From NCBI GenBank assembly GCA_028694105.1, contig JAQUUC010000003.1, positions 1 through 64,000 on the forward strand: a stretch of DNA of 64,000 bases, in the 5' to 3' direction. The position numbers were made by a program, and so were the translations under genes. Of the stretch, positions 1 to 64,000 are shown piece by piece; positions within the stretch are counted from its first letter, which is position 1; each line of letters opens with the position of its first letter. The notes beneath the pieces are model-generated. The model ran no database searches, had not been told where the DNA came from, and saw nothing but the letters and a program-made list of their open reading frames with translations. The stretch is from Hespellia sp. (GTDB lineage Bacteria; Bacillota; Clostridia; Lachnospirales; Lachnospiraceae).

Positions 1-177
1 CGCGCTGTACCTCAATGTCCATATCATAATCATATTCTGCTATTAACATATTCCTGACCTCGCTTCCCTTCTTTTCCAAATACTCTACAAGAATTCCCTG
101 ATTCACACATTCTTCGATCGCTTTTTCAATTGCTGAGGATAAATCATCTTTTCCTTCTGATTCCTGATAAATCAACT
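1..177 (-). pseudogene. Truncated duplicate of the C-terminal part of the adjacent Rpn-like gene (continues off the window)
   Basis: Positions 1-177 match 504-680 with offset 503 and only a few mismatches; reverse-strand translation QESEGKDDLSSAIEKAIEECVNQGILVEYLEKKGSEVRNMLIAEYDYDMDIEVQR matches the 260..1240 product. Confidence 0.75.
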
Positions 178-189
178 GTTATCATAAAA

Positions 190-255
190 TACAGAGCTGT
201 TGCGCTAAAAGGAAGCATACCAAATTGGTAAGCAGTTAGAACAACAGCTCTTATC
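190..255. repeat. Long imperfect palindrome (possible terminator or miniature element)
   Basis: cAGAGCTGTTGCGCTAA ... TTAGAACAACAGCTCTt arms with inner gcaTACCAAATTGGTAagc. Confidence 0.6.
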
Positions 256-259
256 AATT

Positions 260-1240
260 TCATTTCATTTTTTCTTCAAACTCTTGTACTGAGTTTACCC
301 TTGCTGCCATTTTGTGCCATCTTTTTAGTATCTCTAAATCTCTTTGCGCTTTAATTGTATTAATGAGTGCCTCTGGTATTTCTCCGTATTCTTCCAGAAG
401 TTCCAATATATCCTCTGCCTTTCCTTCCACCTTTCCTTCCATCTTTCCTTCTGCTTTTCCTTCCGCCCTTCCTTCCGCTTTTCCAAGCATATGTGCCTCT
501 TCGCGCTGTACCTCAATGTCCATATCATAATCATATTCTGCTATTAACATATTCCTGACCTCGCTTCCCTTCTTTTCCAAATAACCTACAAGAATTCCCT
601 GATTCACACATTCTTCGATCGCTTTTTCTATTGCTGATGATAAGTCATCTTTTCCTTCTGATTCCTGATACTTCCGAATTGTATCTATGAAGATTCCATA
701 CTCTTTTAAGGTTGGGCATTTTTCAAGAAGATCATGACCTATATCCGGGTTAATATTAATCACTTTCACCTGCAGTTCAAGCGTTGGATTCTCATCCTGT
801 ACTTGGAACGCATCGGAAATCTTTAGTACCGTTTCCTTTTCTTTCCAGTCCAGTCCATTATAAAAGGTGTAAAATTCCGGTTTGGGAATCTTAACCAGCT
901 GCTTTTTATAGCGGTCCTTCACCGGTACAATCTGTTCATATGCTCTTCCACAGTACATTAAGTTCCGCAAAGGCATATTGGCATTGATTGTGGACTGTTG
1001 CTCTGAAAAGATAAGAATCTTATCCTCTACTCCGAACGATGTGTCATTTTCAAAATTCATGTACAGCGTTTTATCTACACGCATCTTTTTTACCTTTGTC
1101 TCTAAAGGCAACTGTTCTTCATGGAGTGCGTTATAGAGCTCAATATCTCTTGCATTTGCCCCATCATCCTGCATGTACAGATCTGTGAACATACTGCTTT
1201 TATGCTCTCGGTTTGCTTTTGGTTCTTTGTTCTGATTCAT
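260..1240 (-). CDS. Rpn-family / PD-(D/E)XK nuclease transposase-like protein with EGKAEGK repeat linker
   Basis: N-terminal SSMFTDLYMQDDGANARDIELYNALHEE, internal VININPDIGHDLLEKCPTLKEYG, C-terminal GKAEGRAEGKAEGKMEGKVEGKAEDILELLEEYGEIPE typical of this family. Confidence 0.75.
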   Translation of the reverse strand: MNQNKEPKANREHKSSMFTDLYMQDDGANARDIELYNALHEEQLPLETKVKKMRVDKTLYMNFENDTSFGVEDKILIFSEQQSTINANMPLRNLMYCGRAYEQIVPVKDRYKKQLVKIPKPEFYTFYNGLDWKEKETVLKISDAFQVQDENPTLELQVKVININPDIGHDLLEKCPTLKEYGIFIDTIRKYQESEGKDDLSSAIEKAIEECVNQGILVGYLEKKGSEVRNMLIAEYDYDMDIEVQREEAHMLGKAEGRAEGKAEGKMEGKVEGKAEDILELLEEYGEIPEALINTIKAQRDLEILKRWHKMAARVNSVQEFEEKMK

Positions 1241-1600
1241 AGAAATCCTCCTTTGTGGAATTCACAAAAGAAGTATTTCTCTATAGTAATAGTATACCTA
1301 AGAGCACACACCTAGACAAGCATCTTTTGCAAATTCATTTTATTGTTCAACTTTTGAAAACTGGCTGAAACGCCATATGACTTTACGACAAAAGACTTTG
1401 TCATGAAAGATGTTTCAATTGTAACAGATGTTATATCGAAATGCAATTGCAAATAATCACAAGCTCTCTGCAATTTAAGGCCCCTTAAATGCAGGGCTGT
1501 CGCACTAGCTGATTAAATGCAGCAGTGCGCAGCTCCTTTACTTCAATCCACTCATCCGACGTCAGTGGCTCATAATTGGAATACATACAAAAACAGTTAA

Positions 1601-2500
1601 TCACTTCCATTTCTTTTCTTTACAGGTCCATTTCTTATCAAAAGTTTGTCCATCAATGATTGATATTATCACTGGTTCCATAAAAATGTGTATTCGGTCT
1701 AATGTCTCTTGAAAGTTTAGTTCTGCCTCTTTTGCAGGTTCGAATGCTTTCCATTGTGTACTAAGAAACTGATTATCTGCAAAAACTGCAATTTTTTCAA
1801 ATTCGCCCCGCCTCAGTGCATGTCCCCTATGCTCGGATGTCTTTTGAACCGCCTCTGATAATAGTTTTCCCTCAAAGTCAAACATATTGGATAAATAGTA
1901 AATATCAAAAAAGTCCTTCATTCTGCTTGTGGTTTCCATACGCTGCAGTATGGCATCCATTTTCTCTGCAATTGTACTTTCTATAGAGTAAGTGCATATT
2001 TCAGGTTTAGAAAATCCTTCTAATCTAGTAGTCAATGCACGTATTTCTGCATTTGGAACAATCACATCATCAATACCTACATCTATTGAAAATGGTACCT
2101 TTACATTTTTTATTTTACCAATCAATTTTGTTTTCACACCCGGATATTTCTTTTCTAATGTAATCTGTTCTGCTCCGGTTACTTCCAGCGTTATATAATC
2201 ATTTTCACTTTCTTGTTCACAAATTTCCTGCATCACAGATTGAATATTGCTTAGTTCATTGGACATCCAGCGAATCATAAAGTCCATATCTCTGGTAGGT
2301 CTACTGTCAAATTGGGTTAATGTATATATAAACATACCCCCTTTTAAAATCATATTATCTCTAAATTTTGAAGTTGATAATCTTCTTAAAAATTCCTCCT
2401 GAAAGAAAAGCTGAAGACTTAACTGATAGTTAATCCCTTCCTTCTTTGCCTGATTCTTTAATCTGGCCAATATTGATGCTTCAATATTAGTTATAGCCAT
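1601..2500 (-). CDS. AbiEii/AbiGii-family nucleotidyltransferase toxin
   Basis: NMILKGGMFIYTLTQFDSRPTRDMDFMIRWMSNE and IAEKMDAILQRMETTSRMKDFFDIYYLS motifs; overlaps the upstream antitoxin ORF. Confidence 0.85.
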   Translation of the reverse strand: MAITNIEASILARLKNQAKKEGINYQLSLQLFFQEEFLRRLSTSKFRDNMILKGGMFIYTLTQFDSRPTRDMDFMIRWMSNELSNIQSVMQEICEQESENDYITLEVTGAEQITLEKKYPGVKTKLIGKIKNVKVPFSIDVGIDDVIVPNAEIRALTTRLEGFSKPEICTYSIESTIAEKMDAILQRMETTSRMKDFFDIYYLSNMFDFEGKLLSEAVQKTSEHRGHALRRGEFEKIAVFADNQFLSTQWKAFEPAKEAELNFQETLDRIHIFMEPVIISIIDGQTFDKKWTCKEKKWK

Positions 2501-3105
2501 ATCGCAAGTACCTCCCTTACCTTTTTCTCTACACGTAGCAACTTTGCATACTCCGCCAGTCTTACCCTGTCTTTTTTATCATCTCGAAGATAATGTTGAA
2601 TTGCAAAATTAAATACCTCTGCATCGATCTTCTTTCTATGCAGAAGACAATCACATATTGTTCTGTCCCTATCATAAATAGATATTTCAACCCCGTCTAT
2701 TTTCACTTTTACTGCACCTGCAAGCAGACGATCGGTGGCAATAAAGTGTGGTTTAATCAGTGGATAGTCTATTTCAAATCTGGTTCTTGCACTTTTATTA
2801 TCAACTGCAATATGCCATGCTGAAGGTGTTCTTTCTGTGTATCCATAGTAATCCAGTGCACTTTCCATACAGATAATGCTATCTGGAAAGAGCTTTGCAA
2901 TCAAAGGTATATCAGAAAAAGAGTTTTCGTCCATATACTGATAATACCCTCTGCGAATCTGCTCGACCTCGCCATTATCTATCAATTGTTTTAGATTCCT
3001 ATAATAAATTCCGTTTTCATTGAGCTGCGATGTACGCATAACACCGTCATATTTTTTAAATATGTTTTTTACATTTTTTTTCATCTTTTCTCCAATACAA
3101 CACAT
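2491..3105 (-). CDS. AbiEi-type antitoxin / transcriptional regulator
   Basis: N-terminal wHTH-like KYDGVMRTSQLNENGIYYRNLKQLIDNGEVEQIRRGYYQY; 10-nt overlap with AbiEii. Confidence 0.85.
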   Translation of the reverse strand: MCCIGEKMKKNVKNIFKKYDGVMRTSQLNENGIYYRNLKQLIDNGEVEQIRRGYYQYMDENSFSDIPLIAKLFPDSIICMESALDYYGYTERTPSAWHIAVDNKSARTRFEIDYPLIKPHFIATDRLLAGAVKVKIDGVEISIYDRDRTICDCLLHRKKIDAEVFNFAIQHYLRDDKKDRVRLAEYAKLLRVEKKVREVLAIWL

Positions 3106-3227
3106 TATATTACACTAAACTATACAATTTCTATTGAACTTTTGTATAATTATACTTCATACATCTCTGATTGTCTATTACGATTATTAATCAATGAAAT
3201 ATCAGCGGAAAAACAGAGCGCGCTCCG

Positions 3228-4061
3228 CTACTGCACAGTCTGGGACAAACGGTTCTTCAGCTCCATATAGCGCGCCCGGCTGACGGGAAGCTCCTGCCCG
3301 TTGGTCAGAACAACTTTGTACCGGCAGAAGGATGCGATGTGAGTGATATTGACGGCGTAGCTCTTATGGATGCGCAGGAACTCGGCAGGCATCTTCTTGA
3401 AATATTCCGCCAGAAGACCGACCGCCTCGAAATCCCCGGTGCTCGTGCACACGGTGCAGTTCTGGTTTGCCGCCTTCAGATAGAGGACCTCTGTGCTGCG
3501 CGGATAGCGGAACATACCATCCCTGCCGCGGAAGACCAGCTTGTCCACATCGGAATTCATCGCATCCATCCGTTTCATGTAGTTGAAAAAGGGAGAATGC
3601 TCTGTCAGACGGTCCTGCGGAAGCGGAATCTGATTCAGCGGAATATCCTGCGCATGGGAGCCGTGGACATGAACCAGCCGAAGCTCACCGTCCATCCGCC
3701 GCCAGACATAGGTTCCCCGCACATGTGCATAGATCACGCTGCCATCCGACAGCGCCGCGGTGGCCTTGTACCGGCCATAGACAACCCATACATTGTGCTC
3801 GTGGAACAGCAGATGGTATTCTTCATCTGACAGCATGACGGACGGCTCCTGATATTCGTTCTCTGTCACCCGCAAAAATTCCTCCAGCCCTTCACACCAC
3901 TGGAAATCATTCGAGCCAATCCACATAAAATCGTCCGACATCGGGGCGGTAGTGTAGCCCTTGTCGCGGTAGTAGAAGCTGCGGACATTCTCCATCGTCC
4001 TGCGAATCAGTTCTTCATCACTGATAAATTGTTTCCCCATTCCATTTTCCTCCGGTTCCAT
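3228..4061 (-). CDS. SnoaL-like domain fused to a LytTR DNA-binding domain
   Basis: C-terminal LYLKAANQNCTVCTSTGDFEAVGLLAEYFKKMPAEFLRIHKSYAVNITHIASFCRYKVVLTNGQELPVSRARYMELK = LytTR; N-terminal YRDKGYTTAPMSDDFMWIGSNDFQWCEG SnoaL/NTF2-like. Confidence 0.8.
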   Translation of the reverse strand: MEPEENGMGKQFISDEELIRRTMENVRSFYYRDKGYTTAPMSDDFMWIGSNDFQWCEGLEEFLRVTENEYQEPSVMLSDEEYHLLFHEHNVWVVYGRYKATAALSDGSVIYAHVRGTYVWRRMDGELRLVHVHGSHAQDIPLNQIPLPQDRLTEHSPFFNYMKRMDAMNSDVDKLVFRGRDGMFRYPRSTEVLYLKAANQNCTVCTSTGDFEAVGLLAEYFKKMPAEFLRIHKSYAVNITHIASFCRYKVVLTNGQELPVSRARYMELKNRLSQTVQ

Positions 4062-4111
4062 CTTTTATAAGGTTATTATACAGAAACAAGAGCGGAAATA
4101 CAATACAAATT

Positions 4112-4142
4112 TACCGGTTACACATAAAAATATACCGTTTAC
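4112..4142. promoter_or_regulatory. Candidate LytTR operator: two direct repeats TACCGGTTAC / TACCGTTTAC, 21 bp apart
   Basis: taccggttac 4112-4121 and taccgtttac 4133-4142. Confidence 0.5.
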
Positions 4143-4149
4143 TTAGTGA

Positions 4150-4178
4150 TTGACATCACTTTGGGGATGCGGTAAAAT
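4150..4178 (+). promoter_or_regulatory. Candidate sigma-A promoter of the pilus locus
   Basis: TTGACA (4150-4155), 17-bp spacer, TAAAAT (4173-4178). Confidence 0.6.
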
Positions 4179-4405
4179 GTGTATGCACGATAACAATCGC
4201 GTATGCACACGGTAAATCTAATCCACCGAATTGCAAAATTCAACAAAAAACATTACACAATTCAACATTTTTCACAAAAAAGTAAAATAAAGTAATATGA
4301 TATAGAAAATGTAATGGATTATGTAATAGAACATACGCTATTATGATAGCACAGAGTAGGAAACTATAGAGGTATCATAATTAAGTAAAAGGAGTCGGAA
4401 AGCGT

Positions 4406-4615
4406 ATGAGTGGAGATAGGAAGCCCGCGAGTACCTTCATTGTGAAAATTCTGGAACAACAGAACGCCACATGGCAGGGGAACATTACATGGGTGGAAGA
4501 GAATAGAGAACAGTATTTCCGTAGCACCTTGGAATTACTTAAGATGATAGACGGTGCATTAGTGAAACAGAACGAAGCAGTTGAAGGGAAAGAAGGAGGA
4601 AGCCATGAGAAGTAA
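4406..4615 (+). CDS. Small conserved-looking protein (69 aa) preceding the adhesin gene
   Basis: AAAAGGAGTCGG upstream; TFIVKILEQQNATWQGNITWVEENREQYFRSTLELLKMIDGAL; 3' end overlaps the adhesin start. Confidence 0.65.
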   Translation: MSGDRKPASTFIVKILEQQNATWQGNITWVEENREQYFRSTLELLKMIDGALVKQNEAVEGKEGGSHEK

Positions 4616-7600
4616 TAGAAAGAGAAGATTAATAGCATTAGTGCTTTGCATGGTGCTCGTGCTCGGCGGAAGCGTCCCATCACTTTTATTTGATAGTTTT
4701 AACGCAGACGAGATCAGTAGTGGGGAGAACGCTCCGGAAGTACAGAGCGAGACAGAAGAAGCACAGGAGCCGGTAGCAGTAGAGGAACCGGCAGCAGCAG
4801 AGGAGCCGGCGGTGCAGGAACCAGCGGCAGTGCAGGAACCGGCGGCAGAGACCGTGGTAGAGGAACTGGCAGCACCATATCAGGATGCGGTAGAACTGAA
4901 GCAGGACCTGTACGACGCAGAGGGGAATGTCATCTGCACCGTTACAGCGAAGATTCCGGCAGAGACATTCGCAGCGAACACTTCCGAAGTGACGATGGAA
5001 GTGAAGCAGACAGACACAGAGACAGCGGATGCAGTTAAGGCACTGATGGAAAAGAGCCTTGCAGAAGACAAAGTATTAGGCAGTTACTTCTTATATAATG
5101 TAGAGTTCAAAGTCAACGGAGAGAAGACAGAACCCGGGAAAGCAATCGACCTTACATTTGAACAGAAGGATTTCCAAATCGGAGATGTAAAAAAAGCGAG
5201 CGCGATCTATTATAATGAAGCAAATTCCATCGCAGGAAATACAGAAGCAGAGATCATCGGAATCACTCAGAGAAATGACAAGATCGAAGAACTTCAAAAT
5301 GCAGGACAGAGTCTTGACACGATGGATGAAGATTACGACTTATCAGAATTTACATTGAACGAAGATGGAACAGCACAGAAGATTCAGATGGACGCAAGAC
5401 GCTCCACCATCTACGGCTGCTTCCTTACAGAAGACAAACCGGCAGACACAGCTGCAGGAGATACAGCAGCCGATACGGGAACAACAGTTCCGGACACAAC
5501 GGTTCCGGATACAGCAGGTGACAACATCTATACAATGGATGATCAGACAGACAACACAGCTGATTCAGATATTATGACAGAGGAACCAACCGAGGAAGTC
5601 ATAACAGATTCACTTACATATGAAGATAATGATGTAACAGTAACAGTTAGTGCAAATGAAAAAGGAATTATCCCAGAGGGAGCAACACTTCAGGTTATTC
5701 CAATTTTGCCGGAGACGCAGGCGAGTGTTACAACAGCCTCAACAATTGCAGTGCCGGAGAAAAAAGAAGCAACAACACTTTCTGCAGCTGCAAATCAATC
5801 AGCAGAAGCAAAGGTAGTTACCCCGGCAAGTTCAGCAAGCGAATACGAAAAAGTAAAAACTCAGCTGGAGGAAAAAGCAGAGAATGAAGATTACGACATC
5901 GCAGGTTTCCTCGCTTATGATATCAGCTTCATCGACAAAGATGGCAACAAAGTAGAACCGAACGGAAATGTAAAAGTAGTCATCGACTACAAGCAAGAAG
6001 CAATTCCGGAAGGTGTCAATGCAGAAGACGATCTTGATGTAACGGTAATGCATTTCGAGGAGAACAGTGCTGGTAATGTCAAAGATGTAGTCGACATGGT
6101 AGCAGATGATACGAAGACAGCTGCAGTGGAAACGACAGACAGTGCGCAGGTAAAAAAAGCAGAATTTGAAACGGACAGCTTTTCGACCTTTACGGTAACA
6201 TGGAAACGTTTCGGCAATAAGTACACGATTGGTATTCAATATGTAAACACAAATGGTGATTCAATAGATGGAAAAACGGGGAACAGTGACACATTAGATC
6301 CGGGCGATATCATTACTTTAAGTGATCCTACATACAATGTGAACATTCAAAATTATGCGTTTGATCATGCAGAGATAAGACCAGAGAATCAAGCAGTTAC
6401 AATTACTGGTGCGAGATATTATAGAAATAGTAGTGGGAACTCTAAAAATCGATATCAGTATACAACAGCTACTAGCCCATCGGCACAAAGCAATTGGAGT
6501 ACATATGATTATGGAAAAGCAGAGACAATTTATATGGTCTATAGACCGGCATATGAGTTCTATGATTTTAATGGAAACTCATTGACGAACAGTTCTTATC
6601 AGGCATTACTTGATGCGATGATAAAGAATGTTGAGACGGATCCCGATGTTTCAATTAAAAACTGGACGCGTTCAAGCAAATATGTTAATTTGACGAAACT
6701 TACTAATGAAAGTACTAGTAACTGGAATTGGAACAGCTTAAGTTCACTGAATTTGGATCTAACGGATGCTTCACAGGTTTGGGACGGTTCGCGGTTGAAC
6801 AGCGCTGGTCGGGTGAACCACAACTATAATAATTATATTGATCGCTATGGCAGCGGAGCAGGTGATTATCATGATACTGTCTCAGTATATAATAATGAGC
6901 TTCTTGATTCGGCAACATGGAAAAAAGACGATAATGCTAACCAATCGACATCTTCCATGTATCGTTTCAGAGGAGAATTTACGATTCCGGAGAATATGAA
7001 TCCAAACGAGTATTCATTTACATTGGATCAGGTTACACCGGGAAACAGTATTTATATCAACGATGATGTGTACGTATTTGTTTATCCAAAGAATGTAACG
7101 TTGACTAATGATAACTTCATGGACTATCTGGCATTCTGGACTGGGACAGCAAATCAGTCAGGAACAATTTCTTTCCATGGAAGAATAGGAACGCAGGTAG
7201 AACAGAGTACTGATAGCAATGTGAATAAATATTCTGATTATTCCAAAGTAACAGATGGCTGGAAGATGGCGGCGGTGGAAGATAATGCCGCAAATGCTAT
7301 TCTGAATGCATATAGGCAAAATGGAACAAAAGATTTTTATGTAGATGTTATCACCGATGATTACGATGGTGGTGGCGGAATGTATCGTCTGAAGATGGAG
7401 ACAAACCTACAGAAAAGATATCCGGTAGAGTTTACAAAGGTAGATGTAATTGATATGGCAACGCCGGTTGCAGGTGCAAAGTTTGAACTCGATCAGGTGG
7501 ACTCTGATGGAAAAGCAACAGGGGTTCATTATGATACAACATCAGGAAGTGATGGAAAAGTAACAGTCAACGTAGTTGCTGGTATTTATCATATGACAGA

Positions 7601-10202
7601 GACGGCACCGACAGGTTATTATCAGCCAAATGGAAAATGGATCGTAACGGTAAGGAGTGGTGGAAGCTATACAATTACATGGGACGGCGATACTACAGGC
7701 AATAATGCAAGCAGCATTAGCGGAAGCCAAGGCAGTTATAAAATTCCGAACAAAAGTAGTGTTAGAGGAAATTACAGCTTCAAGAAAGTGAATTCAAAAG
7801 GAGTAGGACTTTCCGGAGCAGAATTCACGATGACATCAGAGGATGGAACAACAAAAGTTTACACATCAGGTTCAGATGGAACAGTTACAATATCTGGTTT
7901 GCTGGTCGGAACATATACAGTTACTGAGACGAAAGCACCAAGTGGTCTAATTGCATCGACAGATACATGGGTGATTGAAGTGACTTCGGATGGAACGACA
8001 ACTATGTATAAACAGGGGGATGAGACAAAGACCGAGGTTACACAGGTTGTTAACTATACTGAAAAAGAGCAGACATTAAGTACATTGACAAATGGAAAAA
8101 CCGCAAAAGTGGTCGACGAAGCAAACAGAGTTTTCCAGATTGATTTATCCGCAGCCGTAACTGGCGGAACAGAAGGAGAAGCCGCAACACCGATTAGCGC
8201 AGTATTGGTATTAGATGCAAGCGACTCATTGTCACTCGATACTTTTGGTAAGGTTCAAACGGCAGCTGAAGCTTTTATAACATCATTGAAAACGGCATCG
8301 CCTCAAAGTGAGGTGGCAATTGTTTGGTATCAAGGGTCAGAAGGTAGTACAAACTTGTCGATAACTAATAGTGAGTTCCGAACGATTGATAAGAATCAAA
8401 ATGTAACTTATCTGAACAATTTCATTAAGGACATGGACAAGGGCGGCGGAACACCAATGGGAGCTGCGCTGGAACGTGCAGATTCAATTTTAAGCGGTCG
8501 GCAAAATGAAAATAAGTACGTTCTACTATTTACAGATGGAATGCCGGGACATAACTCCTCTAAGGAAAGCTTTAACTGTAGGGTCGCAAATCATGCATAT
8601 AATTATGCGAAAACGATTAAAGAATATGCGGTTTTATATACCGTGGGATATGGATTGAGTGATGAAGATGAATTTACATGGAGTGTTGGACATACGGCTA
8701 CAAGTAATAATGCCAAGGACCATGGGAACCACGAGCTTACAACAAAAGCAACAAATTTCTTAGAAAATTATATTGCAACAAGGGCAAGTGGAGATAATAA
8801 ATATGCTTTAACAACTTCTGATTCAAATGAGTTAGAAAAACTGTTTAGGCAAATTGCAGAGCAAGCAGGATCACTTCATTCCCTTGCAGCGAAAAGTATT
8901 GTTGATGTGATTGATTCAAGATTTGAATTGACAGCAGCGAGCGAAGCGGCATTGAAGGCAAAATATGGCAACGATATTTCAATAGACAGAAATGCAAATG
9001 GAACAACAACGATTACATGGACTGGGGATTCTGCTATTGTTAAGAATCAGCAGGACGGTGGCTGGACAGCATCACTTCAGGTTAAGGCAAAAGAGGATTT
9101 CATCGGAGGAAATATGGTTCCGACCAATGGAGCCGGATCTGGTATTGTTGTAGATGATGAGACATTTAGAACATTCCCGAGTCCATCGGTTAATGTGAAA
9201 TTGCTCGAACCAAGTATAGGAGAGAAAGAAATTACGCTTTATAAAGGCGATACAATTGAATCCAGCGGGTTTGCAGAAGAGGTTTATAGGACCTTTAATG
9301 TAAAAGAATTGGATGGCACGACAACATTAAGTCCGGATAGTGCGTCAACAGTAGTTACTGGAATTAAGGGCTTGACAGCAGAGGATCTTACAGCTTTAAC
9401 AAATGGAACAACGATACGCAAAGATTATGCTTATCCGGGAACAACAGATGTTGTAGGACATTTTGAATATGCATTTGCTCCGGCAACGGATGAAAATGGT
9501 GATGTTCAGGGGAGAGTTCAAGATCATGGAGCCAACGAAGTAGGACATCATGTCGAACAATATCAGCTTGTAGTCAAATTTGTTCCGGACACAGTAGCAG
9601 ATAGAATAATAGATTTACCTGGAACAAATCAGCCAACCACCGAAGGTGGAACAGTTGTTACGTATACATCGGTAACAGGCGATTATTGGGTAAATGTATT
9701 AGCCAGATGGAACATCATTAAGCGAAGTGCAAGTAATCACGATAACTTATTAGGTGGCGCAGAGTTTGAACTGAAGTTGAACAACACAACAAAATACTAT
9801 GGTGTGTCCAGTGAGACGACAGGAGTGGTGAAGTGGTATACAGATGCAAATCACACAGCTGAAAATCTGATTGATTTATATAAGATGGAACCGGGAACCT
9901 ATACAATGGAAGAAACAAAAGCCCCGATGGGATATGTAGTGTATGAAGGAAACTGGACAGTAGTGATTGATGAGAATGGATTACTCACGAGCATAAAATC
10001 AGGAAATGATGATGTGTTGAAAGTGGATAGTTCTGATGGTGCAAATGCATATTACTATTTTGATAATACCGTATTGTATGAATTACCAAATTCCGGTGGT
10101 ATCGGTATTTACTGGTATATGATCGGCGGTGTACTGCTTATGTTAGCAGCGGCCCTGATTCTATATAGAAATAAGAAATACGAGGGGGTGCTGAAAAAAT
10201 AA
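4605..10202 (+). CDS. Giant sortase-anchored pilus adhesin: vWA domain plus SpaA/Cna-B repeats, LPNSG sorting signal
   Basis: ATG 4605 after AGGAGG; signal peptide; MIDAS-like LVLDASDSLS and LLFTDGMPGHN; E-boxes YHMTETAPTGY, YTVTETKAPSGL, YTMEETKAPMGY; C-terminal LPNSGGIGIYWYMIGGVLLMLAAALILYRNKK. The ORF track uses an upstream TTG at 4581. Confidence 0.9.
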   Translation: MRSNRKRRLIALVLCMVLVLGGSVPSLLFDSFNADEISSGENAPEVQSETEEAQEPVAVEEPAAAEEPAVQEPAAVQEPAAETVVEELAAPYQDAVELKQDLYDAEGNVICTVTAKIPAETFAANTSEVTMEVKQTDTETADAVKALMEKSLAEDKVLGSYFLYNVEFKVNGEKTEPGKAIDLTFEQKDFQIGDVKKASAIYYNEANSIAGNTEAEIIGITQRNDKIEELQNAGQSLDTMDEDYDLSEFTLNEDGTAQKIQMDARRSTIYGCFLTEDKPADTAAGDTAADTGTTVPDTTVPDTAGDNIYTMDDQTDNTADSDIMTEEPTEEVITDSLTYEDNDVTVTVSANEKGIIPEGATLQVIPILPETQASVTTASTIAVPEKKEATTLSAAANQSAEAKVVTPASSASEYEKVKTQLEEKAENEDYDIAGFLAYDISFIDKDGNKVEPNGNVKVVIDYKQEAIPEGVNAEDDLDVTVMHFEENSAGNVKDVVDMVADDTKTAAVETTDSAQVKKAEFETDSFSTFTVTWKRFGNKYTIGIQYVNTNGDSIDGKTGNSDTLDPGDIITLSDPTYNVNIQNYAFDHAEIRPENQAVTITGARYYRNSSGNSKNRYQYTTATSPSAQSNWSTYDYGKAETIYMVYRPAYEFYDFNGNSLTNSSYQALLDAMIKNVETDPDVSIKNWTRSSKYVNLTKLTNESTSNWNWNSLSSLNLDLTDASQVWDGSRLNSAGRVNHNYNNYIDRYGSGAGDYHDTVSVYNNELLDSATWKKDDNANQSTSSMYRFRGEFTIPENMNPNEYSFTLDQVTPGNSIYINDDVYVFVYPKNVTLTNDNFMDYLAFWTGTANQSGTISFHGRIGTQVEQSTDSNVNKYSDYSKVTDGWKMAAVEDNAANAILNAYRQNGTKDFYVDVITDDYDGGGGMYRLKMETNLQKRYPVEFTKVDVIDMATPVAGAKFELDQVDSDGKATGVHYDTTSGSDGKVTVNVVAGIYHMTETAPTGYYQPNGKWIVTVRSGGSYTITWDGDTTGNNASSISGSQGSYKIPNKSSVRGNYSFKKVNSKGVGLSGAEFTMTSEDGTTKVYTSGSDGTVTISGLLVGTYTVTETKAPSGLIASTDTWVIEVTSDGTTTMYKQGDETKTEVTQVVNYTEKEQTLSTLTNGKTAKVVDEANRVFQIDLSAAVTGGTEGEAATPISAVLVLDASDSLSLDTFGKVQTAAEAFITSLKTASPQSEVAIVWYQGSEGSTNLSITNSEFRTIDKNQNVTYLNNFIKDMDKGGGTPMGAALERADSILSGRQNENKYVLLFTDGMPGHNSSKESFNCRVANHAYNYAKTIKEYAVLYTVGYGLSDEDEFTWSVGHTATSNNAKDHGNHELTTKATNFLENYIATRASGDNKYALTTSDSNELEKLFRQIAEQAGSLHSLAAKSIVDVIDSRFELTAASEAALKAKYGNDISIDRNANGTTTITWTGDSAIVKNQQDGGWTASLQVKAKEDFIGGNMVPTNGAGSGIVVDDETFRTFPSPSVNVKLLEPSIGEKEITLYKGDTIESSGFAEEVYRTFNVKELDGTTTLSPDSASTVVTGIKGLTAEDLTALTNGTTIRKDYAYPGTTDVVGHFEYAFAPATDENGDVQGRVQDHGANEVGHHVEQYQLVVKFVPDTVADRIIDLPGTNQPTTEGGTVVTYTSVTGDYWVNVLARWNIIKRSASNHDNLLGGAEFELKLNNTTKYYGVSSETTGVVKWYTDANHTAENLIDLYKMEPGTYTMEETKAPMGYVVYEGNWTVVIDENGLLTSIKSGNDDVLKVDSSDGANAYYYFDNTVLYELPNSGGIGIYWYMIGGVLLMLAAALILYRNKKYEGVLKK

Positions 10203-10305
10203 GATTATGAAAACAAATTTCAGTGGCCTCAAGTACCACAAAAGAGGTAGGAACAAGTAGTAAAAACTTTACACTAAAATTATGAAAAAGAAGAGGAGAT
10301 TAAAC

Positions 10306-11676
10306 ATGAGTAAAGTAAAGAAAATTTTAGCCTTAGTATTATCTATGGCAATGATTATGGGAATGAGTATTACATCATTCGCAGCAGATCCAGCAACAAA
10401 TGGAAAGATCACGATTAAAGGTTTGACGGCATCAGAACAAACAACCATTAAATTATATCAGGTTGTTTCATGGAGTCAGGCAGACAGTAACTGGGTGATA
10501 GCTGAGTGGGCAAAGGACCATGTAACAAAAAACACAGAAACGGGTGAATATACCTTTGACTGGGATGCATTAAAAACTGCAGCAGCAGGTCAGACACCAG
10601 TTAGAGAGAACGCAGTAACAGCTGCTACTGCAGAGTTTGATAATTTAGGTATTGGAGCATTTTTAATTATTGCAGCAGGAACTACAACAGAATATAGTGT
10701 TATGGGAACAACTACATATGGATATAACAGCGACAATCTGATGGTTCCAACAGATGTAGAGGTTGATGCGAAAGCTTCTAACTATACGGTAGTAAAGAAA
10801 TTTACAAATGATGCGGATAAGGAACGTGTTGTAAATCGTGGAGAGATTATTAGTTTCGATATTGACACAACATTCCCAAGTTATGATTCTGATACTGTAA
10901 ATCGAACATTTACAATTACAGATACGCCAACAGGTTTGAAGATTCAGACAATTACTGTAACTGTAGACGGAACACCAGTTGTACTTGACACTGACTATAA
11001 GTTGTTAGATAAAGATCAGGCAGATGCAACTCTGCCAGCTGCTGCAAATGCAGCTGTTACAGTTTCATTCGCTCAGAGCTATATTGGTAATACAAATGTG
11101 CATGCAGGATCAGCTGTTAAAGTAACCGTAACAGCAGAAGTGACAGGCGATGGATCTGAGGAAATTTCAAATACAGCAACAACAGACAAGGCTGATGAGC
11201 CTTCAAAAATTATTGTAGAGACTGGATCTATTACAATCAATAAAGTTGATGAGAATAATGATGTTTTGAAAGGTGCATTATTCAGCGTAGCAAATACTTC
11301 TGGTAAACTTCAGTTTGTTGAAGTTGAGACAGGTGTATACAGATTAGCTAATGCAGCAGAAATCGCTGATGATGGTGTTGAGAAAATCACAAATGTTGCA
11401 GCAACTAATGGATCAGTTGTTGTAAAAGGATTAGCAGAAGGAACATATAAAATTGTCGAGGAACAGGCTCCAGATGGCTATTCTATTGTAACAGTAGAGG
11501 ATCAGACAATTGGCAAAGGCCAGAACAAAAATGTAACAGTTAAAGTAACAGATACAAAGCTTTCTTCACTTCCATCAACTGGTGGTATTGGTACAACAAT
11601 CTTCACAATCGGTGGTTGTGCAATCATGATCATTGCAGCATTCCTTTACTTCAGAAGCCGCAAAAAAGAGCAGTAA
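10306..11676 (+). CDS. Major pilin-like SpaA-type protein, LPSTG sorting signal
   Basis: GAGGAG then ATG 10306; signal peptide; YKIVEEQAPDGY E-box; LPSTGGIGTTIFTIGGCAIMIIAAFLYFRSRKKEQ. Confidence 0.9.
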   Translation: MSKVKKILALVLSMAMIMGMSITSFAADPATNGKITIKGLTASEQTTIKLYQVVSWSQADSNWVIAEWAKDHVTKNTETGEYTFDWDALKTAAAGQTPVRENAVTAATAEFDNLGIGAFLIIAAGTTTEYSVMGTTTYGYNSDNLMVPTDVEVDAKASNYTVVKKFTNDADKERVVNRGEIISFDIDTTFPSYDSDTVNRTFTITDTPTGLKIQTITVTVDGTPVVLDTDYKLLDKDQADATLPAAANAAVTVSFAQSYIGNTNVHAGSAVKVTVTAEVTGDGSEEISNTATTDKADEPSKIIVETGSITINKVDENNDVLKGALFSVANTSGKLQFVEVETGVYRLANAAEIADDGVEKITNVAATNGSVVVKGLAEGTYKIVEEQAPDGYSIVTVEDQTIGKGQNKNVTVKVTDTKLSSLPSTGGIGTTIFTIGGCAIMIIAAFLYFRSRKKEQ

Positions 11677-11704
11677 TTATAAATAACCAGAGTCAGTAGA
11701 CTCT

Positions 11705-11744
11705 TACATCTACGGCGAGGTCTTCGGACCTTGCCAAAGATGTA
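11705..11744 (+). promoter_or_regulatory. Strong intra-operon stem-loop with TTCG loop between major pilin and sortase
   Basis: TACATCTacGGCgAGGTC-TTCG-GACCTtGCCaaAGATGTA. Confidence 0.75.
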
Positions 11745-11770
11745 TAAATACAACAACAAGGAGAGCCCGG

Positions 11771-12649
11771 ATGAAAAAGAAGACAAATACATTGATTATC
11801 TGCATAGTGTTTTTAGCCGGTTTGTCCTTACTGCTGTATCCATTTGTAGCAAATCAGTGGAACAATTACAGACAGTCGAAGCTAATCAGTAATTACGAAG
11901 CTGTGGTAGCAGACAAAGAAGCCGCTGGTGAGATTGATTATGAGGCGGAGATGGAACAGGCAGTGGCATATAATGATGCGCTGCTTCCAAGCATTTTACC
12001 GGATTCTTTTGCAATTGCAGAAGCTTCCGAAGATGAGGATAAGCGGTACATGTCTTGTCTGAACATCGCTGATGATGGGATGATGGGAACGGTTGAGATA
12101 CCGAAGATCAACATTAAGCTTCCGATTTATCATACGACCGATGACAAGGTTCTGCAGCAGGCAGCCGGTCATCTGGAGGGAAGTTCACTTCCGGTCGGCG
12201 GCGAGAACACACACGCGGTCATTTCCGCACACAGAGGACTGCCGAGTGCATCACTTTTTACCGATCTGGATAAGTTAAAAAAGGGAGATCATTTTCTGAT
12301 TAAAGTATTGGATCAGACATTATGCTATGAGGTCGACAAGATTTCCGTTGTGGAGCCAAAGGAGACAGAGGCGCTTGCAGTGGAGGACGGACAGGATTTG
12401 GTTACATTACTTACCTGCACTCCTTACGGAGTGAATTCGCAGAGACTTCTGGTGCGCGGGCACAGAGTACCGTATGAGGAGACCGAGATGGCGGATGAGG
12501 AATCACCGCTGAACAATTTCAGTCTGCATACAAGTTATCTGTTCTGGGTTATTACAGGACTTGTGATTACCGGAGGATTTATATTCGTTTTATATAGACG
12601 CGATAAGAAAAGACGCGCGGCTGTGGCAGAGGAACCAAAGAAGGAGTAA
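11771..12649 (+). CDS. Class C (pilus-polymerising) sortase
   Basis: YPFVANQWNNYRQSKLISNYE, GGENTHAVISAHRGLPSASLFTDLDKL, TLLTCTPYGVNSQRLLVRGHRV; two TM segments. Confidence 0.93.
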   Translation: MKKKTNTLIICIVFLAGLSLLLYPFVANQWNNYRQSKLISNYEAVVADKEAAGEIDYEAEMEQAVAYNDALLPSILPDSFAIAEASEDEDKRYMSCLNIADDGMMGTVEIPKINIKLPIYHTTDDKVLQQAAGHLEGSSLPVGGENTHAVISAHRGLPSASLFTDLDKLKKGDHFLIKVLDQTLCYEVDKISVVEPKETEALAVEDGQDLVTLLTCTPYGVNSQRLLVRGHRVPYEETEMADEESPLNNFSLHTSYLFWVITGLVITGGFIFVLYRRDKKRRAAVAEEPKKE

Positions 12650-12651
12650 CT

Positions 12652-13557
12652 ATGAAGAAGAAGCTACCATCGATCCTGTTTGGTCTGATTTTTCTAATTG
12701 GCTTTGGAATTCTGATGTATCCGACGATTTCCAATCAGTGGAATACGTATCGGCAGAGCAAACTGATCAGTAATTATGAACAGGTTGTCAGCAAAATGGA
12801 GCCGGAGGATTTCACCCAGCAGTGGGATATGGCAAATGCATTTAACAGCACAATCACGCAGAACAATGTATATGCGGATGTGTTTGGAGCTTCCGAGGAG
12901 GATAAACTCACCGGAACGGAATACTGGAATGTCCTCAATATAGCAGGGGACGGAGTGATGGGATATCTGTCCATCCCGAAGATTCGTATTAAGATTGCGA
13001 TTTATCATGGGACAGGAGATGAGGTACTCCAGACCGGAATCGGTCATCTGAACGGAACGAAACTTCCGATCGGCGGAGAGAGTACACACAGTGTGCTTGC
13101 GGCACACAGAGGTCTTCCGAGTGCGAAGCTGTTCACGGACGTGGATCAGCTGGAGAAGGGAGATAAGTTTTACATTCATGTGCTGGATGAGGTGCTGGCT
13201 TATCAGGTCGACCAGATTCTCCCAATGGTGGAGAAAGATGATCATGCGACCCTGGAGGAGGCACTGAAGATAGAAGATGGGAAGGATGAGGTTACCTTAT
13301 TTACCTGTACACCGTATGGTGTGAATTCTCACCGGCTTCTTGTGAGGGGAACCAGAGTTCCTTATAACGGGGAGGAAGAAGAGAGTGATTCGGTAGGTAA
13401 TTCCATGTTGAAATCGATCCAGAATTACTACATGTTATATCTGATATTAGGATTGGCAGTTACACTATTAGTGATATTTATAATGAGGCATTTCTTTCAT
13501 AAGAAGGCAAAGCCGGGAACTGTAGAAGTGGGAAAGTCTGAGAAAGACGAGGAATAG
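12652..13557 (+). CDS. Class C sortase (second copy)
   Basis: YPTISNQWNTYRQSKLISNYE, HSVLAAHRGLPSAKLFTDVDQL, TLFTCTPYGVNSHRLLVRGTRV. Confidence 0.93.
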   Translation: MKKKLPSILFGLIFLIGFGILMYPTISNQWNTYRQSKLISNYEQVVSKMEPEDFTQQWDMANAFNSTITQNNVYADVFGASEEDKLTGTEYWNVLNIAGDGVMGYLSIPKIRIKIAIYHGTGDEVLQTGIGHLNGTKLPIGGESTHSVLAAHRGLPSAKLFTDVDQLEKGDKFYIHVLDEVLAYQVDQILPMVEKDDHATLEEALKIEDGKDEVTLFTCTPYGVNSHRLLVRGTRVPYNGEEEESDSVGNSMLKSIQNYYMLYLILGLAVTLLVIFIMRHFFHKKAKPGTVEVGKSEKDEE

Positions 13558-13579
13558 TTCTGAAGGGAGATACGATGCG

Positions 13580-14572
13580 ATGATGAAAAAGAGAGGAAGA
13601 ATAGGCAGTGCATTTATGCTTGCGGCGATACTTGCAATTTCAGTGGTTACTGTACCGAAGGTACAGGCTGCGACAGAAGTTGTCGATAAGGCTTGTTCGA
13701 TTGAATTCCAGATGGGTGGAGAATTTGAGGAGCTGAGCGATGGAACGGTGAGTGTTCCGGTAAAGCTGTATAAGGTTGCATCGATCAATGCATCCGGCAA
13801 CTATACGGCGGAAGGTGCATTTGCATCGATGGATTTTAGCTCTGTCAGTGATTCAACGACAGCAGAGGAGTGGCTTAAGATGGCGGAGTCTGCGGATGAA
13901 CTGGTAACAGCAGACATGACAGCTGACGCAGAGACAACGGTTACGAACGGAACCGGACAAATCGGGAATCTTGCAATCGGACTGTATCTGGTGAAGGCTG
14001 AGACTTCACAGTCACCATATTATAACTACAGTTTTACACCGTACCTCATTTCCCTGCCGGATAATCATTATGCTGCGACCGGAGATGATACTTGGATTTA
14101 TGATCTGACCGGAGAGAATGCGGTGGGATTGAAACCGGAGCAGGATGCGAGACTGAATGATCTGGAGATTACAAAGACCCTGACCACGCAGAACATTACG
14201 ATGGGCAGGCCTGCAACATTTGTGTTTGAGGCGGTCATTACAACCCTGAAGGGTGAGACGATGACGAAGAATGTGGCACTTACCTTTGATTCTGCCACGA
14301 CGAAGAAGCTGCTGATCAAAGACCTTCCGGCAGGCTCGACGGTTGTTGTGACTGAGGTTTACAGCGGTGCAAGCTACGAGGTTACAGGTGATTCTGAGCA
14401 GACGCAGGTGATTGATGCAGAGAACGTAGTTGGAGTTGCATTTACCAATGACCATGACGGAAAAGTGAATGGCGGATACGGTATCGTAAATAATTACAAA
14501 TATGACGGCGAAGGTGAATACGACCATACACAGTTAGAAGATAATTCAGAGCCGTCAGCGCAGTCACAGTAG
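13580..14572 (+). CDS. Secreted pilin-like protein (Cna-B-like) without LPXTG or C-terminal anchor
   Basis: Signal peptide ending KVQAAT; VPVKLYKVASINASGNYT, IGNLAIGLYLVKAETSQSPYYNYSFTPYLISLP; C-terminus YDHTQLEDNSEPSAQSQ hydrophilic. Confidence 0.75.
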   Translation: MMKKRGRIGSAFMLAAILAISVVTVPKVQAATEVVDKACSIEFQMGGEFEELSDGTVSVPVKLYKVASINASGNYTAEGAFASMDFSSVSDSTTAEEWLKMAESADELVTADMTADAETTVTNGTGQIGNLAIGLYLVKAETSQSPYYNYSFTPYLISLPDNHYAATGDDTWIYDLTGENAVGLKPEQDARLNDLEITKTLTTQNITMGRPATFVFEAVITTLKGETMTKNVALTFDSATTKKLLIKDLPAGSTVVVTEVYSGASYEVTGDSEQTQVIDAENVVGVAFTNDHDGKVNGGYGIVNNYKYDGEGEYDHTQLEDNSEPSAQSQ

Positions 14573-14584
14573 AGGAGGAGATGA

Positions 14585-15091
14585 GTGATGATGAAACGAA
14601 TAAATAAAAAGACGATTCTCCTGTCAGGAGCGGCATTTGCTCTTACAGCATCTCTTTCCGTTGGAAGTGCATTTGCTTACTTTACCACTTATGCGAATTC
14701 CAAAGGAACGGTTCCGGTGAAGATGGGATTTACGGAGACGGTACCGCAGGAAAAGGTGGATCAGGACGGCAAGCATGTCACAATTAAGAATACCGGAAAG
14801 TATGACTGTTATGTCAGGGTCAAGGTATTTGCTGACATTGCAGTGACCTACCAGGGCGGAGCTGACTGGACGCAGGGAGACGGCGATTACTGGTATTACG
14901 GATCGATCCTTCCGGCAGGGGGAGAGACACCGGAGCTTTTGGTATCGTACAGTTATCCGGATACAGAGGTTGAAAACCCCACAGAAGAGTTTAACATTAT
15001 CGTAGTGCAGGAGTGTACTCCGGTTGTATATGATGATAATGGTGATCCGAAGCCGGACTGGAATCATGTTATTACGACGCAGCAAGACTAA
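14585..15091 (+). CDS. TasA/camelysin-like secreted protein (SipW-dependent type signal)
   Basis: KKTILLSGAAFALTASLSVGSAFAYFTTYANSKGTVPVKMGFTET resembles TasA/CalY family N-termini. Confidence 0.75.
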   Translation: MMMKRINKKTILLSGAAFALTASLSVGSAFAYFTTYANSKGTVPVKMGFTETVPQEKVDQDGKHVTIKNTGKYDCYVRVKVFADIAVTYQGGADWTQGDGDYWYYGSILPAGGETPELLVSYSYPDTEVENPTEEFNIIVVQECTPVVYDDNGDPKPDWNHVITTQQD

Positions 15092-15107
15092 GAAGGAGGG
15101 AGACGAC

Positions 15108-15845
15108 ATGAAAAAGAAATCATTTTTTTTAAAACCGGCCCTGCTTCTTGCAGCATCAGGATTGCTGCTGCTTGGAAGTACAGTCGGAAGCGCAAGAGCG
15201 GCGCTTACTTATTATAGTGACAGTTATAACGCTCAGATGAGTTTATCGAGTATTGGTGTTACGCTTCTTGAAAACGGGGAGGCGGTCAGCAAGCAGGATT
15301 ATAAGGATAATGGTGTTGTGAGTGTCGGAAAGGGTGCACTTCTCACAGATCTGCTTGGTGAGAAGGAGAACCTGATTCCGGGAAAGAAGTATAACGAGTC
15401 ACTCAGTGTTCAAAATAGCGGGAACATTGATACCTTTGTCCGGGTGATTGTGACGAAGAGCTGGCTGAATGCAGATGGAACGACCAATCAGGAACTGTCA
15501 CCATCGCTGATCGAGCTTCAGCTGACATCTGGCAGTGGCTGGCAGGAGGATACTACAGCGGCAACGCCGGAGAGGCAGGTGTTCTATTATCAGCCACTCC
15601 TTGCAGCAGGAGATAAGACACCGAACATTATGGATACGATTCGAATTGATAATTCGATTGCGGATGAGGTGAATGTGATTCGCGAAGGAAACACAATTAA
15701 ATATGAATACAAATATGATGGCTGTACATTTTCACTGGAAGCAGAAGTAAATGCGGTACAGACACATAATGCAAAGGATGCAATTAAGAGTGCATGGGGT
15801 GTTGATGTGAATGTGAATGCGGATGAAACGCGGATAAGCTTATAG
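15108..15845 (+). CDS. TasA-like secreted protein (second)
   Basis: AAGGAGG then ATG 15108; PALLLAASGLLLLGSTVGSARAALTYYSDSYNAQMSLSSIGVTLLENG; NSGNIDTFVRVIVTKSW. Confidence 0.7.
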   Translation: MKKKSFFLKPALLLAASGLLLLGSTVGSARAALTYYSDSYNAQMSLSSIGVTLLENGEAVSKQDYKDNGVVSVGKGALLTDLLGEKENLIPGKKYNESLSVQNSGNIDTFVRVIVTKSWLNADGTTNQELSPSLIELQLTSGSGWQEDTTAATPERQVFYYQPLLAAGDKTPNIMDTIRIDNSIADEVNVIREGNTIKYEYKYDGCTFSLEAEVNAVQTHNAKDAIKSAWGVDVNVNADETRISL

Positions 15846-15861
15846 AAGGGGGTACAAAAGT

Positions 15862-16605
15862 ATGAGAAAGAAAATTTTGTGCCTTGCGTTAATCGCAGTT
15901 ATGGTGTTAGGCACATCAATGAATGTAGTGGCAAGAGATTTGCAGGGAAGTGATAACTGGCTTGTGAATTTTGATGGAAATGAACTGGATAGTAACTATA
16001 CATCCCAGAATGTTGCGGATGATTTGAAGGACTTTGCACCGGGTGACAATATTACGCTGAAGGTGAATGTGAAGAATTCATTTGCAGGAGATACGGACTG
16101 GTATATGACGAATGAGGTCATCCAGTCACTGGAGGATGCGAGTTCTGCATCGGGGGCGGCATATACGTACCGTCTGACTTATGTGGCACCGGATAACGCC
16201 GAGACGGTTCTCTATGACAGTGATACGGTCGGAGGCGAAGGCAGTACTCAGGCTGGGGAAGGTCTTCATCAGGCAACCGGTTCTCTGAAGGATTATATCT
16301 ACATGGGCAGACTGTCTCAGGGCAAGAGCGGCAGGGTACAGCTCTACATCGCATTAGACGGTGAGACCTCTGCGAATGACTATCAGGAAACGCTGGGAAA
16401 GATCCAGCTGAAATTTGCAGTGGAAAAGGTTGCAGCCGGAACGACAACGACTCAGAACCGGATCGTACAGAGTGTAGTGAAGACAGGTGATGATACAAGA
16501 CTGATGTTAATCAGTATTATCTTATTGATCAGTGGAATTGTTGTGTTGATTCTTGGTATCGTTACATGGAAGAGACAGAGAAAGCATCGTGAGGAAGGGG
16601 AGTAG
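15862..16605 (+). CDS. Membrane-anchored surface protein with VKTGD-like C-terminal sorting-type signal
   Basis: Signal peptide; C-terminal VVKTGDDTRLMLISIILLISGIVVLILGIVTWKRQRKHREEGE. Confidence 0.7.
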   Translation: MRKKILCLALIAVMVLGTSMNVVARDLQGSDNWLVNFDGNELDSNYTSQNVADDLKDFAPGDNITLKVNVKNSFAGDTDWYMTNEVIQSLEDASSASGAAYTYRLTYVAPDNAETVLYDSDTVGGEGSTQAGEGLHQATGSLKDYIYMGRLSQGKSGRVQLYIALDGETSANDYQETLGKIQLKFAVEKVAAGTTTTQNRIVQSVVKTGDDTRLMLISIILLISGIVVLILGIVTWKRQRKHREEGE

Positions 16606-16610
16606 CAGAG

Positions 16611-17540
16611 ATGAAAAATTGGAAAAAGATTTTTGTTTCGGTATTTACAATCTGCATGCTTCTGGCTTTATCAGGTGGAAGTGTGCTGGCGGCGGCTCCT
16701 TATCAGTATCAGGTGAGGGTATACGCCGGAAATAAAGGAAGTCTGGGCGGCGGCTCTGATCCTTATGTATTTTCTGATATTACATCGGGAGATTCGGTTG
16801 ATTTGAGAACTGCCAGTGTGCAGGTTACGGATACAAAGTATTACTGGAAGGGTTTTCGTGTCAGTGGACGTGACAAGAGAGAGATTATTCCAAAGGAAAG
16901 CGCAATCGTGAAGGTGACGTCGGATGTCGATTATGTAGTTGCCTACGGAGTGATGTCCCAGCGTGTGGCTTATACGGTGAATTATCAGGATGCGAACGGG
17001 AATACACTGGCTCCAAGTAATACGTACTATGGTGACATCGGTGACAGACCGGTGGTCGCATATCAGTATATTGAGAACTATGTTCCGCAGGCATATGCAG
17101 TGACAAGAACATTGAGCGCAAATGAAGCGGATAATGTATTTACATTTACGTATACACCGGGAGCGACCAATACGGTTGTGACGACCACGACGGTCAATAC
17201 GATCACTGGAACGGCGGCGGGAACAACGGCGGCCGGAGCAACAGGTGCAGCAGCCACAACGACAGCAACACCGGAAGATGCAGCTGTGGCAGATGCGAAT
17301 GCAGGAGCAGCGGATGCCATAAATAATGCAGCTGCAAATGATACCACAGTGAACAGCCCGGATGAAGAGACACCTCAGGCACTGCAGGATCAGGATGAGG
17401 AGACACCGACATCAAATATTGATGCATCGAGTGGCATTTCTCCAGCTACAGTCGCAATCATTGTCGGCGCAGCAGCATTACTTGCACTGGTAGGTTTAGG
17501 ATTCTTCCTTTACAAGAAACGCACCGGTGGTGTAGAATAG
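16611..17540 (+). CDS. MucBP-like surface protein with Thr/Ala-rich linker and C-terminal TM anchor
   Basis: VAYTVNYQDANGNTLAPSNTYYGDIGDRPVV MucBP-like; AATTTATPEDAAVADANAG linker; IVGAAALLALVGLGFFLYKKR. Confidence 0.7.
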   Translation: MKNWKKIFVSVFTICMLLALSGGSVLAAAPYQYQVRVYAGNKGSLGGGSDPYVFSDITSGDSVDLRTASVQVTDTKYYWKGFRVSGRDKREIIPKESAIVKVTSDVDYVVAYGVMSQRVAYTVNYQDANGNTLAPSNTYYGDIGDRPVVAYQYIENYVPQAYAVTRTLSANEADNVFTFTYTPGATNTVVTTTTVNTITGTAAGTTAAGATGAAATTTATPEDAAVADANAGAADAINNAAANDTTVNSPDEETPQALQDQDEETPTSNIDASSGISPATVAIIVGAAALLALVGLGFFLYKKRTGGVE

Positions 17541-17599
17541 ATATGGACGCAGCCGGCAGTTGGCGGTTGTGAAAATATTGGGCATAGGGGAAACTTGCT

Positions 17600-18133
17600 G
17601 TGAGAAAAAAAAGAAACAGAGATGAACATAAGAGAAGCCCAGTAGCTGCAGTCTGCAGTGTACTGGGCACTGTTTTACTTGTGATACTGATTATTGGCTG
17701 TCTGCCGCTTACGGTGCCGAAGATGCTTGGCTATCATATGTATACGGTGGTCAGCGGAAGTATGGAGCCGGCGATTCCTACGGGAAGTCTGGTGTATATC
17801 AAGACGACGGTTCCGGCGGAGGAGATTCAGGCGGACGATGTCATCGCCTTCTATGAAGAGCTGGATACGACTTCGATCATTACGCACCGTGTCGTGAAGA
17901 ATAATACGAACATGGGTCGTTTTACAACGAAGGGCGATGCCAATAAAGAGAAGGATATGAACCCGATCGCGTATGATGACTATGTCGGCAAGGTCGTGCT
18001 TTCGGTTCCGTATGTGGGTGGAATTGCCCAGACGATTACGACGGGATCCGGAAGACTTCTGACGGTCAGTATCATTCTGATCGCCGTTCTGCTGGAAATT
18101 ATTGCGACGGTTCTCCGGCGTGAGAAGGAATAG
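17600..18133 (+). CDS. sipW: Signal peptidase I, SipW-like
   Basis: GTG start; GYHMYTVVSGSMEPAIPTGSLVYIKT, ITHRVVKN, FTTKGDANKEKDMNPI, YVGKVVLSVPYVG (SipW/SEC11-type). Confidence 0.9.
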   Translation: MRKKRNRDEHKRSPVAAVCSVLGTVLLVILIIGCLPLTVPKMLGYHMYTVVSGSMEPAIPTGSLVYIKTTVPAEEIQADDVIAFYEELDTTSIITHRVVKNNTNMGRFTTKGDANKEKDMNPIAYDDYVGKVVLSVPYVGGIAQTITTGSGRLLTVSIILIAVLLEIIATVLRREKE

Positions 18134-19064
18134 AAGCATGTACCTCAAAGGTCTGCGTACGATATTGTCCGTTTTCGAGGGTCACAGTGACTGTGGCACT
18201 TCCGGAAGTTCTGGGCTCTATGGTGTAGACCTTTTTTGCTGTCTCTGAGACGGTGACCGGCTGGCCGTTGATCTGTGCGGAGACTTTCTTGACACGCAGC
18301 AGGGAGCGCACGGTGATATTGTAGGTTCGGTTGCCGTTGTTGCTGTCCGTGCCCTGAGCGACTTCTGTGGCCGGAACGACGAACAGAAGCGGGGTGGCAA
18401 GGAGCGCGCAGAGGATCAGACCTAACAGCACCTTCTGGAGTGCGTAGCTTTCTTTTTTGAAGAGGTGGCTGCTCGAAAAGGTGGAGATGGAGATCGAGTG
18501 TTCTTCGTAGCCGCAGTTCGCGAGGATGGAGGTCAGCAAAAAGTTGGCACCCTTGGCATCGAGTCTGGAGGGCTTCACATGTGTGAGGCTTGAAGGTGCG
18601 CTGCGCGGGAGGTCGTATTGACTGACCTGTCTGATGGCGTGCCGGAGCAGCTGCTGGACGAGCTTTTTGGAACGCCCGGTCGCAAGTGCGATATCATGAA
18701 TGGACATCTGCTGGTAGGCGTACATGATCAAAACGGCGGATTCCAGATAGGGCAGGCTCCAGATGGCTTTTGCCGAGGGTGAGGACGGCGCGGGGTAGAG
18801 CATATGGTAGCAGATGCGGTAGTTGATCTGTTCGAGCCACTCAATCAGATGGGAGGTGTCCTTTAAGGTATCGAGGTTCTTGAGGGCATAGGTGTAGACC
18901 TGACACAGGGCGTCCTGTGCATCGTAGATGTTCTTGAGGAAGTAATAAGCAAAGCGGTACTGATGCTCATAGCTTCCTGCATATAGTTCGGCGAAGGCGT
19001 TGCTGTCCCCGTCAATCGCGCGGGTGATGAAAACATTGAGTGATTGGTAATCCAGTTCTGCCAC
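18099..19064 (-). CDS. Sigma-70-like domain protein with TM segment and extracytoplasmic C-terminal domain
   Basis: AFAELYAGSYEHQYRFAYYFLKNIYDAQDALCQVYTYALKNL (region 2-like), AVLIMYAYQQMSIHDIALATGRSKKLVQQLLRHAIRQV (region 4-like), TM VLLGLILCALLATPLLFVV; GTG 19064 after AAGGAGAG is a better start than the track ORF start at 19226. Confidence 0.65.
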   Translation of the reverse strand: MAELDYQSLNVFITRAIDGDSNAFAELYAGSYEHQYRFAYYFLKNIYDAQDALCQVYTYALKNLDTLKDTSHLIEWLEQINYRICYHMLYPAPSSPSAKAIWSLPYLESAVLIMYAYQQMSIHDIALATGRSKKLVQQLLRHAIRQVSQYDLPRSAPSSLTHVKPSRLDAKGANFLLTSILANCGYEEHSISISTFSSSHLFKKESYALQKVLLGLILCALLATPLLFVVPATEVAQGTDSNNGNRTYNITVRSLLRVKKVSAQINGQPVTVSETAKKVYTIEPRTSGSATVTVTLENGQYRTQTFEVHASIPSHAGEPSQ

Positions 19065-19113
19065 GGTGTGCTCTCCTTGTTGTATGTGTGTACGGTTCTG
19101 TAAATATACGGTC

Positions 19114-19821
19114 TTATTGGTGCGCGGTCTTTGCATAGATCCGGTTATTTGCATGGGCAATGAGTTCTGTGATTCCGAGATCTGCTTCTGCGGGATCGGT
19201 GCCGTGGAAGGCGATGCCGTACTCATAGTGAATGACCGGAAGTACTGCCTTGGTGTTCGCCTGTTCGATCTGCCCGTGGAAACGTTCCATGAAGAGATCT
19301 AACTGGTCCCGCGTGCAGTCTTCGAACAAGGCAATGAATTTGTTGCCGCCGTTTCGCCCGATGAAGCACTGGCCTGCGGCTGCAAGATGCAGCAGCTCGG
19401 AAAAAAGCCGGATGACATTATCGCCGGTATCGCGGCCGTATTCGTTGTTGATCTCGATGATGTTGGTCAGGTCGATCATGATACAGCCCATGTTCGGCGG
19501 CAGCGGGGAACCGATATATTTGTCAATCAGTGAATCGCAGCTGAACCGGTTCGGAATCCCGCCGATCGAGTCGGCATAGGCAATCTTGTCGAGCTGTTTT
19601 ACATTTCTCTGGACATTCGTGTACAGATGAAAGTCCAAAAACAGAAAGAGGTACGAGAGAATCAGCAGCAGCCAGAGCATGAGACAGATGGTCAGCAGGT
19701 GGCTGTTTTTGGCAACGTAATTGCGCGTGTCTGAGTCAAAGAGGATCAGAACGAAGCACAGAATCGTGACGGCAATCAGTATGAGAAGCTGTATGGTTTT
19801 GTAGATGTTTAATTTTTTCAT
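19114..19821 (-). CDS. Membrane GGDEF-domain protein with degenerate catalytic motif
   Basis: Two TM segments, then AYADSIGGIPNRFSCDSLIDKYI ... CIMIDLTNIIEINNEYGRDTGDNVI ... GRNGGNKFIALFE; MKKLNIYKT start at 19821 (track ORF extends to 19863 through a palindrome). Confidence 0.8.
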   Translation of the reverse strand: MKKLNIYKTIQLLILIAVTILCFVLILFDSDTRNYVAKNSHLLTICLMLWLLLILSYLFLFLDFHLYTNVQRNVKQLDKIAYADSIGGIPNRFSCDSLIDKYIGSPLPPNMGCIMIDLTNIIEINNEYGRDTGDNVIRLFSELLHLAAAGQCFIGRNGGNKFIALFEDCTRDQLDLFMERFHGQIEQANTKAVLPVIHYEYGIAFHGTDPAEADLGITELIAHANNRIYAKTAHQ

Positions 19822-19842
19822 GGTTTTTGTCCTTATGTTTTT

Positions 19843-19900
19843 ATAATAAGAATAGTATAGCACAAAATAAAAAAGTTTTGTGCTATACTATTCTTATTAT
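19843..19900. repeat. Perfect 25-bp inverted repeat with 8-nt spacer in a divergent promoter region
   Basis: ATAATAAGAATAGTATAGCACAAAA-taaaaaag-TTTTGTGCTATACTATTCTTATTAT. Confidence 0.95.
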
Positions 19901-19959
19901 ATGTCGAAGTTTACTGTTTTGAAAGGCTTTGCATTTTTTTGAGAAGAGGATGAAATCAT

Positions 19960-20511
19960 ATGAAGGAAGAGATTGTGATAAAAGAACCGAAGATTCCGTG
20001 GTACAGACGCAGACTTTTTTGGACCCTGAAGGAGCGGATCGCGTATGACCTGGCTGCAATTGCTGTGCTGGTGCTGGCGGTGTATCTGCTGTTTCATTTT
20101 GTTGTCGGCGTTGCATTTGTGGACGGCAATTCGATGTATCCGACTTTGCGGGACGGCCAGCTGGTGTTCTATCAGCGGCTGGGGCAGGATTATGACTATG
20201 GTGATGTGATATCTGTGCGCATGCCGACCGGCGAGTTTTATGTCAAGCGTGTGATTGCGAAAGCGGGGGATACGGTGGAACTGAAGGACGGGAAAGTCTG
20301 GGTGAATGGTGAAGTGGCTGCGGAGAGCTATGCCTTTGGCGAGACTGTGGCGGAGGACGGAACGGTGGAGTATCCGCTTACGGTGGAGGACGGCAAATAT
20401 TTTATTCTCGGGGATAACCGGGAAAATTCGAATGATTCACGGGCGTTTGGGGCGATTATTGAGGAACGGGTCACCGGGGAGGTGCTGTTCGCGATTGGAA
20501 AGGTAAAGTGA
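19960..20511 (+). CDS. lepB: Signal peptidase I
   Basis: VDGNSMYPTLRDGQLVFYQRL, FYVKRVIAKAGDTVELKDGKVWVNGE, FILGDNRENSNDSRAFG. Confidence 0.93.
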   Translation: MKEEIVIKEPKIPWYRRRLFWTLKERIAYDLAAIAVLVLAVYLLFHFVVGVAFVDGNSMYPTLRDGQLVFYQRLGQDYDYGDVISVRMPTGEFYVKRVIAKAGDTVELKDGKVWVNGEVAAESYAFGETVAEDGTVEYPLTVEDGKYFILGDNRENSNDSRAFGAIIEERVTGEVLFAIGKVK

Positions 20512-20513
20512 TA

Positions 20514-20535
20514 CCATGGGGACGGACCCTGTGGC
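20514..20535. repeat. REP-like unit (copy 1)
   Basis: CCATGGGGACGGACCCTGTGGC. Confidence 0.8.
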
Positions 20536-20548
20536 AATGGAGGAACAG

Positions 20549-22030
20549 ATGAATTCTTTATTAGATCAGTTGGAGGAATACAGTCATTCGGACTTTTATG
20601 GATTTCACATGCCGGGGCATAAGAGAAATGTGGAGCGGTTTGGTGCAGGGCTGCCGTATGGGATTGACATTACGGAGATTGAGGGGTTTGATGATCTGCA
20701 TCATGCGGATGGTATTTTGAAGGCGGCGCAGGCATTTGCATCGGAGGTGTACCATGCGGACGAGACACATTTCCTGATCAATGGAAGTACCTGCGGACTT
20801 TTGAGTGCGATTATGGGATGCACGGGGAAGGGTGAGGAGATTCTTGTGGCGAGGAATTGTCACAAGTCGATTTATCATGCGCTGTATCTGAAGGAGTTAA
20901 CTCCGGTGTATCTGTATCCGGAGTTCGAGACGGAGCTTCAGCTAAATGGCGAGGTCCGGGCGGAGGATGTGAGGCGGGAGCTTGAGCTGCATCCGGAGGC
21001 GAAAGTGGTGGTTGTGGTGTCACCGACTTATGACGGCGTGGTCTCGGATATTTCGGCGATCGCTGAGGCGGCGCATGAGCACGGGGCGGTGCTGATCGTG
21101 GATGAGGCGCATGGTGCGCACTTTGGCTTCCATCCGTATTTTCCGGAGACTGCCAGTGTGCTGGGCGCGGATGTGGTGATTCACAGCCTGCACAAGACGC
21201 TGCCTGCACTTACGCAGACGGCGCTTCTTCATATGAATGGGAAGCGGGTGAACCGCAGGCGGGTGAAGCAGTATCTGGACATGCTGCAGACGAGCAGTCC
21301 GTCGTATGTGCTGATGGCGAGCATGGACCGGTGCATCCGGCTGCTGGGAGAGCCGGAGAGCTGCCGGATGCTGTTTGACGGCTATGTGGAAATGCTGGGT
21401 GAGACGCGGGAGAAGCTGTCGCATCTGAAGCAGCTGGAGCTTTTGGAGACGGCGCATTTTGACCGCTCGAAGCTGGTGGTTTCGGTGAAGAATGTGAGGG
21501 CGTACAGTGGCAGAGCACTTTATCAGGAGCTTTTGGAGCGGTATCATTTGCAGCTGGAGATGGCTTCGGGATCGTATGCGCTGGCCATGACAACGGTTGG
21601 TGATACGAAAGAGGGCATGGAGCGGCTCGTGAAGGCACTGTTTGAGGTGGACGCGCGGCTGGCTTTGGCTGGCGATGCGGATACAGATTTTGGCACCCAC
21701 CGCAAGGCAGTGCGCAGCGGCAGTCAGCAGGAGAGCGGTCTGCAGGAGCTGGCGAATCTGCGCGCGGAGACGGTCTGTTCTATTTACGAGGCAGGGAATC
21801 GGCGGTACAATGGGAGCGGGGATGAGACAGCGCGGCTTTCCTATGCGGAAAGTATCGGGCACATTTCCACGGAATATGCGTATGTGTATCCGCCGGGAAC
21901 GCCAATTCTGGTGCCGGGGGAGCGCGTGACGGAAGCGGTGGTTTCGGTGCTTCTGGCTTATCGCCAAATGGGATTTCAGATACAGGGATTAGAGAAGAGT
22001 GATACGATTGAGGTGTGGATCAATGGGTAA
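20549..22030 (+). CDS. Orn/Lys/Arg decarboxylase-family PLP enzyme
   Basis: DFYGFHMPGHKRN, FLINGSTCGLLSAIMG, VIVDEAHGAHFGFHP, VIHSLHKTLPALTQTALLH; ATG 20549 preceded by GGAGGA (track start at 20516 lies inside a REP unit). Confidence 0.88.
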   Translation: MNSLLDQLEEYSHSDFYGFHMPGHKRNVERFGAGLPYGIDITEIEGFDDLHHADGILKAAQAFASEVYHADETHFLINGSTCGLLSAIMGCTGKGEEILVARNCHKSIYHALYLKELTPVYLYPEFETELQLNGEVRAEDVRRELELHPEAKVVVVVSPTYDGVVSDISAIAEAAHEHGAVLIVDEAHGAHFGFHPYFPETASVLGADVVIHSLHKTLPALTQTALLHMNGKRVNRRRVKQYLDMLQTSSPSYVLMASMDRCIRLLGEPESCRMLFDGYVEMLGETREKLSHLKQLELLETAHFDRSKLVVSVKNVRAYSGRALYQELLERYHLQLEMASGSYALAMTTVGDTKEGMERLVKALFEVDARLALAGDADTDFGTHRKAVRSGSQQESGLQELANLRAETVCSIYEAGNRRYNGSGDETARLSYAESIGHISTEYAYVYPPGTPILVPGERVTEAVVSVLLAYRQMGFQIQGLEKSDTIEVWING

Positions 22031-22604
22031 GATTTATTATATTATGGGAAAAAGTTCTTCTGGGAAGGATACGATTTTCAAGGAGCTGAAGGAAATGTGT
22101 CCGGATTACCGGACGATTACGCTGTATACGACGCGGCCAATCCGCGCGGGAGAGACGCAGGGCGTGGAATATCATTTTACGGATGAGGAGAAGCTGGCAG
22201 AATTTTCGGCTGCAGGCCGGGTGATTGAGATGCGGGCTTATCATACGAAGCATGGCGTGTGGAAATATTTTACGGTGGATGACGGGCAGGTGAATCTGGA
22301 GACTTGGAATTATCTGGTGATTGGAACGCTGGAATCGTATCGCAGGATGCGGGAATACTATGGGGCAGAGGCGCTGGTGCCGATTTATGTCGAGGTGGAG
22401 GACGGTCTTCGTCTGTCGCGGGCGCTGGAGCGGGAACGTATGCAGGCGGAGCCGAAATATGCGGAACTATGCAGACGTTTCCTCGCGGATTCGGAGGATT
22501 TTTCGGAGGAGAAAATCAGGGCAGCCGGAATTGAAAAACGTTTTCAAAATGTCGATTTTGCTAGGTGTTTAGAGGAAATTATGATATACTTAAGTGTAAA
22601 GTAG
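22023..22604 (+). CDS. gmk: Guanylate kinase-like protein
   Basis: GKIYYIMGKSSSGKDTIFKEL, TLYTTRPIRAGETQGVEYHF. Confidence 0.82.
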   Translation: MGKIYYIMGKSSSGKDTIFKELKEMCPDYRTITLYTTRPIRAGETQGVEYHFTDEEKLAEFSAAGRVIEMRAYHTKHGVWKYFTVDDGQVNLETWNYLVIGTLESYRRMREYYGAEALVPIYVEVEDGLRLSRALERERMQAEPKYAELCRRFLADSEDFSEEKIRAAGIEKRFQNVDFARCLEEIMIYLSVK

Positions 22605-22654
22605 GGTGTGCATTTCCAAAGGTGCGCAGCAGGAAGAAATAATAGAGGTACGTT

Positions 22655-23650
22655 ATGGGTGGATTTCAGAATATTGTAGGACACAAAGATATTATCAGAT
22701 ATATTCAGGCAGCGGTCAAAAATGATGCGGTGTCTCATGCATATATTATTAATGGAGAGAGGGGTTCGGGCAAGAAGCTTCTCGCGAATTTGTTTGCGAT
22801 GAGTCTGCAGTGCCAGAGCCGGGAAGAAGATGGCGATGCGTGTGGCAAATGTCAGTCGTGCAAGCAGGCGGTGAATCATAACCAGCCGGATATCATTTAT
22901 GTGACGCATGAAAAGCCGGGGTCTATCGGTGTGGATGATGTGCGTGAGCAGATTAACAACGACATTGTTGTGAAGCCGTACAGCAGCAAGTATAAGGTCT
23001 ATATTGTTCCGCAGGCGGATTTGATGACGGAGCAGGCGCAGAATGCACTCCTTAAGACGATTGAGGAACCGCCGGCGTATGCGGTGATTCTGCTGTTGAC
23101 GGAGAATGCGGATACGATGCTTTCTACGATTACCTCACGCTGTGTTATGCTGAAGCTTAAGAATATCAAGGATGCGCTGATTAAGAAGTATCTGATGGAA
23201 CAGATGCAGATTCCGGATTATCAGGCGGAGGTCTGCGCTGCATTTGCACAGGGCAACATGGGACGTGCAATTATGCTTGCGACTTCGGAGCATTTCAATG
23301 AGATTAAGGAGGAAGCCATCCAGCTTCTGAAGTATATCAATGAGATGGAGATTCATGAGATTGTTGCAGCGATTAAGAAGATTAATGAATATAAGTTAGA
23401 GGTCAGTGATTATTTCGATATCATTTCCATCTGGTATCGTGATGTGCTGATTTATAAAGCAACCAGAAATGTGGACCGCGTCGTATTTTCGGACCAGCTG
23501 AAATTTATCAAGGAGCAGGCGAAGCGAAGTTCCTATGAGGGAATCGAGACGATTCTGGATGCACTTGAGGCGGCGAAGGCCCGTCTGAAAGCCAATGTGA
23601 ATTTTGATTTGGTGATGGAGTTATTGCTATTGACGATAAAGGAGAATTAA
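22655..23650 (+). CDS. holB: DNA polymerase III subunit delta'
   Basis: AYIINGERGSGKKLLANLFA, CGKCQSCKQ, LMTEQAQNALLKTIEEPPAYAVILLLTENADTMLSTITSRC. Confidence 0.9.
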   Translation: MGGFQNIVGHKDIIRYIQAAVKNDAVSHAYIINGERGSGKKLLANLFAMSLQCQSREEDGDACGKCQSCKQAVNHNQPDIIYVTHEKPGSIGVDDVREQINNDIVVKPYSSKYKVYIVPQADLMTEQAQNALLKTIEEPPAYAVILLLTENADTMLSTITSRCVMLKLKNIKDALIKKYLMEQMQIPDYQAEVCAAFAQGNMGRAIMLATSEHFNEIKEEAIQLLKYINEMEIHEIVAAIKKINEYKLEVSDYFDIISIWYRDVLIYKATRNVDRVVFSDQLKFIKEQAKRSSYEGIETILDALEAAKARLKANVNFDLVMELLLLTIKEN

Positions 23651-23653
23651 GAT

Positions 23654-24532
23654 ATGACAAAAGTAATTGGTGTCCGTTTTCGCACAGCGGGCAAGATTTA
23701 TTATTTTGCACCGGGCAAATTCGATATCAAGAAGGGTGACTTTGTGATTGTCGAGACTGCGCGCGGTGTGGAGTATGGAACGGTCGTAGCCGGAACCAGA
23801 GAGGTGAAGGACGAGGAAGTGATTCAGCCGCTCAAGTCGGTGATTCGTATTGCGAATGAGCACGACAAGAGAACGGAAGAGAAGAACCGGGTGAAAGAGA
23901 AAGAAGCGTTTAAAATCTGTCTGGAGAAGATTCGCAAGCACGGGCTTGAGATGAAACTGATCAATGCGGAGTATACGTTTGATAATAATAAGGTACTGTT
24001 TTATTTTACCGCGGATGGCAGAATTGATTTCCGCGAGCTGGTGAAGGATCTGGCAGCGGTGTTCCGGACACGTATTGAGCTGCGTCAGATTGGTGTGCGT
24101 GACGAGACGAAGATTCGCGGAGGCATTGGCATTTGCGGGCGGGAGCTCTGCTGTAATACGTACTTATCTGAGTTTTCGGCGGTGTCGATTAAGATGGCGA
24201 AGGAGCAGAATCTGTCTCTGAACCCGACGAAGATTTCCGGGGTGTGCGGACGTCTGATGTGCTGCCTGACGAATGAGGAGGAGAATTACGAGGAGCTTAA
24301 CAGCCAGCTGCCGTCGAACGGTGACACGGTGACAACTGTGGAGGGGCTGCAGGGTGTGGTTCATTCGGTGAGTCCGCTGCGCAAGCAGGTGAAGGTTGTC
24401 GTGTCGCTTGAGAATGACGAGAAGGAGATCCGCGAGTATCATGTGGACGAGCTCAAGTTCAAACCGAGACGGAAGAAGGCGAAGGTTTCGAAGGAAGAGA
24501 AAGAGAAGCTTGCAAAGCTGGAGAAGAATTAA
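23654..24532 (+). CDS. ricT: PSP1-domain protein (RicT/YaaT-like)
   Basis: VIGVRFRTAGKIYYFAPG, TRIELRQIGVRDETKIRGGIGICGRELCCNTYL, KISGVCGRLMCCLTNEE. Confidence 0.88.
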   Translation: MTKVIGVRFRTAGKIYYFAPGKFDIKKGDFVIVETARGVEYGTVVAGTREVKDEEVIQPLKSVIRIANEHDKRTEEKNRVKEKEAFKICLEKIRKHGLEMKLINAEYTFDNNKVLFYFTADGRIDFRELVKDLAAVFRTRIELRQIGVRDETKIRGGIGICGRELCCNTYLSEFSAVSIKMAKEQNLSLNPTKISGVCGRLMCCLTNEEENYEELNSQLPSNGDTVTTVEGLQGVVHSVSPLRKQVKVVVSLENDEKEIREYHVDELKFKPRRKKAKVSKEEKEKLAKLEKN

Positions 24533-24628
24533 CGGAGCGAGTCTTGAAGTTTGGCTCGGCAGGAGCCGCAGGCTCCCGCTGGGGCAGGACGGGCCAAGGA
24601 AATCTTGGCTCTAATTTTTTGAGATAAA

Positions 24629-24706
24629 GTGGGCCAGGGGGACGGTTCTTATGGAGTGAGCCATGGGGACGGTTCTTATGGTGAGCCAGGGGGACGGTTC
24701 TTATGG
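24629..24706. repeat. REP-like cluster, 3 tandem copies (GGTTCTTATGG subtype)
   Basis: gtGGGCCAGGGGGACGGTTCTTATGG, gtGAGCCATGGGGACGGTTCTTATGG, gtGAGCCAGGGGGACGGTTCTTATGG. Confidence 0.95.
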
Positions 24707-25452
24707 AACAGGAATTAAGAGCGGGCGAGCGTCTGGATGACCTGCAGATCAAGGGATACGAGATTATTCAAAATCCCGGGAAGTTCTGTTATGGCATGGA
24801 CGCGGTGCTGTTGTCAGATTTTGTAAAAGTGAAATGTGGTGAGACCATGCTGGACCTTGGAACGGGGACCGGCATTTTGCCGATTCTGCTGGAGGCGAAG
24901 ACGAAGGGGGCGCATTTTACCGGGCTGGAGATTCAGGAGGAGAGTGCCGAGATGGCGCGGCGAAGTGTCCTTCACAATCATCTGGAAGAGAAGATTGATA
25001 TTGTGACAGGGGATATCAAAGAGGCTGCGATGATATTTCCACAAAGGTTTTTTGATGTGATTACGACGAATCCGCCGTACATGATTGATGAGCACGGGCT
25101 GACGAATCAGAAGGATGCGATTCGGATTGCGCGGCATGAGGTGCTGTGTGGTCTGGATGATGTTTTGCGGGAGAGTGCGAAGATGCTGCATCCTGGAAAA
25201 GGGCGGTTTTATATGGTGCATCGGCCGTTTCGGCTTGTGGAGATTTTGATGAAGATGAGCAGGTATGGGATTGAGCCAAAGCGGATGCGGCTGGTGCATC
25301 CGTATGTGGACAAGGAACCGAATATGGTCCTGATTGAGGGCGTGCGCGGAGCAAGGCCGCGGATGACGGTGGAACGACCGCTGATTGTGTATGAGAAGGA
25401 CCGGAGCTATACGGCGGAGATTTTGCGGATCTATGGATTGAGCCAGGGGTGA
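24703..25452 (+). CDS. trmN6: tRNA1(Val) (adenine-N6)-methyltransferase family
   Basis: IKGYEIIQNPGKFCYGMDAVLLSDFVKV, LDLGTGTGILPILLEAKT, VITTNPPYM. Confidence 0.85.
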   Translation: MEQELRAGERLDDLQIKGYEIIQNPGKFCYGMDAVLLSDFVKVKCGETMLDLGTGTGILPILLEAKTKGAHFTGLEIQEESAEMARRSVLHNHLEEKIDIVTGDIKEAAMIFPQRFFDVITTNPPYMIDEHGLTNQKDAIRIARHEVLCGLDDVLRESAKMLHPGKGRFYMVHRPFRLVEILMKMSRYGIEPKRMRLVHPYVDKEPNMVLIEGVRGARPRMTVERPLIVYEKDRSYTAEILRIYGLSQG

Positions 25453-25543
25453 GCCATGGGGACGGACCCTGTGGAAACCAAAAAAGTGAGCCATGGGGAC
25501 AGACCCTGCGGCAGCAAAGTGAGCCATGGGGACAGACCCTATG
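25449..25543. repeat. REP-like cluster, 3 copies
   Basis: Three gtGAGCCATGGGGACRGACCCTRYGG units starting at 25449, 25486 and 25519. Confidence 0.95.
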
Positions 25544-25557
25544 GATAAGGAGGAAGT

Positions 25558-26397
25558 ATGGCGGGAATTTTATATTTGTGTGCGACACCGATTGGAAATC
25601 TGGAGGATATGACATTTCGTGCGGTGCGCATGCTCGGTGAAGTGGATTTGATTGCGGCGGAGGACACGAGGAACAGCATTAAGCTTTTGAATCATTTTGA
25701 GATAAAGACGCCGATGACGAGCTATCATGAATACAATAAATTTGATAAGGGACGTGTGCTGGTCGATAAGCTTCTGGAAGGGCAGAATATTGCACTGATC
25801 ACGGATGCCGGGACGCCGGGCATTTCCGATCCGGGCGAGGAGCTTGTGAAAATGTGTTACGAGGCGGGGGTGGAGGTGACTTCGCTGCCGGGAGCGTGTG
25901 CATGTGTGACGGCGCTGATTTTGTCAGGGCTCTCAACGAGGCGGTTTGCGTTTGAGGCATTTCTGCCCGCGGACAAGAGAGAGCGGCAGATGGTTCTGAA
26001 TGAGCTGAAGGATGAGACGAGGACGACGATTATTTACGAGGCGCCACACCGTCTGTTGAAGACATTGAATTTGTTGAAGGAGCAGCTTGGCAATCGGAGA
26101 GTGACGGTATGCCGGGAGCTGACGAAGCGCTATGAGACGGCATTTCAGACAACGCTGGAGGATGCCATTTCCTATTATGAGGCGAACGCACCGAAGGGGG
26201 AATGTGTGCTGGTTCTGGAGGGCAGATCGCGCACGGAACTGCAGGAAGAGGCGCGGCAGGAGTGGGAAAAGCTGACCGTGGAAGAGCATATGGAGTACTA
26301 TGAGAAGCAGGGAATTGACCGTAAGGAAGCAATGAAGAAGGTTGCGAAGGATCGCGGCGTAACAAAAAGAGATATCTACCAGCAGCTCTGTGTTTAA
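25558..26397 (+). CDS. rsmI: 16S rRNA (cytidine1402-2'-O)-methyltransferase
   Basis: GILYLCATPIGNLEDMTFRAVRML, AAEDTRNSIKLLNHFEI, LITDAGTPGISDPGEELV. Confidence 0.93.
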   Translation: MAGILYLCATPIGNLEDMTFRAVRMLGEVDLIAAEDTRNSIKLLNHFEIKTPMTSYHEYNKFDKGRVLVDKLLEGQNIALITDAGTPGISDPGEELVKMCYEAGVEVTSLPGACACVTALILSGLSTRRFAFEAFLPADKRERQMVLNELKDETRTTIIYEAPHRLLKTLNLLKEQLGNRRVTVCRELTKRYETAFQTTLEDAISYYEANAPKGECVLVLEGRSRTELQEEARQEWEKLTVEEHMEYYEKQGIDRKEAMKKVAKDRGVTKRDIYQQLCV

Positions 26398-26426
26398 GCA
26401 CAGACGCTGCGGCGGATATCTCTTTT
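26364..26426 (+). terminator. Long terminator hairpin overlapping the rsmI 3' end
   Basis: AAAAGAGATATC...GCAGC.CTGTG-tttaag-CACAG.GCTGC...GATATCTCTTTT; left arm lies within codons of rsmI. Confidence 0.8.
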
Positions 26427-26485
26427 GGTTTGCCGGTCATGCGGGGAAATAGTGTATCTTCCTCTTGTTCATCTATCCGGAGGGA

Positions 26486-27151
26486 TTAGATTTTTTGTTT
26501 TACGATTTCTTTGATTTCTCCATCCTGCATGAGGATGACTTCGGTTCCGTATTTGACGGCCTCCTCATAATTGTTCGTGACATACAGAATGGTCATGCCG
26601 AGATCCTCATGGATACGGCGCATATCGGATAACATTTGAATTTTCAGGGTGTCGTTCTGGCGGGAAAAATCTTCGTCGATCAGAAGAACGCCGGGGTTGC
26701 AGATGATGGCGCGTGCAAGTGCGACACGCTGGCGGTCTACATCCGTGATTCTCCTGACTCTGTGGTTTAATATTTCCGAAATGCCTAAGAAGACGGCGGT
26801 TTTTTGTACGCGAAAATCAGTTTCGTTATGCTCCACATTTCTCAGGCGCAGGCCGAGCGCGATATTTTCGTATACGTTCAAATGTGTGTAGAGGTTGTAA
26901 TTCTGAAAGGCCATGGCGATCGGGCGGTCCCGGGCGGGAATGTCCGAAAGCAGCAGGTCATCCATCCAGATCTCGCCGGAGGTAATGGATTCCAGACCGG
27001 CAATCATGCGCAGGATTGTGGATTTGCCGCAACCGGAAGGGCCGTGAAACGCGACAAGTTCATTGTCGTTGATTTTCAGGTTCGCATTTTTGACGGAAAC
27101 GAATCCGTTGGGGTAGGTTTTGCATAAATCTTTGATGATAATGTTTGCCAT
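26486..27151 (-). CDS. ABC transporter ATPase-like protein (UgpC/MsmX-like, truncated and degenerate)
   Basis: Walker A GPSGCGKST, Q-loop MAFQNYNLYTHLNVYENIALGLRLR; signature site reads ITDVDRQRVALARA, Walker B VLLIDED, H-loop VTNNYEEA. ATG 27151; the track N-terminal extension translates REP DNA. Confidence 0.8.
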   Translation of the reverse strand: MANIIIKDLCKTYPNGFVSVKNANLKINDNELVAFHGPSGCGKSTILRMIAGLESITSGEIWMDDLLLSDIPARDRPIAMAFQNYNLYTHLNVYENIALGLRLRNVEHNETDFRVQKTAVFLGISEILNHRVRRITDVDRQRVALARAIICNPGVLLIDEDFSRQNDTLKIQMLSDMRRIHEDLGMTILYVTNNYEEAVKYGTEVILMQDGEIKEIVKQKI

Positions 27152-27255
27152 AAGCGGTACCAGCTTTCTTAATCTATAGTAGATAGCATTTCCGATTCTC
27201 TTTTTGTTGATTCCATTATAGAACATTTTTACATTTGAGACAAGTAGGCGAAAAA

Positions 27256-27349
27256 GTGAGCCAGGGGGACGGACCCTGCGGCAGCAAAGTGAGCCATGGG
27301 GACAGACCCTGCGGCAGCAAAGTGAGCCATGGGGACAGACCCTATGGCA
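27256..27349. repeat. REP-like cluster, 3 copies at 33-bp period
   Basis: gtGAGCCAGGGGGACGGACCCTGCGGCAGCAAA then two further units at 27289 and 27322. Confidence 0.95.
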
Positions 27350-27875
27350 GCATCGCACTTGCGACAATGCCGGCGAGGGTGGCAATCAGCGCGCCGGCGA
27401 GGGTCCAGCGGGTCCGCGTCACCTGCACGCTTAAAAAATACACGCTCATCGTGTAGAACACGGTCTCGGTCGAGGCGAGCATAATGGAGGCAATCATCCC
27501 GATCCGCGAATCGGTCCCGTACTCCCGGTAAATATCGAGCAGCAGCCCGGTTGCGGCAGAGGAGGAGAACAGTTTGACCAGCGCCAGAGGAACAAGTGTC
27601 CCTGAAAATCCAATCTGCTCCGTGACCATGCCGATTCCATTTCCAAGAAAGGTGAGAAGCCCGGAAGCGCGCAGGATGCTGACGGCAATCATGAGGCCGA
27701 CAAGCGTGGGCATAATCCGGGCAACGGTGCGGGCACCTTCTCTGGCGCCGGTCAGGAACACTTCGTAGACGGAGATGCGTTTTAGCAGTCCGTAGACGAG
27801 GATGGATAGGAGAATGAGCGGAACGAGAATTTCGGACAGAAAGAGGAGAAATTGCATGGCGGTCACCACCGGCAT
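27342..27875 (-). CDS. spmB: Spore maturation protein B
   Basis: LVPLILLSILVYGLLKRISVYEVFLTGAREGARTVARIMPTLVGLMIAVSILRASGLL. Confidence 0.88.
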   Translation of the reverse strand: MPVVTAMQFLLFLSEILVPLILLSILVYGLLKRISVYEVFLTGAREGARTVARIMPTLVGLMIAVSILRASGLLTFLGNGIGMVTEQIGFSGTLVPLALVKLFSSSAATGLLLDIYREYGTDSRIGMIASIMLASTETVFYTMSVYFLSVQVTRTRWTLAGALIATLAGIVASAMLP

Positions 27876-27948
27876 TTTTGTAAATATATGTCATGGAAAA
27901 CTTGCCCTATGACATATATTAGTTCAAAGCCCGTTTTATGGAGCCCGC

Positions 27949-29727
27949 ATGTCTGCCAAATCTCAGGAACGATCCGCCCGAATTATTTTGCCGAAATTTT
28001 GTCCATTATTTAAAGTGCTTCTCTTATTCACACTTCTTTTTTTATTCACAGGATTATCAACAGGATGCGCAGGTTCATCCGCAGCTTCCACCTCGAACCA
28101 GCGATTTGAACACATGACCCGTGAATTGTTTTGTCAGGAAATGGAAAACAGTACAATCAGTCTGCATTACACGCTGCAAAATCCGAAAGAGTATGGAATT
28201 GAAAAGGTAATTCCCACATTTGGAACAATTTCCACGGACAGTGATTTATCCGGAATGGCGCTGGAAAACACGCTGAGCTCTGTGGAAAAGTTCGATGAGG
28301 AAATGCTTTCTGTGGATAACCGTCTGACAAAACAGGTGCTGGAAGATTATCTGAACACTTCTCTAGAAGGTCTTACATACACGTTATATCAGGAACCGCT
28401 GAGCACGGTGAGCGGCGCGCAGAGCCAGATTCCGGTTCTGTTATCGGAATTTCGCATGGAGTCGAAAGCGGATGTGGAAATGTATCTGGAGCTGGTCGAG
28501 ACGCTGCCGGCATATTTTCAGTCTGTGATTACATTTGAGGAGGAGAAGTCGAAGGCCGGGCTTTTTATGTCGGATGCGGTGGCGGAAAAGGTCATCGCGC
28601 AGTGTCAGGCGTTCATTGACATGGGAGACGAGAATTATCTCATTTCCACGTTTGTGGACCGCGTGAAGCTGATTGAGGAAATTGGGTCCGACCAGAGGGA
28701 CATTTATATAGAAGCAAATGCGAAGGCCGTCACCGAGACAATGACAAATGCGTATAAGAATCTGCGGCAGGGTGTGGAGAAGCTGAAGGGTACGGGGGTG
28801 AACAGTGCGGGACTCTGTTACTATCCGGAGGGGCAGCAGTATTATTCCTATCTTGCAGAGCGTCAGACCGGTGCGGACTGCACGGTTTCGGAAATGAAGA
28901 TGATGGCGAAGACGCAGATACTGGAGGATCTGACGTCTATGGAACGCGAGCTGGGGCTTGAGGCATCGGCGCAGATTTCCGGGAACAATGCCATTGCCAT
29001 GCTTGAGGATCTGCAGGAAAAGAGCAGCAAAGCATTTCCAAAATCACCGGACACTACGGCGCAGATTAAGTATGTTCCGGCGTCCATGGAGGCGGTCTTA
29101 AGTCCGGCATTTTATATGATTCCGCCGATTGATAACATTTCCGAAAATGTGATTTATGTCAATCAGTCGCAGGTGCAGAGTGGGCTGTCGCTCTATACGA
29201 CGCTGGCGCACGAGGGCTATCCGGGGCATCTGTACCAGACAACGTATTATGCGAACCAGAATCCGGATGAGATTCGGTCTATATTGAATTACGGTGGATA
29301 CACGGAAGGCTGGGCGACCTACGCGGAAATGATGAGCTATTATCTTGCGCCGCTTACGAAGGAACAGGCGGTGCTGTGTCAGAAAAATGCATCGATTATT
29401 CTGGGGCTTTATGCGCTGGCGGATATTGGGATTCACTATGATGGCTGGCAGCGGGAGGCGGCGGTTTCGTTTTTTCGGTCGTATGGAATCGGGGATGAAG
29501 CGGTGGTGTCGGAAATCTATGATTTGATTCTTGGCGATCCGGGAAATTACCTCAAGTATTATATCGGATATCTGGAATTTTTGAACATTAAAAAGGACGC
29601 AATGGTGCGGATGGGCGATGCATTTTCGCAGCAGGAATTCCATGAGGCGGTGCTTAAGACCGGACCGGCACCGTTTGAAATTGTGAGGGAGCAGGTGGAT
29701 ACATGGATTACCTCTGGGCAGGAATGA
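27949..29727 (+). CDS. DUF885-family lipoprotein, putative metallopeptidase-like
   Basis: Lipobox LSTGC; LYTTLAHEGYPGHLYQTTYY, GGYTEGWATYAEMMSYYL. Confidence 0.85.
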   Translation: MSAKSQERSARIILPKFCPLFKVLLLFTLLFLFTGLSTGCAGSSAASTSNQRFEHMTRELFCQEMENSTISLHYTLQNPKEYGIEKVIPTFGTISTDSDLSGMALENTLSSVEKFDEEMLSVDNRLTKQVLEDYLNTSLEGLTYTLYQEPLSTVSGAQSQIPVLLSEFRMESKADVEMYLELVETLPAYFQSVITFEEEKSKAGLFMSDAVAEKVIAQCQAFIDMGDENYLISTFVDRVKLIEEIGSDQRDIYIEANAKAVTETMTNAYKNLRQGVEKLKGTGVNSAGLCYYPEGQQYYSYLAERQTGADCTVSEMKMMAKTQILEDLTSMERELGLEASAQISGNNAIAMLEDLQEKSSKAFPKSPDTTAQIKYVPASMEAVLSPAFYMIPPIDNISENVIYVNQSQVQSGLSLYTTLAHEGYPGHLYQTTYYANQNPDEIRSILNYGGYTEGWATYAEMMSYYLAPLTKEQAVLCQKNASIILGLYALADIGIHYDGWQREAAVSFFRSYGIGDEAVVSEIYDLILGDPGNYLKYYIGYLEFLNIKKDAMVRMGDAFSQQEFHEAVLKTGPAPFEIVREQVDTWITSGQE

Positions 29728-30341
29728 TGATTGCCGGAATTGTCTATGGCGCGTTTGCCGGGACGCTTCCGGAGATTACGACAGCAGTGATTGATTCGGC
29801 GAAAGAAGCTATTATGCTGTGTATTACGATGCTGGGGGTGATGTCCTTCTGGATGGGGATGATGGAGATTGCGACGCAGGCCGGGATTATTGAGTCGATG
29901 TCGCACAGGATGCGGCCGGTGATGCATTTCCTCTTCCCGCGGGTGCCGCCGCAGTCGGCGGCGTACCGGTTTATCACCACCAATGTGCTCGCAAATGTGC
30001 TTGGCCTCGGGTGGGCGGCGACGCCGGCGGGGTTAAAGGCCATGGAAGGATTGCGCGAATTGAACCATGGGAGCCATGGGGACGGTTCTTGTGGCACCAG
30101 AAAAATGAGCCAGAGGGACGGACCTTGTGGCACGGAAAATACAGCCACAGATGAGATGTGCACCTTTCTTGTTATTAACATTTCTTCGCTCCAGCTGATT
30201 CCGATGAACATTATCGCTTACCGCAGCCAGTATGGAAGCGTAGATCCGGCAGCAGTCATCGGGCCGGGAATTGTGGCAACGCTGTGCAGTACGTTGGCAG
30301 CCGTGGTGTTTTGTAAGGTGATGTGCGGGCGGAGAAGGTGA
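29703..30341 (+). CDS. spmA: Spore maturation protein A with in-frame REP-derived insertion
   Basis: MDYLWAGMMIAGIVYGAFAGTLPEITTAVIDSAKEAI, NVLANVLGLGWAATPAGLKAMEGL; insertion MNHGSHGDGSCGTRKMSQRDGPCGTENTA-like segment; ends CKVMCGRRR. Confidence 0.85.
   Translation: MDYLWAGMMIAGIVYGAFAGTLPEITTAVIDSAKEAIMLCITMLGVMSFWMGMMEIATQAGIIESMSHRMRPVMHFLFPRVPPQSAAYRFITTNVLANVLGLGWAATPAGLKAMEGLRELNHGSHGDGSCGTRKMSQRDGPCGTENTATDEMCTFLVINISSLQLIPMNIIAYRSQYGSVDPAAVIGPGIVATLCSTLAAVVFCKVMCGRRR
30070..30134. repeat. REP-like pair inside spmA
   Basis: GGGAGCCATGGGGACGGTTCTTGTGGCACC and ATGAGCCAGAGGGACGGACCTTGTGGCAC. Confidence 0.92.
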
Positions 30342-30369
30342 GCCATAGGGTCCGTCCCCATGGCTCCCA
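30339..30369. repeat. REP-like unit in inverted orientation
   Basis: gGTGAGCCATAGGGTCCGTCCCCATGGCTCcc; self-complementary. Confidence 0.9.
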
Positions 30370-30610
30370 TTTTTTTCTTGTAATATAGAGGAAAATGTGA
30401 TAATGTAAGTATACAGATTCTTGAAAAGGCATTCGTCTTTCGCAATCTCAAACAGTATCCGGTCGTTTCGGCCAATTGATTTCAACAAGGAAAAATTTAT
30501 AATGTGAGGAAGTGATGCCTATGGAAATTTTGTGCAATATTACATAACAATACTGGTGGCTATTGGAAAACAAACATGGTATAATTTTCAAACACATAGG
30601 AGTGATGAAT

Positions 30611-31069
30611 ATGACAAACGAGTATATGGAACTTGTAAATGCGTTCTCTGTGATGCTGGATGAGCGCGACGCGAGATGGGACAAGAATCTGGAACAAAAA
30701 TTGGATGAGCGCGATGCGAGATGGGACAAGAATCTGGAACAAAAATTGGATGAGCGCGATGCAAAATGGGATCAAAAAATGGATCAGAGATTTGCCGCGC
30801 ATCAGGTGAAATGGAAAGAAGATTTGAATCAAATTTTAGATACGCGATTTCATGAGAGTGAAAATATGGTTCTGAAAGAAATTGACCGTGTACATGAATC
30901 CTTAATTGAACATAAGAAAGATACAAAGTCTAATTTCGAGCAGATGAACAGAAGAATGGATCGCATGCAGCAGAAGATGGATGCGAACCATAATGAGATT
31001 TTGCAGGCATATTCTTTTTTACGAAACCACGGAGAGCGTATTGAGAGATTGGAACAGAAAGTTTCGTAA
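30611..31069 (+). CDS. Coiled-coil protein with tandem DERDARWDKNLEQKL repeats
   Basis: Two near-identical 45-bp units (30656-30700, 30701-30745) plus a partial third; heptad-like C-terminus. Confidence 0.7.
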   Translation: MTNEYMELVNAFSVMLDERDARWDKNLEQKLDERDARWDKNLEQKLDERDAKWDQKMDQRFAAHQVKWKEDLNQILDTRFHESENMVLKEIDRVHESLIEHKKDTKSNFEQMNRRMDRMQQKMDANHNEILQAYSFLRNHGERIERLEQKVS

Positions 31070-31072
31070 ACC

Positions 31073-31101
31073 TTGACATTCTGCGCCCGCTGTGCTACGA
31101 T
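31073..31101 (+). promoter_or_regulatory. Promoter of the metG T-box transcript
   Basis: TTGACA 31073-31078, 17-bp spacer, TACGAT 31096-31101. Confidence 0.65.
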
Positions 31102-31114
31102 TTTATTCGTTAAT

Positions 31115-31443
31115 AACGCAAACGCTATGACGAAAAGAGTATGCTGACAGACATTTTACAGAGAATTCCCGTGAGGAGAGATTTCCCAGATAGGATGAAG
31201 TAATTTCCAGAGTATGAAGGAGAGATTTCCGGGCTGAGAGGGATGAATGAAAAGCGGCAGAAGATGGTTTCCGAGCGGTGTGATCGAGCACGAGGTTAGA
31301 TCACAAAGGGTGCGCCCTTTACAGCAGCAGAGTATCGAGCAGGGTACTCACTAAGGTTTACACTGCGAGGTGTAGACGAATAGAAGTGGTAACACGATGC
31401 ATATCGTCTTCTCTGGAATTTATTTTTAGAGAAGACGTTTTTT
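31115..31443 (+). promoter_or_regulatory. T-box leader upstream of methionyl-tRNA synthetase
   Basis: T-box-like AGAAGTGGTAACACGA at ~31382-31397 followed by terminator CGTCTTCTCT-ggaatttattttt-AGAGAAGACGTTTTTT; ~330-nt structured leader ahead of an aaRS. Confidence 0.85.
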
Positions 31444-31512
31444 GTCGCTAAGCGTCCGAAAAGCTGCCAGTGGCAGGTTCTTCGGTTCGCTGTGAGAAGG
31501 AGAGGAAAGAAC

Positions 31513-33426
31513 ATGGATAAAGGAAAGTATTATATTACAACGGCTATTGCCTATACATCGGGCAAGCCACACATCGGGAACACATACGAAATCGTTCTTG
31601 CAGATGCAATTGCAAGATATAAGAGAAGTCAGGGATACGATGTCTTTTTCCAGACAGGAACCGATGAGCACGGACAGAAGATTGAACTCAAGGCAGAGGA
31701 AGCCGGTATCACACCAAAAGAATTCGTTGACCAGACGGCGGGAACCATCAAGGATATCTGGGATCTTATGAATACATCCTATGACAAGTTCATCCGTACG
31801 ACAGACGCAGACCACGAGGCTCAGGTACAGAAGATTTTTAAGAAATTATACGATCAGGGAGATATTTACAAAGGCCACTATGAAGGAATGTACTGTACCC
31901 CTTGCGAATCCTTCTTCACAGAGTCCCAGCTTGTAGACGGCAAATGTCCGGACTGCGGACGTGAGGTTCAGCCTGCGCAGGAGGAAGCGTACTTCTTCAA
32001 GATGAGCAAATATGCAGACCGACTCATCGAGCACATCAACGCCCATCCGGAATTCATTCAGCCGGTAGCCCGCAAGAATGAGATGATGAACAACTTCCTG
32101 CTGCCGGGACTTCAGGATTTATGTGTATCAAGAACCACATTTTCATGGGGAATTCCGGTAGACTTCGATCCAAAGCATGTTGTCTATGTATGGCTTGACG
32201 CGCTGACCAACTATATTACCGGAATCGGCTACGACTGCGATGGCAGCAGCACGGAGCAGTTCAACAAAAACTGGCCGGCGGATTTACATTTAATAGGAAA
32301 AGATATCATCCGTTTCCATACCATTTACTGGCCAATCTTTTTGATGGCACTTGACCTTCCACTGCCAAAGCAGGTGTTCGGACATCCGTGGCTTCTTCAG
32401 GGCGATGGCAAGATGAGCAAATCCAAAGGAAATGTATTATATGCGGACGAGCTGGTTGACTTCTTTGGCGTAGATGCGGTACGTTATTTCGTGCTTCACG
32501 AGATGCCATTTGAAAATGATGGTGTAATTTCATGGGAACTCATGGTAGAGCGCATGAACTCCGACCTTGCAAATACACTTGGCAATCTGGTAAACCGTAC
32601 CGTTTCCATGACAAATAAATACTTTGGCGGCACGGTGACGAACAAGGGCACAGCCGGAGATCAGGCAGATATTGACGCAGACCTGAAAGCTGTGACAGTG
32701 AATGCTTCAGCAAATGTAGAAAAGAAGATGGAAGACCTTCGTGTATCTGATGCAATCACAGAAATTTTCAACCTCTTCAAGCGCTGCAACAAATATATTG
32801 ATGAGACAACACCTTGGGTACTCGCAAAGGATGAGGCAACAAAGGATCGCCTTGAGACCGTTCTCTGGAACTTGATCGAAAGCATTTCCGAAGGGGCAGA
32901 ATTATTGGCATCCTTCATGCCTGAGACATCGGAAAAGATTCTGAACCAGTTAGGAAATGGAACAGGCACTGTTACAGAGAAACCGGAAATCTTATTTGCA
33001 AGACTTGATCTTGAAGAAGTGCTCAAAAAGGTAGAGGAGCTTCACCCGGCAGCAGAGGAAGAAGCTGAGGATGAAAATGTGATTGATATCGAAGCAAAGC
33101 CGGAAATCACATTTGAGGACTTTGGAAAAATGCAGTTTCAGGTTGGCGAAATCATTTCCTGCGAAGAAGTGAAAAAATCAAGAAAATTATTGTGTTCACA
33201 GGTGAAGGTCGGCAGTCAGGTAAAACAGATTGTATCCGGAATCAAAGCGAATTATTCCGCGGAGGAGATGGTCGGCAAGAAGGTGATGGTTCTTGTAAAC
33301 TTAAAGCCTGCAAAATTAGCCGGCGTATTATCCGAGGGAATGCTTCTTTGTGCAGAGGATGCGGAAGGTAACCTTGCACTGGTATCTCCGGAGAAGGATA
33401 TGCCTGCGGGAGCAGAAATCTGCTAG
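31513..33426 (+). CDS. metG: Methionyl-tRNA synthetase
   Basis: ITTAIAYTSGKPHIGNTYEIVLADAIARYKR, KMSKSKGN, C-terminal tRNA-binding FQVGEIISCEEVKKSRKLLCSQVKVG. Confidence 0.96.
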   Translation: MDKGKYYITTAIAYTSGKPHIGNTYEIVLADAIARYKRSQGYDVFFQTGTDEHGQKIELKAEEAGITPKEFVDQTAGTIKDIWDLMNTSYDKFIRTTDADHEAQVQKIFKKLYDQGDIYKGHYEGMYCTPCESFFTESQLVDGKCPDCGREVQPAQEEAYFFKMSKYADRLIEHINAHPEFIQPVARKNEMMNNFLLPGLQDLCVSRTTFSWGIPVDFDPKHVVYVWLDALTNYITGIGYDCDGSSTEQFNKNWPADLHLIGKDIIRFHTIYWPIFLMALDLPLPKQVFGHPWLLQGDGKMSKSKGNVLYADELVDFFGVDAVRYFVLHEMPFENDGVISWELMVERMNSDLANTLGNLVNRTVSMTNKYFGGTVTNKGTAGDQADIDADLKAVTVNASANVEKKMEDLRVSDAITEIFNLFKRCNKYIDETTPWVLAKDEATKDRLETVLWNLIESISEGAELLASFMPETSEKILNQLGNGTGTVTEKPEILFARLDLEEVLKKVEELHPAAEEEAEDENVIDIEAKPEITFEDFGKMQFQVGEIISCEEVKKSRKLLCSQVKVGSQVKQIVSGIKANYSAEEMVGKKVMVLVNLKPAKLAGVLSEGMLLCAEDAEGNLALVSPEKDMPAGAEIC

Positions 33427-33606
33427 TTGAATTGACTGAAAACAATTAGTTTCATAAAAAATATATACAAATGTTGGGACTGTCAAAGGCGGCCCAACAT
33501 TTTGTGGTTGTGGAGAAAGTCATCTCCATAAAACACATAAATTGTCTGATAATTTAGAAATATTCAGACAATTATAAAATAATATAAAAGAAAAATGAAA
33601 ATAGTG

Positions 33607-33635
33607 TTGACAAATGAGGGGCTAAGTGATATTAT
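33607..33635 (+). promoter_or_regulatory. Near-consensus sigma-A promoter with no downstream ORF
   Basis: TTGACA-17 bp-TATTAT. Confidence 0.55.
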
Positions 33636-34111
33636 CTAACTAACAAAAGAAACGAAAACTTATTGAGTAGAGCACTTGATAAGTGGAATAAAATAATAGA
33701 AAGGGAGGGTTAGTCCATTGGGATTATAAGCTTTTAAAATAAAAGTGGTACAGCAAATGTGAAGTTCCTGTGATAAAGACCTTTGAAATCGAAAGATTCA
33801 GCAAATATGATGAAAAGAAAAAAATCAGAGAGAAAGCTGAATGAAAAGATTCTAACATTTGCAATGTATGAAAATATATAACCACGATAAATGTTATGGT
33901 ACGGAAAAGATTATACATAAAGTTATAGAAAGAATAATTTGACAGGACAAAGGGAGCATCGACGTGAAGATGTTGCCGGAGTTAAGAATTATAGATAAAA
34001 TAGCTAAATGTGTATAGGAAAGAAGTGAATAACAAAAGCAAAGGTCTTTGCAGGAACAAAGAATCGAAAAACCTCTGATATAATTATAAAAATATGAAAA
34101 TAAAAAATTTA

Positions 34112-34152
34112 TAAAATGCATCTTCAAATTGACTTTGAAGGTGCATTTTTTT
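34112..34152 (+). terminator. Rho-independent terminator
   Basis: AAATGCATCTTCAAA-ttga-CTTTGAAGGTGCATTTTTTT. Confidence 0.8.
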
Positions 34153-34247
34153 GACAATAAGTAGCGTGTATGATAGAATATTGAAGTAAATAGTTACGTA
34201 TAAAAATCTCAAAGAATATACTATAAATTATAATGAGGTGAGTAAAA

Positions 34248-37200
34248 GTGGATAAGAACGAATATAAGCAAAAAACGGAAGAAATGCTTGAACTGCTGGA
34301 TGACGGAGCATATTCAAGTGCTGCGCAGATTGCAGATGAGATTGATTGGCGTCGCGTAAAGAATGCCTCTATGTTATCTTCTGTAAGTGATATCTACGAA
34401 TTAAACGGGGAAGTTAAGAAGAGTTATGATGTTCTAAAGATTGCGTACGAACGGTCTGCCGGTGGCAGGAAGGTCGTATATAGATTGGGAGAATTAGCAC
34501 TTCAGCTGGGCAGACTGAATGATGCAATTGAGTATTACGATGAGTTCATTGAGATTGCACCAAAGGATCCGAATCAATATATTCTTCGTTATCAGATTCT
34601 GAAGAAGCAGAATTCGCCGATTGAGGAACAGATTGAGTCACTTGAAGAATTTAAAAAGGCAGAGTATATTGAGCGCTGGGCATATGAGCTGGCGAAATTA
34701 TATCAGGAAGCCGGCATGGTTTCAGAGTGTCTGGAAGAATGCGATGATTTGATTCTGTGGTTTAGTGAAGGTACCTATGTATATCAGGCAATGGAACTGA
34801 AGATGCAGTATAAACCACTTACCCCATCTCAGCTGGAAAAATATAATCACAGATATGAACAGCGGACAACCGAGGAGTTTGCTGCAATTGCACAGCAGGT
34901 GACAGACACGGATGTTGAGCCGACGGCGGCACAGCGGCTTGCAGCGGTTGCACAGATTTCCGAGGAAGAGAGACAGGCAGCAGTGGAGAAGGCAATGAAT
35001 GATGAGGGTCCGATTGAGGAAGTTCCGGATCCGGAGGAGACAACGGTTTCGCGCCGGTCTTCCATATTCAGTGCAACGATGAAGCTTGGAGAGGCATTGG
35101 ACAATTTGATTCACGGTACCGATAATGAGAATGAGGCGGAACCGGAAGAAGAGAGTCCTGTGGAAGAAGCTGAAATACCGGGAATACAACAGGCAGAGCA
35201 GGAAGAGGCAGAAATAGATGCGGTCGGAGAAGAACCGCAAACGGAAAATGTGGAGGCTAATATGGACGCACCAACAATGAGATTACCAGATACAGATGAT
35301 GTTCTTGAGAAATTGAAAGAACAGAATCAGGATAAAGCAGCGGAGGAGCCGGTGAAGAAGCCTTTAGAGGAAGCGCAGATTACCGGACAGCTCAATATGG
35401 CTGACATTTTAAATGATTGGGAAGATAGTGCAAAGGCTGCCATTGAAGCAGCACCAAAATCAGCACCATCGATTCTTCCACCAGATATTCAGAAGATGAT
35501 TGATGATATTGAAAATGGCGTGGTAGAGGAACCGATTCTGGAGGAAGAGCCTGCAGAAGAACCTCAAGAACCGGAAACGTATGAAAATATGGGACAGACA
35601 GCAGATAGTCTCCGTGATTTTGATGAAGACGACTTTGAGGAAGAAGCAGAGTACGAAGAGGATGACTACGACGAAGATGATGATTCTGAGGAAGACGATG
35701 CCTATGATGACGAAGCTGATTACGAAGAGGAAGATTATGATGAAGCTGAGTATGAAGAGGACGATTACGACGAAGCAGAGTATGAGGATGATGACGAAGA
35801 ATTAGAGTACGACGAAGATGACGAAGAATTAGAGTACGACGAAGATGATGAAGAATTAGAGTACGACGAAGATGACGAAGAAGCTGAGTACGAGGACGAT
35901 TACGAAGAATTTGACGATGACGATTATGATGCTGAAGACGATGATTCTGATGAGGACGATTATGATGCTGAAGACGATGATTCCGATGAGGACGATGACT
36001 ACGAATTTGAGGACGAGTTTGAAGACGATGAAGACGAGTTTGACGATGACTACGAGTTTGAGGATGAGTTTGAAGATGATGAAGATGAGGTTGAAGACAA
36101 CGATTCCGAGTTTGATTACGAGTTCGAAGACGATGATGAAGAAGCTGAGTACGAAGAAGATTACGATGACGAAGATGGCTTTGACGAAGAAGACTATGAT
36201 GATGAAGATGAATTTGATGATGAAGAGGATTTCGAAGACCCTGATCTGGAAGAAAAAATTGTCGCGGCTGCTACAGCTGCAGCAACTGCAACTGGCATAG
36301 CGAAGGCTGAGGCACAGGCAAAAGCCGCAAAACCGGAGATTGATGACCGCGAAATCCCGGATGATGATATTCCGGACTTGCTGACACAGACAGCACCGCT
36401 CAGCAGAAAAGAAACTGCGAAGATGATTGCGACAGGGAAGACAGCACCACTTCCAGTAGATGAGATTTCCAATGCAATTTCGATGTCAGATACAGGTTTT
36501 ATCGTTCACGGACGTTATGATCTTGAGTCACAGAGTGGAATTGGAACCAGAGCAGGACTGACAGAAGACCAGAAGAAATTATTCTCATATTTCGTACCGG
36601 TACGAGGGATGAGCGAACAGCTTGTTGATGTGTTAGAGCAGGATAAAAACTGTTCAAAACGTAACGGAACATCCTGCACCGGAAATTTGGTGATTATTGG
36701 CCGTAAGGGTTCCGGAAAGACTGTTCTTGCTGTTGATGTTGTAAAAGCAATTCAAAAGCAGAGAAAAATAAAGCAGGGTAAGGTTGCAATCGTAACCGGT
36801 GATGCTCTGAATAAGAAGAGAGTCAGTGAGATTCTCGGTAAACTTTACGGTGGGGCATTGATTATCGAAAAGGCCGGAAAGATGAATGAGAAGACTGTGG
36901 CAAGACTGAACAAGGCGATGGAAGGTGATACCGGAGAATTACTGATTGTTCTGGAGGAGCAGAGAAAGCCACTTGACCGTTTGCTTACATCAAATAAAGA
37001 GTTCAGAAGAAAATTCACTTGCAGACTGGAAGTGCCGATTTTCATCAACGATGAACTTGTAACATTCGGACAGACTTATGCAAGAGAGAATGGATATCGC
37101 ATTGATGAGATGGGAATCCTGGCACTGTACAGCAGAATTGATGCGCTTCAGCGTGAAGACCATGCGGTTACGGTTGCAGAAGTAAAGGAAATCATGGATG

Positions 37201-37316
37201 AAGCACAGGATCATTCTAAAAAATCATCGGCTAAAAAGCTTGTGAAACGGGTATTTGGTAAGAGCACAGATGAATCAGACAGAATCATTCTGACCGAGAA
37301 AGACTTTAATATTTAA
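34248..37316 (+). CDS. TPR N-terminal domain, hyper-acidic D/E/Y low-complexity linker, C-terminal P-loop ATPase-like domain
   Basis: TPR-like helical repeats (aa 1-200); ~200-aa DDYDEDDDSEEDDAYDDE... tract encoded at ~35617-36255; C-terminal LVIIGRKGSGKTVLAVDVVKAIQKQRKIKQGKVAIVTGDALNKKR and ELLIVLEEQRKPLDRLL. Confidence 0.75.
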   Translation: MDKNEYKQKTEEMLELLDDGAYSSAAQIADEIDWRRVKNASMLSSVSDIYELNGEVKKSYDVLKIAYERSAGGRKVVYRLGELALQLGRLNDAIEYYDEFIEIAPKDPNQYILRYQILKKQNSPIEEQIESLEEFKKAEYIERWAYELAKLYQEAGMVSECLEECDDLILWFSEGTYVYQAMELKMQYKPLTPSQLEKYNHRYEQRTTEEFAAIAQQVTDTDVEPTAAQRLAAVAQISEEERQAAVEKAMNDEGPIEEVPDPEETTVSRRSSIFSATMKLGEALDNLIHGTDNENEAEPEEESPVEEAEIPGIQQAEQEEAEIDAVGEEPQTENVEANMDAPTMRLPDTDDVLEKLKEQNQDKAAEEPVKKPLEEAQITGQLNMADILNDWEDSAKAAIEAAPKSAPSILPPDIQKMIDDIENGVVEEPILEEEPAEEPQEPETYENMGQTADSLRDFDEDDFEEEAEYEEDDYDEDDDSEEDDAYDDEADYEEEDYDEAEYEEDDYDEAEYEDDDEELEYDEDDEELEYDEDDEELEYDEDDEEAEYEDDYEEFDDDDYDAEDDDSDEDDYDAEDDDSDEDDDYEFEDEFEDDEDEFDDDYEFEDEFEDDEDEVEDNDSEFDYEFEDDDEEAEYEEDYDDEDGFDEEDYDDEDEFDDEEDFEDPDLEEKIVAAATAAATATGIAKAEAQAKAAKPEIDDREIPDDDIPDLLTQTAPLSRKETAKMIATGKTAPLPVDEISNAISMSDTGFIVHGRYDLESQSGIGTRAGLTEDQKKLFSYFVPVRGMSEQLVDVLEQDKNCSKRNGTSCTGNLVIIGRKGSGKTVLAVDVVKAIQKQRKIKQGKVAIVTGDALNKKRVSEILGKLYGGALIIEKAGKMNEKTVARLNKAMEGDTGELLIVLEEQRKPLDRLLTSNKEFRRKFTCRLEVPIFINDELVTFGQTYARENGYRIDEMGILALYSRIDALQREDHAVTVAEVKEIMDEAQDHSKKSSAKKLVKRVFGKSTDESDRIILTEKDFNI

Positions 37317-37335
37317 AAGTGATTAGATTGAATTG

Positions 37336-37371
37336 AAAGCAGCGTATGCAGTACATGCGCTGCTTTTTATC
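37336..37371 (+). terminator. Terminator after the TPR/acidic/P-loop gene
   Basis: AAAGCAGCGTATG-cagta-CATGCGCTGCTTTTTAT. Confidence 0.75.
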
Positions 37372-37519
37372 TTATGGCCAGACATGGCATTGTTCGAATA
37401 AATGCGGCAGATAACGTCTGGAGATTCATTTAAACGTGATTGTGCAAATAATAAGTTTTTCGACTACATTCCCCTTTATTTTTGTGCATAACTAACGTAT
37501 AATGTAACTTATAAGAAGT

Positions 37520-37709
37520 AGCGGAGCTACAGCAAGTGCGAAGCAATTGCACTCCGTAGGAGTCTTATAAGTTAACGAGGGAAATGGAACATTTTCCGAG
37601 TCTAACGACAGCGGAGCTACAGCAAGTGCGAAGCAATTGCACTCCGTAGGAGTCTTATAAGTTAACGAGGGAAATGGAACATTTTCCGAGTCTAACGGTA
37701 GCGGAGCTG
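37520..37709. repeat. 90-bp tandem duplication (2 full copies plus start of a third)
   Basis: AGCGGAGCTACAGCAAGTGCGAAGCAATTGCACTCCGTAGGAGTCTTATAAGTTAACGAGGGAAATGGAACATTTTCCGAGTCTAACG starting at 37520 and 37610; partial at 37700. Confidence 0.95.
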
Positions 37710-37741
37710 CTTCTAGAGTGAAGAAAGAGTTGTGAGGTATG

Positions 37742-39709
37742 AGTATGGCAGATAAGCAGACAAAAAAACCAGTAGAAAAGAAACCGATGGAAAAGAAACC
37801 GGTTGCAAAGAAAAAAGATGACTGCATTCTTGGAGATCTTGATTCATATCTATTTGGTCAGGGAAATCATTACGAGATTTATAAGAAACTCGGTGCACAT
37901 AAGACGAAGATCGGACGTGCAGAAGGTGTGTATTTCGCGGTATGGGCACCGCACGCAGTGAATGTTTCGGTAGTCGGAGAATTCAATGAATGGAATATTG
38001 AAGCAAATCTGATGGAGAGACAGGAACCACTTGGCATTTATACATGTTTTGTACCGGGTGTAGAAGAAGGCTGTATGTATAAGTATTGCATTGAAACATA
38101 TACAGGCAAGCTGCTTTTCAAAGCCGATCCATTTGCAAATTATGCAGAATTAAGACCGGGAACTGCTTCAAGAGTCGCAGACATTTCCAATCTGAAGTGG
38201 ACAGATTCGGCATGGCTGGAAGCGCGAAAAACATGGAAGCACGAAGAAAGTCCGATGTCGATTTATGAGGTTCACATGGGATCGTGGAAGAGACATCCGG
38301 GAAGAGAGGATGAGGGATTTTACTCATATCGTGAATTTGCTGAATCTGTGACAGAGTATGTCAAAGAGATGGGATATACGCATGTGGAGCTGATGGGAAT
38401 TGCAGAATATCCATATGATGGTTCGTGGGGCTATCAGGTGACGGGCTATTACGCACCAACTGCCCGCTATGGAACACCGGAAGATTTTGCGTATATGATA
38501 GATTATTTACATAAGAACAAAATTGGCGTTATTCTTGACTGGGTACCGGCACATTTTCCAAAGGATGCGCATGGGCTGGCTGATTTTGATGGAACACCGA
38601 CATTTGAATATGCAGATCCGAAGAAGGGCGAGCATCCGGATTGGGGAACCAAGATTTTTGATTACGGCAGATCCGAGGTGCGCAATTTCCTGATTGCAAA
38701 TGCATTGTTCTGGGTAGAGCATTATCATGTTGACGGACTTCGTGTGGATGCGGTTGCATCGATGTTATATCTCGATTATGGCAAGGAAGACGGACAATGG
38801 ATTGCAAACAAATACGGCAGTAATAAAAACTTAGAGGCGATTGATTTCTTCAAGCATCTGAACACGGTTGTGCTCGGACGTAATCCGGGCGCGCTGATGA
38901 TCGCGGAGGAATCGACAGCATGGCCGCTTGTGACCGGCGATGCGGAGAAAGACGGACTTGGATTCTCACTGAAATGGAATATGGGCTGGATGCATGATTT
39001 CCTTGAATATATGAAACTGGATCCATTGTTTAGAAAAGGTGCACATTATCAGATGGCATTCTCTATGGAATATGCGTATGCAGAGAACTATATTCTTGTG
39101 CTGTCACATGATGAAGTCGTTCATTTGAAGTGTTCTATGATTAATAAGATGCCGGGAGAAGGCTCTGATAAATTTGCGAATTTGAAAGCCGGATATGCAT
39201 TCATGATGTGTCATCCGGGTAAGAAGCTTCTCTTTATGGGGCAGGATTTCGCGCAGCTTCGTGAGTGGAGTGAGGAACGTGAGCTTGACTGGTTCCTGCT
39301 TGCGGAACAAGAGCATCAGGAGTTACAGCTGTTTACGAAAGACATGCTGAATCTCTATAAGAAGAAAAAAGCATTGTATGAGACGGACCATGAGAAAGAT
39401 GGTTTTACATGGATTAATAAGGATGATACCTTCCGGAGTATTTTCAGCTTTGTGCGTACATCCAAGGATGGTAAGAAGAATCTTTTATTTGTAGCAAACT
39501 TCACGCCGATTGACAGACCGGATTACCGTGTTGGTGTACCGAAGAGAAAGCAGTACAAGCTGATCATGAACAGTGATGAGAAGAAGTACGGCGGAGAAGG
39601 TACCCCGAGAGCGGAGATTTATAAGCCGGAAAAGGGTGAGTGGGATGGACAGCCGTATTCAATCGGATATGAACTGCCACCTTATGGAGTTGCGATTTTT
39701 GAATTTTAG
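37742..39709 (+). CDS. glgB: 1,4-alpha-glucan branching enzyme with Lys/Pro-rich N-terminal tail
   Basis: VYFAVWAPHAVNVSVVGEFNEWN, HFPKDAHGLADFDGTPTFEY, VDGLRVDAVASMLYLDYG, LVLSHDEVVH; tail KKPVEKKPMEKKPVAKKK. Confidence 0.94.
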   Translation, partial: SMADKQTKKPVEKKPMEKKPVAKKKDDCILGDLDSYLFGQGNHYEIYKKLGAHKTKIGRAEGVYFAVWAPHAVNVSVVGEFNEWNIEANLMERQEPLGIYTCFVPGVEEGCMYKYCIETYTGKLLFKADPFANYAELRPGTASRVADISNLKWTDSAWLEARKTWKHEESPMSIYEVHMGSWKRHPGREDEGFYSYREFAESVTEYVKEMGYTHVELMGIAEYPYDGSWGYQVTGYYAPTARYGTPEDFAYMIDYLHKNKIGVILDWVPAHFPKDAHGLADFDGTPTFEYADPKKGEHPDWGTKIFDYGRSEVRNFLIANALFWVEHYHVDGLRVDAVASMLYLDYGKEDGQWIANKYGSNKNLEAIDFFKHLNTVVLGRNPGALMIAEESTAWPLVTGDAEKDGLGFSLKWNMGWMHDFLEYMKLDPLFRKGAHYQMAFSMEYAYAENYILVLSHDEVVHLKCSMINKMPGEGSDKFANLKAGYAFMMCHPGKKLLFMGQDFAQLREWSEERELDWFLLAEQEHQELQLFTKDMLNLYKKKKALYETDHEKDGFTWINKDDTFRSIFSFVRTSKDGKKNLLFVANFTPIDRPDYRVGVPKRKQYKLIMNSDEKKYGGEGTPRAEIYKPEKGEWDGQPYSIGYELPPYGVAIFEF

Positions 39710-39727
39710 TGATAGAAAAGAAACGAG

Positions 39728-39763
39728 CGGGACAGGAGTGAATTCTTCTGTCCTGTTTTTTTG
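39728..39763 (+). terminator. Terminator after glgB
   Basis: GGGACAGgagtgaattcttCTGTCCTGTTTTTTT. Confidence 0.8.
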
Positions 39764-39838
39764 CAAACATGCAGGGAAAGGTTTTGTGCAAATTCTATAA
39801 AATGAGAGAAGTGTATTGAAAAGATATGTATAATATGC

Positions 39839-39870
39839 TATAACATATTATAACGTATTATAACAATATA
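39839..39870. promoter_or_regulatory. Candidate GntR operator: TATAACRTAT direct repeats at 10-bp period
   Basis: TATAACATAT TATAACGTAT TATAACAATA. Confidence 0.5.
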
Positions 39871-39888
39871 AAAGAAAAGGAGAAACAA

Positions 39889-40698
39889 ATGAGCTGGTTA
39901 GAGAAAATGTTTGGAACAAAAAAAGTGATTATTGGACTGCTTCACCTGAAGGCTTTGCCCGGAGATCCGTTTTATGAGGGGGATATGGGAACGGTAATTG
40001 CAAGTGCAAAAGCAGATTTGAAGGCATTGCAAAAAGGCGGGGTGGACGGAATACTGATTACAAATGAATTTAGTCTGCCTTATGAAAAACAGGTTTCGAA
40101 AGTAACACTTGCAGCTATGGGCCGGATTATTGGTGCGATTGAAAAAGAGATCGAGGTTCCATATGGAGTAGAAGCAATTTATGATGCTGATGCAACAATT
40201 GAGATATGTGCTGCAACGGATGCCTGTTTCAGCAGATGTGTATTTACCGGAGCATATGCGGGGGATCTGGGTCTTGTGGATCGCGATGTCGCGAAAACAC
40301 TTCGGAGACGAAATGCACTTGGTATGCAACAGTTAAAGCTCTTTTATTTTGTGAATTCAGAGGGAGAGGTGTATCTCAATGATCGCTCTATTGAAGATAT
40401 TACAAAGACAATGATTTTTAATTGTCATCCGGAGGCACTTGTGGTGGCGGGAGGAATGGCCGGAAGCAGCCCACAGGACCTTCTGCTGAAAATGGTAAAA
40501 GAACATTCAGAGGAATCGATTCCTGTATTTTGTGGAACCGGATGCAGACTTGAGAATATTGAGCAGATTTTTCAAATTGCAGATGGCGCATTTGTTGGGA
40601 CAACATTTAAGAAGGATGGTGATTTTGAGGCCGGGATTGATTATGAGCGTGTGAAAAAGTTTATGGACAAGGTTCGTAAGATTAGAGGTGAAGCTTAA
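39889..40698 (+). CDS. BtpA/SgcQ family protein
   Basis: VIIGLLHLKALPGDPFYEGDMGTVIASAKADLKALQKGGVDGILITNEFSLPY. Confidence 0.85.
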   Translation: MSWLEKMFGTKKVIIGLLHLKALPGDPFYEGDMGTVIASAKADLKALQKGGVDGILITNEFSLPYEKQVSKVTLAAMGRIIGAIEKEIEVPYGVEAIYDADATIEICAATDACFSRCVFTGAYAGDLGLVDRDVAKTLRRRNALGMQQLKLFYFVNSEGEVYLNDRSIEDITKTMIFNCHPEALVVAGGMAGSSPQDLLLKMVKEHSEESIPVFCGTGCRLENIEQIFQIADGAFVGTTFKKDGDFEAGIDYERVKKFMDKVRKIRGEA

Positions 40699-42222
40699 AT
40701 GAACCGATATGTGATGGGAATCGATGTGGGTACGAATGAGACAAAAGGGGTTCTGGTGGATGAACAATGCCGTATTATGGCAATGACTGCGGCTGCTCAT
40801 GAAATGGAAAATCCGTCACCTCAGATGTTTGAACAGGATGCTGAAGAGGTCTGGTGGAAGGATGTATGCAATGTAAGTCAATTGTTGCTGCAGGAATCAA
40901 AAGTAGATAAAAACCAGATTGAGGCACTTGGTGTGTCTGCACTGGGCTGTGATTGTGTTCCGGTTGATGAAAATGGCAACGCTCTCTGTAAGGCCATTTT
41001 GTATGGGATAGATAGTCGTGCATATGAAGAGATAGAATGGCTGAATCAATATTATGGAGATGAAGCATCAAAGGTGTTTGGTCATCCAATCTGTTCCTCA
41101 GACATTGCACCGAAGATTCTGTGGATTAAAAATCATCGGCCGGATGTGTACAAAAAAACATATAAGTTTTTGACAGCATCCTCTTTTTTGACGGCAAAGT
41201 TGACAGGGCGTTACTGCATTGACAAATATCTTGCAGAGGATTTCCTTCCATTATATGATCTTGAAAACAATAAAGCTGATGAGAAAGGGTGCCGTCTGTT
41301 CTGCAGACCGGATCAAATGGCAGAGATTTTGATGGCAACGGATGTTGCAGGTGAGATTACAGAAACGGCGGCCAGATTGACGGGTCTTGCAATCGGAACA
41401 AAAGTATTGACCGGAACCGGAGATTCCGGTACAGAAGCAATCAGTACGGGCGTATTTATGCCGGGCGATATGATGATTCAGCTGGGGTCTACCTGCTATT
41501 TTGTATGCCTTGCAGACAAACGGATCAATGATGCGAGAATCTGGCCGGGAACCTTTATTATTCCAGATACATATGCAGTGTGTGCGGGGACAAATACAGC
41601 TGGAACGTTGACGAAGTGGCTTAAGGACTCCTTTTATCAGGAGGAAGTGGAATGTGAAAATACCGGTGGAATTCCTGCTTTTCAGGCAATGGCACAGGGA
41701 ATTGACAAAATTCCGGCAGGAAGTGAAGGCCTGATGATGCTGCCCTATTTTGCAGGAGAGAGAACCCCGGTTAATGATCCATTTGCAAGGGGACTGTATA
41801 TTGGATTTCATCTAAACCATAGAAGAGAACATATGTATAAAGCTGCGTTGGAAGGAATTGCATATTCTATTGATCAGCATGTTTGTATTATGGAGGAAAA
41901 TGGAATAGAGGTAACGAAAATTATGGCCGTCGGAGGCGGAACAAAGAATGAGAGCTGGCTGCAGATTATTGCAGATGTGACTGGCAAACCGGTAAATACG
42001 TCAAAAATCTCTGTGGGGGCTGCCTATGGAGATGCACTCATGGCATCATTAAAAGCCGGATTCTATAAAGACTGGGAGGCGTTGGCCCGCGTGATTGAAC
42101 CGAAAAAGACATATGTTCCAAACGCAGAGGCTGCCAGATATTACGAAGGACATAAGGAGCTTTTTCAAAAGCTCTATGAGTCAAATAAAACGTTCATGCA
42201 TACCTTAAGCCAAGAGAGCTAA
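40699..42222 (+). CDS. FGGY-family carbohydrate kinase
   Basis: YVMGIDVGTNETKGVLVDEQ, GTGDSGTEAISTGVFMPGDMMIQLGSTCYF, IMAVGGGTKNESWLQIIADVTGKPV. Confidence 0.9.
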   Translation: MNRYVMGIDVGTNETKGVLVDEQCRIMAMTAAAHEMENPSPQMFEQDAEEVWWKDVCNVSQLLLQESKVDKNQIEALGVSALGCDCVPVDENGNALCKAILYGIDSRAYEEIEWLNQYYGDEASKVFGHPICSSDIAPKILWIKNHRPDVYKKTYKFLTASSFLTAKLTGRYCIDKYLAEDFLPLYDLENNKADEKGCRLFCRPDQMAEILMATDVAGEITETAARLTGLAIGTKVLTGTGDSGTEAISTGVFMPGDMMIQLGSTCYFVCLADKRINDARIWPGTFIIPDTYAVCAGTNTAGTLTKWLKDSFYQEEVECENTGGIPAFQAMAQGIDKIPAGSEGLMMLPYFAGERTPVNDPFARGLYIGFHLNHRREHMYKAALEGIAYSIDQHVCIMEENGIEVTKIMAVGGGTKNESWLQIIADVTGKPVNTSKISVGAAYGDALMASLKAGFYKDWEALARVIEPKKTYVPNAEAARYYEGHKELFQKLYESNKTFMHTLSQES

Positions 42223-42239
42223 GGGGAAAGGGAGGTACT

Positions 42240-43076
42240 ATGGAAAAATTAATTGACAGAAAACAAGTGGCGGGAATGAATATTCATTATTTATTTTATT
42301 CGCTGGATTATTTTCTGGATGCTCAAAAGGAGGTTGGAATTGAGACAATCGAACTTTGGGGAGGTGCTCCACATTTTTATCTGGACAGTATAGGATATCA
42401 GGATTGTAAAAAAGTAAAAAAGAAAATCACAGACAGAGGGTTGGAGGTTAAGGTTCTGACACCGGAAAACTGCACCTATCAGTATCAGGTTGCGGCGCAG
42501 ACTCCGGAGCTATTTGAAAAAAGTTTTCAATACTTTTGGAATGGGCTTAAGGCTGCTGCAGAACTTGGCTGTCCAATCATGCAGACAAACTCGGGATGGG
42601 GGTATTGGAACGAAGATCGTGAAGAAGCGTGGAAACGTTCCAGAGAAATGCTAAGCCGTCTGTCGGATAAGGCAGGCGAGCTCGGAATACATCTTGCAAT
42701 GGAATCGCTTCGTCCGCAGGAATCGCAATTGGTTACAACTTTAGCAGATGCAAAACGGATGTTTGACGAGGTGAATAGTCCAAACCTGAAGATTTTAATC
42801 GACACAACGGCAATGAGTGTACAAGGAGAAACAATAGATGACTGGTTCGAGGTGTTTGGCGAGGATGTATGGCATACACATTTCATTGATAGTAATCCAT
42901 ATGGACATTTAGCATGGGGGTTTGGAAACCGCAGTATGAAAGAATATCTGGAGGCATTAAACAGGCACCATTATAAAGGATATCTGGGACAGGAACTAAC
43001 GGAGTTTGATTACTTCGAAGATCCGCGGTCAATTGACAGAAAGAATATGGAAGTATATGAACCATTTATCCGGTAA
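42240..43076 (+). CDS. TIM-barrel sugar isomerase/epimerase (FrlC-like)
   Basis: VGIETIELWGGAPHFYLDSIG resembles FrlC EIWGGRPH; LAMESLRPQESQLVTTLADAKRM. Confidence 0.75.
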   Translation: MEKLIDRKQVAGMNIHYLFYSLDYFLDAQKEVGIETIELWGGAPHFYLDSIGYQDCKKVKKKITDRGLEVKVLTPENCTYQYQVAAQTPELFEKSFQYFWNGLKAAAELGCPIMQTNSGWGYWNEDREEAWKRSREMLSRLSDKAGELGIHLAMESLRPQESQLVTTLADAKRMFDEVNSPNLKILIDTTAMSVQGETIDDWFEVFGEDVWHTHFIDSNPYGHLAWGFGNRSMKEYLEALNRHHYKGYLGQELTEFDYFEDPRSIDRKNMEVYEPFIR

Positions 43077-43093
43077 GAAAAACGATAAAAAAG

Positions 43094-43119
43094 CGACTCA
43101 AACACTGAGTCGTTTTTTC
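43094..43119. terminator. Bidirectional terminator between convergent genes
   Basis: aaaaaaGCGACTCA-aacac-TGAGTCGTTTTTT. Confidence 0.8.
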
Positions 43120-43850
43120 TATTTCGTATAATCTTCCAGATAGAACCGGTACTGATCCCCTATGATATATTGTTTCCCAATATGTACTAAATTGTGGTCC
43201 TGATCAAGTATTTCTGTGTAGAGAAAGAAAAGAGGTTCTCCATTCGGAACATTTAATACGTTACTTAAATCACCACTGGATCGGACAATGTCTAAGTAAG
43301 AGTTGGAAGAGTATTTAATAGTGGTGTTGTAGTTCTCCTCCAAAAGTTGGTATAGAGAGCCATCCAGTGTCTCGTCCAATAGGAACGTATACTTTGGATA
43401 AGGGTAGTAATTGTTCTCACACATAATAGGAAATCCGTCGGCAAGATTAATCCGCTGGGTATATACAGCAGTACTGCCCGGTGCAACACCCATAACAGAC
43501 GCATCCTCCTCAGAAAGTTTAACTAATTTTCTTTTGGTTACTAATCGGGATGGAACCATTCCATTTGCTTTACATGCTTCTCCAAAACTAAGCAAATGTT
43601 CGATTTTTCTTTTCACCTTAGTATGTTTTACAAAGGTTCCTTTTCCCTGTTTTTTTGTTAGATAATCTTCCTGACATAATTCCTGTACAGCACGTCTGAC
43701 TGTAATGCGGCTGACATCAAATTTTTCACTGAGCTCGGATTCAGTCGGTATCTTGGTGCCGCTTTGAAATGTACCATCTTTGATTGCTGTTTTAATCTCC
43801 TCTTTTAATTGTTGGTAAAGAGGGGTTTCATTGCCTGAATCTAACTTCAT
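43119..43850 (-). CDS. GntR-family regulator with UTRA domain
   Basis: PLYQQLKEEIKTAIKDGTFQSGTKIPTESELSEKFDVSRITVRRAVQELCQEDYLTKKQGKGTFV. Confidence 0.93.
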   Translation of the reverse strand: MKLDSGNETPLYQQLKEEIKTAIKDGTFQSGTKIPTESELSEKFDVSRITVRRAVQELCQEDYLTKKQGKGTFVKHTKVKRKIEHLLSFGEACKANGMVPSRLVTKRKLVKLSEEDASVMGVAPGSTAVYTQRINLADGFPIMCENNYYPYPKYTFLLDETLDGSLYQLLEENYNTTIKYSSNSYLDIVRSSGDLSNVLNVPNGEPLFFLYTEILDQDHNLVHIGKQYIIGDQYRFYLEDYTK

Positions 43851-44000
43851 CTATATTCTCCTTAACGAATGAATTTTCTGTTTTTATTATACATGGATAA
43901 AGAAAAAATAACAAGACGCAAAAAATGTTTTGTTAGTAATAATTGACAAAAATGAATGCAAAAAAATAGTAATTATAACAGAAGTTGTGATATGACGATA

Positions 44001-44037
44001 TATAACCATTGAATATAACGTTATATTATGTTATAGT
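44001..44037. promoter_or_regulatory. Candidate GntR operator with ATATAACGTTATAT palindrome
   Basis: TATAACCATTGAATATAACGTTATATTATGTTATAGTA; perfect 14-bp palindrome 44013-44026. Confidence 0.5.
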
Positions 44038-44074
44038 ACATTCATACAGAAAAAAAGAAAAAGGAGGTAAGAAA

Positions 44075-45664
44075 ATGTGCAAGTTGTATGCGGATTATGT
44101 TTTACTGTCTGACAACATATTCACGGGTATCGATGATACTCCTTTCAAGGGATATGTCGCAACGGCAGATCATAAAATCATTCAAGTTGGGCAGGATGAT
44201 CAATATCAGTCATTAATCGGAGAGCACACACAAATTTTTGATTTTAAGGAAAGGCTCATTACGCCGGGGTTTATTGATGTACATACATTCTTTACCGGAT
44301 ATGCAATTTTTCATATCGGAATGGATGTATCAACAATTACTTCGGTGAACGAATGCATGGAATGTCTGCAGGATTATGCGATGAATCGAACGCCGGAAAG
44401 TACACTGTTTGGACATGGATGGAATCCAGAACAATTGTCATTGTCAGAAACAGAAGAGAGGCTCAATCAGAATTATACAGACAGAGCGGTTATCTTATTT
44501 GCGGCCGACCGCGGAAGCTGTATTATGAATCAGAAAGCAAAAGAAATGTATGGATTTTCAACGGAGGAGTGTTATCCGGAGGCATACCATAAGATTATGA
44601 GAGAGTATTTGAATGACCGTACATTTATTGAAGCAGAATTTAATGATTATATGAAGCTGATGAACAGTCGGGGAGTTACAACAGTAAAAGAGATGGGATT
44701 CGATGATTTTTATGGTTTTACTGATTTTCTAAAAGAAAAGGAAACAGAGCTGTCCCTTCGATTCTTTTTTATGTCTCAGCCGGTGGGAGAAGGTGCAAAT
44801 ATTGCATATGGCAAAGAAATGTCTGAAAAATTTACGGGAGACTTTGTTCGATTTTCAGGGTACAATCGTATGACAGATGGTACAGTTGCAAGTACGCGGG
44901 GTGATCTCCTAGAACCTTATGAAGGTACAGATTCTTACTGCAATATGGAAATTGATTATGGCCTGATTGAAAAAGAATTACAGAAGGCTGATCAGAACGG
45001 CTTTCGCTATTCCCTGCATGCGCAGGGAGATGGGGCTGTACATAAAGTTGTGGAAATGTATGACCGATGCAAAAAGGAAAAAGGGAAACTTGTCAATCGA
45101 CATGCGATTACAGATATGGAATTCTCGAACCCAAAGGATTTGGAAAAGATGGGAGAGCTTGGAGTGATCGGTGAAATATATTTTCAGATTATGTCATTGG
45201 ACTCAGGGGATGAGGTAAAAGAAGCGATTCGAAAAACCATTGGAATGGAACGTGGTAAATATTATTGGAATCGAAGAAAGATGCTGGATAGCGGCGTGTT
45301 ACTTTCAGGCGCGACAGATCTTCCGCTTATGATAACCGATATACCGGAAGCAATTTATCATGGCTGTGGAGGACATTTCCCGGAAGGCGGAGAGCCGTTT
45401 AATAAACAAAACACAATTTCGGTGTCGGAGATGTTGAAAGCATGGACCTATGGGGGAGCATTCAATATCGGCATGGAAGATAAACTGGGGACATTGGAAG
45501 AAGGAAAACTTGCAGATATAGCAGTTTTAGACAGGAATGTATTTCAAGTTTCAATGGAAGAGATGAGAAATGTAAAAATCGCTATGACGATGGTGAATGG
45601 TGAAATTGCATACAACAGAGATGAGAGAGAGAGGAACGAAAATGGAAAAGACGAAAAAATTTAA
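44075..45664 (+). CDS. Amidohydrolase family (YtcJ-like)
   Basis: AAGGAGG then ATG 44075; ERLITPGFIDVHTFFTGYA, RYSLHAQGDGAVHKVVEMYDRC, GATDLPLM; EGKLADIAVLDRN. Confidence 0.85.
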   Translation: MCKLYADYVLLSDNIFTGIDDTPFKGYVATADHKIIQVGQDDQYQSLIGEHTQIFDFKERLITPGFIDVHTFFTGYAIFHIGMDVSTITSVNECMECLQDYAMNRTPESTLFGHGWNPEQLSLSETEERLNQNYTDRAVILFAADRGSCIMNQKAKEMYGFSTEECYPEAYHKIMREYLNDRTFIEAEFNDYMKLMNSRGVTTVKEMGFDDFYGFTDFLKEKETELSLRFFFMSQPVGEGANIAYGKEMSEKFTGDFVRFSGYNRMTDGTVASTRGDLLEPYEGTDSYCNMEIDYGLIEKELQKADQNGFRYSLHAQGDGAVHKVVEMYDRCKKEKGKLVNRHAITDMEFSNPKDLEKMGELGVIGEIYFQIMSLDSGDEVKEAIRKTIGMERGKYYWNRRKMLDSGVLLSGATDLPLMITDIPEAIYHGCGGHFPEGGEPFNKQNTISVSEMLKAWTYGGAFNIGMEDKLGTLEEGKLADIAVLDRNVFQVSMEEMRNVKIAMTMVNGEIAYNRDERERNENGKDEKI

Positions 45665-47057
45665 ATTTCAATTACCACATGTATATACGTTAGCCTTTAT
45701 TCTTATTATTGCGTTTGCTATATTGACGTGGGTATTGCCTAGTGGAAATTTCGAGCGGCAGCTGCTTGATACACCGGCAGGGGAACGTGAGGTCGCAATT
45801 GCCGGAACGTACAATACAATTGATAAAGTGACTGATGACGGTGATCTTCGACAGGGCGTGCTGGAAGTACTTATGGCACCGACAAGAGGAATTCAGGCAG
45901 CGGCGGATGTAGTTGCATTTATTCTGCTGATCGGAGGAACATTTCAGATTCTGACGAAGACGAATGCAATGAACCGGGGAATACGAAAGGTTATTCGTAA
46001 GCTTCAGGGAAAAGAAGTTATGCTGATACCAATCATGATGCTGCTGCTTGGTATCGGTGGAACGACGTTTGGTATGTCCGAAGAGGTTATTCCGTTTTAT
46101 ATTATGCTGATGCCAATATTCTTTGCGATGGGATACGATTCCATGACGACATTCATGGTCGTATTTCTGGGACCTCAGATTGGATATGCTGCTTCGACGA
46201 CCAATCCGTTTAACGTTTTGATTGCACAGGGAGTCGCCGGTATCAAAGGAAATCCACAGTTAATGTTCCGTTTTGTGTGGTGGATTATCATGATGGCAGT
46301 TGCAATTATCTTCGTAATGCGATATGCGTCAAAGGTACACAAAAATCCGGTGACTTCTATCACGTTTAAGGATGACTTTGCAAAAAAAGAAGAATTTGCA
46401 ATGGACGAAGAAGATACTAGTTTTTCATTGAGAGATAAATTAGTGTTAGTTGTTTTCGCAGTTGGCATGGGTACCATTATTTTCGGTATCTTGAAATATG
46501 GCTGGTATATGGATGAGATCTCAGCGATATTCCTTGTCATGGGTATTTTAATGGGTATTGTCGGAGGCCTGAAGGAAAAAGAAATTGCGGAACAATTTGT
46601 AATCGGCGTAAAAGATTTGGCATTTGCGGCAGTTGTTGTCGGAGTCTGCCGAGGCATCCTTGTCATTGCTGAAAATGGTATGATTATCGATACGATCTTA
46701 AATACATTATCAAGCAGTCTCTCGAATATTGGAACCGCTGCATTTACAACGGTAATGTATGTTGTTCAATCATTATTATCATTGCTGGTACCATCATCTT
46801 CTGCATTAGCTTCATTGACAATGCCGATTATGGCTCCGCTCTGTGACCTTCAGGGGGTCAATCCGGAAGCCAGCGTAACGGTATTACAGTTTGCAAACCA
46901 GCTCACCAATATGCTTAGTCCAACAGCAGGAATGACGGTAGCCGGACTTGCAGTATGCAAGATTTCCTTTGGACAGTGGTGGAAGACTATTTGGAAATTC
47001 TTTATTCTTGTGACCGTTTTAGCTCTTATATTCTGCGGAATCTCAGCAGTATTATAG
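45642..47057 (+). CDS. YfcC/AbgT-like membrane transporter
   Basis: Multi-TM; GGTFGMSEEVIPFYIMLMPIFFAMGYDSMTTFMVVFLGPQIGYAASTTNPF. Confidence 0.8.
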   Translation: MEKTKKFKFQLPHVYTLAFILIIAFAILTWVLPSGNFERQLLDTPAGEREVAIAGTYNTIDKVTDDGDLRQGVLEVLMAPTRGIQAAADVVAFILLIGGTFQILTKTNAMNRGIRKVIRKLQGKEVMLIPIMMLLLGIGGTTFGMSEEVIPFYIMLMPIFFAMGYDSMTTFMVVFLGPQIGYAASTTNPFNVLIAQGVAGIKGNPQLMFRFVWWIIMMAVAIIFVMRYASKVHKNPVTSITFKDDFAKKEEFAMDEEDTSFSLRDKLVLVVFAVGMGTIIFGILKYGWYMDEISAIFLVMGILMGIVGGLKEKEIAEQFVIGVKDLAFAAVVVGVCRGILVIAENGMIIDTILNTLSSSLSNIGTAAFTTVMYVVQSLLSLLVPSSSALASLTMPIMAPLCDLQGVNPEASVTVLQFANQLTNMLSPTAGMTVAGLAVCKISFGQWWKTIWKFFILVTVLALIFCGISAVL

Positions 47058-47156
47058 CGAGGAATGAAAAAGGCTGCAAAGGAAGCAACATGTAAATACG
47101 GGGTGAATCAAAGAGGAAAATTCACCCCATAAAATGAAAAAGGGAGGAATTTAGAA

Positions 47157-48119
47157 ATGAAGAAATTAGTAGCAGAAATTTTAAAAGGAAGAGAAAAAAT
47201 TGAGGATGTATATTTTGTGGCATGCGGAGGATCGCTGGTGGATCTTTATCCGGGATATTATTTTATACGTACAGAGTCAAAGACAATGCATGCAGACTGG
47301 ATCACCAGTAAAGAATTTGTTGTAACTCCGCCGACTCATCTTGGAAAGACAAGCTTAGTATTTGTATGTTCACACGGTGGAAATACCAAAGAGACTGTGG
47401 AAGCTGCACACATGAGCAGAGATCTTGGCGCAGCGGTTATTACAATGACACATGATTCTGCTTCTGCATGTAATGATGATTCTATGCTTCCAATCGTATA
47501 TGACTGGGCGGATTCTGTAAATGAAAAGGACAAGCCTCAGGGAATTGTTTTAAATATCCTGAATGAATTAATGAAAGTTCAGGAAGCAGATTATCAATTA
47601 TATGACGCAGTGGCGGACGGTCTTGAAAAAGCAGATGGTATTGTCCGCGCAGCGGTAAAAAAAGTGAAGAACCAGACATGGTTATTTGCTGAAAAATATG
47701 CACAGGAGCCCTTCTTATATGTGATGGGATCAGGCGCGTCTTATGCATCGGCGTATGGTTTTGCAATCTGCTCACTTCAGGAAATGCAGTGGATTGACTG
47801 CTGTTACCTAAATTCAGCGGAATATTTCCACGGACCGTTTGAGGTGACAGATGAAGATCATCTTTACATCATCTTAAAAGGACGCGGAAGAAACCGTGTG
47901 ATGGATGAAAGAGCGGAGAAATTCTTAGAAAAATATGGAAAGAAGTATGAGATTATTGATGCAGATGAATTAGGATTAGAAGCGATCGATGACAGCTGTG
48001 TCGAATACTTCAACCCAATGGTATTCTATGCAATGAGCGTTGCCTACAGAAATGCGCTGCAGGATAAGAGATGTCATCCGACAGATTTAAGACGTTATAT
48101 GGGTATTGTGGAATACTAA
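47157..48119 (+). CDS. SIS-domain protein, FrlB-like (fructoselysine-6-P deglycase type)
   Basis: IEDVYFVACGGSLVDLYPG, FVCSHGGNTKETVEAAHMSRDLGAAVITMTHD, SAEYFHGPFEV, C-terminal RRYMGIVEY as in FrlB RRYYGGLVEY. Confidence 0.82.
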   Translation: MKKLVAEILKGREKIEDVYFVACGGSLVDLYPGYYFIRTESKTMHADWITSKEFVVTPPTHLGKTSLVFVCSHGGNTKETVEAAHMSRDLGAAVITMTHDSASACNDDSMLPIVYDWADSVNEKDKPQGIVLNILNELMKVQEADYQLYDAVADGLEKADGIVRAAVKKVKNQTWLFAEKYAQEPFLYVMGSGASYASAYGFAICSLQEMQWIDCCYLNSAEYFHGPFEVTDEDHLYIILKGRGRNRVMDERAEKFLEKYGKKYEIIDADELGLEAIDDSCVEYFNPMVFYAMSVAYRNALQDKRCHPTDLRRYMGIVEY

Positions 48120-48164
48120 AAAGTAAGTGAATTCATTTTCTTAAGAAAGAAGAGGGAAAGAAAG

Positions 48165-49022
48165 ATGGCAGAATATAATGTGAATGTATTGGGCTTTGGC
48201 GATAATGTTGTGGATAAATATGAACATATCAAGACCATGTATCCGGGTGGAAACTGTGTAAACTTCGCGGTATATGCTCAGATGTTTGGTGCAAAGAGAA
48301 GCGCATATATGGGATATTTTGGAAATGACAAGGAAGCGGAGCATGTCATGGCAACATTGGCGGACATCGGAATTGAGACTGTGAAATGTAAACAGCTGAA
48401 AGGTGAGAACGGATGTGCAAGAGCAACGCTTGTTGACGGTGACCGTGTATTTTTAGGATCGAATGAAGGTGGAATCCGTGGTGAAACTCCTTATATTTTG
48501 GACCGGTTTGATCTGGAATATGTACGTCAGTTTGATTTTGTTCATTCCGGCAATTATTGCTTTATGGAGGCGGAGCTTCCGAAAATTAAGGCGGCAGGAA
48601 TTCCGGTTTCATTTGATTTTTCAGATGATTCAGAAGATGAGTATTACAAGGAGGTCGCGCCAAATGTAGATTATGCATTTTGTTCTTTTGACGGGACCGA
48701 TGAAGAGGTAAGGGAACACTTGAAGAAAATTGTATCTTATGGTCCAAAGCTGGCAGTTGCATCGAGAGGTGCCGATGGATGCATTCTCTATGACGGAAGT
48801 GATTTTTATATTCAGAAGGCAGAGCCAATTGAAAATGTAGTTGATACAATGGGCGCCGGCGATTCTCTGATTACATCATTTATGGTGGGATATATGGATC
48901 ACCTGAAAAAAGGTGTAACAGGAGAGCAGGCAATTACGGAATCTCTCAGTGCGGCAGCAAAATTTGCAGCTAAAATCTGTGGTATCAGCGGAGCGTTCGG
49001 ATACGGGAAAAAATATGAATAA
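48165..49022 (+). CDS. PfkB-family kinase, FrlD-like
   Basis: NVLGFGDNVVDKYEHIKTMYPGGNCVNFAVYA, VVDTMGAGDSLITSFMVGY. Confidence 0.82.
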   Translation: MAEYNVNVLGFGDNVVDKYEHIKTMYPGGNCVNFAVYAQMFGAKRSAYMGYFGNDKEAEHVMATLADIGIETVKCKQLKGENGCARATLVDGDRVFLGSNEGGIRGETPYILDRFDLEYVRQFDFVHSGNYCFMEAELPKIKAAGIPVSFDFSDDSEDEYYKEVAPNVDYAFCSFDGTDEEVREHLKKIVSYGPKLAVASRGADGCILYDGSDFYIQKAEPIENVVDTMGAGDSLITSFMVGYMDHLKKGVTGEQAITESLSAAAKFAAKICGISGAFGYGKKYE

Positions 49023-49053
49023 TACATGACGGCTTTCGCATGTAATAGGTATG

Positions 49054-49090
49054 ACAGGTGCAAAAATGGGAAAACCTCTTTTGCACCTGT
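49054..49090 (+). promoter_or_regulatory. Intra-operon hairpin between the two PfkB genes
   Basis: ACAGGTGCAAAA-atgggaaaacctc-TTTTGCACCTGT, perfect 12-bp arms. Confidence 0.75.
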
Positions 49091-49114
49091 TCGCGTAAAA
49101 AAGGAGGAAATCAG

Positions 49115-49924
49115 ATGGAGACAGAAAAGAAAATCCGTGTCATTGCAGTTGGTTTTTCCTGTATGGATATCTATGAGAAGACAGGGAAGTATTATCCCAC
49201 CGGAAATGGCGTGGACTGGGGCGTACACCTTTCCAGAATGGGCGTGCCGGTCAGTGTGCTGAGTGTGACAGGTGATGACAGATATGGCACAATCATGCGT
49301 GAGATGCTGAGGAAAGAAAATATTGATATCTCGCGTCTGCATAAAGCACATGGTGAGACCTGCCAGATGAAGATGGATCTGGTCAATGGTGTTGACCGTG
49401 TACATTTGGAGGAAGTGGAAGGTGTGATGGGAAGTTTCGCACTGACACAAGAAGATAAAGAGTATATCAGGAACTTTGATTATATGCACACAGACTTATT
49501 TGGAAATGTGCTGAATGATCTGCCGGAGCTACATGCGTCTGGAATTAAGGTTATTATGGATTTTTCTACATTCAGCGATGATCCGGAATTTAATACAGAT
49601 GAAAATTATAAGTATGTAGACTATGCATTTCTTTCGTATGAAAAAGAGGATGAGTATATTTTAGATCACATGAAAAAAATTCAATCATTCGGCCCCAAAA
49701 TCGTCACAGCAACATTGGGAGAAAACGGAAGCATCAGTTATGATGGGCACCGGTATTATCGTCATGGCATTGAAAAGGTGGAAGTTGTGAACACCGTGGG
49801 CGCAGGGGATTCCTATATTGCAGGTTTTACCTTTGGCATAATAAATGGTCTGGAGATTTCGAAATGTCAGGAACTGGGAGCAAAACTAAGTGCCAAGGTT
49901 ATTACAAGATTTGAACCATATTAA
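49115..49924 (+). CDS. PfkB-family kinase (second)
   Basis: AAGGAGG then ATG 49115; VIAVGFSCMDIYEKTGKYYPTGNGVDWGVHLSRMG, VVNTVGAGDSYIAGFTFG. Confidence 0.85.
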   Translation: METEKKIRVIAVGFSCMDIYEKTGKYYPTGNGVDWGVHLSRMGVPVSVLSVTGDDRYGTIMREMLRKENIDISRLHKAHGETCQMKMDLVNGVDRVHLEEVEGVMGSFALTQEDKEYIRNFDYMHTDLFGNVLNDLPELHASGIKVIMDFSTFSDDPEFNTDENYKYVDYAFLSYEKEDEYILDHMKKIQSFGPKIVTATLGENGSISYDGHRYYRHGIEKVEVVNTVGAGDSYIAGFTFGIINGLEISKCQELGAKLSAKVITRFEPY

Positions 49925-49954
49925 CTCAGTTTATCTGAAAAGGAGAAAGCGAAT

Positions 49955-50815
49955 ATGATTATAGATATGCACATTCACCCAATTTTTTACGGTGCGGTCT
50001 GTGAGGACTCCGAAGAAGTAGAATTTAGAAAAAATGCATTTGGAGTTTTCAAGCAGTCACCATATGGATACGAGGAAATGTTTGCGGAAATGGATTATGC
50101 CAAGGTTACGAAATCGGCACTTCTTCCGCTTGATTTGACAACAACGGAAGGGGGATGGGTGGTCAATAATGATCAGATTGCAAAGCTGGTGAGTGATTAT
50201 CCGGACAAATTCATAGGTTTTGCGAGTGTAGATCCAAGAAGAGAGGATGCCTTGAACGTACTGGATTATGCATTTGGAACATTAGGACTGAAAGGTCTGA
50301 AATTAAATCCGGCAAAGCAGCATTTTTTTCCAAATGAGAGGTGGATGTTCCCAATATATGAGAAATGTCTGGAGTACAATAAACCGATTATTTTTCATGC
50401 CGGTCTTAGCTGGGAACCAAATGCTATTACAGAATATGCGCATCCGCTGAAGTTTGAGGAAGTGGCGGTAAGATACCCGAAGCTGCGTTTTTGTCTCGCA
50501 CATTTTGCATGGCCTTTTGTGCGAGAAACAGTAATGCTGATGATCAAGTACCCAAATGTGTATACAGACACTTCGGTATTATATATGGATTCACCGGAAG
50601 AATCCATTCAAAGACTCTTTACCGTTGATATGGGTCCGCTATGGACTGACCGTGCGCTGCACAGACAAATCATGTTCGCATCAAACGGACCGCGGTTCCG
50701 CCAGTTTAAGATACTTCGTGCATTGGAAAAAATCAAGATGCGCGATTATGCAAGAGAAGGAATTTATTATAAAAATGCACTGCGTTTTCTTGGTGAGGAG
50801 GTAGAGGAATGGTAG
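49955..50815 (+). CDS. Amidohydrolase family (amidohydrolase_2-like)
   Basis: IIDMHIHPIFYG, GLKGLKLNPAKQHFFPNE, PIIFHAGLSWEPN, LAHFAWPFVRETVMLMIKYPNVYTDTS. Confidence 0.85.
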   Translation: MIIDMHIHPIFYGAVCEDSEEVEFRKNAFGVFKQSPYGYEEMFAEMDYAKVTKSALLPLDLTTTEGGWVVNNDQIAKLVSDYPDKFIGFASVDPRREDALNVLDYAFGTLGLKGLKLNPAKQHFFPNERWMFPIYEKCLEYNKPIIFHAGLSWEPNAITEYAHPLKFEEVAVRYPKLRFCLAHFAWPFVRETVMLMIKYPNVYTDTSVLYMDSPEESIQRLFTVDMGPLWTDRALHRQIMFASNGPRFRQFKILRALEKIKMRDYAREGIYYKNALRFLGEEVEEW

Positions 50816-51237
50816 ATTTACAGACGATTGAATGGATGAGCCGGAAACCAGAAGAATTTCACAGGATTACAGAAGAGGTGCATCAAATTGTGGAAAAAAG
50901 TTCAATTAAAAATGGTCTGGTGTTGGTTGTGACGGCACATACGACAACCGGAATCATGGTAAATGAAGGACTTCCGTGTGTTGAGACAGATATTGCTGAT
51001 ACCCTTACAAAGATTGTTCCATTGGAAGCTGAATATGCGCATGCGCATTTCCTGCCAAGTTATGGTGCGACGGGAAATAATTCGACCGGACATATAAAAA
51101 GTCTTCTCTGTGGCAATCATTGTGTCTTTCCGGTTGTGGACGGAAAGATTGCATGCGGAGGCGCACAGGACATTTATTTTGTGGAATTTGACGGACCACA
51201 GACACGGAAAATATATGTTGAAGTATTCGGTGATTAA
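50809..51237 (+). CDS. YjbQ/UPF0047 family protein
   Basis: NGLVLVVTAHTTTGIMVNEG, HFLPSYGATGNNSTGHIKSLLCG, YFVEFDGPQTRKIYVEVFG. Confidence 0.9.
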   Translation: MVDLQTIEWMSRKPEEFHRITEEVHQIVEKSSIKNGLVLVVTAHTTTGIMVNEGLPCVETDIADTLTKIVPLEAEYAHAHFLPSYGATGNNSTGHIKSLLCGNHCVFPVVDGKIACGGAQDIYFVEFDGPQTRKIYVEVFGD

Positions 51238-51267
51238 TAATAGTTTACAAAAACAGAGGAGAAGCAA

Positions 51268-52047
51268 ATGAAAAAAAGAATGATAACTACTATGGCATTA
51301 ACCCTGAGCATAATTGTGTCACTTGCGGCTTGTGGCGAGAAGAAGGACAACGCCGGAGTGGATGACGGTAAAATTGTGGTCGGTACAAATGCAGAATATG
51401 AACCGTTTGAGTATCTGGATGAAGATGGGAATCTGCAGGGATTCGATATTGAACTGATGAATGCGGTTGCAGAGAGAGCGGATATGGAGATTGAGTGGAT
51501 TGACATGGCATTTGATTCGCTGATTGGATCTATGGAAGCAGGAAATGTCGAAATGATTGCAGCAGCAATTGGACCGACGGCAGAGAGAGAAAAGAGCTGT
51601 GATTTTTCGGAGGTATATTATTCCGGCTATCAGAGTATTGTCACAGTAAAAGGGACAGAATATAAAACGTTTGAAGAACTGAAGGGGAAGACGATTGCGG
51701 TACTGGAAGGTTCCATGAGCGATATGATTGCGTCCGGGGAAAATCAGGATTATGGAGAAGTGGAGGCTAAAGAGGTAAAGCGATTTAAAAATGCGACTCA
51801 GGCAATTCAGGAACTGGAAAACGGGGCAGCGGACGCAGTGATTACAGATGCAGTCATTGCGGATAAATTTGTTACAGACAGAGATGGAGCGTTAACCGGG
51901 AATGAAGTGGAAGGTACCGGTGAGGACTCTGTTTTTGCAATAAAAAAGGGCGACACCAAACTGGTGGAAACAATCAACAAAGCGTTGAAGGAACTGCAGG
52001 ATGACGGAACTTATGATGAAATATATAACAAGTATTTTGCAGAATGA
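51268..52047 (+). CDS. Amino-acid ABC transporter substrate-binding lipoprotein
   Basis: Lipobox SLAACG; IVVGTNAEYEPFEYLDEDGNLQGFDIELMNAVAERADME. Confidence 0.93.
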   Translation: MKKRMITTMALTLSIIVSLAACGEKKDNAGVDDGKIVVGTNAEYEPFEYLDEDGNLQGFDIELMNAVAERADMEIEWIDMAFDSLIGSMEAGNVEMIAAAIGPTAEREKSCDFSEVYYSGYQSIVTVKGTEYKTFEELKGKTIAVLEGSMSDMIASGENQDYGEVEAKEVKRFKNATQAIQELENGAADAVITDAVIADKFVTDRDGALTGNEVEGTGEDSVFAIKKGDTKLVETINKALKELQDDGTYDEIYNKYFAE

Positions 52048-52050
52048 CAG

Positions 52051-52743
52051 GTGGAAAAAATCGTGGTGAATTTTATAGAAGATTTTAAGTTTGTGTTTCT
52101 GGAAGGAAACCGATGGAAATTTATGTTAGATGGTCTGAAAATTACGATTGGTGTCAGTATCGCCTCCGTATTTGTAGGACTTGCTTTGGGGCTGATTCTG
52201 GCGATCATGAAAATGACGGCAGTAAAAAAAGGGAAGAGAACAATTTTGTCTGTATTGGCAAATACTTATATTGATATTATCAGAGGAACACCATCCGTGC
52301 TGCAGCTTTTGATTATGTACTTTGTTGTATTCCGAAGCCGTATGGGTGTGATGGCGGCCATTATTAGCTTTGGTATGAATAGTGCGGCCTATGTGGCGGA
52401 AAACATCCGTGCCGGAATCATGGCGGTTGACAATGGGCAGATGGAAGGCGGGCGCTCGCTTGGATTGTCTTATGGAATTACGATGCGTTATATTATTATT
52501 CCTCAGGCTGTGAAAAATATTCTGCCTGCACTTGGAAATGAATTTATTCTGCTGATTAAGGAGACTTCTATATTGGGGTATATTGCAATCTATGATTTGA
52601 CGAAAGCGGCAAATTATATTACATCACGTACTTATAAGATGTTCTTACCCCTCATTGGTGCGGCAGTGATCTATTATATTCTTACCAAGATTTTAAGTAT
52701 TGGTCTGGCAAAATTTGAGAGGAGGCTGAGAGAAAGTGATTAA
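52051..52743 (+). CDS. Amino-acid ABC transporter permease
   Basis: [59 protein letters not shown]. Confidence 0.93.
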
Positions 52744-53458
52744 GGTGAAGAATTTATATAAATCATTCGGCAGTCTTCAGGTACTAAAGGGTGTCGATGC
52801 GGAAATCAAGAAGGGAGAATGTGTCTGTGTGATTGGTCCGTCAGGATCAGGAAAGAGCACATTTCTTCGATGCCTGAATCTGCTCGAACAGCCGGATAGT
52901 GGTGAAATCAACATTGATGGAGTCAATGTGATGGATACAAAGTGCGACGTGGATAAGTTGAGACTGAATGTGGGAATGGTTTTCCAGCATTTTAATCTAT
53001 TTCCACATTTGACAATTCTTGAAAATCTGACACTTGCTCCGTTAAAGCTAAAACTGATGACTGAGAGTGAAGCGAAGAAAAAGGCTATGGCATTATTGGA
53101 ACGTGTCGGAGTCGGGGATAAAGCGGATTGTTATCCAAATAAATTATCCGGTGGACAGAAGCAGCGTGTGGCAATTGCAAGAGCGCTGACTCTTTCCCCA
53201 AAAGTAATGCTGTTCGATGAACCGACATCGGCACTGGATCCGGAGATGGTCGGAGAAGTGCTGGAGGTCATGAAGCAGCTTGCTAGTGAAGGCATGACCA
53301 TGATTGTGGTAACACATGAAATGGGATTTGCAAGAGAGGTCGGAAGCTGGGTATATTTTATGGATGAGGGTGTTGTATCAGAGGATGGAACGCCAAAGGA
53401 TCTCTTTGAGAATCCGAAAAATGAAAGGACAAAAAGCTTTTTGAGCAAGGTGTTGTAG
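52736..53458 (+). CDS. Amino-acid ABC transporter ATPase
   Basis: [47 protein letters not shown]. Confidence 0.96.
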
Positions 53459-53499
53459 CTGAAAAAGCGAATATTGTGTACCGGAGATCTATTGAAATG

Positions 53500-53540
53500 A
53501 TATGGGGCTGTCGCACTAGCTTAGTGCGACGGCCCCATAT
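53500..53540. repeat. 41-bp palindrome (likely terminator), related to palindromes at 190 and 1494
   Basis: ATATGGGGCtGTCGCACTA-gct-TAGTGCGACgGCCCCATAT followed by TTTTA. Confidence 0.85.
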
Positions 53541-53584
53541 TTTACTGCTTGGGTGCACTTGAAACTTATAGTTAAAAAATATTA

Positions 53585-53613
53585 TTGACAGCTATTTTAT
53601 TTTTTGTTATGAT
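53585..53613 (+). promoter_or_regulatory. Promoter of the second Rpn-like gene
   Basis: TTGACA-17 bp-TATGAT. Confidence 0.6.
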
Positions 53614-53740
53614 ACGGACATATCGATTCACAATCAGTGAATCTATTTCATTTTTTTCTTGCGTATTTCGCAAATTTCTCATTTTAAATTACAACAATTG
53701 AAGAACACGAAGGAATCTGTTAGAATGAAAGGAGTAGTAC

Positions 53741-54373
53741 ATGGGAGAAGTAGCATACCAAAATAAGGATATTATCATTCGAATGATTGTCATCTATACA
53801 TCAGATGTGGAACAGAAGAATGTAAATCTTGAATTAGATATTGGCTGTTTACAGATGCGGATCGAAGCAGGATATCTTAGTGGAATCGATTCAAAACAGA
53901 CCTATGCGATGCTGAAAAACAAGATTGAAGGTGGGCAGACAATCAGTGATGAGGAAGCCATGCTGCTTACCATTCTGCCCCTTACAACGAAAGGCAGGAA
54001 GAATAAGGAAGAGCTGTTAGAAAAATCGGTGTCTCTTGCAAAACTTCTTGCAGATGAAGAACAGAAAGTGGCTGTTATAGCAGGAATTGTTACATTTTCA
54101 GACAAGATTATCAGTGAAGAGTATTCAAACCGATTAAAGGAGTGGATTCGTATGACGAAAGTAGGAAGATTATTCGAAGAGGAAAAAATTGAGGCAGTAA
54201 AAGAAGCAACTGAAAGAGTGACAAAAGAGGTGACAAAAGAAGTAACAAAAGAAACGAAGGCACAACTGGTTCATAATGCATATGAAAGTCTTGGCGATGT
54301 TGAAAAGGTGGCTGAATTGTTAAAGCTGCAAGTGAAAGAAGTGGAAGAAATTGTAAGTAAGTCTTCTGGTTGA
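53741..54373 (+). CDS. Rpn-family/PD-(D/E)XK-related protein (short form)
   Basis: MLLTILPLTTKGRKNKEELLEKSVSLAKLL, VAVIAGIVTFSDKIISEEYSNRLKEWIRMTKVGRLFEEEKIEAVKEATERVTKEVTKEV. Confidence 0.7.
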   Translation: MGEVAYQNKDIIIRMIVIYTSDVEQKNVNLELDIGCLQMRIEAGYLSGIDSKQTYAMLKNKIEGGQTISDEEAMLLTILPLTTKGRKNKEELLEKSVSLAKLLADEEQKVAVIAGIVTFSDKIISEEYSNRLKEWIRMTKVGRLFEEEKIEAVKEATERVTKEVTKEVTKETKAQLVHNAYESLGDVEKVAELLKLQVKEVEEIVSKSSG

Positions 54374-54398
54374 AATAATGACGCTTCACCTTATACAG

Positions 54399-54456
54399 AA
54401 AAGGATTCTTCGCCGCTCCAAGACATTCGGGTGGAGTGGTAAAGAATCCCTTTTAT
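54399..54456. terminator. Convergent terminator between the Rpn-like gene and the V-ATPase operon
   Basis: AAAAGGATTCTTcgcCGCTCCA...TGGAGTGGtaAAGAATCCCTTTTAT. Confidence 0.8.
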
Positions 54457-55086
54457 TTAAGCTTGTCGTTTACTCTGCTGCTGTTTCTTAATCACCTTTA
54501 GTCGTGTGAATTCTTCACGCTCTTTCTCCTCCAACGCATTTGTAATATCATAAACTAACGCATTGTAAGTCGGAATGGTAATGTTTTTCAGCGCATTTGC
54601 ACGCTTCTGTGTCTTCTTGATGTTCGCAGCCAGCCGATACGCAGCATTCTCAACCATTGCAAGTTTGATTGAAAGCTCTTTGATCTGACGGAACGCATTT
54701 CTTGCGATATCGATGGACTCACGTGTGGTGCTTAAAGAGTAGGTCGGAAGTTCCGATTCCGGTGTGTATTTTACATGTGGAATCTCGGTGCCCATGATGC
54801 TTCGGGTCTGAATCTGAATGGAATTCTCAATGGGCACGGTAAAAGCCACCTGCGAGACGCTGCTGATGCCCATATCGATATTGGCGGCCTGAAGGCACTG
54901 ATATCCATAGGTAAATGTGGTATCAATATCCTCCTGTATCGTGCGCGCCTCATCGATGAGATCCATGAGTTCACGGATCAGAATGTTCCGTTTCTTATCC
55001 ATCAGATCATAGCCCTGATTTGCAAGGGCAAGGGAGTTCTTGGCAAGCATTAGATTTCCTTTGGTTGGAAATGATCTGGTATCCAT
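54457..55086 (-). CDS. atpD: V-type ATP synthase subunit D
   Basis: PTKGNLMLAKNSLALANQGYDLMDKKRNILIRELM; RRVNALKN-like RANALKNITIPTYNALVYDI. Confidence 0.93.
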   Translation of the reverse strand: MDTRSFPTKGNLMLAKNSLALANQGYDLMDKKRNILIRELMDLIDEARTIQEDIDTTFTYGYQCLQAANIDMGISSVSQVAFTVPIENSIQIQTRSIMGTEIPHVKYTPESELPTYSLSTTRESIDIARNAFRQIKELSIKLAMVENAAYRLAANIKKTQKRANALKNITIPTYNALVYDITNALEEKEREEFTRLKVIKKQQQSKRQA

Positions 55087-55096
55087 AAAAAGCCCC

Positions 55097-56536
55097 CTAT
55101 CCTAAATCAGCATTTGCTACAGAGCCTTTGCTGGAAGTAGCAGTGATGTTTTCATCCACTTTCGTTTCTTTATAATATTTGTCCAGAATCTTCGTATCGA
55201 TACGGTCAAGCTCTTCTCTTGGAAGAAGTCCGAGGAGCTCCCAGCCGAGATCAAGAGTCTCGGAAATGCTGCGGTTCTCATCTGGGCCCTGTCCGATGTA
55301 TCTCTCTTCAAAAGATTTACCGAACACCAGATACTGTTTGTCAATCGGAGATAACTCATCCTCGCCGATAACGGAAGCTAAGTTACGTGCCTCACCAACC
55401 TTCGCATAAGCGGAAAACAGCTGGTTGGCAAGATCCTGATGATCTTCTCTGGTATAGCCTTCACCGATGCCGTCCTTCATCAGACGGGAAAGGGATGGCA
55501 GGATACTGATTGGCGGATAGATCGACTGTCCGTGCAGATCACGGTCGAGTACAACCTGTCCCTCTGTAATATATCCCGTAAGGTCCGGAATTGGATGTGT
55601 GATATCATCATTTGGCATAGTCAGGATCGGCAGCTGTGTCACGGAGCCGTTCACACCGGCTACAATACCGGCGCGTTCATAGATGGTAGCCAGCTCGCTG
55701 TAAAGGTAGCCCGGGAATCCTTTTCTGCTGGGAATCTCACCCTTGGAAGAGGATACCTCACGCATTGCCTCCGCAAAGGAAGTCATATCGGTTAAGATAA
55801 CCAGAATGTGCATGTTCTGCTCAAATGCTAAATATTCCGCAACAGTCAGCGCTACTTTTGGCGTGATGAGTCGTTCTACAACCGGGTCATTTGCAAGGTT
55901 TAGGAACATAGCAACGTGATCGGCAACGCCACTTTCCTCGAAGGTCCTGCGGAAGAAGTCAGCAACGTCATGTTTGACGCCCATGGCCGCAAATACGATG
56001 GCGAATTCTTCATCGGAATCATCACCTAAGGAAGCCTGTTTTACAATCTGTGCCGCTAACTGATCGTGTGGAAGTCCATTTCCTGAAAAGATGGGGAGCT
56101 TCTGACCGCGAATCAGTGTAGTCAGTCCGTCGATGGCGGAGATTCCAGTACGGATGTAGTTACGTGGGTATTCACGTTTGACCGGATTGAGCGGGAGACC
56201 GTTGACATCACGCTTTAAGTTGGACGTGATAGGTCCCAGATCATCGATTGGCTGGCCGATTCCGTTAAAGGTGCGTCCGAGCATGTCAGGCGATAATGCG
56301 ATTTCCATCGGATGTCCGGTTAATTTGGTGTGGGTATTTTTCAGGGACATGTTTTCGGTTCCCTCAAATACCTGAATGATGGCTTTGTCTTCGTTGATCT
56401 CGACGATACGTCCGATCTTACGTTCTTTGCCGTCGATGACGAATTCTACGATCTCGTCGAAGAATGCGTCCTGTATTCCCTCTAGTACGATCAGAGGGCC
56501 ATTGATATTGCTAAGTCCAAGATATTCAATTGACAT
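55097..56536 (-). CDS. atpB: V-type ATP synthase subunit B
   Basis: [54 protein letters not shown]. Confidence 0.96.
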
Positions 56537-56550
56537 TTCCAGCCCTCCTT

Positions 56551-58326
56551 TTAAGCATTTTTCTCTAAAACTGTCTGATAAAATGTGTCAATGTCGCGTT
56601 TGTACTGTTTGAAAAGTTCCGGCTGGTCGTTTGGCACATCGTATTTGATGGCGATGACACGCTCGAAAATATCTTCCTTTTTGAGGACAGACATTGGGTG
56701 ACCCATTGTCACCAGTGCACGCGATTGTTTATAAAGATATAAAATAGTGTCCATCATTAAGAACTGCTTCTGCATGGACACGCAGGTATCGTCCTTGTGG
56801 AAGGCATTCTGCTGTAAGAAGCCTAAGCGGATGACACGCGCAATCTCGAGGATTAATTTCTGATCATCCGGAAGAACATCACTGCCGATTAATTTTACAA
56901 TCTCCATCAAGGAACTTTCCTGATTGAGCAGAGCCATCAGACGGTTACGGTAATCCACGAATTTCGGTGATACGTTATCCTGATACCAGCCACCGAGATC
57001 GGTAATGTACTCGCTGTAGCTGGTGAGCCAGTGGATGGCCGGAAAATGTCTGGAGTAAGCAAGGCTCTTGTCCAGACCCCAGAAGCATCGCACGAAACGC
57101 TTGGTGTTCTGTGTGACAGGCTCGGAGAAGTCACCGCCCTGAGGGGATACGGCTCCGATGACTGATACGGAACCGTCGGTTCCATTCAGATTCTGCATCA
57201 TTCCGGCGCGCTCGTAGAACGCGGACAGGCGGGATGCAAGATAAGCCGGGAAACCTTCCTCGGCAGGCATCTCTTCCAGACGTCCGGATAACTCACGAAG
57301 TGCCTCGGCCCACCGGGAGGTGGAGTCCGCCATGATGGCAACATCGTATCCCATGTCGCGGTAATATTCAGCCAGAGTCAGCCCGGTATAAATGCTGGCT
57401 TCACGGGCAGCTACCGGCATGTTTGATGTATTGGCAATCAGAGTGGTCCGGTCCATCAGAGGATTTCCTGATTTCGGGTCGATCAGTTCGGAGAATTCTT
57501 CCAGAACCTGTGTCATTTCATTTCCACGCTCGCCGCATCCGATGTAGATGATGATGTCGGCGTCAGACCATTTGGCAATCTGGTGCTGTGTCATTGTTTT
57601 TCCGGTTCCGAATCCACCGGGGATGGCAGCAGTTCCGCCCTTGGCAATCGGGAACATGGTATCAATGATACGCTGTCCGGTGACCAGTGGGACAGAAGCC
57701 GGGAAACGGTGATGTACCGGCCTTGGAATACGGATCGGCCATTTCTGTGTCATGGTCAGCTTCTTCTTGCCGCCGTTTAATAATTCCAATGTAAGCAGTG
57801 GCTCGTCGATGGTATAATCACCGTCCGCAGCAACTTCTAAAACGGTTCCCTCCATATTCGGAGGAACCATACATTTGTGTGTAATTGCAGTTGTCTCGAT
57901 AACCTCAGCGATGATGTCACCACCGTGCAGATAATCACCGGCAGATACGGTCATGTGGGTCTGCCATTTTCTGGTTTTATCGAGAGAATCAACGCTGACA
58001 CCGCGGGTAATAAACGCACCGCCGGTCTCGGAAATCTTTTCCAGAGGCCGTTCAATACCGTCAAAAATATTGCCGATAATACCCGGTGCCAGTGTCACAG
58101 ATACCGCGTCACCAGTTGCGACAACCTCCTCTCCCGGACGAAGGCCGGAAGTCTCTTCATATACCTGAATGGTGGTAAGATCTTTGTCTAAGGAAATGAC
58201 TTCACCCACCAGTTTTTCTTTTCCAACGTGAACCATCTCGGACATGCGAAATCCGGTGTTGCCTTTTAAGTAGATAACGGGACCGTTGATGCCGTAGATT
58301 TTTCCAGTATTATTCACGTCCGTCAC
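56551..58326 (-). CDS. atpA: V-type ATP synthase subunit A
   Basis: [57 protein letters not shown]. Confidence 0.97.
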
Positions 58327-58900
58327 CTCCTAAAAATAAGAATTTTGCATATTCATCGTCAATATTTGTCTTAAATGAATGGTCAATTAGAATGTTGCGG
58401 TCATGGATTACCGCGCGCATTCCGCCGATGAAGTCCTCCCGGCTGATGATTAGGTTTACGCCGGTGGCATCTCTTAAATCGGACTGTCTCGCCTCGTCGG
58501 AGGGATTGATGTAGAAGACTACATTCTCCTGACCGCCGGCAAATTCCAGTGCATTCTTAATCCATTTGATCAGAAGATCCTCGTAGGCTTCTGTCTTCAT
58601 GAAATCCTGAGTCAGATCGTAAACTTCTTTAAATAATTTGTCTTTGAGCTCCTGCTGAACGGTTCCCTGCATTCTTTTGATCTCGAGCTGCGCTTTGGCC
58701 ATGGCCTTGTTCAGGTCCTGCTTGGCTTTGATTGTCTCAGATTTGATACGTGTCTCAGACTGACGGAGCGCTTCTTCCTTGTGGTCCTGATATAATTTTT
58801 CCAATGCATCGCGGTGAGAATCAATGATTGCGTTGCTCTCCGCTCTTGCGTTTTCCATAGAGGAACTCTGCAAGTGTGCAATTTTTTCTTCTAAAGTCAA
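58310..58900 (-). CDS. atpE: V-type ATP synthase subunit E
   Basis: Coiled coil N-terminus; operon position; INPSDEARQSDLRDATGVNLIISREDFIGGMRAVIHDRNILIDHSF. Confidence 0.9.
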   Translation of the reverse strand: MTLEEKIAHLQSSSMENARAESNAIIDSHRDALEKLYQDHKEEALRQSETRIKSETIKAKQDLNKAMAKAQLEIKRMQGTVQQELKDKLFKEVYDLTQDFMKTEAYEDLLIKWIKNALEFAGGQENVVFYINPSDEARQSDLRDATGVNLIISREDFIGGMRAVIHDRNILIDHSFKTNIDDEYAKFLFLGGDGRE

Positions 58901-58916
58901 TTTGTCACCTTCTTTA

Positions 58917-59225
58917 TTATAGTTTTAATCCTATGGCTTCATTTACATAAGAAGTGATAAAGTCTTTCTGGCGTCCGGTTCCGTGGCGGTCCGGGATTTC
59001 GATGAGCAGTGGTGACTTGTAAGTCAAACGGATGTCATCGATGATATCCGGAAATTCCCGTCCGAATTTTTCTGTCAGGAGAACGATACCGATGGTCTTA
59101 TCCTGTATGACCTTCTGCAGTGCATCGTAGAGCTCCTGCCGTTCATGAACGACCACGCCGTCCACGCCCGCGAGGCGCATGCCGGTGTAGGTGTCGACAT
59201 TATCACTGATTAAATACATTTTCAT
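58917..59225 (-). CDS. atpF: V-type ATP synthase subunit F
   Basis: MYLISDNVDTYTGMRLAGVDGVVVHERQEL, IGIVLLTEKFG. Confidence 0.92.
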   Translation of the reverse strand: MKMYLISDNVDTYTGMRLAGVDGVVVHERQELYDALQKVIQDKTIGIVLLTEKFGREFPDIIDDIRLTYKSPLLIEIPDRHGTGRQKDFITSYVNEAIGLKL

Positions 59226-59262
59226 GAGGAAAATCCTCCTTTAAGTTGTTGAGTCTGACCTG

Positions 59263-59700
59263 TTACAGCTGTCCTAAGATCATGAATGAAATGATCAGTC
59301 CGTACAGACATACACCTTCTGCAAGACCTACGAAGATGAGGGACTTACCAAGGATGCTTCCGTCTTCACTGATTGCACCGAGTGCTGCACTTGCCGCACT
59401 TGCTACGGCAATACCACCACCGAGGCAGGAAAGTCCGGTAACGAGTGCTGCTGCGAGGTATGCCATACCTGCTCCGACTGTCATGCCGCCTGCTGCAGCG
59501 GTGTCGGCCGCCTGAACTGCACCGCCGTTAAATAACATGATGCCCGCGATGACAAAAGCACCGAAGAAGAAAAATGCGTTAGCAGCGATTGTGAGTTTGT
59601 AGCGTCCTTTCCGTTTTTCGCCAAGTAAGAAATAGCCGAAAGGAATGATGATACTGAGTACGAGTGCTACAATGAGAATTAATTTTGTTTCTAATGTCAT
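59263..59700 (-). CDS. atpK: V-type ATP synthase subunit K (proteolipid)
   Basis: YLAAALVTGLSCLGGGIAVASAASAALGAISEDGSILGKSLIFVGLAEGVCLYGLIISFMIL. Confidence 0.93.
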   Translation of the reverse strand: MTLETKLILIVALVLSIIIPFGYFLLGEKRKGRYKLTIAANAFFFFGAFVIAGIMLFNGGAVQAADTAAAGGMTVGAGMAYLAAALVTGLSCLGGGIAVASAASAALGAISEDGSILGKSLIFVGLAEGVCLYGLIISFMILGQL

Positions 59701-59820
59701 AATAATGTTCCTCCTGATTGTTTGTATATTCTATTAAATGATTAATTTCGTTTTTTATAGTACGGCTTGGTATCTTCCTGAACATTAGCAGTTCAGGAAG
59801 CCCGCCGGGATTTCGTCTGT

Positions 59821-61749
59821 CTATGCCTGCTTTTTGTTGTACGGCTTGAACTCGCGCCCGGTTCCCTTGTAGAATCGGCTGAACATCTCATAGTACTCCA
59901 GACGCAGAACCTGAATACCTACGATCAATCCTTCCATACCGCAGACGAAGATATTTCCTAATACAACGACCAGCCAGTTCGGATGTCCGCTCTCTGCATT
60001 GGCCAGCTGCAGTACAACCTGCATCATGGCAGCATGGCTGACGGCGAAAGCACCGATACGGACGAAGGATAGTGTATTTGAAAAATAGCTTAACAGTGTC
60101 TCGAATAATTCGAAGAAGCCCTGAACTAAGAACATGCCTTTGCTTTCTTCCATTTTTTCGGAGCTTTTTTTGATCTTGTTCGTGAGAGGTTCTTTGAACA
60201 GGATTAAAATAAGCGGAATGCCGAACATAATCGCGATCACGATTCCTGCCGGGGTTTTGTGTCCGGTCATGAATAATACAATCGTTGCAACTACGGCTGC
60301 GTAAAATACCAGTCCTGCGACACCGTTGACATCGAAGAGCGCATCGCCCACATCTTTTGCTTTGAGGGCATTGATGATATGGAAGATCATGGCAATGATG
60401 ATGATGCCCATTCCAAATGCAATCGCTACGATAAATACGGTGTTGAGTTTTCCAACGAACGGAAGCGTTGACATATGTTCAATCGGCCGCAGCCAGACTG
60501 GTTCGATCAGTTCTTCAAATCCGAAGAAGCTTCCGAACATGAATCCGAAGAAGGTGGAGAAGATACCTGCAATGGAAATGATTCCGGCAAGCGGGGTCTT
60601 CTTCTTCCAGTAAATGAGTCCACCGCCGAGCAGGAGCACAAGGCCCTGACCGACATCACCGAACATGGCACCGAAGATAAAGGTGTAGGTCAGCGCGACA
60701 AAAATGGTCGGATCCATCTCATCCGCCGCCGGAAGTCCGTACATGCGGGTAAACATTTCAAATGGTTTGAAGAATTTCGGGTTGGAGAGCTTCGTAGGAG
60801 CTTCGCCAAAGTAGTTATCCCGTTCGTCTTCGACAACGACGAATACCGAGTCATCATCTTTGATATCATGTAAGAATTTCTCCACGTCATCCTCAGACAT
60901 CCATCCACAGAGAACGTAATAATCCTCTTTGTTATCCTCCATGTGGGCGGCAAGCTTACGGACATCGAAGTTGTTGGTAAGTTCGCCGAGACGGTTTTTG
61001 GAGGCAATCAGGTCTGCAGCCCGGTTGTCAAGCATAGCCTGAATGTCTTTATCAACATCTTCAAGCTGCCTGTTGATGTCTGCAATCTCTTTTTCAATAT
61101 GATGATAAGCCTCACCGGGAGCACCGTTATAATCATCCGGCAGGTCAATCTTCTCAAAGTGGAGCGATTTAAACACCGAGTCGACCTTCTGGGCATCTGC
61201 CATGGATACGAAGTATGCGCCATAGACATAATCGTCATCGCGTTCACCTTCCACAAAGATGGCGCCCAGATCATCGAGCAGATATTTCTCCATGCGGTGA
61301 TGATACTCGGTGGAAATGCGTCCGAACCGGTACTGAATATATTTATAATGAAGTACCTGACTCAAATCGCAGTCCAGTGGCCGGAACGGTTCGATTATCT
61401 TTAATTTCTCGCGGCGTTCTTCCCGCTGACGTTTTAATTCATCCTTCTTTGCCTGAAATTCCATGTAGTCGTGATGAGTGGTTCGAACCAGCTCGAACAT
61501 CTCATCCAGTCCAAGAGTCTCCGAGGGCTTTATATCGATGTTACTGAGTTCTTCGACGTACTGACAGGCTTTGGTGAATGCGTCCTTGTAAGGATTGATC
61601 TCGATAAACGGTCTTAAGTTATCGACGGTCTTAAGCTCTGACATCGCGTGTTCCAGCTGAATCTCATATTTGGAAAGGTAGATGTCAGTCACACGGTCAA
61701 TGTCTGTTTTGGGACCGGTGATACTCACAAATTTCATTTTAACAATCAC
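59821..61749 (-). CDS. atpI: V-type ATP synthase subunit I
   Basis: FVALTYTFIFGAMFGDVGQGLVLLLGGGLIYWKKK, FFELFETLLSYFSNTLSFVRIGAFAVSHAAMMQVV. Confidence 0.95.
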   Translation of the reverse strand: MIVKMKFVSITGPKTDIDRVTDIYLSKYEIQLEHAMSELKTVDNLRPFIEINPYKDAFTKACQYVEELSNIDIKPSETLGLDEMFELVRTTHHDYMEFQAKKDELKRQREERREKLKIIEPFRPLDCDLSQVLHYKYIQYRFGRISTEYHHRMEKYLLDDLGAIFVEGERDDDYVYGAYFVSMADAQKVDSVFKSLHFEKIDLPDDYNGAPGEAYHHIEKEIADINRQLEDVDKDIQAMLDNRAADLIASKNRLGELTNNFDVRKLAAHMEDNKEDYYVLCGWMSEDDVEKFLHDIKDDDSVFVVVEDERDNYFGEAPTKLSNPKFFKPFEMFTRMYGLPAADEMDPTIFVALTYTFIFGAMFGDVGQGLVLLLGGGLIYWKKKTPLAGIISIAGIFSTFFGFMFGSFFGFEELIEPVWLRPIEHMSTLPFVGKLNTVFIVAIAFGMGIIIIAMIFHIINALKAKDVGDALFDVNGVAGLVFYAAVVATIVLFMTGHKTPAGIVIAIMFGIPLILILFKEPLTNKIKKSSEKMEESKGMFLVQGFFELFETLLSYFSNTLSFVRIGAFAVSHAAMMQVVLQLANAESGHPNWLVVVLGNIFVCGMEGLIVGIQVLRLEYYEMFSRFYKGTGREFKPYNKKQA

Positions 61750-62795
61750 TTTTTAACACCTCCAACATATCCTAACGTTTCTCCCTGACCCAAGCTGTAA
61801 CGGATACATTCAAGAGCAGTGGTTAGTTTATCTAATTCTGTTTCTTTCTGAAAAAGATACGTGTTGAGCGTCGCAAGCGTGTATGGATACTGGCGGCTGT
61901 CTGCCGTGTAAAGATGGTTTAAGCACTCCAGATACATTTCCTGCATTGTGACCTGATCTTTTTCGAAGTCATATTTTTTGGCATAGCGTGTTTTGTTCAT
62001 CAATGCCATAAATTCCTCCGGCGTATTGCACTCGACCATCTCTTTGATCTGTTCCGTTTTAATGTGGAAATGAATCGGAACGAGAAGGGCGTAAATGTCT
62101 GCCGGCTGCATGTGGAAATACTTCTTTGCGCGGTAAATCCACTGCATGTTGAGCAGGTCGATTCTGGTACCGTAATCTCTGGTATAGATTTCCTGCTCCT
62201 TTTTATTTATAATTTTTTTGCGTTCTTTCCATAGTGTGTTGAAGTAATAAAGGTCCAGCGTCAAATCATAATCGAAGAGCGTTGCTGAATTCGTGTCGCG
62301 CAATTTGTGAAGAGGTTCATAATATTCCGTCCCTCTCAGATTATCAACCAGTTCATCCGTTGTTCGGGAGGTAATCAGCTTCTCGATAGAAATCTGAGAA
62401 TACTGATCGAAGAACGGCCGCTTGTAATTCAAATCAAAGGGCTGTTCATAATGGTTGATGACAATTCGAAAGCAGTAGTTAATCGTGTTAATCTCATAAC
62501 GTTTTAGATAGAGCTTTAGGAATTTGCGCTGCTCCAGTCCCGAAAAGCGGTAAAGCTTCGAGTAATCACGGTACAGTGACTGGATTAAAAGCTTTTCGAC
62601 ATCACCGCGATGAAGCTTCGCCTCATCTACATCTGCAAGGAAATCCGAGTAGCCCGGATGTGATTTCAGATAGGTGATGACTTCGGTGACATTGTGCAAT
62701 GAGGCAATCTCTTCAAACTGCTCCCGCGTGATCAGCTTCGCGTGCATCCCGCGGACTTTGGTTACCATCCCACTATAACTGAGTAGATTTCCCAT
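61746..62795 (-). CDS. atpC: V-type ATP synthase subunit C
   Basis: LLSYSGMVTKVRGMHAKLITREQFEEIASLHNVTEVITYLKSHPGYSDFL. Confidence 0.9.
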   Translation of the reverse strand: MGNLLSYSGMVTKVRGMHAKLITREQFEEIASLHNVTEVITYLKSHPGYSDFLADVDEAKLHRGDVEKLLIQSLYRDYSKLYRFSGLEQRKFLKLYLKRYEINTINYCFRIVINHYEQPFDLNYKRPFFDQYSQISIEKLITSRTTDELVDNLRGTEYYEPLHKLRDTNSATLFDYDLTLDLYYFNTLWKERKKIINKKEQEIYTRDYGTRIDLLNMQWIYRAKKYFHMQPADIYALLVPIHFHIKTEQIKEMVECNTPEEFMALMNKTRYAKKYDFEKDQVTMQEMYLECLNHLYTADSRQYPYTLATLNTYLFQKETELDKLTTALECIRYSLGQGETLGYVGGVKK

Positions 62796-62797
62796 GT

Positions 62798-63109
62798 TTA
62801 TACCTCTGTAATCTTTGCGAGAATCTTCTGCGCATACTCTGCGTGATGTTCATCGTATTCTTTTTTGATAGCCTCAATGGTGTCACTGGAACTTCCCGAC
62901 TGATTACCGAGTGTGCTGGAAGTCTTCTCTTCCATGGCCTTGCGGATCTCGTCGATCTTCTGCTGTGTCTGTGCTTCCAGTTTTGCATCAAACTCTTCAC
63001 GCTTTTTCTGGTACTGCTCGTCTAAAACATCTTTCTGCTCTTCCGCGTGTGTTACGATAGCGTTTGCAGCAGATTCAATTTCAGAGAGTTTGTTTACAAT
63101 AGAGTCCAT
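62798..63109 (-). CDS. V-type ATPase subunit G/H-like coiled coil
   Basis: MDSIVNKLSEIESAANAIVTHAEEQKDVLDEQYQKKREEFDAKLEAQTQQKIDEIRKAMEE; first gene of the operon; ATG 63109. Confidence 0.8.
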   Translation of the reverse strand: MDSIVNKLSEIESAANAIVTHAEEQKDVLDEQYQKKREEFDAKLEAQTQQKIDEIRKAMEEKTSSTLGNQSGSSSDTIEAIKKEYDEHHAEYAQKILAKITEV

Positions 63110-63268
63110 AATCTGCCTCCGTTTCTTCATATTTAAAATAACAAAAGTATTGTACTTAAAATTGTATAAAAATAAGTACAAAACTTATGTACTATGATAC
63201 ACCCTTTTGATGAAAATTCCCAATACTTTTTGCTTTAAAATGTATCAAAATATGATTCCCTTTTTTGT

Positions 63269-63297
63269 TTGCGCATGTGCGGCGGAAATGCTATAAT
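63269..63297 (+). promoter_or_regulatory. Candidate promoter of trmB
   Basis: TTGCGC-17 bp-TATAAT. Confidence 0.5.
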
Positions 63298-63384
63298 ATG
63301 TGGCACGCTGATATGTGCGTAAATCATTGACTCACGGCTGTAAAAATAAAGGCTTATGAAAAGATGGACAGGAGAGTATTTATT

Positions 63385-64000
63385 ATGAGATTAAGAAATA
63401 TACCAAGAGCAGAAGGTGTCATAGAGGAACATGAGGTCGCAGTTAAAAATGAAAAGGAGCAGAAGGGAAGCTGGCAGCAGATTTTTGGAAATGAACATCC
63501 CGTTCACATTGAAATCGGAATGGGAAAAGGCCAGTTCATTTTGAATATGGCGAAGGCTCATCCAGATATCAATTATATCGGAATCGAACGCTACTCGAGT
63601 GTGCTGCTTCGCGCGCTCGAAATGTATGATCGGGAGGACTATCAGGAGCTTTTGAATATCCGCTTTATCTGCATGGACGCGCGGGAAATTGCGGATGTAT
63701 TTGCGCCCGGTGAGGTTGACCGGATTTATCTGAATTTTTCTGACCCGTGGCCGAAGGCAAGACATGCAAAGCGCCGTCTGACTTCAAAAGAATTTTTAGC
63801 GCGCTATGAAAATGTGTTAAAGCCAAAGGGGCATTTGGAATTTAAGACAGATAACAGAGATCTGTTCACATTTTCACTGGAAGAGATTGGTGAGGCAGAG
63901 CACTGGGAGATTCTTGCGCATACGTTCGACCTGCACCATGACGAGGAAATGTGCAGGGGAAATATCATGACGGAGTATGAGCAGAAGTTCTCGGCGAAAG
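63385..64000 (+). CDS. trmB: tRNA (guanine-N7)-methyltransferase, truncated by window end
   Basis: MRLRNIPRAEGVIEEHE, HIEIGMGKGQFILNMAKAHPDINYIGIERYSSV, IYLNFSDPWPKARHAKRRLTS; absent from ORF track because no stop in window. Confidence 0.93.
   Translation, partial: MRLRNIPRAEGVIEEHEVAVKNEKEQKGSWQQIFGNEHPVHIEIGMGKGQFILNMAKAHPDINYIGIERYSSVLLRALEMYDREDYQELLNIRFICMDAREIADVFAPGEVDRIYLNFSDPWPKARHAKRRLTSKEFLARYENVLKPKGHLEFKTDNRDLFTFSLEEIGEAEHWEILAHTFDLHHDEEMCRGNIMTEYEQKFSAK

Follow-up and report, generated by a model that had tools for sequence, protein, structure and literature searches.

Sortase pili and TasA fibers are usually treated as separate ways in which Gram-positive bacteria build fibers. 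SpaA/EbpB-type sortase pili combine a tip adhesin, an LPXTG major pilin and class C sortases, as does the locus described here, which differs from them in having an extra pilin-like subunit without a sorting signal and in that its genome yielded sortases of classes C and B only, none of class A, D or E. The S. pyogenes FCT pilus region also unites a signal-peptidase-fold protein (SipA) and a sortase (class B) in one pilus locus, and to our knowledge it contains no TasA-like subunits. SipA lacks catalytic residues (PMC4049620), whereas the SipW of our locus is of the Ser-His type. The B. subtilis tapA-sipW-tasA and B. cereus TasA/CalY/CapP systems resemble it in having beta-rich subunits that SipW processes and whose mature N-terminus is conserved (PMC9674648, PMC13082335), but the B. 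cereus system, as described, works independently of sortases. Finally, the C. perfringens sipW-bsaABCRSD operon, which specifies the BsaA biofilm matrix, resembles this type of locus in its SipW, a SipW-dependent protein of the BsaA family, accessory secreted proteins and an adjoining class B sortase gene, srtB; BsaA forms free extracellular polymers, and deletion of srtB is without effect (PMC7395162). Class C sortases and a pilin, both present here, have not been reported in that operon, nor has a cnaB adaptor such as the one proposed here, and our proteins do not reach the BsaA family cut-off. The literature search, limited to open-licence papers, turned up neither a composite sortase-TasA/BsaA fiber nor a SipW-sortase B fusion, and such absence is weak evidence of novelty. 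If true, a conserved machine joining both would be an example of how covalent assembly and strand exchange can be coupled.

The locus occupies positions 4406-18133 of the window (the whole 64,000-nucleotide stretch of DNA analyzed), on a contig of 125,939 bases in a genome of 3.2 Mb. Its nearest named relative is in a Hespellia MAG (74% identity in tasA2), and the named relatives are Lachnospiraceae. As originally predicted, all the genes were found in one co-oriented block: ten genes and a small leading ORF are tightly packed on the forward strand, in the order small ORF, tip adhesin, major pilin, srtC1, srtC2, cnaB, tasA1, tasA2, vktgd, mucbp and sipW (Table 1). From gene spacing only, we infer that the block is co-transcribed.

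Table 1. Features of the window and SipW-sortase B fusions at related loci (fusion positions are those of the named locus)
Feature	Position	Strand	Evidence or remark
LytTR-type regulator, divergent; candidate local regulator	3228..4061	-	C-terminal LytTR-like sequence; role suggested by position only
Promoter-like site TTGACA-17-TAAAAT, upstream of block	4150..4178	+	11/12 consensus matches; consensus match only
Small ORF FIVKILEQQNATWQGNITW, function unassigned, overlaps tip start	4406..4615	+	Homologues recur near other cassettes and SipW/pilus loci
Tip adhesin: SpaA domains, vWA, LPNSG sorting signal	4605..10202	+	Pfam SpaA 136 bits, VWA 43 bits, Gram_pos_anchor
Major pilin: SpaA domain, LPSTG, conserved K156	10306..11676	+	Family searches
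srtC1, class C sortase (TLLTC)	11771..12649	+	NF033745 286 bits
srtC2, class C sortase (TLFTC)	12652..13557	+	NF033745 268 bits
cnaB, proposed adaptor: pilin-like N-domain with K185, DUF5979/Cna-B C-domain, no sorting signal	13580..14572	+	
tasA1, TasA/BsaA-like SipW-type secreted protein	14585..15091	+	TIGR04090 sub-threshold
tasA2, TasA/BsaA-like SipW-type secreted protein	15108..15845	+	TIGR04090 36.1 bits (cut-off 60); homologue of tasA1
vktgd, secreted, VKTGD-TM-basic tail; proposed class B sortase substrate	15862..16605	+	
mucbp, MucBP-like, C-terminal membrane anchor	16611..17540	+	
SipW-like Ser-His signal peptidase, GTG start	17600..18133	+	TIGR02228 87.9 bits; one copy in genome
SipW-SrtB fusion	L148:4680-5975	-	
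SipW-SrtB fusion	L151:12438-13676	+	
SipW-SrtB fusion	L097:12504-13841		
SipW-SrtB fusion	L098:12510-13847		
SipW-SrtB fusion	L105:11993-13264		

Family searches bore out the sortase-pilus parts claimed for the block, namely a vWA/SpaA tip adhesin, a major pilin and two class C sortases. Both sortases are well above the NF033745 cut-off of 160 bits, and the tip adhesin combines a vWA domain with three stretches of SpaA and an anchor of the LPXTG type. The pilin scores 87 bits against an NF033902 cut-off of 95 and lacks the YPKN consensus; among relatives, its body is highly variable (33% mean identity) and its sorting signal is conserved. The candidate base pilin would be cnaB, which has neither a wall-sorting signal nor a transmembrane (TM) segment. 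As only class C and B sortases were found in the genome, there is no SrtA-type anchor for a normal pilus base; its two class B sortases are located away from the block. The distances of SrtC2 correlate better with those of cnaB (Spearman 0.67) and SipW (0.69) than with those of the pilin (0.29), a soft comparison, as saturation of the pilin distances may contribute to the low value. Outside the window, the same contig carries a second, ordinary sortase pilus of three genes (L185, G000:C62:69494-73431), composed of an LPKAG protein, an IPGTG pilin and a class C sortase, with no adjoining TasA-like or SipW gene.

The label of the two proteins described as TasA/camelysin-like needed correction: PF12389 (camelysin/TasA) matched nothing in the genome or in the proteins, and neither tasA1 nor tasA2 reached the cut-off of any Pfam family. 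BsaA-like and SipW-dependent is the description that fits, the nearest named family being BsaA (TIGR04090), where tasA1, at 19.5 bits, stays like tasA2 below the 60-bit cut-off; at E <= 0.01, this family matched 10 of 13 tasA1 and 11 of 13 tasA2 family members. The two proteins are homologous to each other (hhalign 96.6%), and their mature N-termini, AYFTTY in tasA1 and RAALTY in tasA2, are conserved in at least 90% of about 80 sequences; nothing comparable is seen in the pilin, cnaB, vktgd or mucbp. In B. subtilis TasA, the residues right behind the signal peptide are the donor strand that builds the fiber (PMC9674648). By analogy with the Bacillus systems, tasA1 and tasA2 probably assemble by donor-strand exchange, with which the conservation of their N-terminal strands is consistent, though it is not proof. 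The AF2 models of the subunits are beta-rich and weak (pLDDT around 70), and with such low-confidence models Foldseek gave no match at E <= 0.001; the TasA fiber 8aur ranked 16th for tasA2 (E 0.021, TMq 0.31) and was not among the matches listed for tasA1. These matches are too weak, and Foldseek was rejected as proof of a TasA fold. A PDB sequence search with the tasA2 and vktgd profiles returned nothing credible, and no relatives of tasA2 were detected in the viral contigs searched.

The predicted dedicated SipW-type peptidase was upheld by its signal peptidase I score, above the TIGR02228 cut-off of 51.85 bits, and by its Ser-His motifs: SGSM and ITHRV are kept, with S54 and H96 conserved. 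It is below the Bacillus SipW equivalog NF046067 (96.2 bits against a cut-off of 190).

The tasA2 profile was used to scan one genome for each of 84,980 species, which gave 282 relatives, and the best 80 of these 282 loci were read; since this named set is biased to close relatives, mostly Lachnospiraceae, proportions were also taken from an even family sample. The core cnaB-tasA1-tasA2-vktgd-mucbp was co-oriented in 79 of these best 80 loci, with median gaps of -4 to 14 nt. Of the named loci with enough DNA, 55 of 59 had a class C sortase immediately upstream; sipW was nearby in 63 of 67. In the even family sample, tasA2 was present in 32 of 396 genomes (30 of 317 genera), and 32 of the 45 units read from it, a count made by hand from tables and including the window, had a class C sortase in the same block. 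A five-gene order found in 79 of 80 loci, together with class C sortases in 32 of 45 units, argues that the neighborhood is not due to chance. In a class-level sample the profile was rare (7/391), and the matches outside the family consisted of tasA2-vktgd with mucbp or sipW and no class C sortase. Because of these, we infer that the SipW/TasA-like core seems wider, and is probably older, than its partnership with the sortase pilus. Carriers of the block include gut Lachnospiraceae such as Blautia, Mediterraneibacter, Coprococcus comes, Eubacterium ramulus and Dorea relatives, and therefore it bears on the gut attachment of major commensals. A complete cassette (L067) was also seen on a contig labeled Faecalibacillus intestinalis SNUG30099, by name outside Lachnospiraceae, either by horizontal transfer or by contamination; the TLxTC signature was not detected in its sortase ORFs.

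Some loci have tandem arrays. In one of them (G439:C14:129679-159395, comprising L148 and L149), three units repeat the tip, pilin, cnaB, tasA1, tasA2, vktgd and mucbp, although not all in every unit, and a second (G520:C4:11089-36675, L150 and L151) is similar. In both arrays, one SrtC pair and one terminal SipW-SrtB are common to all the units. In the second array, all that is left of the middle unit is a cnaB-like protein, which has a GPKTGD sorting signal at its end.

The original prediction listed an unanchored Cna-B-like protein as an addition to the two fiber systems. That it has no sorting signal was confirmed; that it is a mere extra was not, as cnaB is likely the link between the pilus half and the TasA-like half. 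By hhalign, its N-domain is related to that of the major pilin (probability 95, E 3.7e-8), and K185 is placed against the pilin K156, a correspondence which falls at the end of the alignment. In the C-domain (DUF5979/Cna-B), K199, E259 and N290 are kept, as expected of a domain with an internal isopeptide bond. Next to a class C sortase, every distinct cnaB copy (89 of 89) has the pilin-like N-domain, and the homologue in the middle unit of the G439 array, also sortase-adjacent, shows WNYNVKIYPK, the canonical pilin motif. Of 81 aligned copies, 77 have K185; one of the remaining copies is truncated, and the three substitutions are exactly the giant cnaB forms of loci with neither pilin nor sortase. 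At sortase-less loci, the N-domain is swapped for adhesins, giving proteins of approximately 1,000 to 3,600 residues with the same C-domain end. These fusions comprise three mutually unrelated adhesin groups on the shared C-domain, and the tasA2 tree needs three changes, two of them forced by well-supported branches (at least 2-3). The N-domain was apparently replaced by a large adhesin three times. The exceptions are L036, L037 and L088, which keep the N-domain and K185 with no class C sortase nearby; their genomes have one elsewhere.

SipW and a class B sortase are fused in one protein in several Lachnospiraceae genera. In the fusions of the tandem arrays and of L105, both halves match their own NCBIfam families on one ORF, while in that of L097 the SipW half matches and the sortase half is just below its cut-off. 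Seven genomes from genus g156 and a single one from g492 gave full-length matches, which include G948, G965, G978, G988, G1019 and G662; as fused sequences were part of the SipW profile alignment, the profile also matched neighboring class B sortases, which is the source of double matches. Counting fused and separate genes alike, 14 of 67 named loci and 7 of 41 in the even sample have a class B sortase no more than 3.5 kb from mucbp. At the C-terminus of vktgd, a conserved [VPIA][KRQ]TGD is followed by a TM segment and a basic tail; the motif is VKTGD in the window, PKTGD in some homologues and NPNTGD, NPRTGD or NPQTGD in the copies of the G439 and G520 arrays, and the class B type tested was [NSP]PxTG with a TM segment and basic tail. 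Given the SipW-SrtB fusions, the class B sortases near mucbp and the NPxTGD forms, VKTGD is probably a class B sortase wall-sorting signal. Of the VKTGD-type membrane-anchored protein first proposed, the motif, TM segment and basic tail therefore stand, and the plain membrane anchor probably does not. A role for vktgd as a third TasA-like subunit was rejected, as hhalign gave 2.4% with tasA2 and matched tasA1 only through the signal peptide. The other membrane-anchored protein, mucbp, does have a C-terminal membrane anchor, while its MucBP score (16.5 bits) is below the Pfam cut-off of 23.

On balance, we lean towards the reading that the block encodes one wall-rooted adhesive fiber in two parts, a sortase pilus and a TasA/BsaA-like base, with cnaB as the adaptor. 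In the distal part, LPSTG pilins would be covalently polymerized by SrtC1 and SrtC2 into a pilus that is tipped by the SpaA/vWA adhesin. The growing pilin chain would then be passed to the pilin-motif K185 of cnaB and, because cnaB has no sorting signal, polymerization is proposed to end there. At the base, the C-terminal DUF5979/Cna-B domain of cnaB would dock on tasA1/tasA2, whose conserved N-terminal strands would be freed by SipW, probably for donor-strand exchange. The base would be kept on the cell by mucbp, in the membrane, and by vktgd, which a class B sortase probably attaches to peptidoglycan. In loci without sortases and pilin, the adhesin would be fused directly to the docking domain. 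The model is built on observed gene content, order, conservation, domain swaps and fusions. A single structure is suggested by a pilin-like cnaB N-domain without sorting signal, the domain swaps, the tandem duplicates and the SipW-SrtB fusions. The composite appendage or matrix of the original prediction gains from synteny, duplication of the structural set, an adaptor-like cnaB and the fusions, with a physical link that is still putative. More tentatively, and with somewhat less than even confidence, we suggest a class of hybrid pili with a covalent shaft, a signal-less terminal acceptor pilin, a SipW-processed non-covalent base and a class B sortase wall anchor. Such an arrangement may answer how a pilus is rooted where a class A-type sortase is not found, and suggests that DUF5979, the C-terminal domain of unknown function in cnaB, has a docking role.

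The two halves may instead be separate, co-regulated structures side by side, a sortase pilus and a free TasA/BsaA-like matrix fiber with no physical joint, the genes being held together by joint expression in biofilm or gut conditions. C. perfringens BsaA, which polymerizes alone, mainly extracellularly and independently of the neighboring srtB (PMC7395162), speaks for it, as do the occurrence of the SipW/TasA-like part without class C sortases in relatives and the ordinary pilus without TasA-like genes on the same contig. We nevertheless regard this explanation as rather unlikely, because the pilin-like N-domain, invariable in sortase-adjacent cnaB, is lost to fused adhesins when sortases are absent, both halves are copied in tandem units, and SrtC2 covaries with cnaB and SipW.

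It is considerably less probable that the block is an ordinary sortase pilus to which SipW and the TasA-like proteins contribute as assembly helpers and not as structural parts. The signal-peptidase-like SipA is essential for pilus polymerization in S. pyogenes (PMC4049620), and tasA1 and tasA2 are small and might act as chaperones; however, the catalytic motifs lost in SipA are kept in the window SipW, the TasA-like core persists without pilin and sortases, and the conserved mature N-termini fit polymerizing subunits. That the VKTGD and MucBP proteins are just membrane tethers in a loose adhesin island formed by neutral clustering seems very improbable: a near-invariant order with near-zero gaps across some 30 genera and the domain swaps at cnaB speak against it, even if surface-protein genes often cluster and the pilin and tip vary strongly.

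Two minor observations concern the DNA in and around the block. The gap between the pilin gene and srtC1 (11677-11770) contains hairpin-forming sequence, AGAGTCAGTAGACTCT and GGCGAGGTCTTCGGACCTTGCC, which may be an attenuator or an RNA-processing site. Upstream, on the reverse strand at 1601-3105, are two genes which, from reading only, resemble an AbiEi/AbiEii-type toxin-antitoxin pair.
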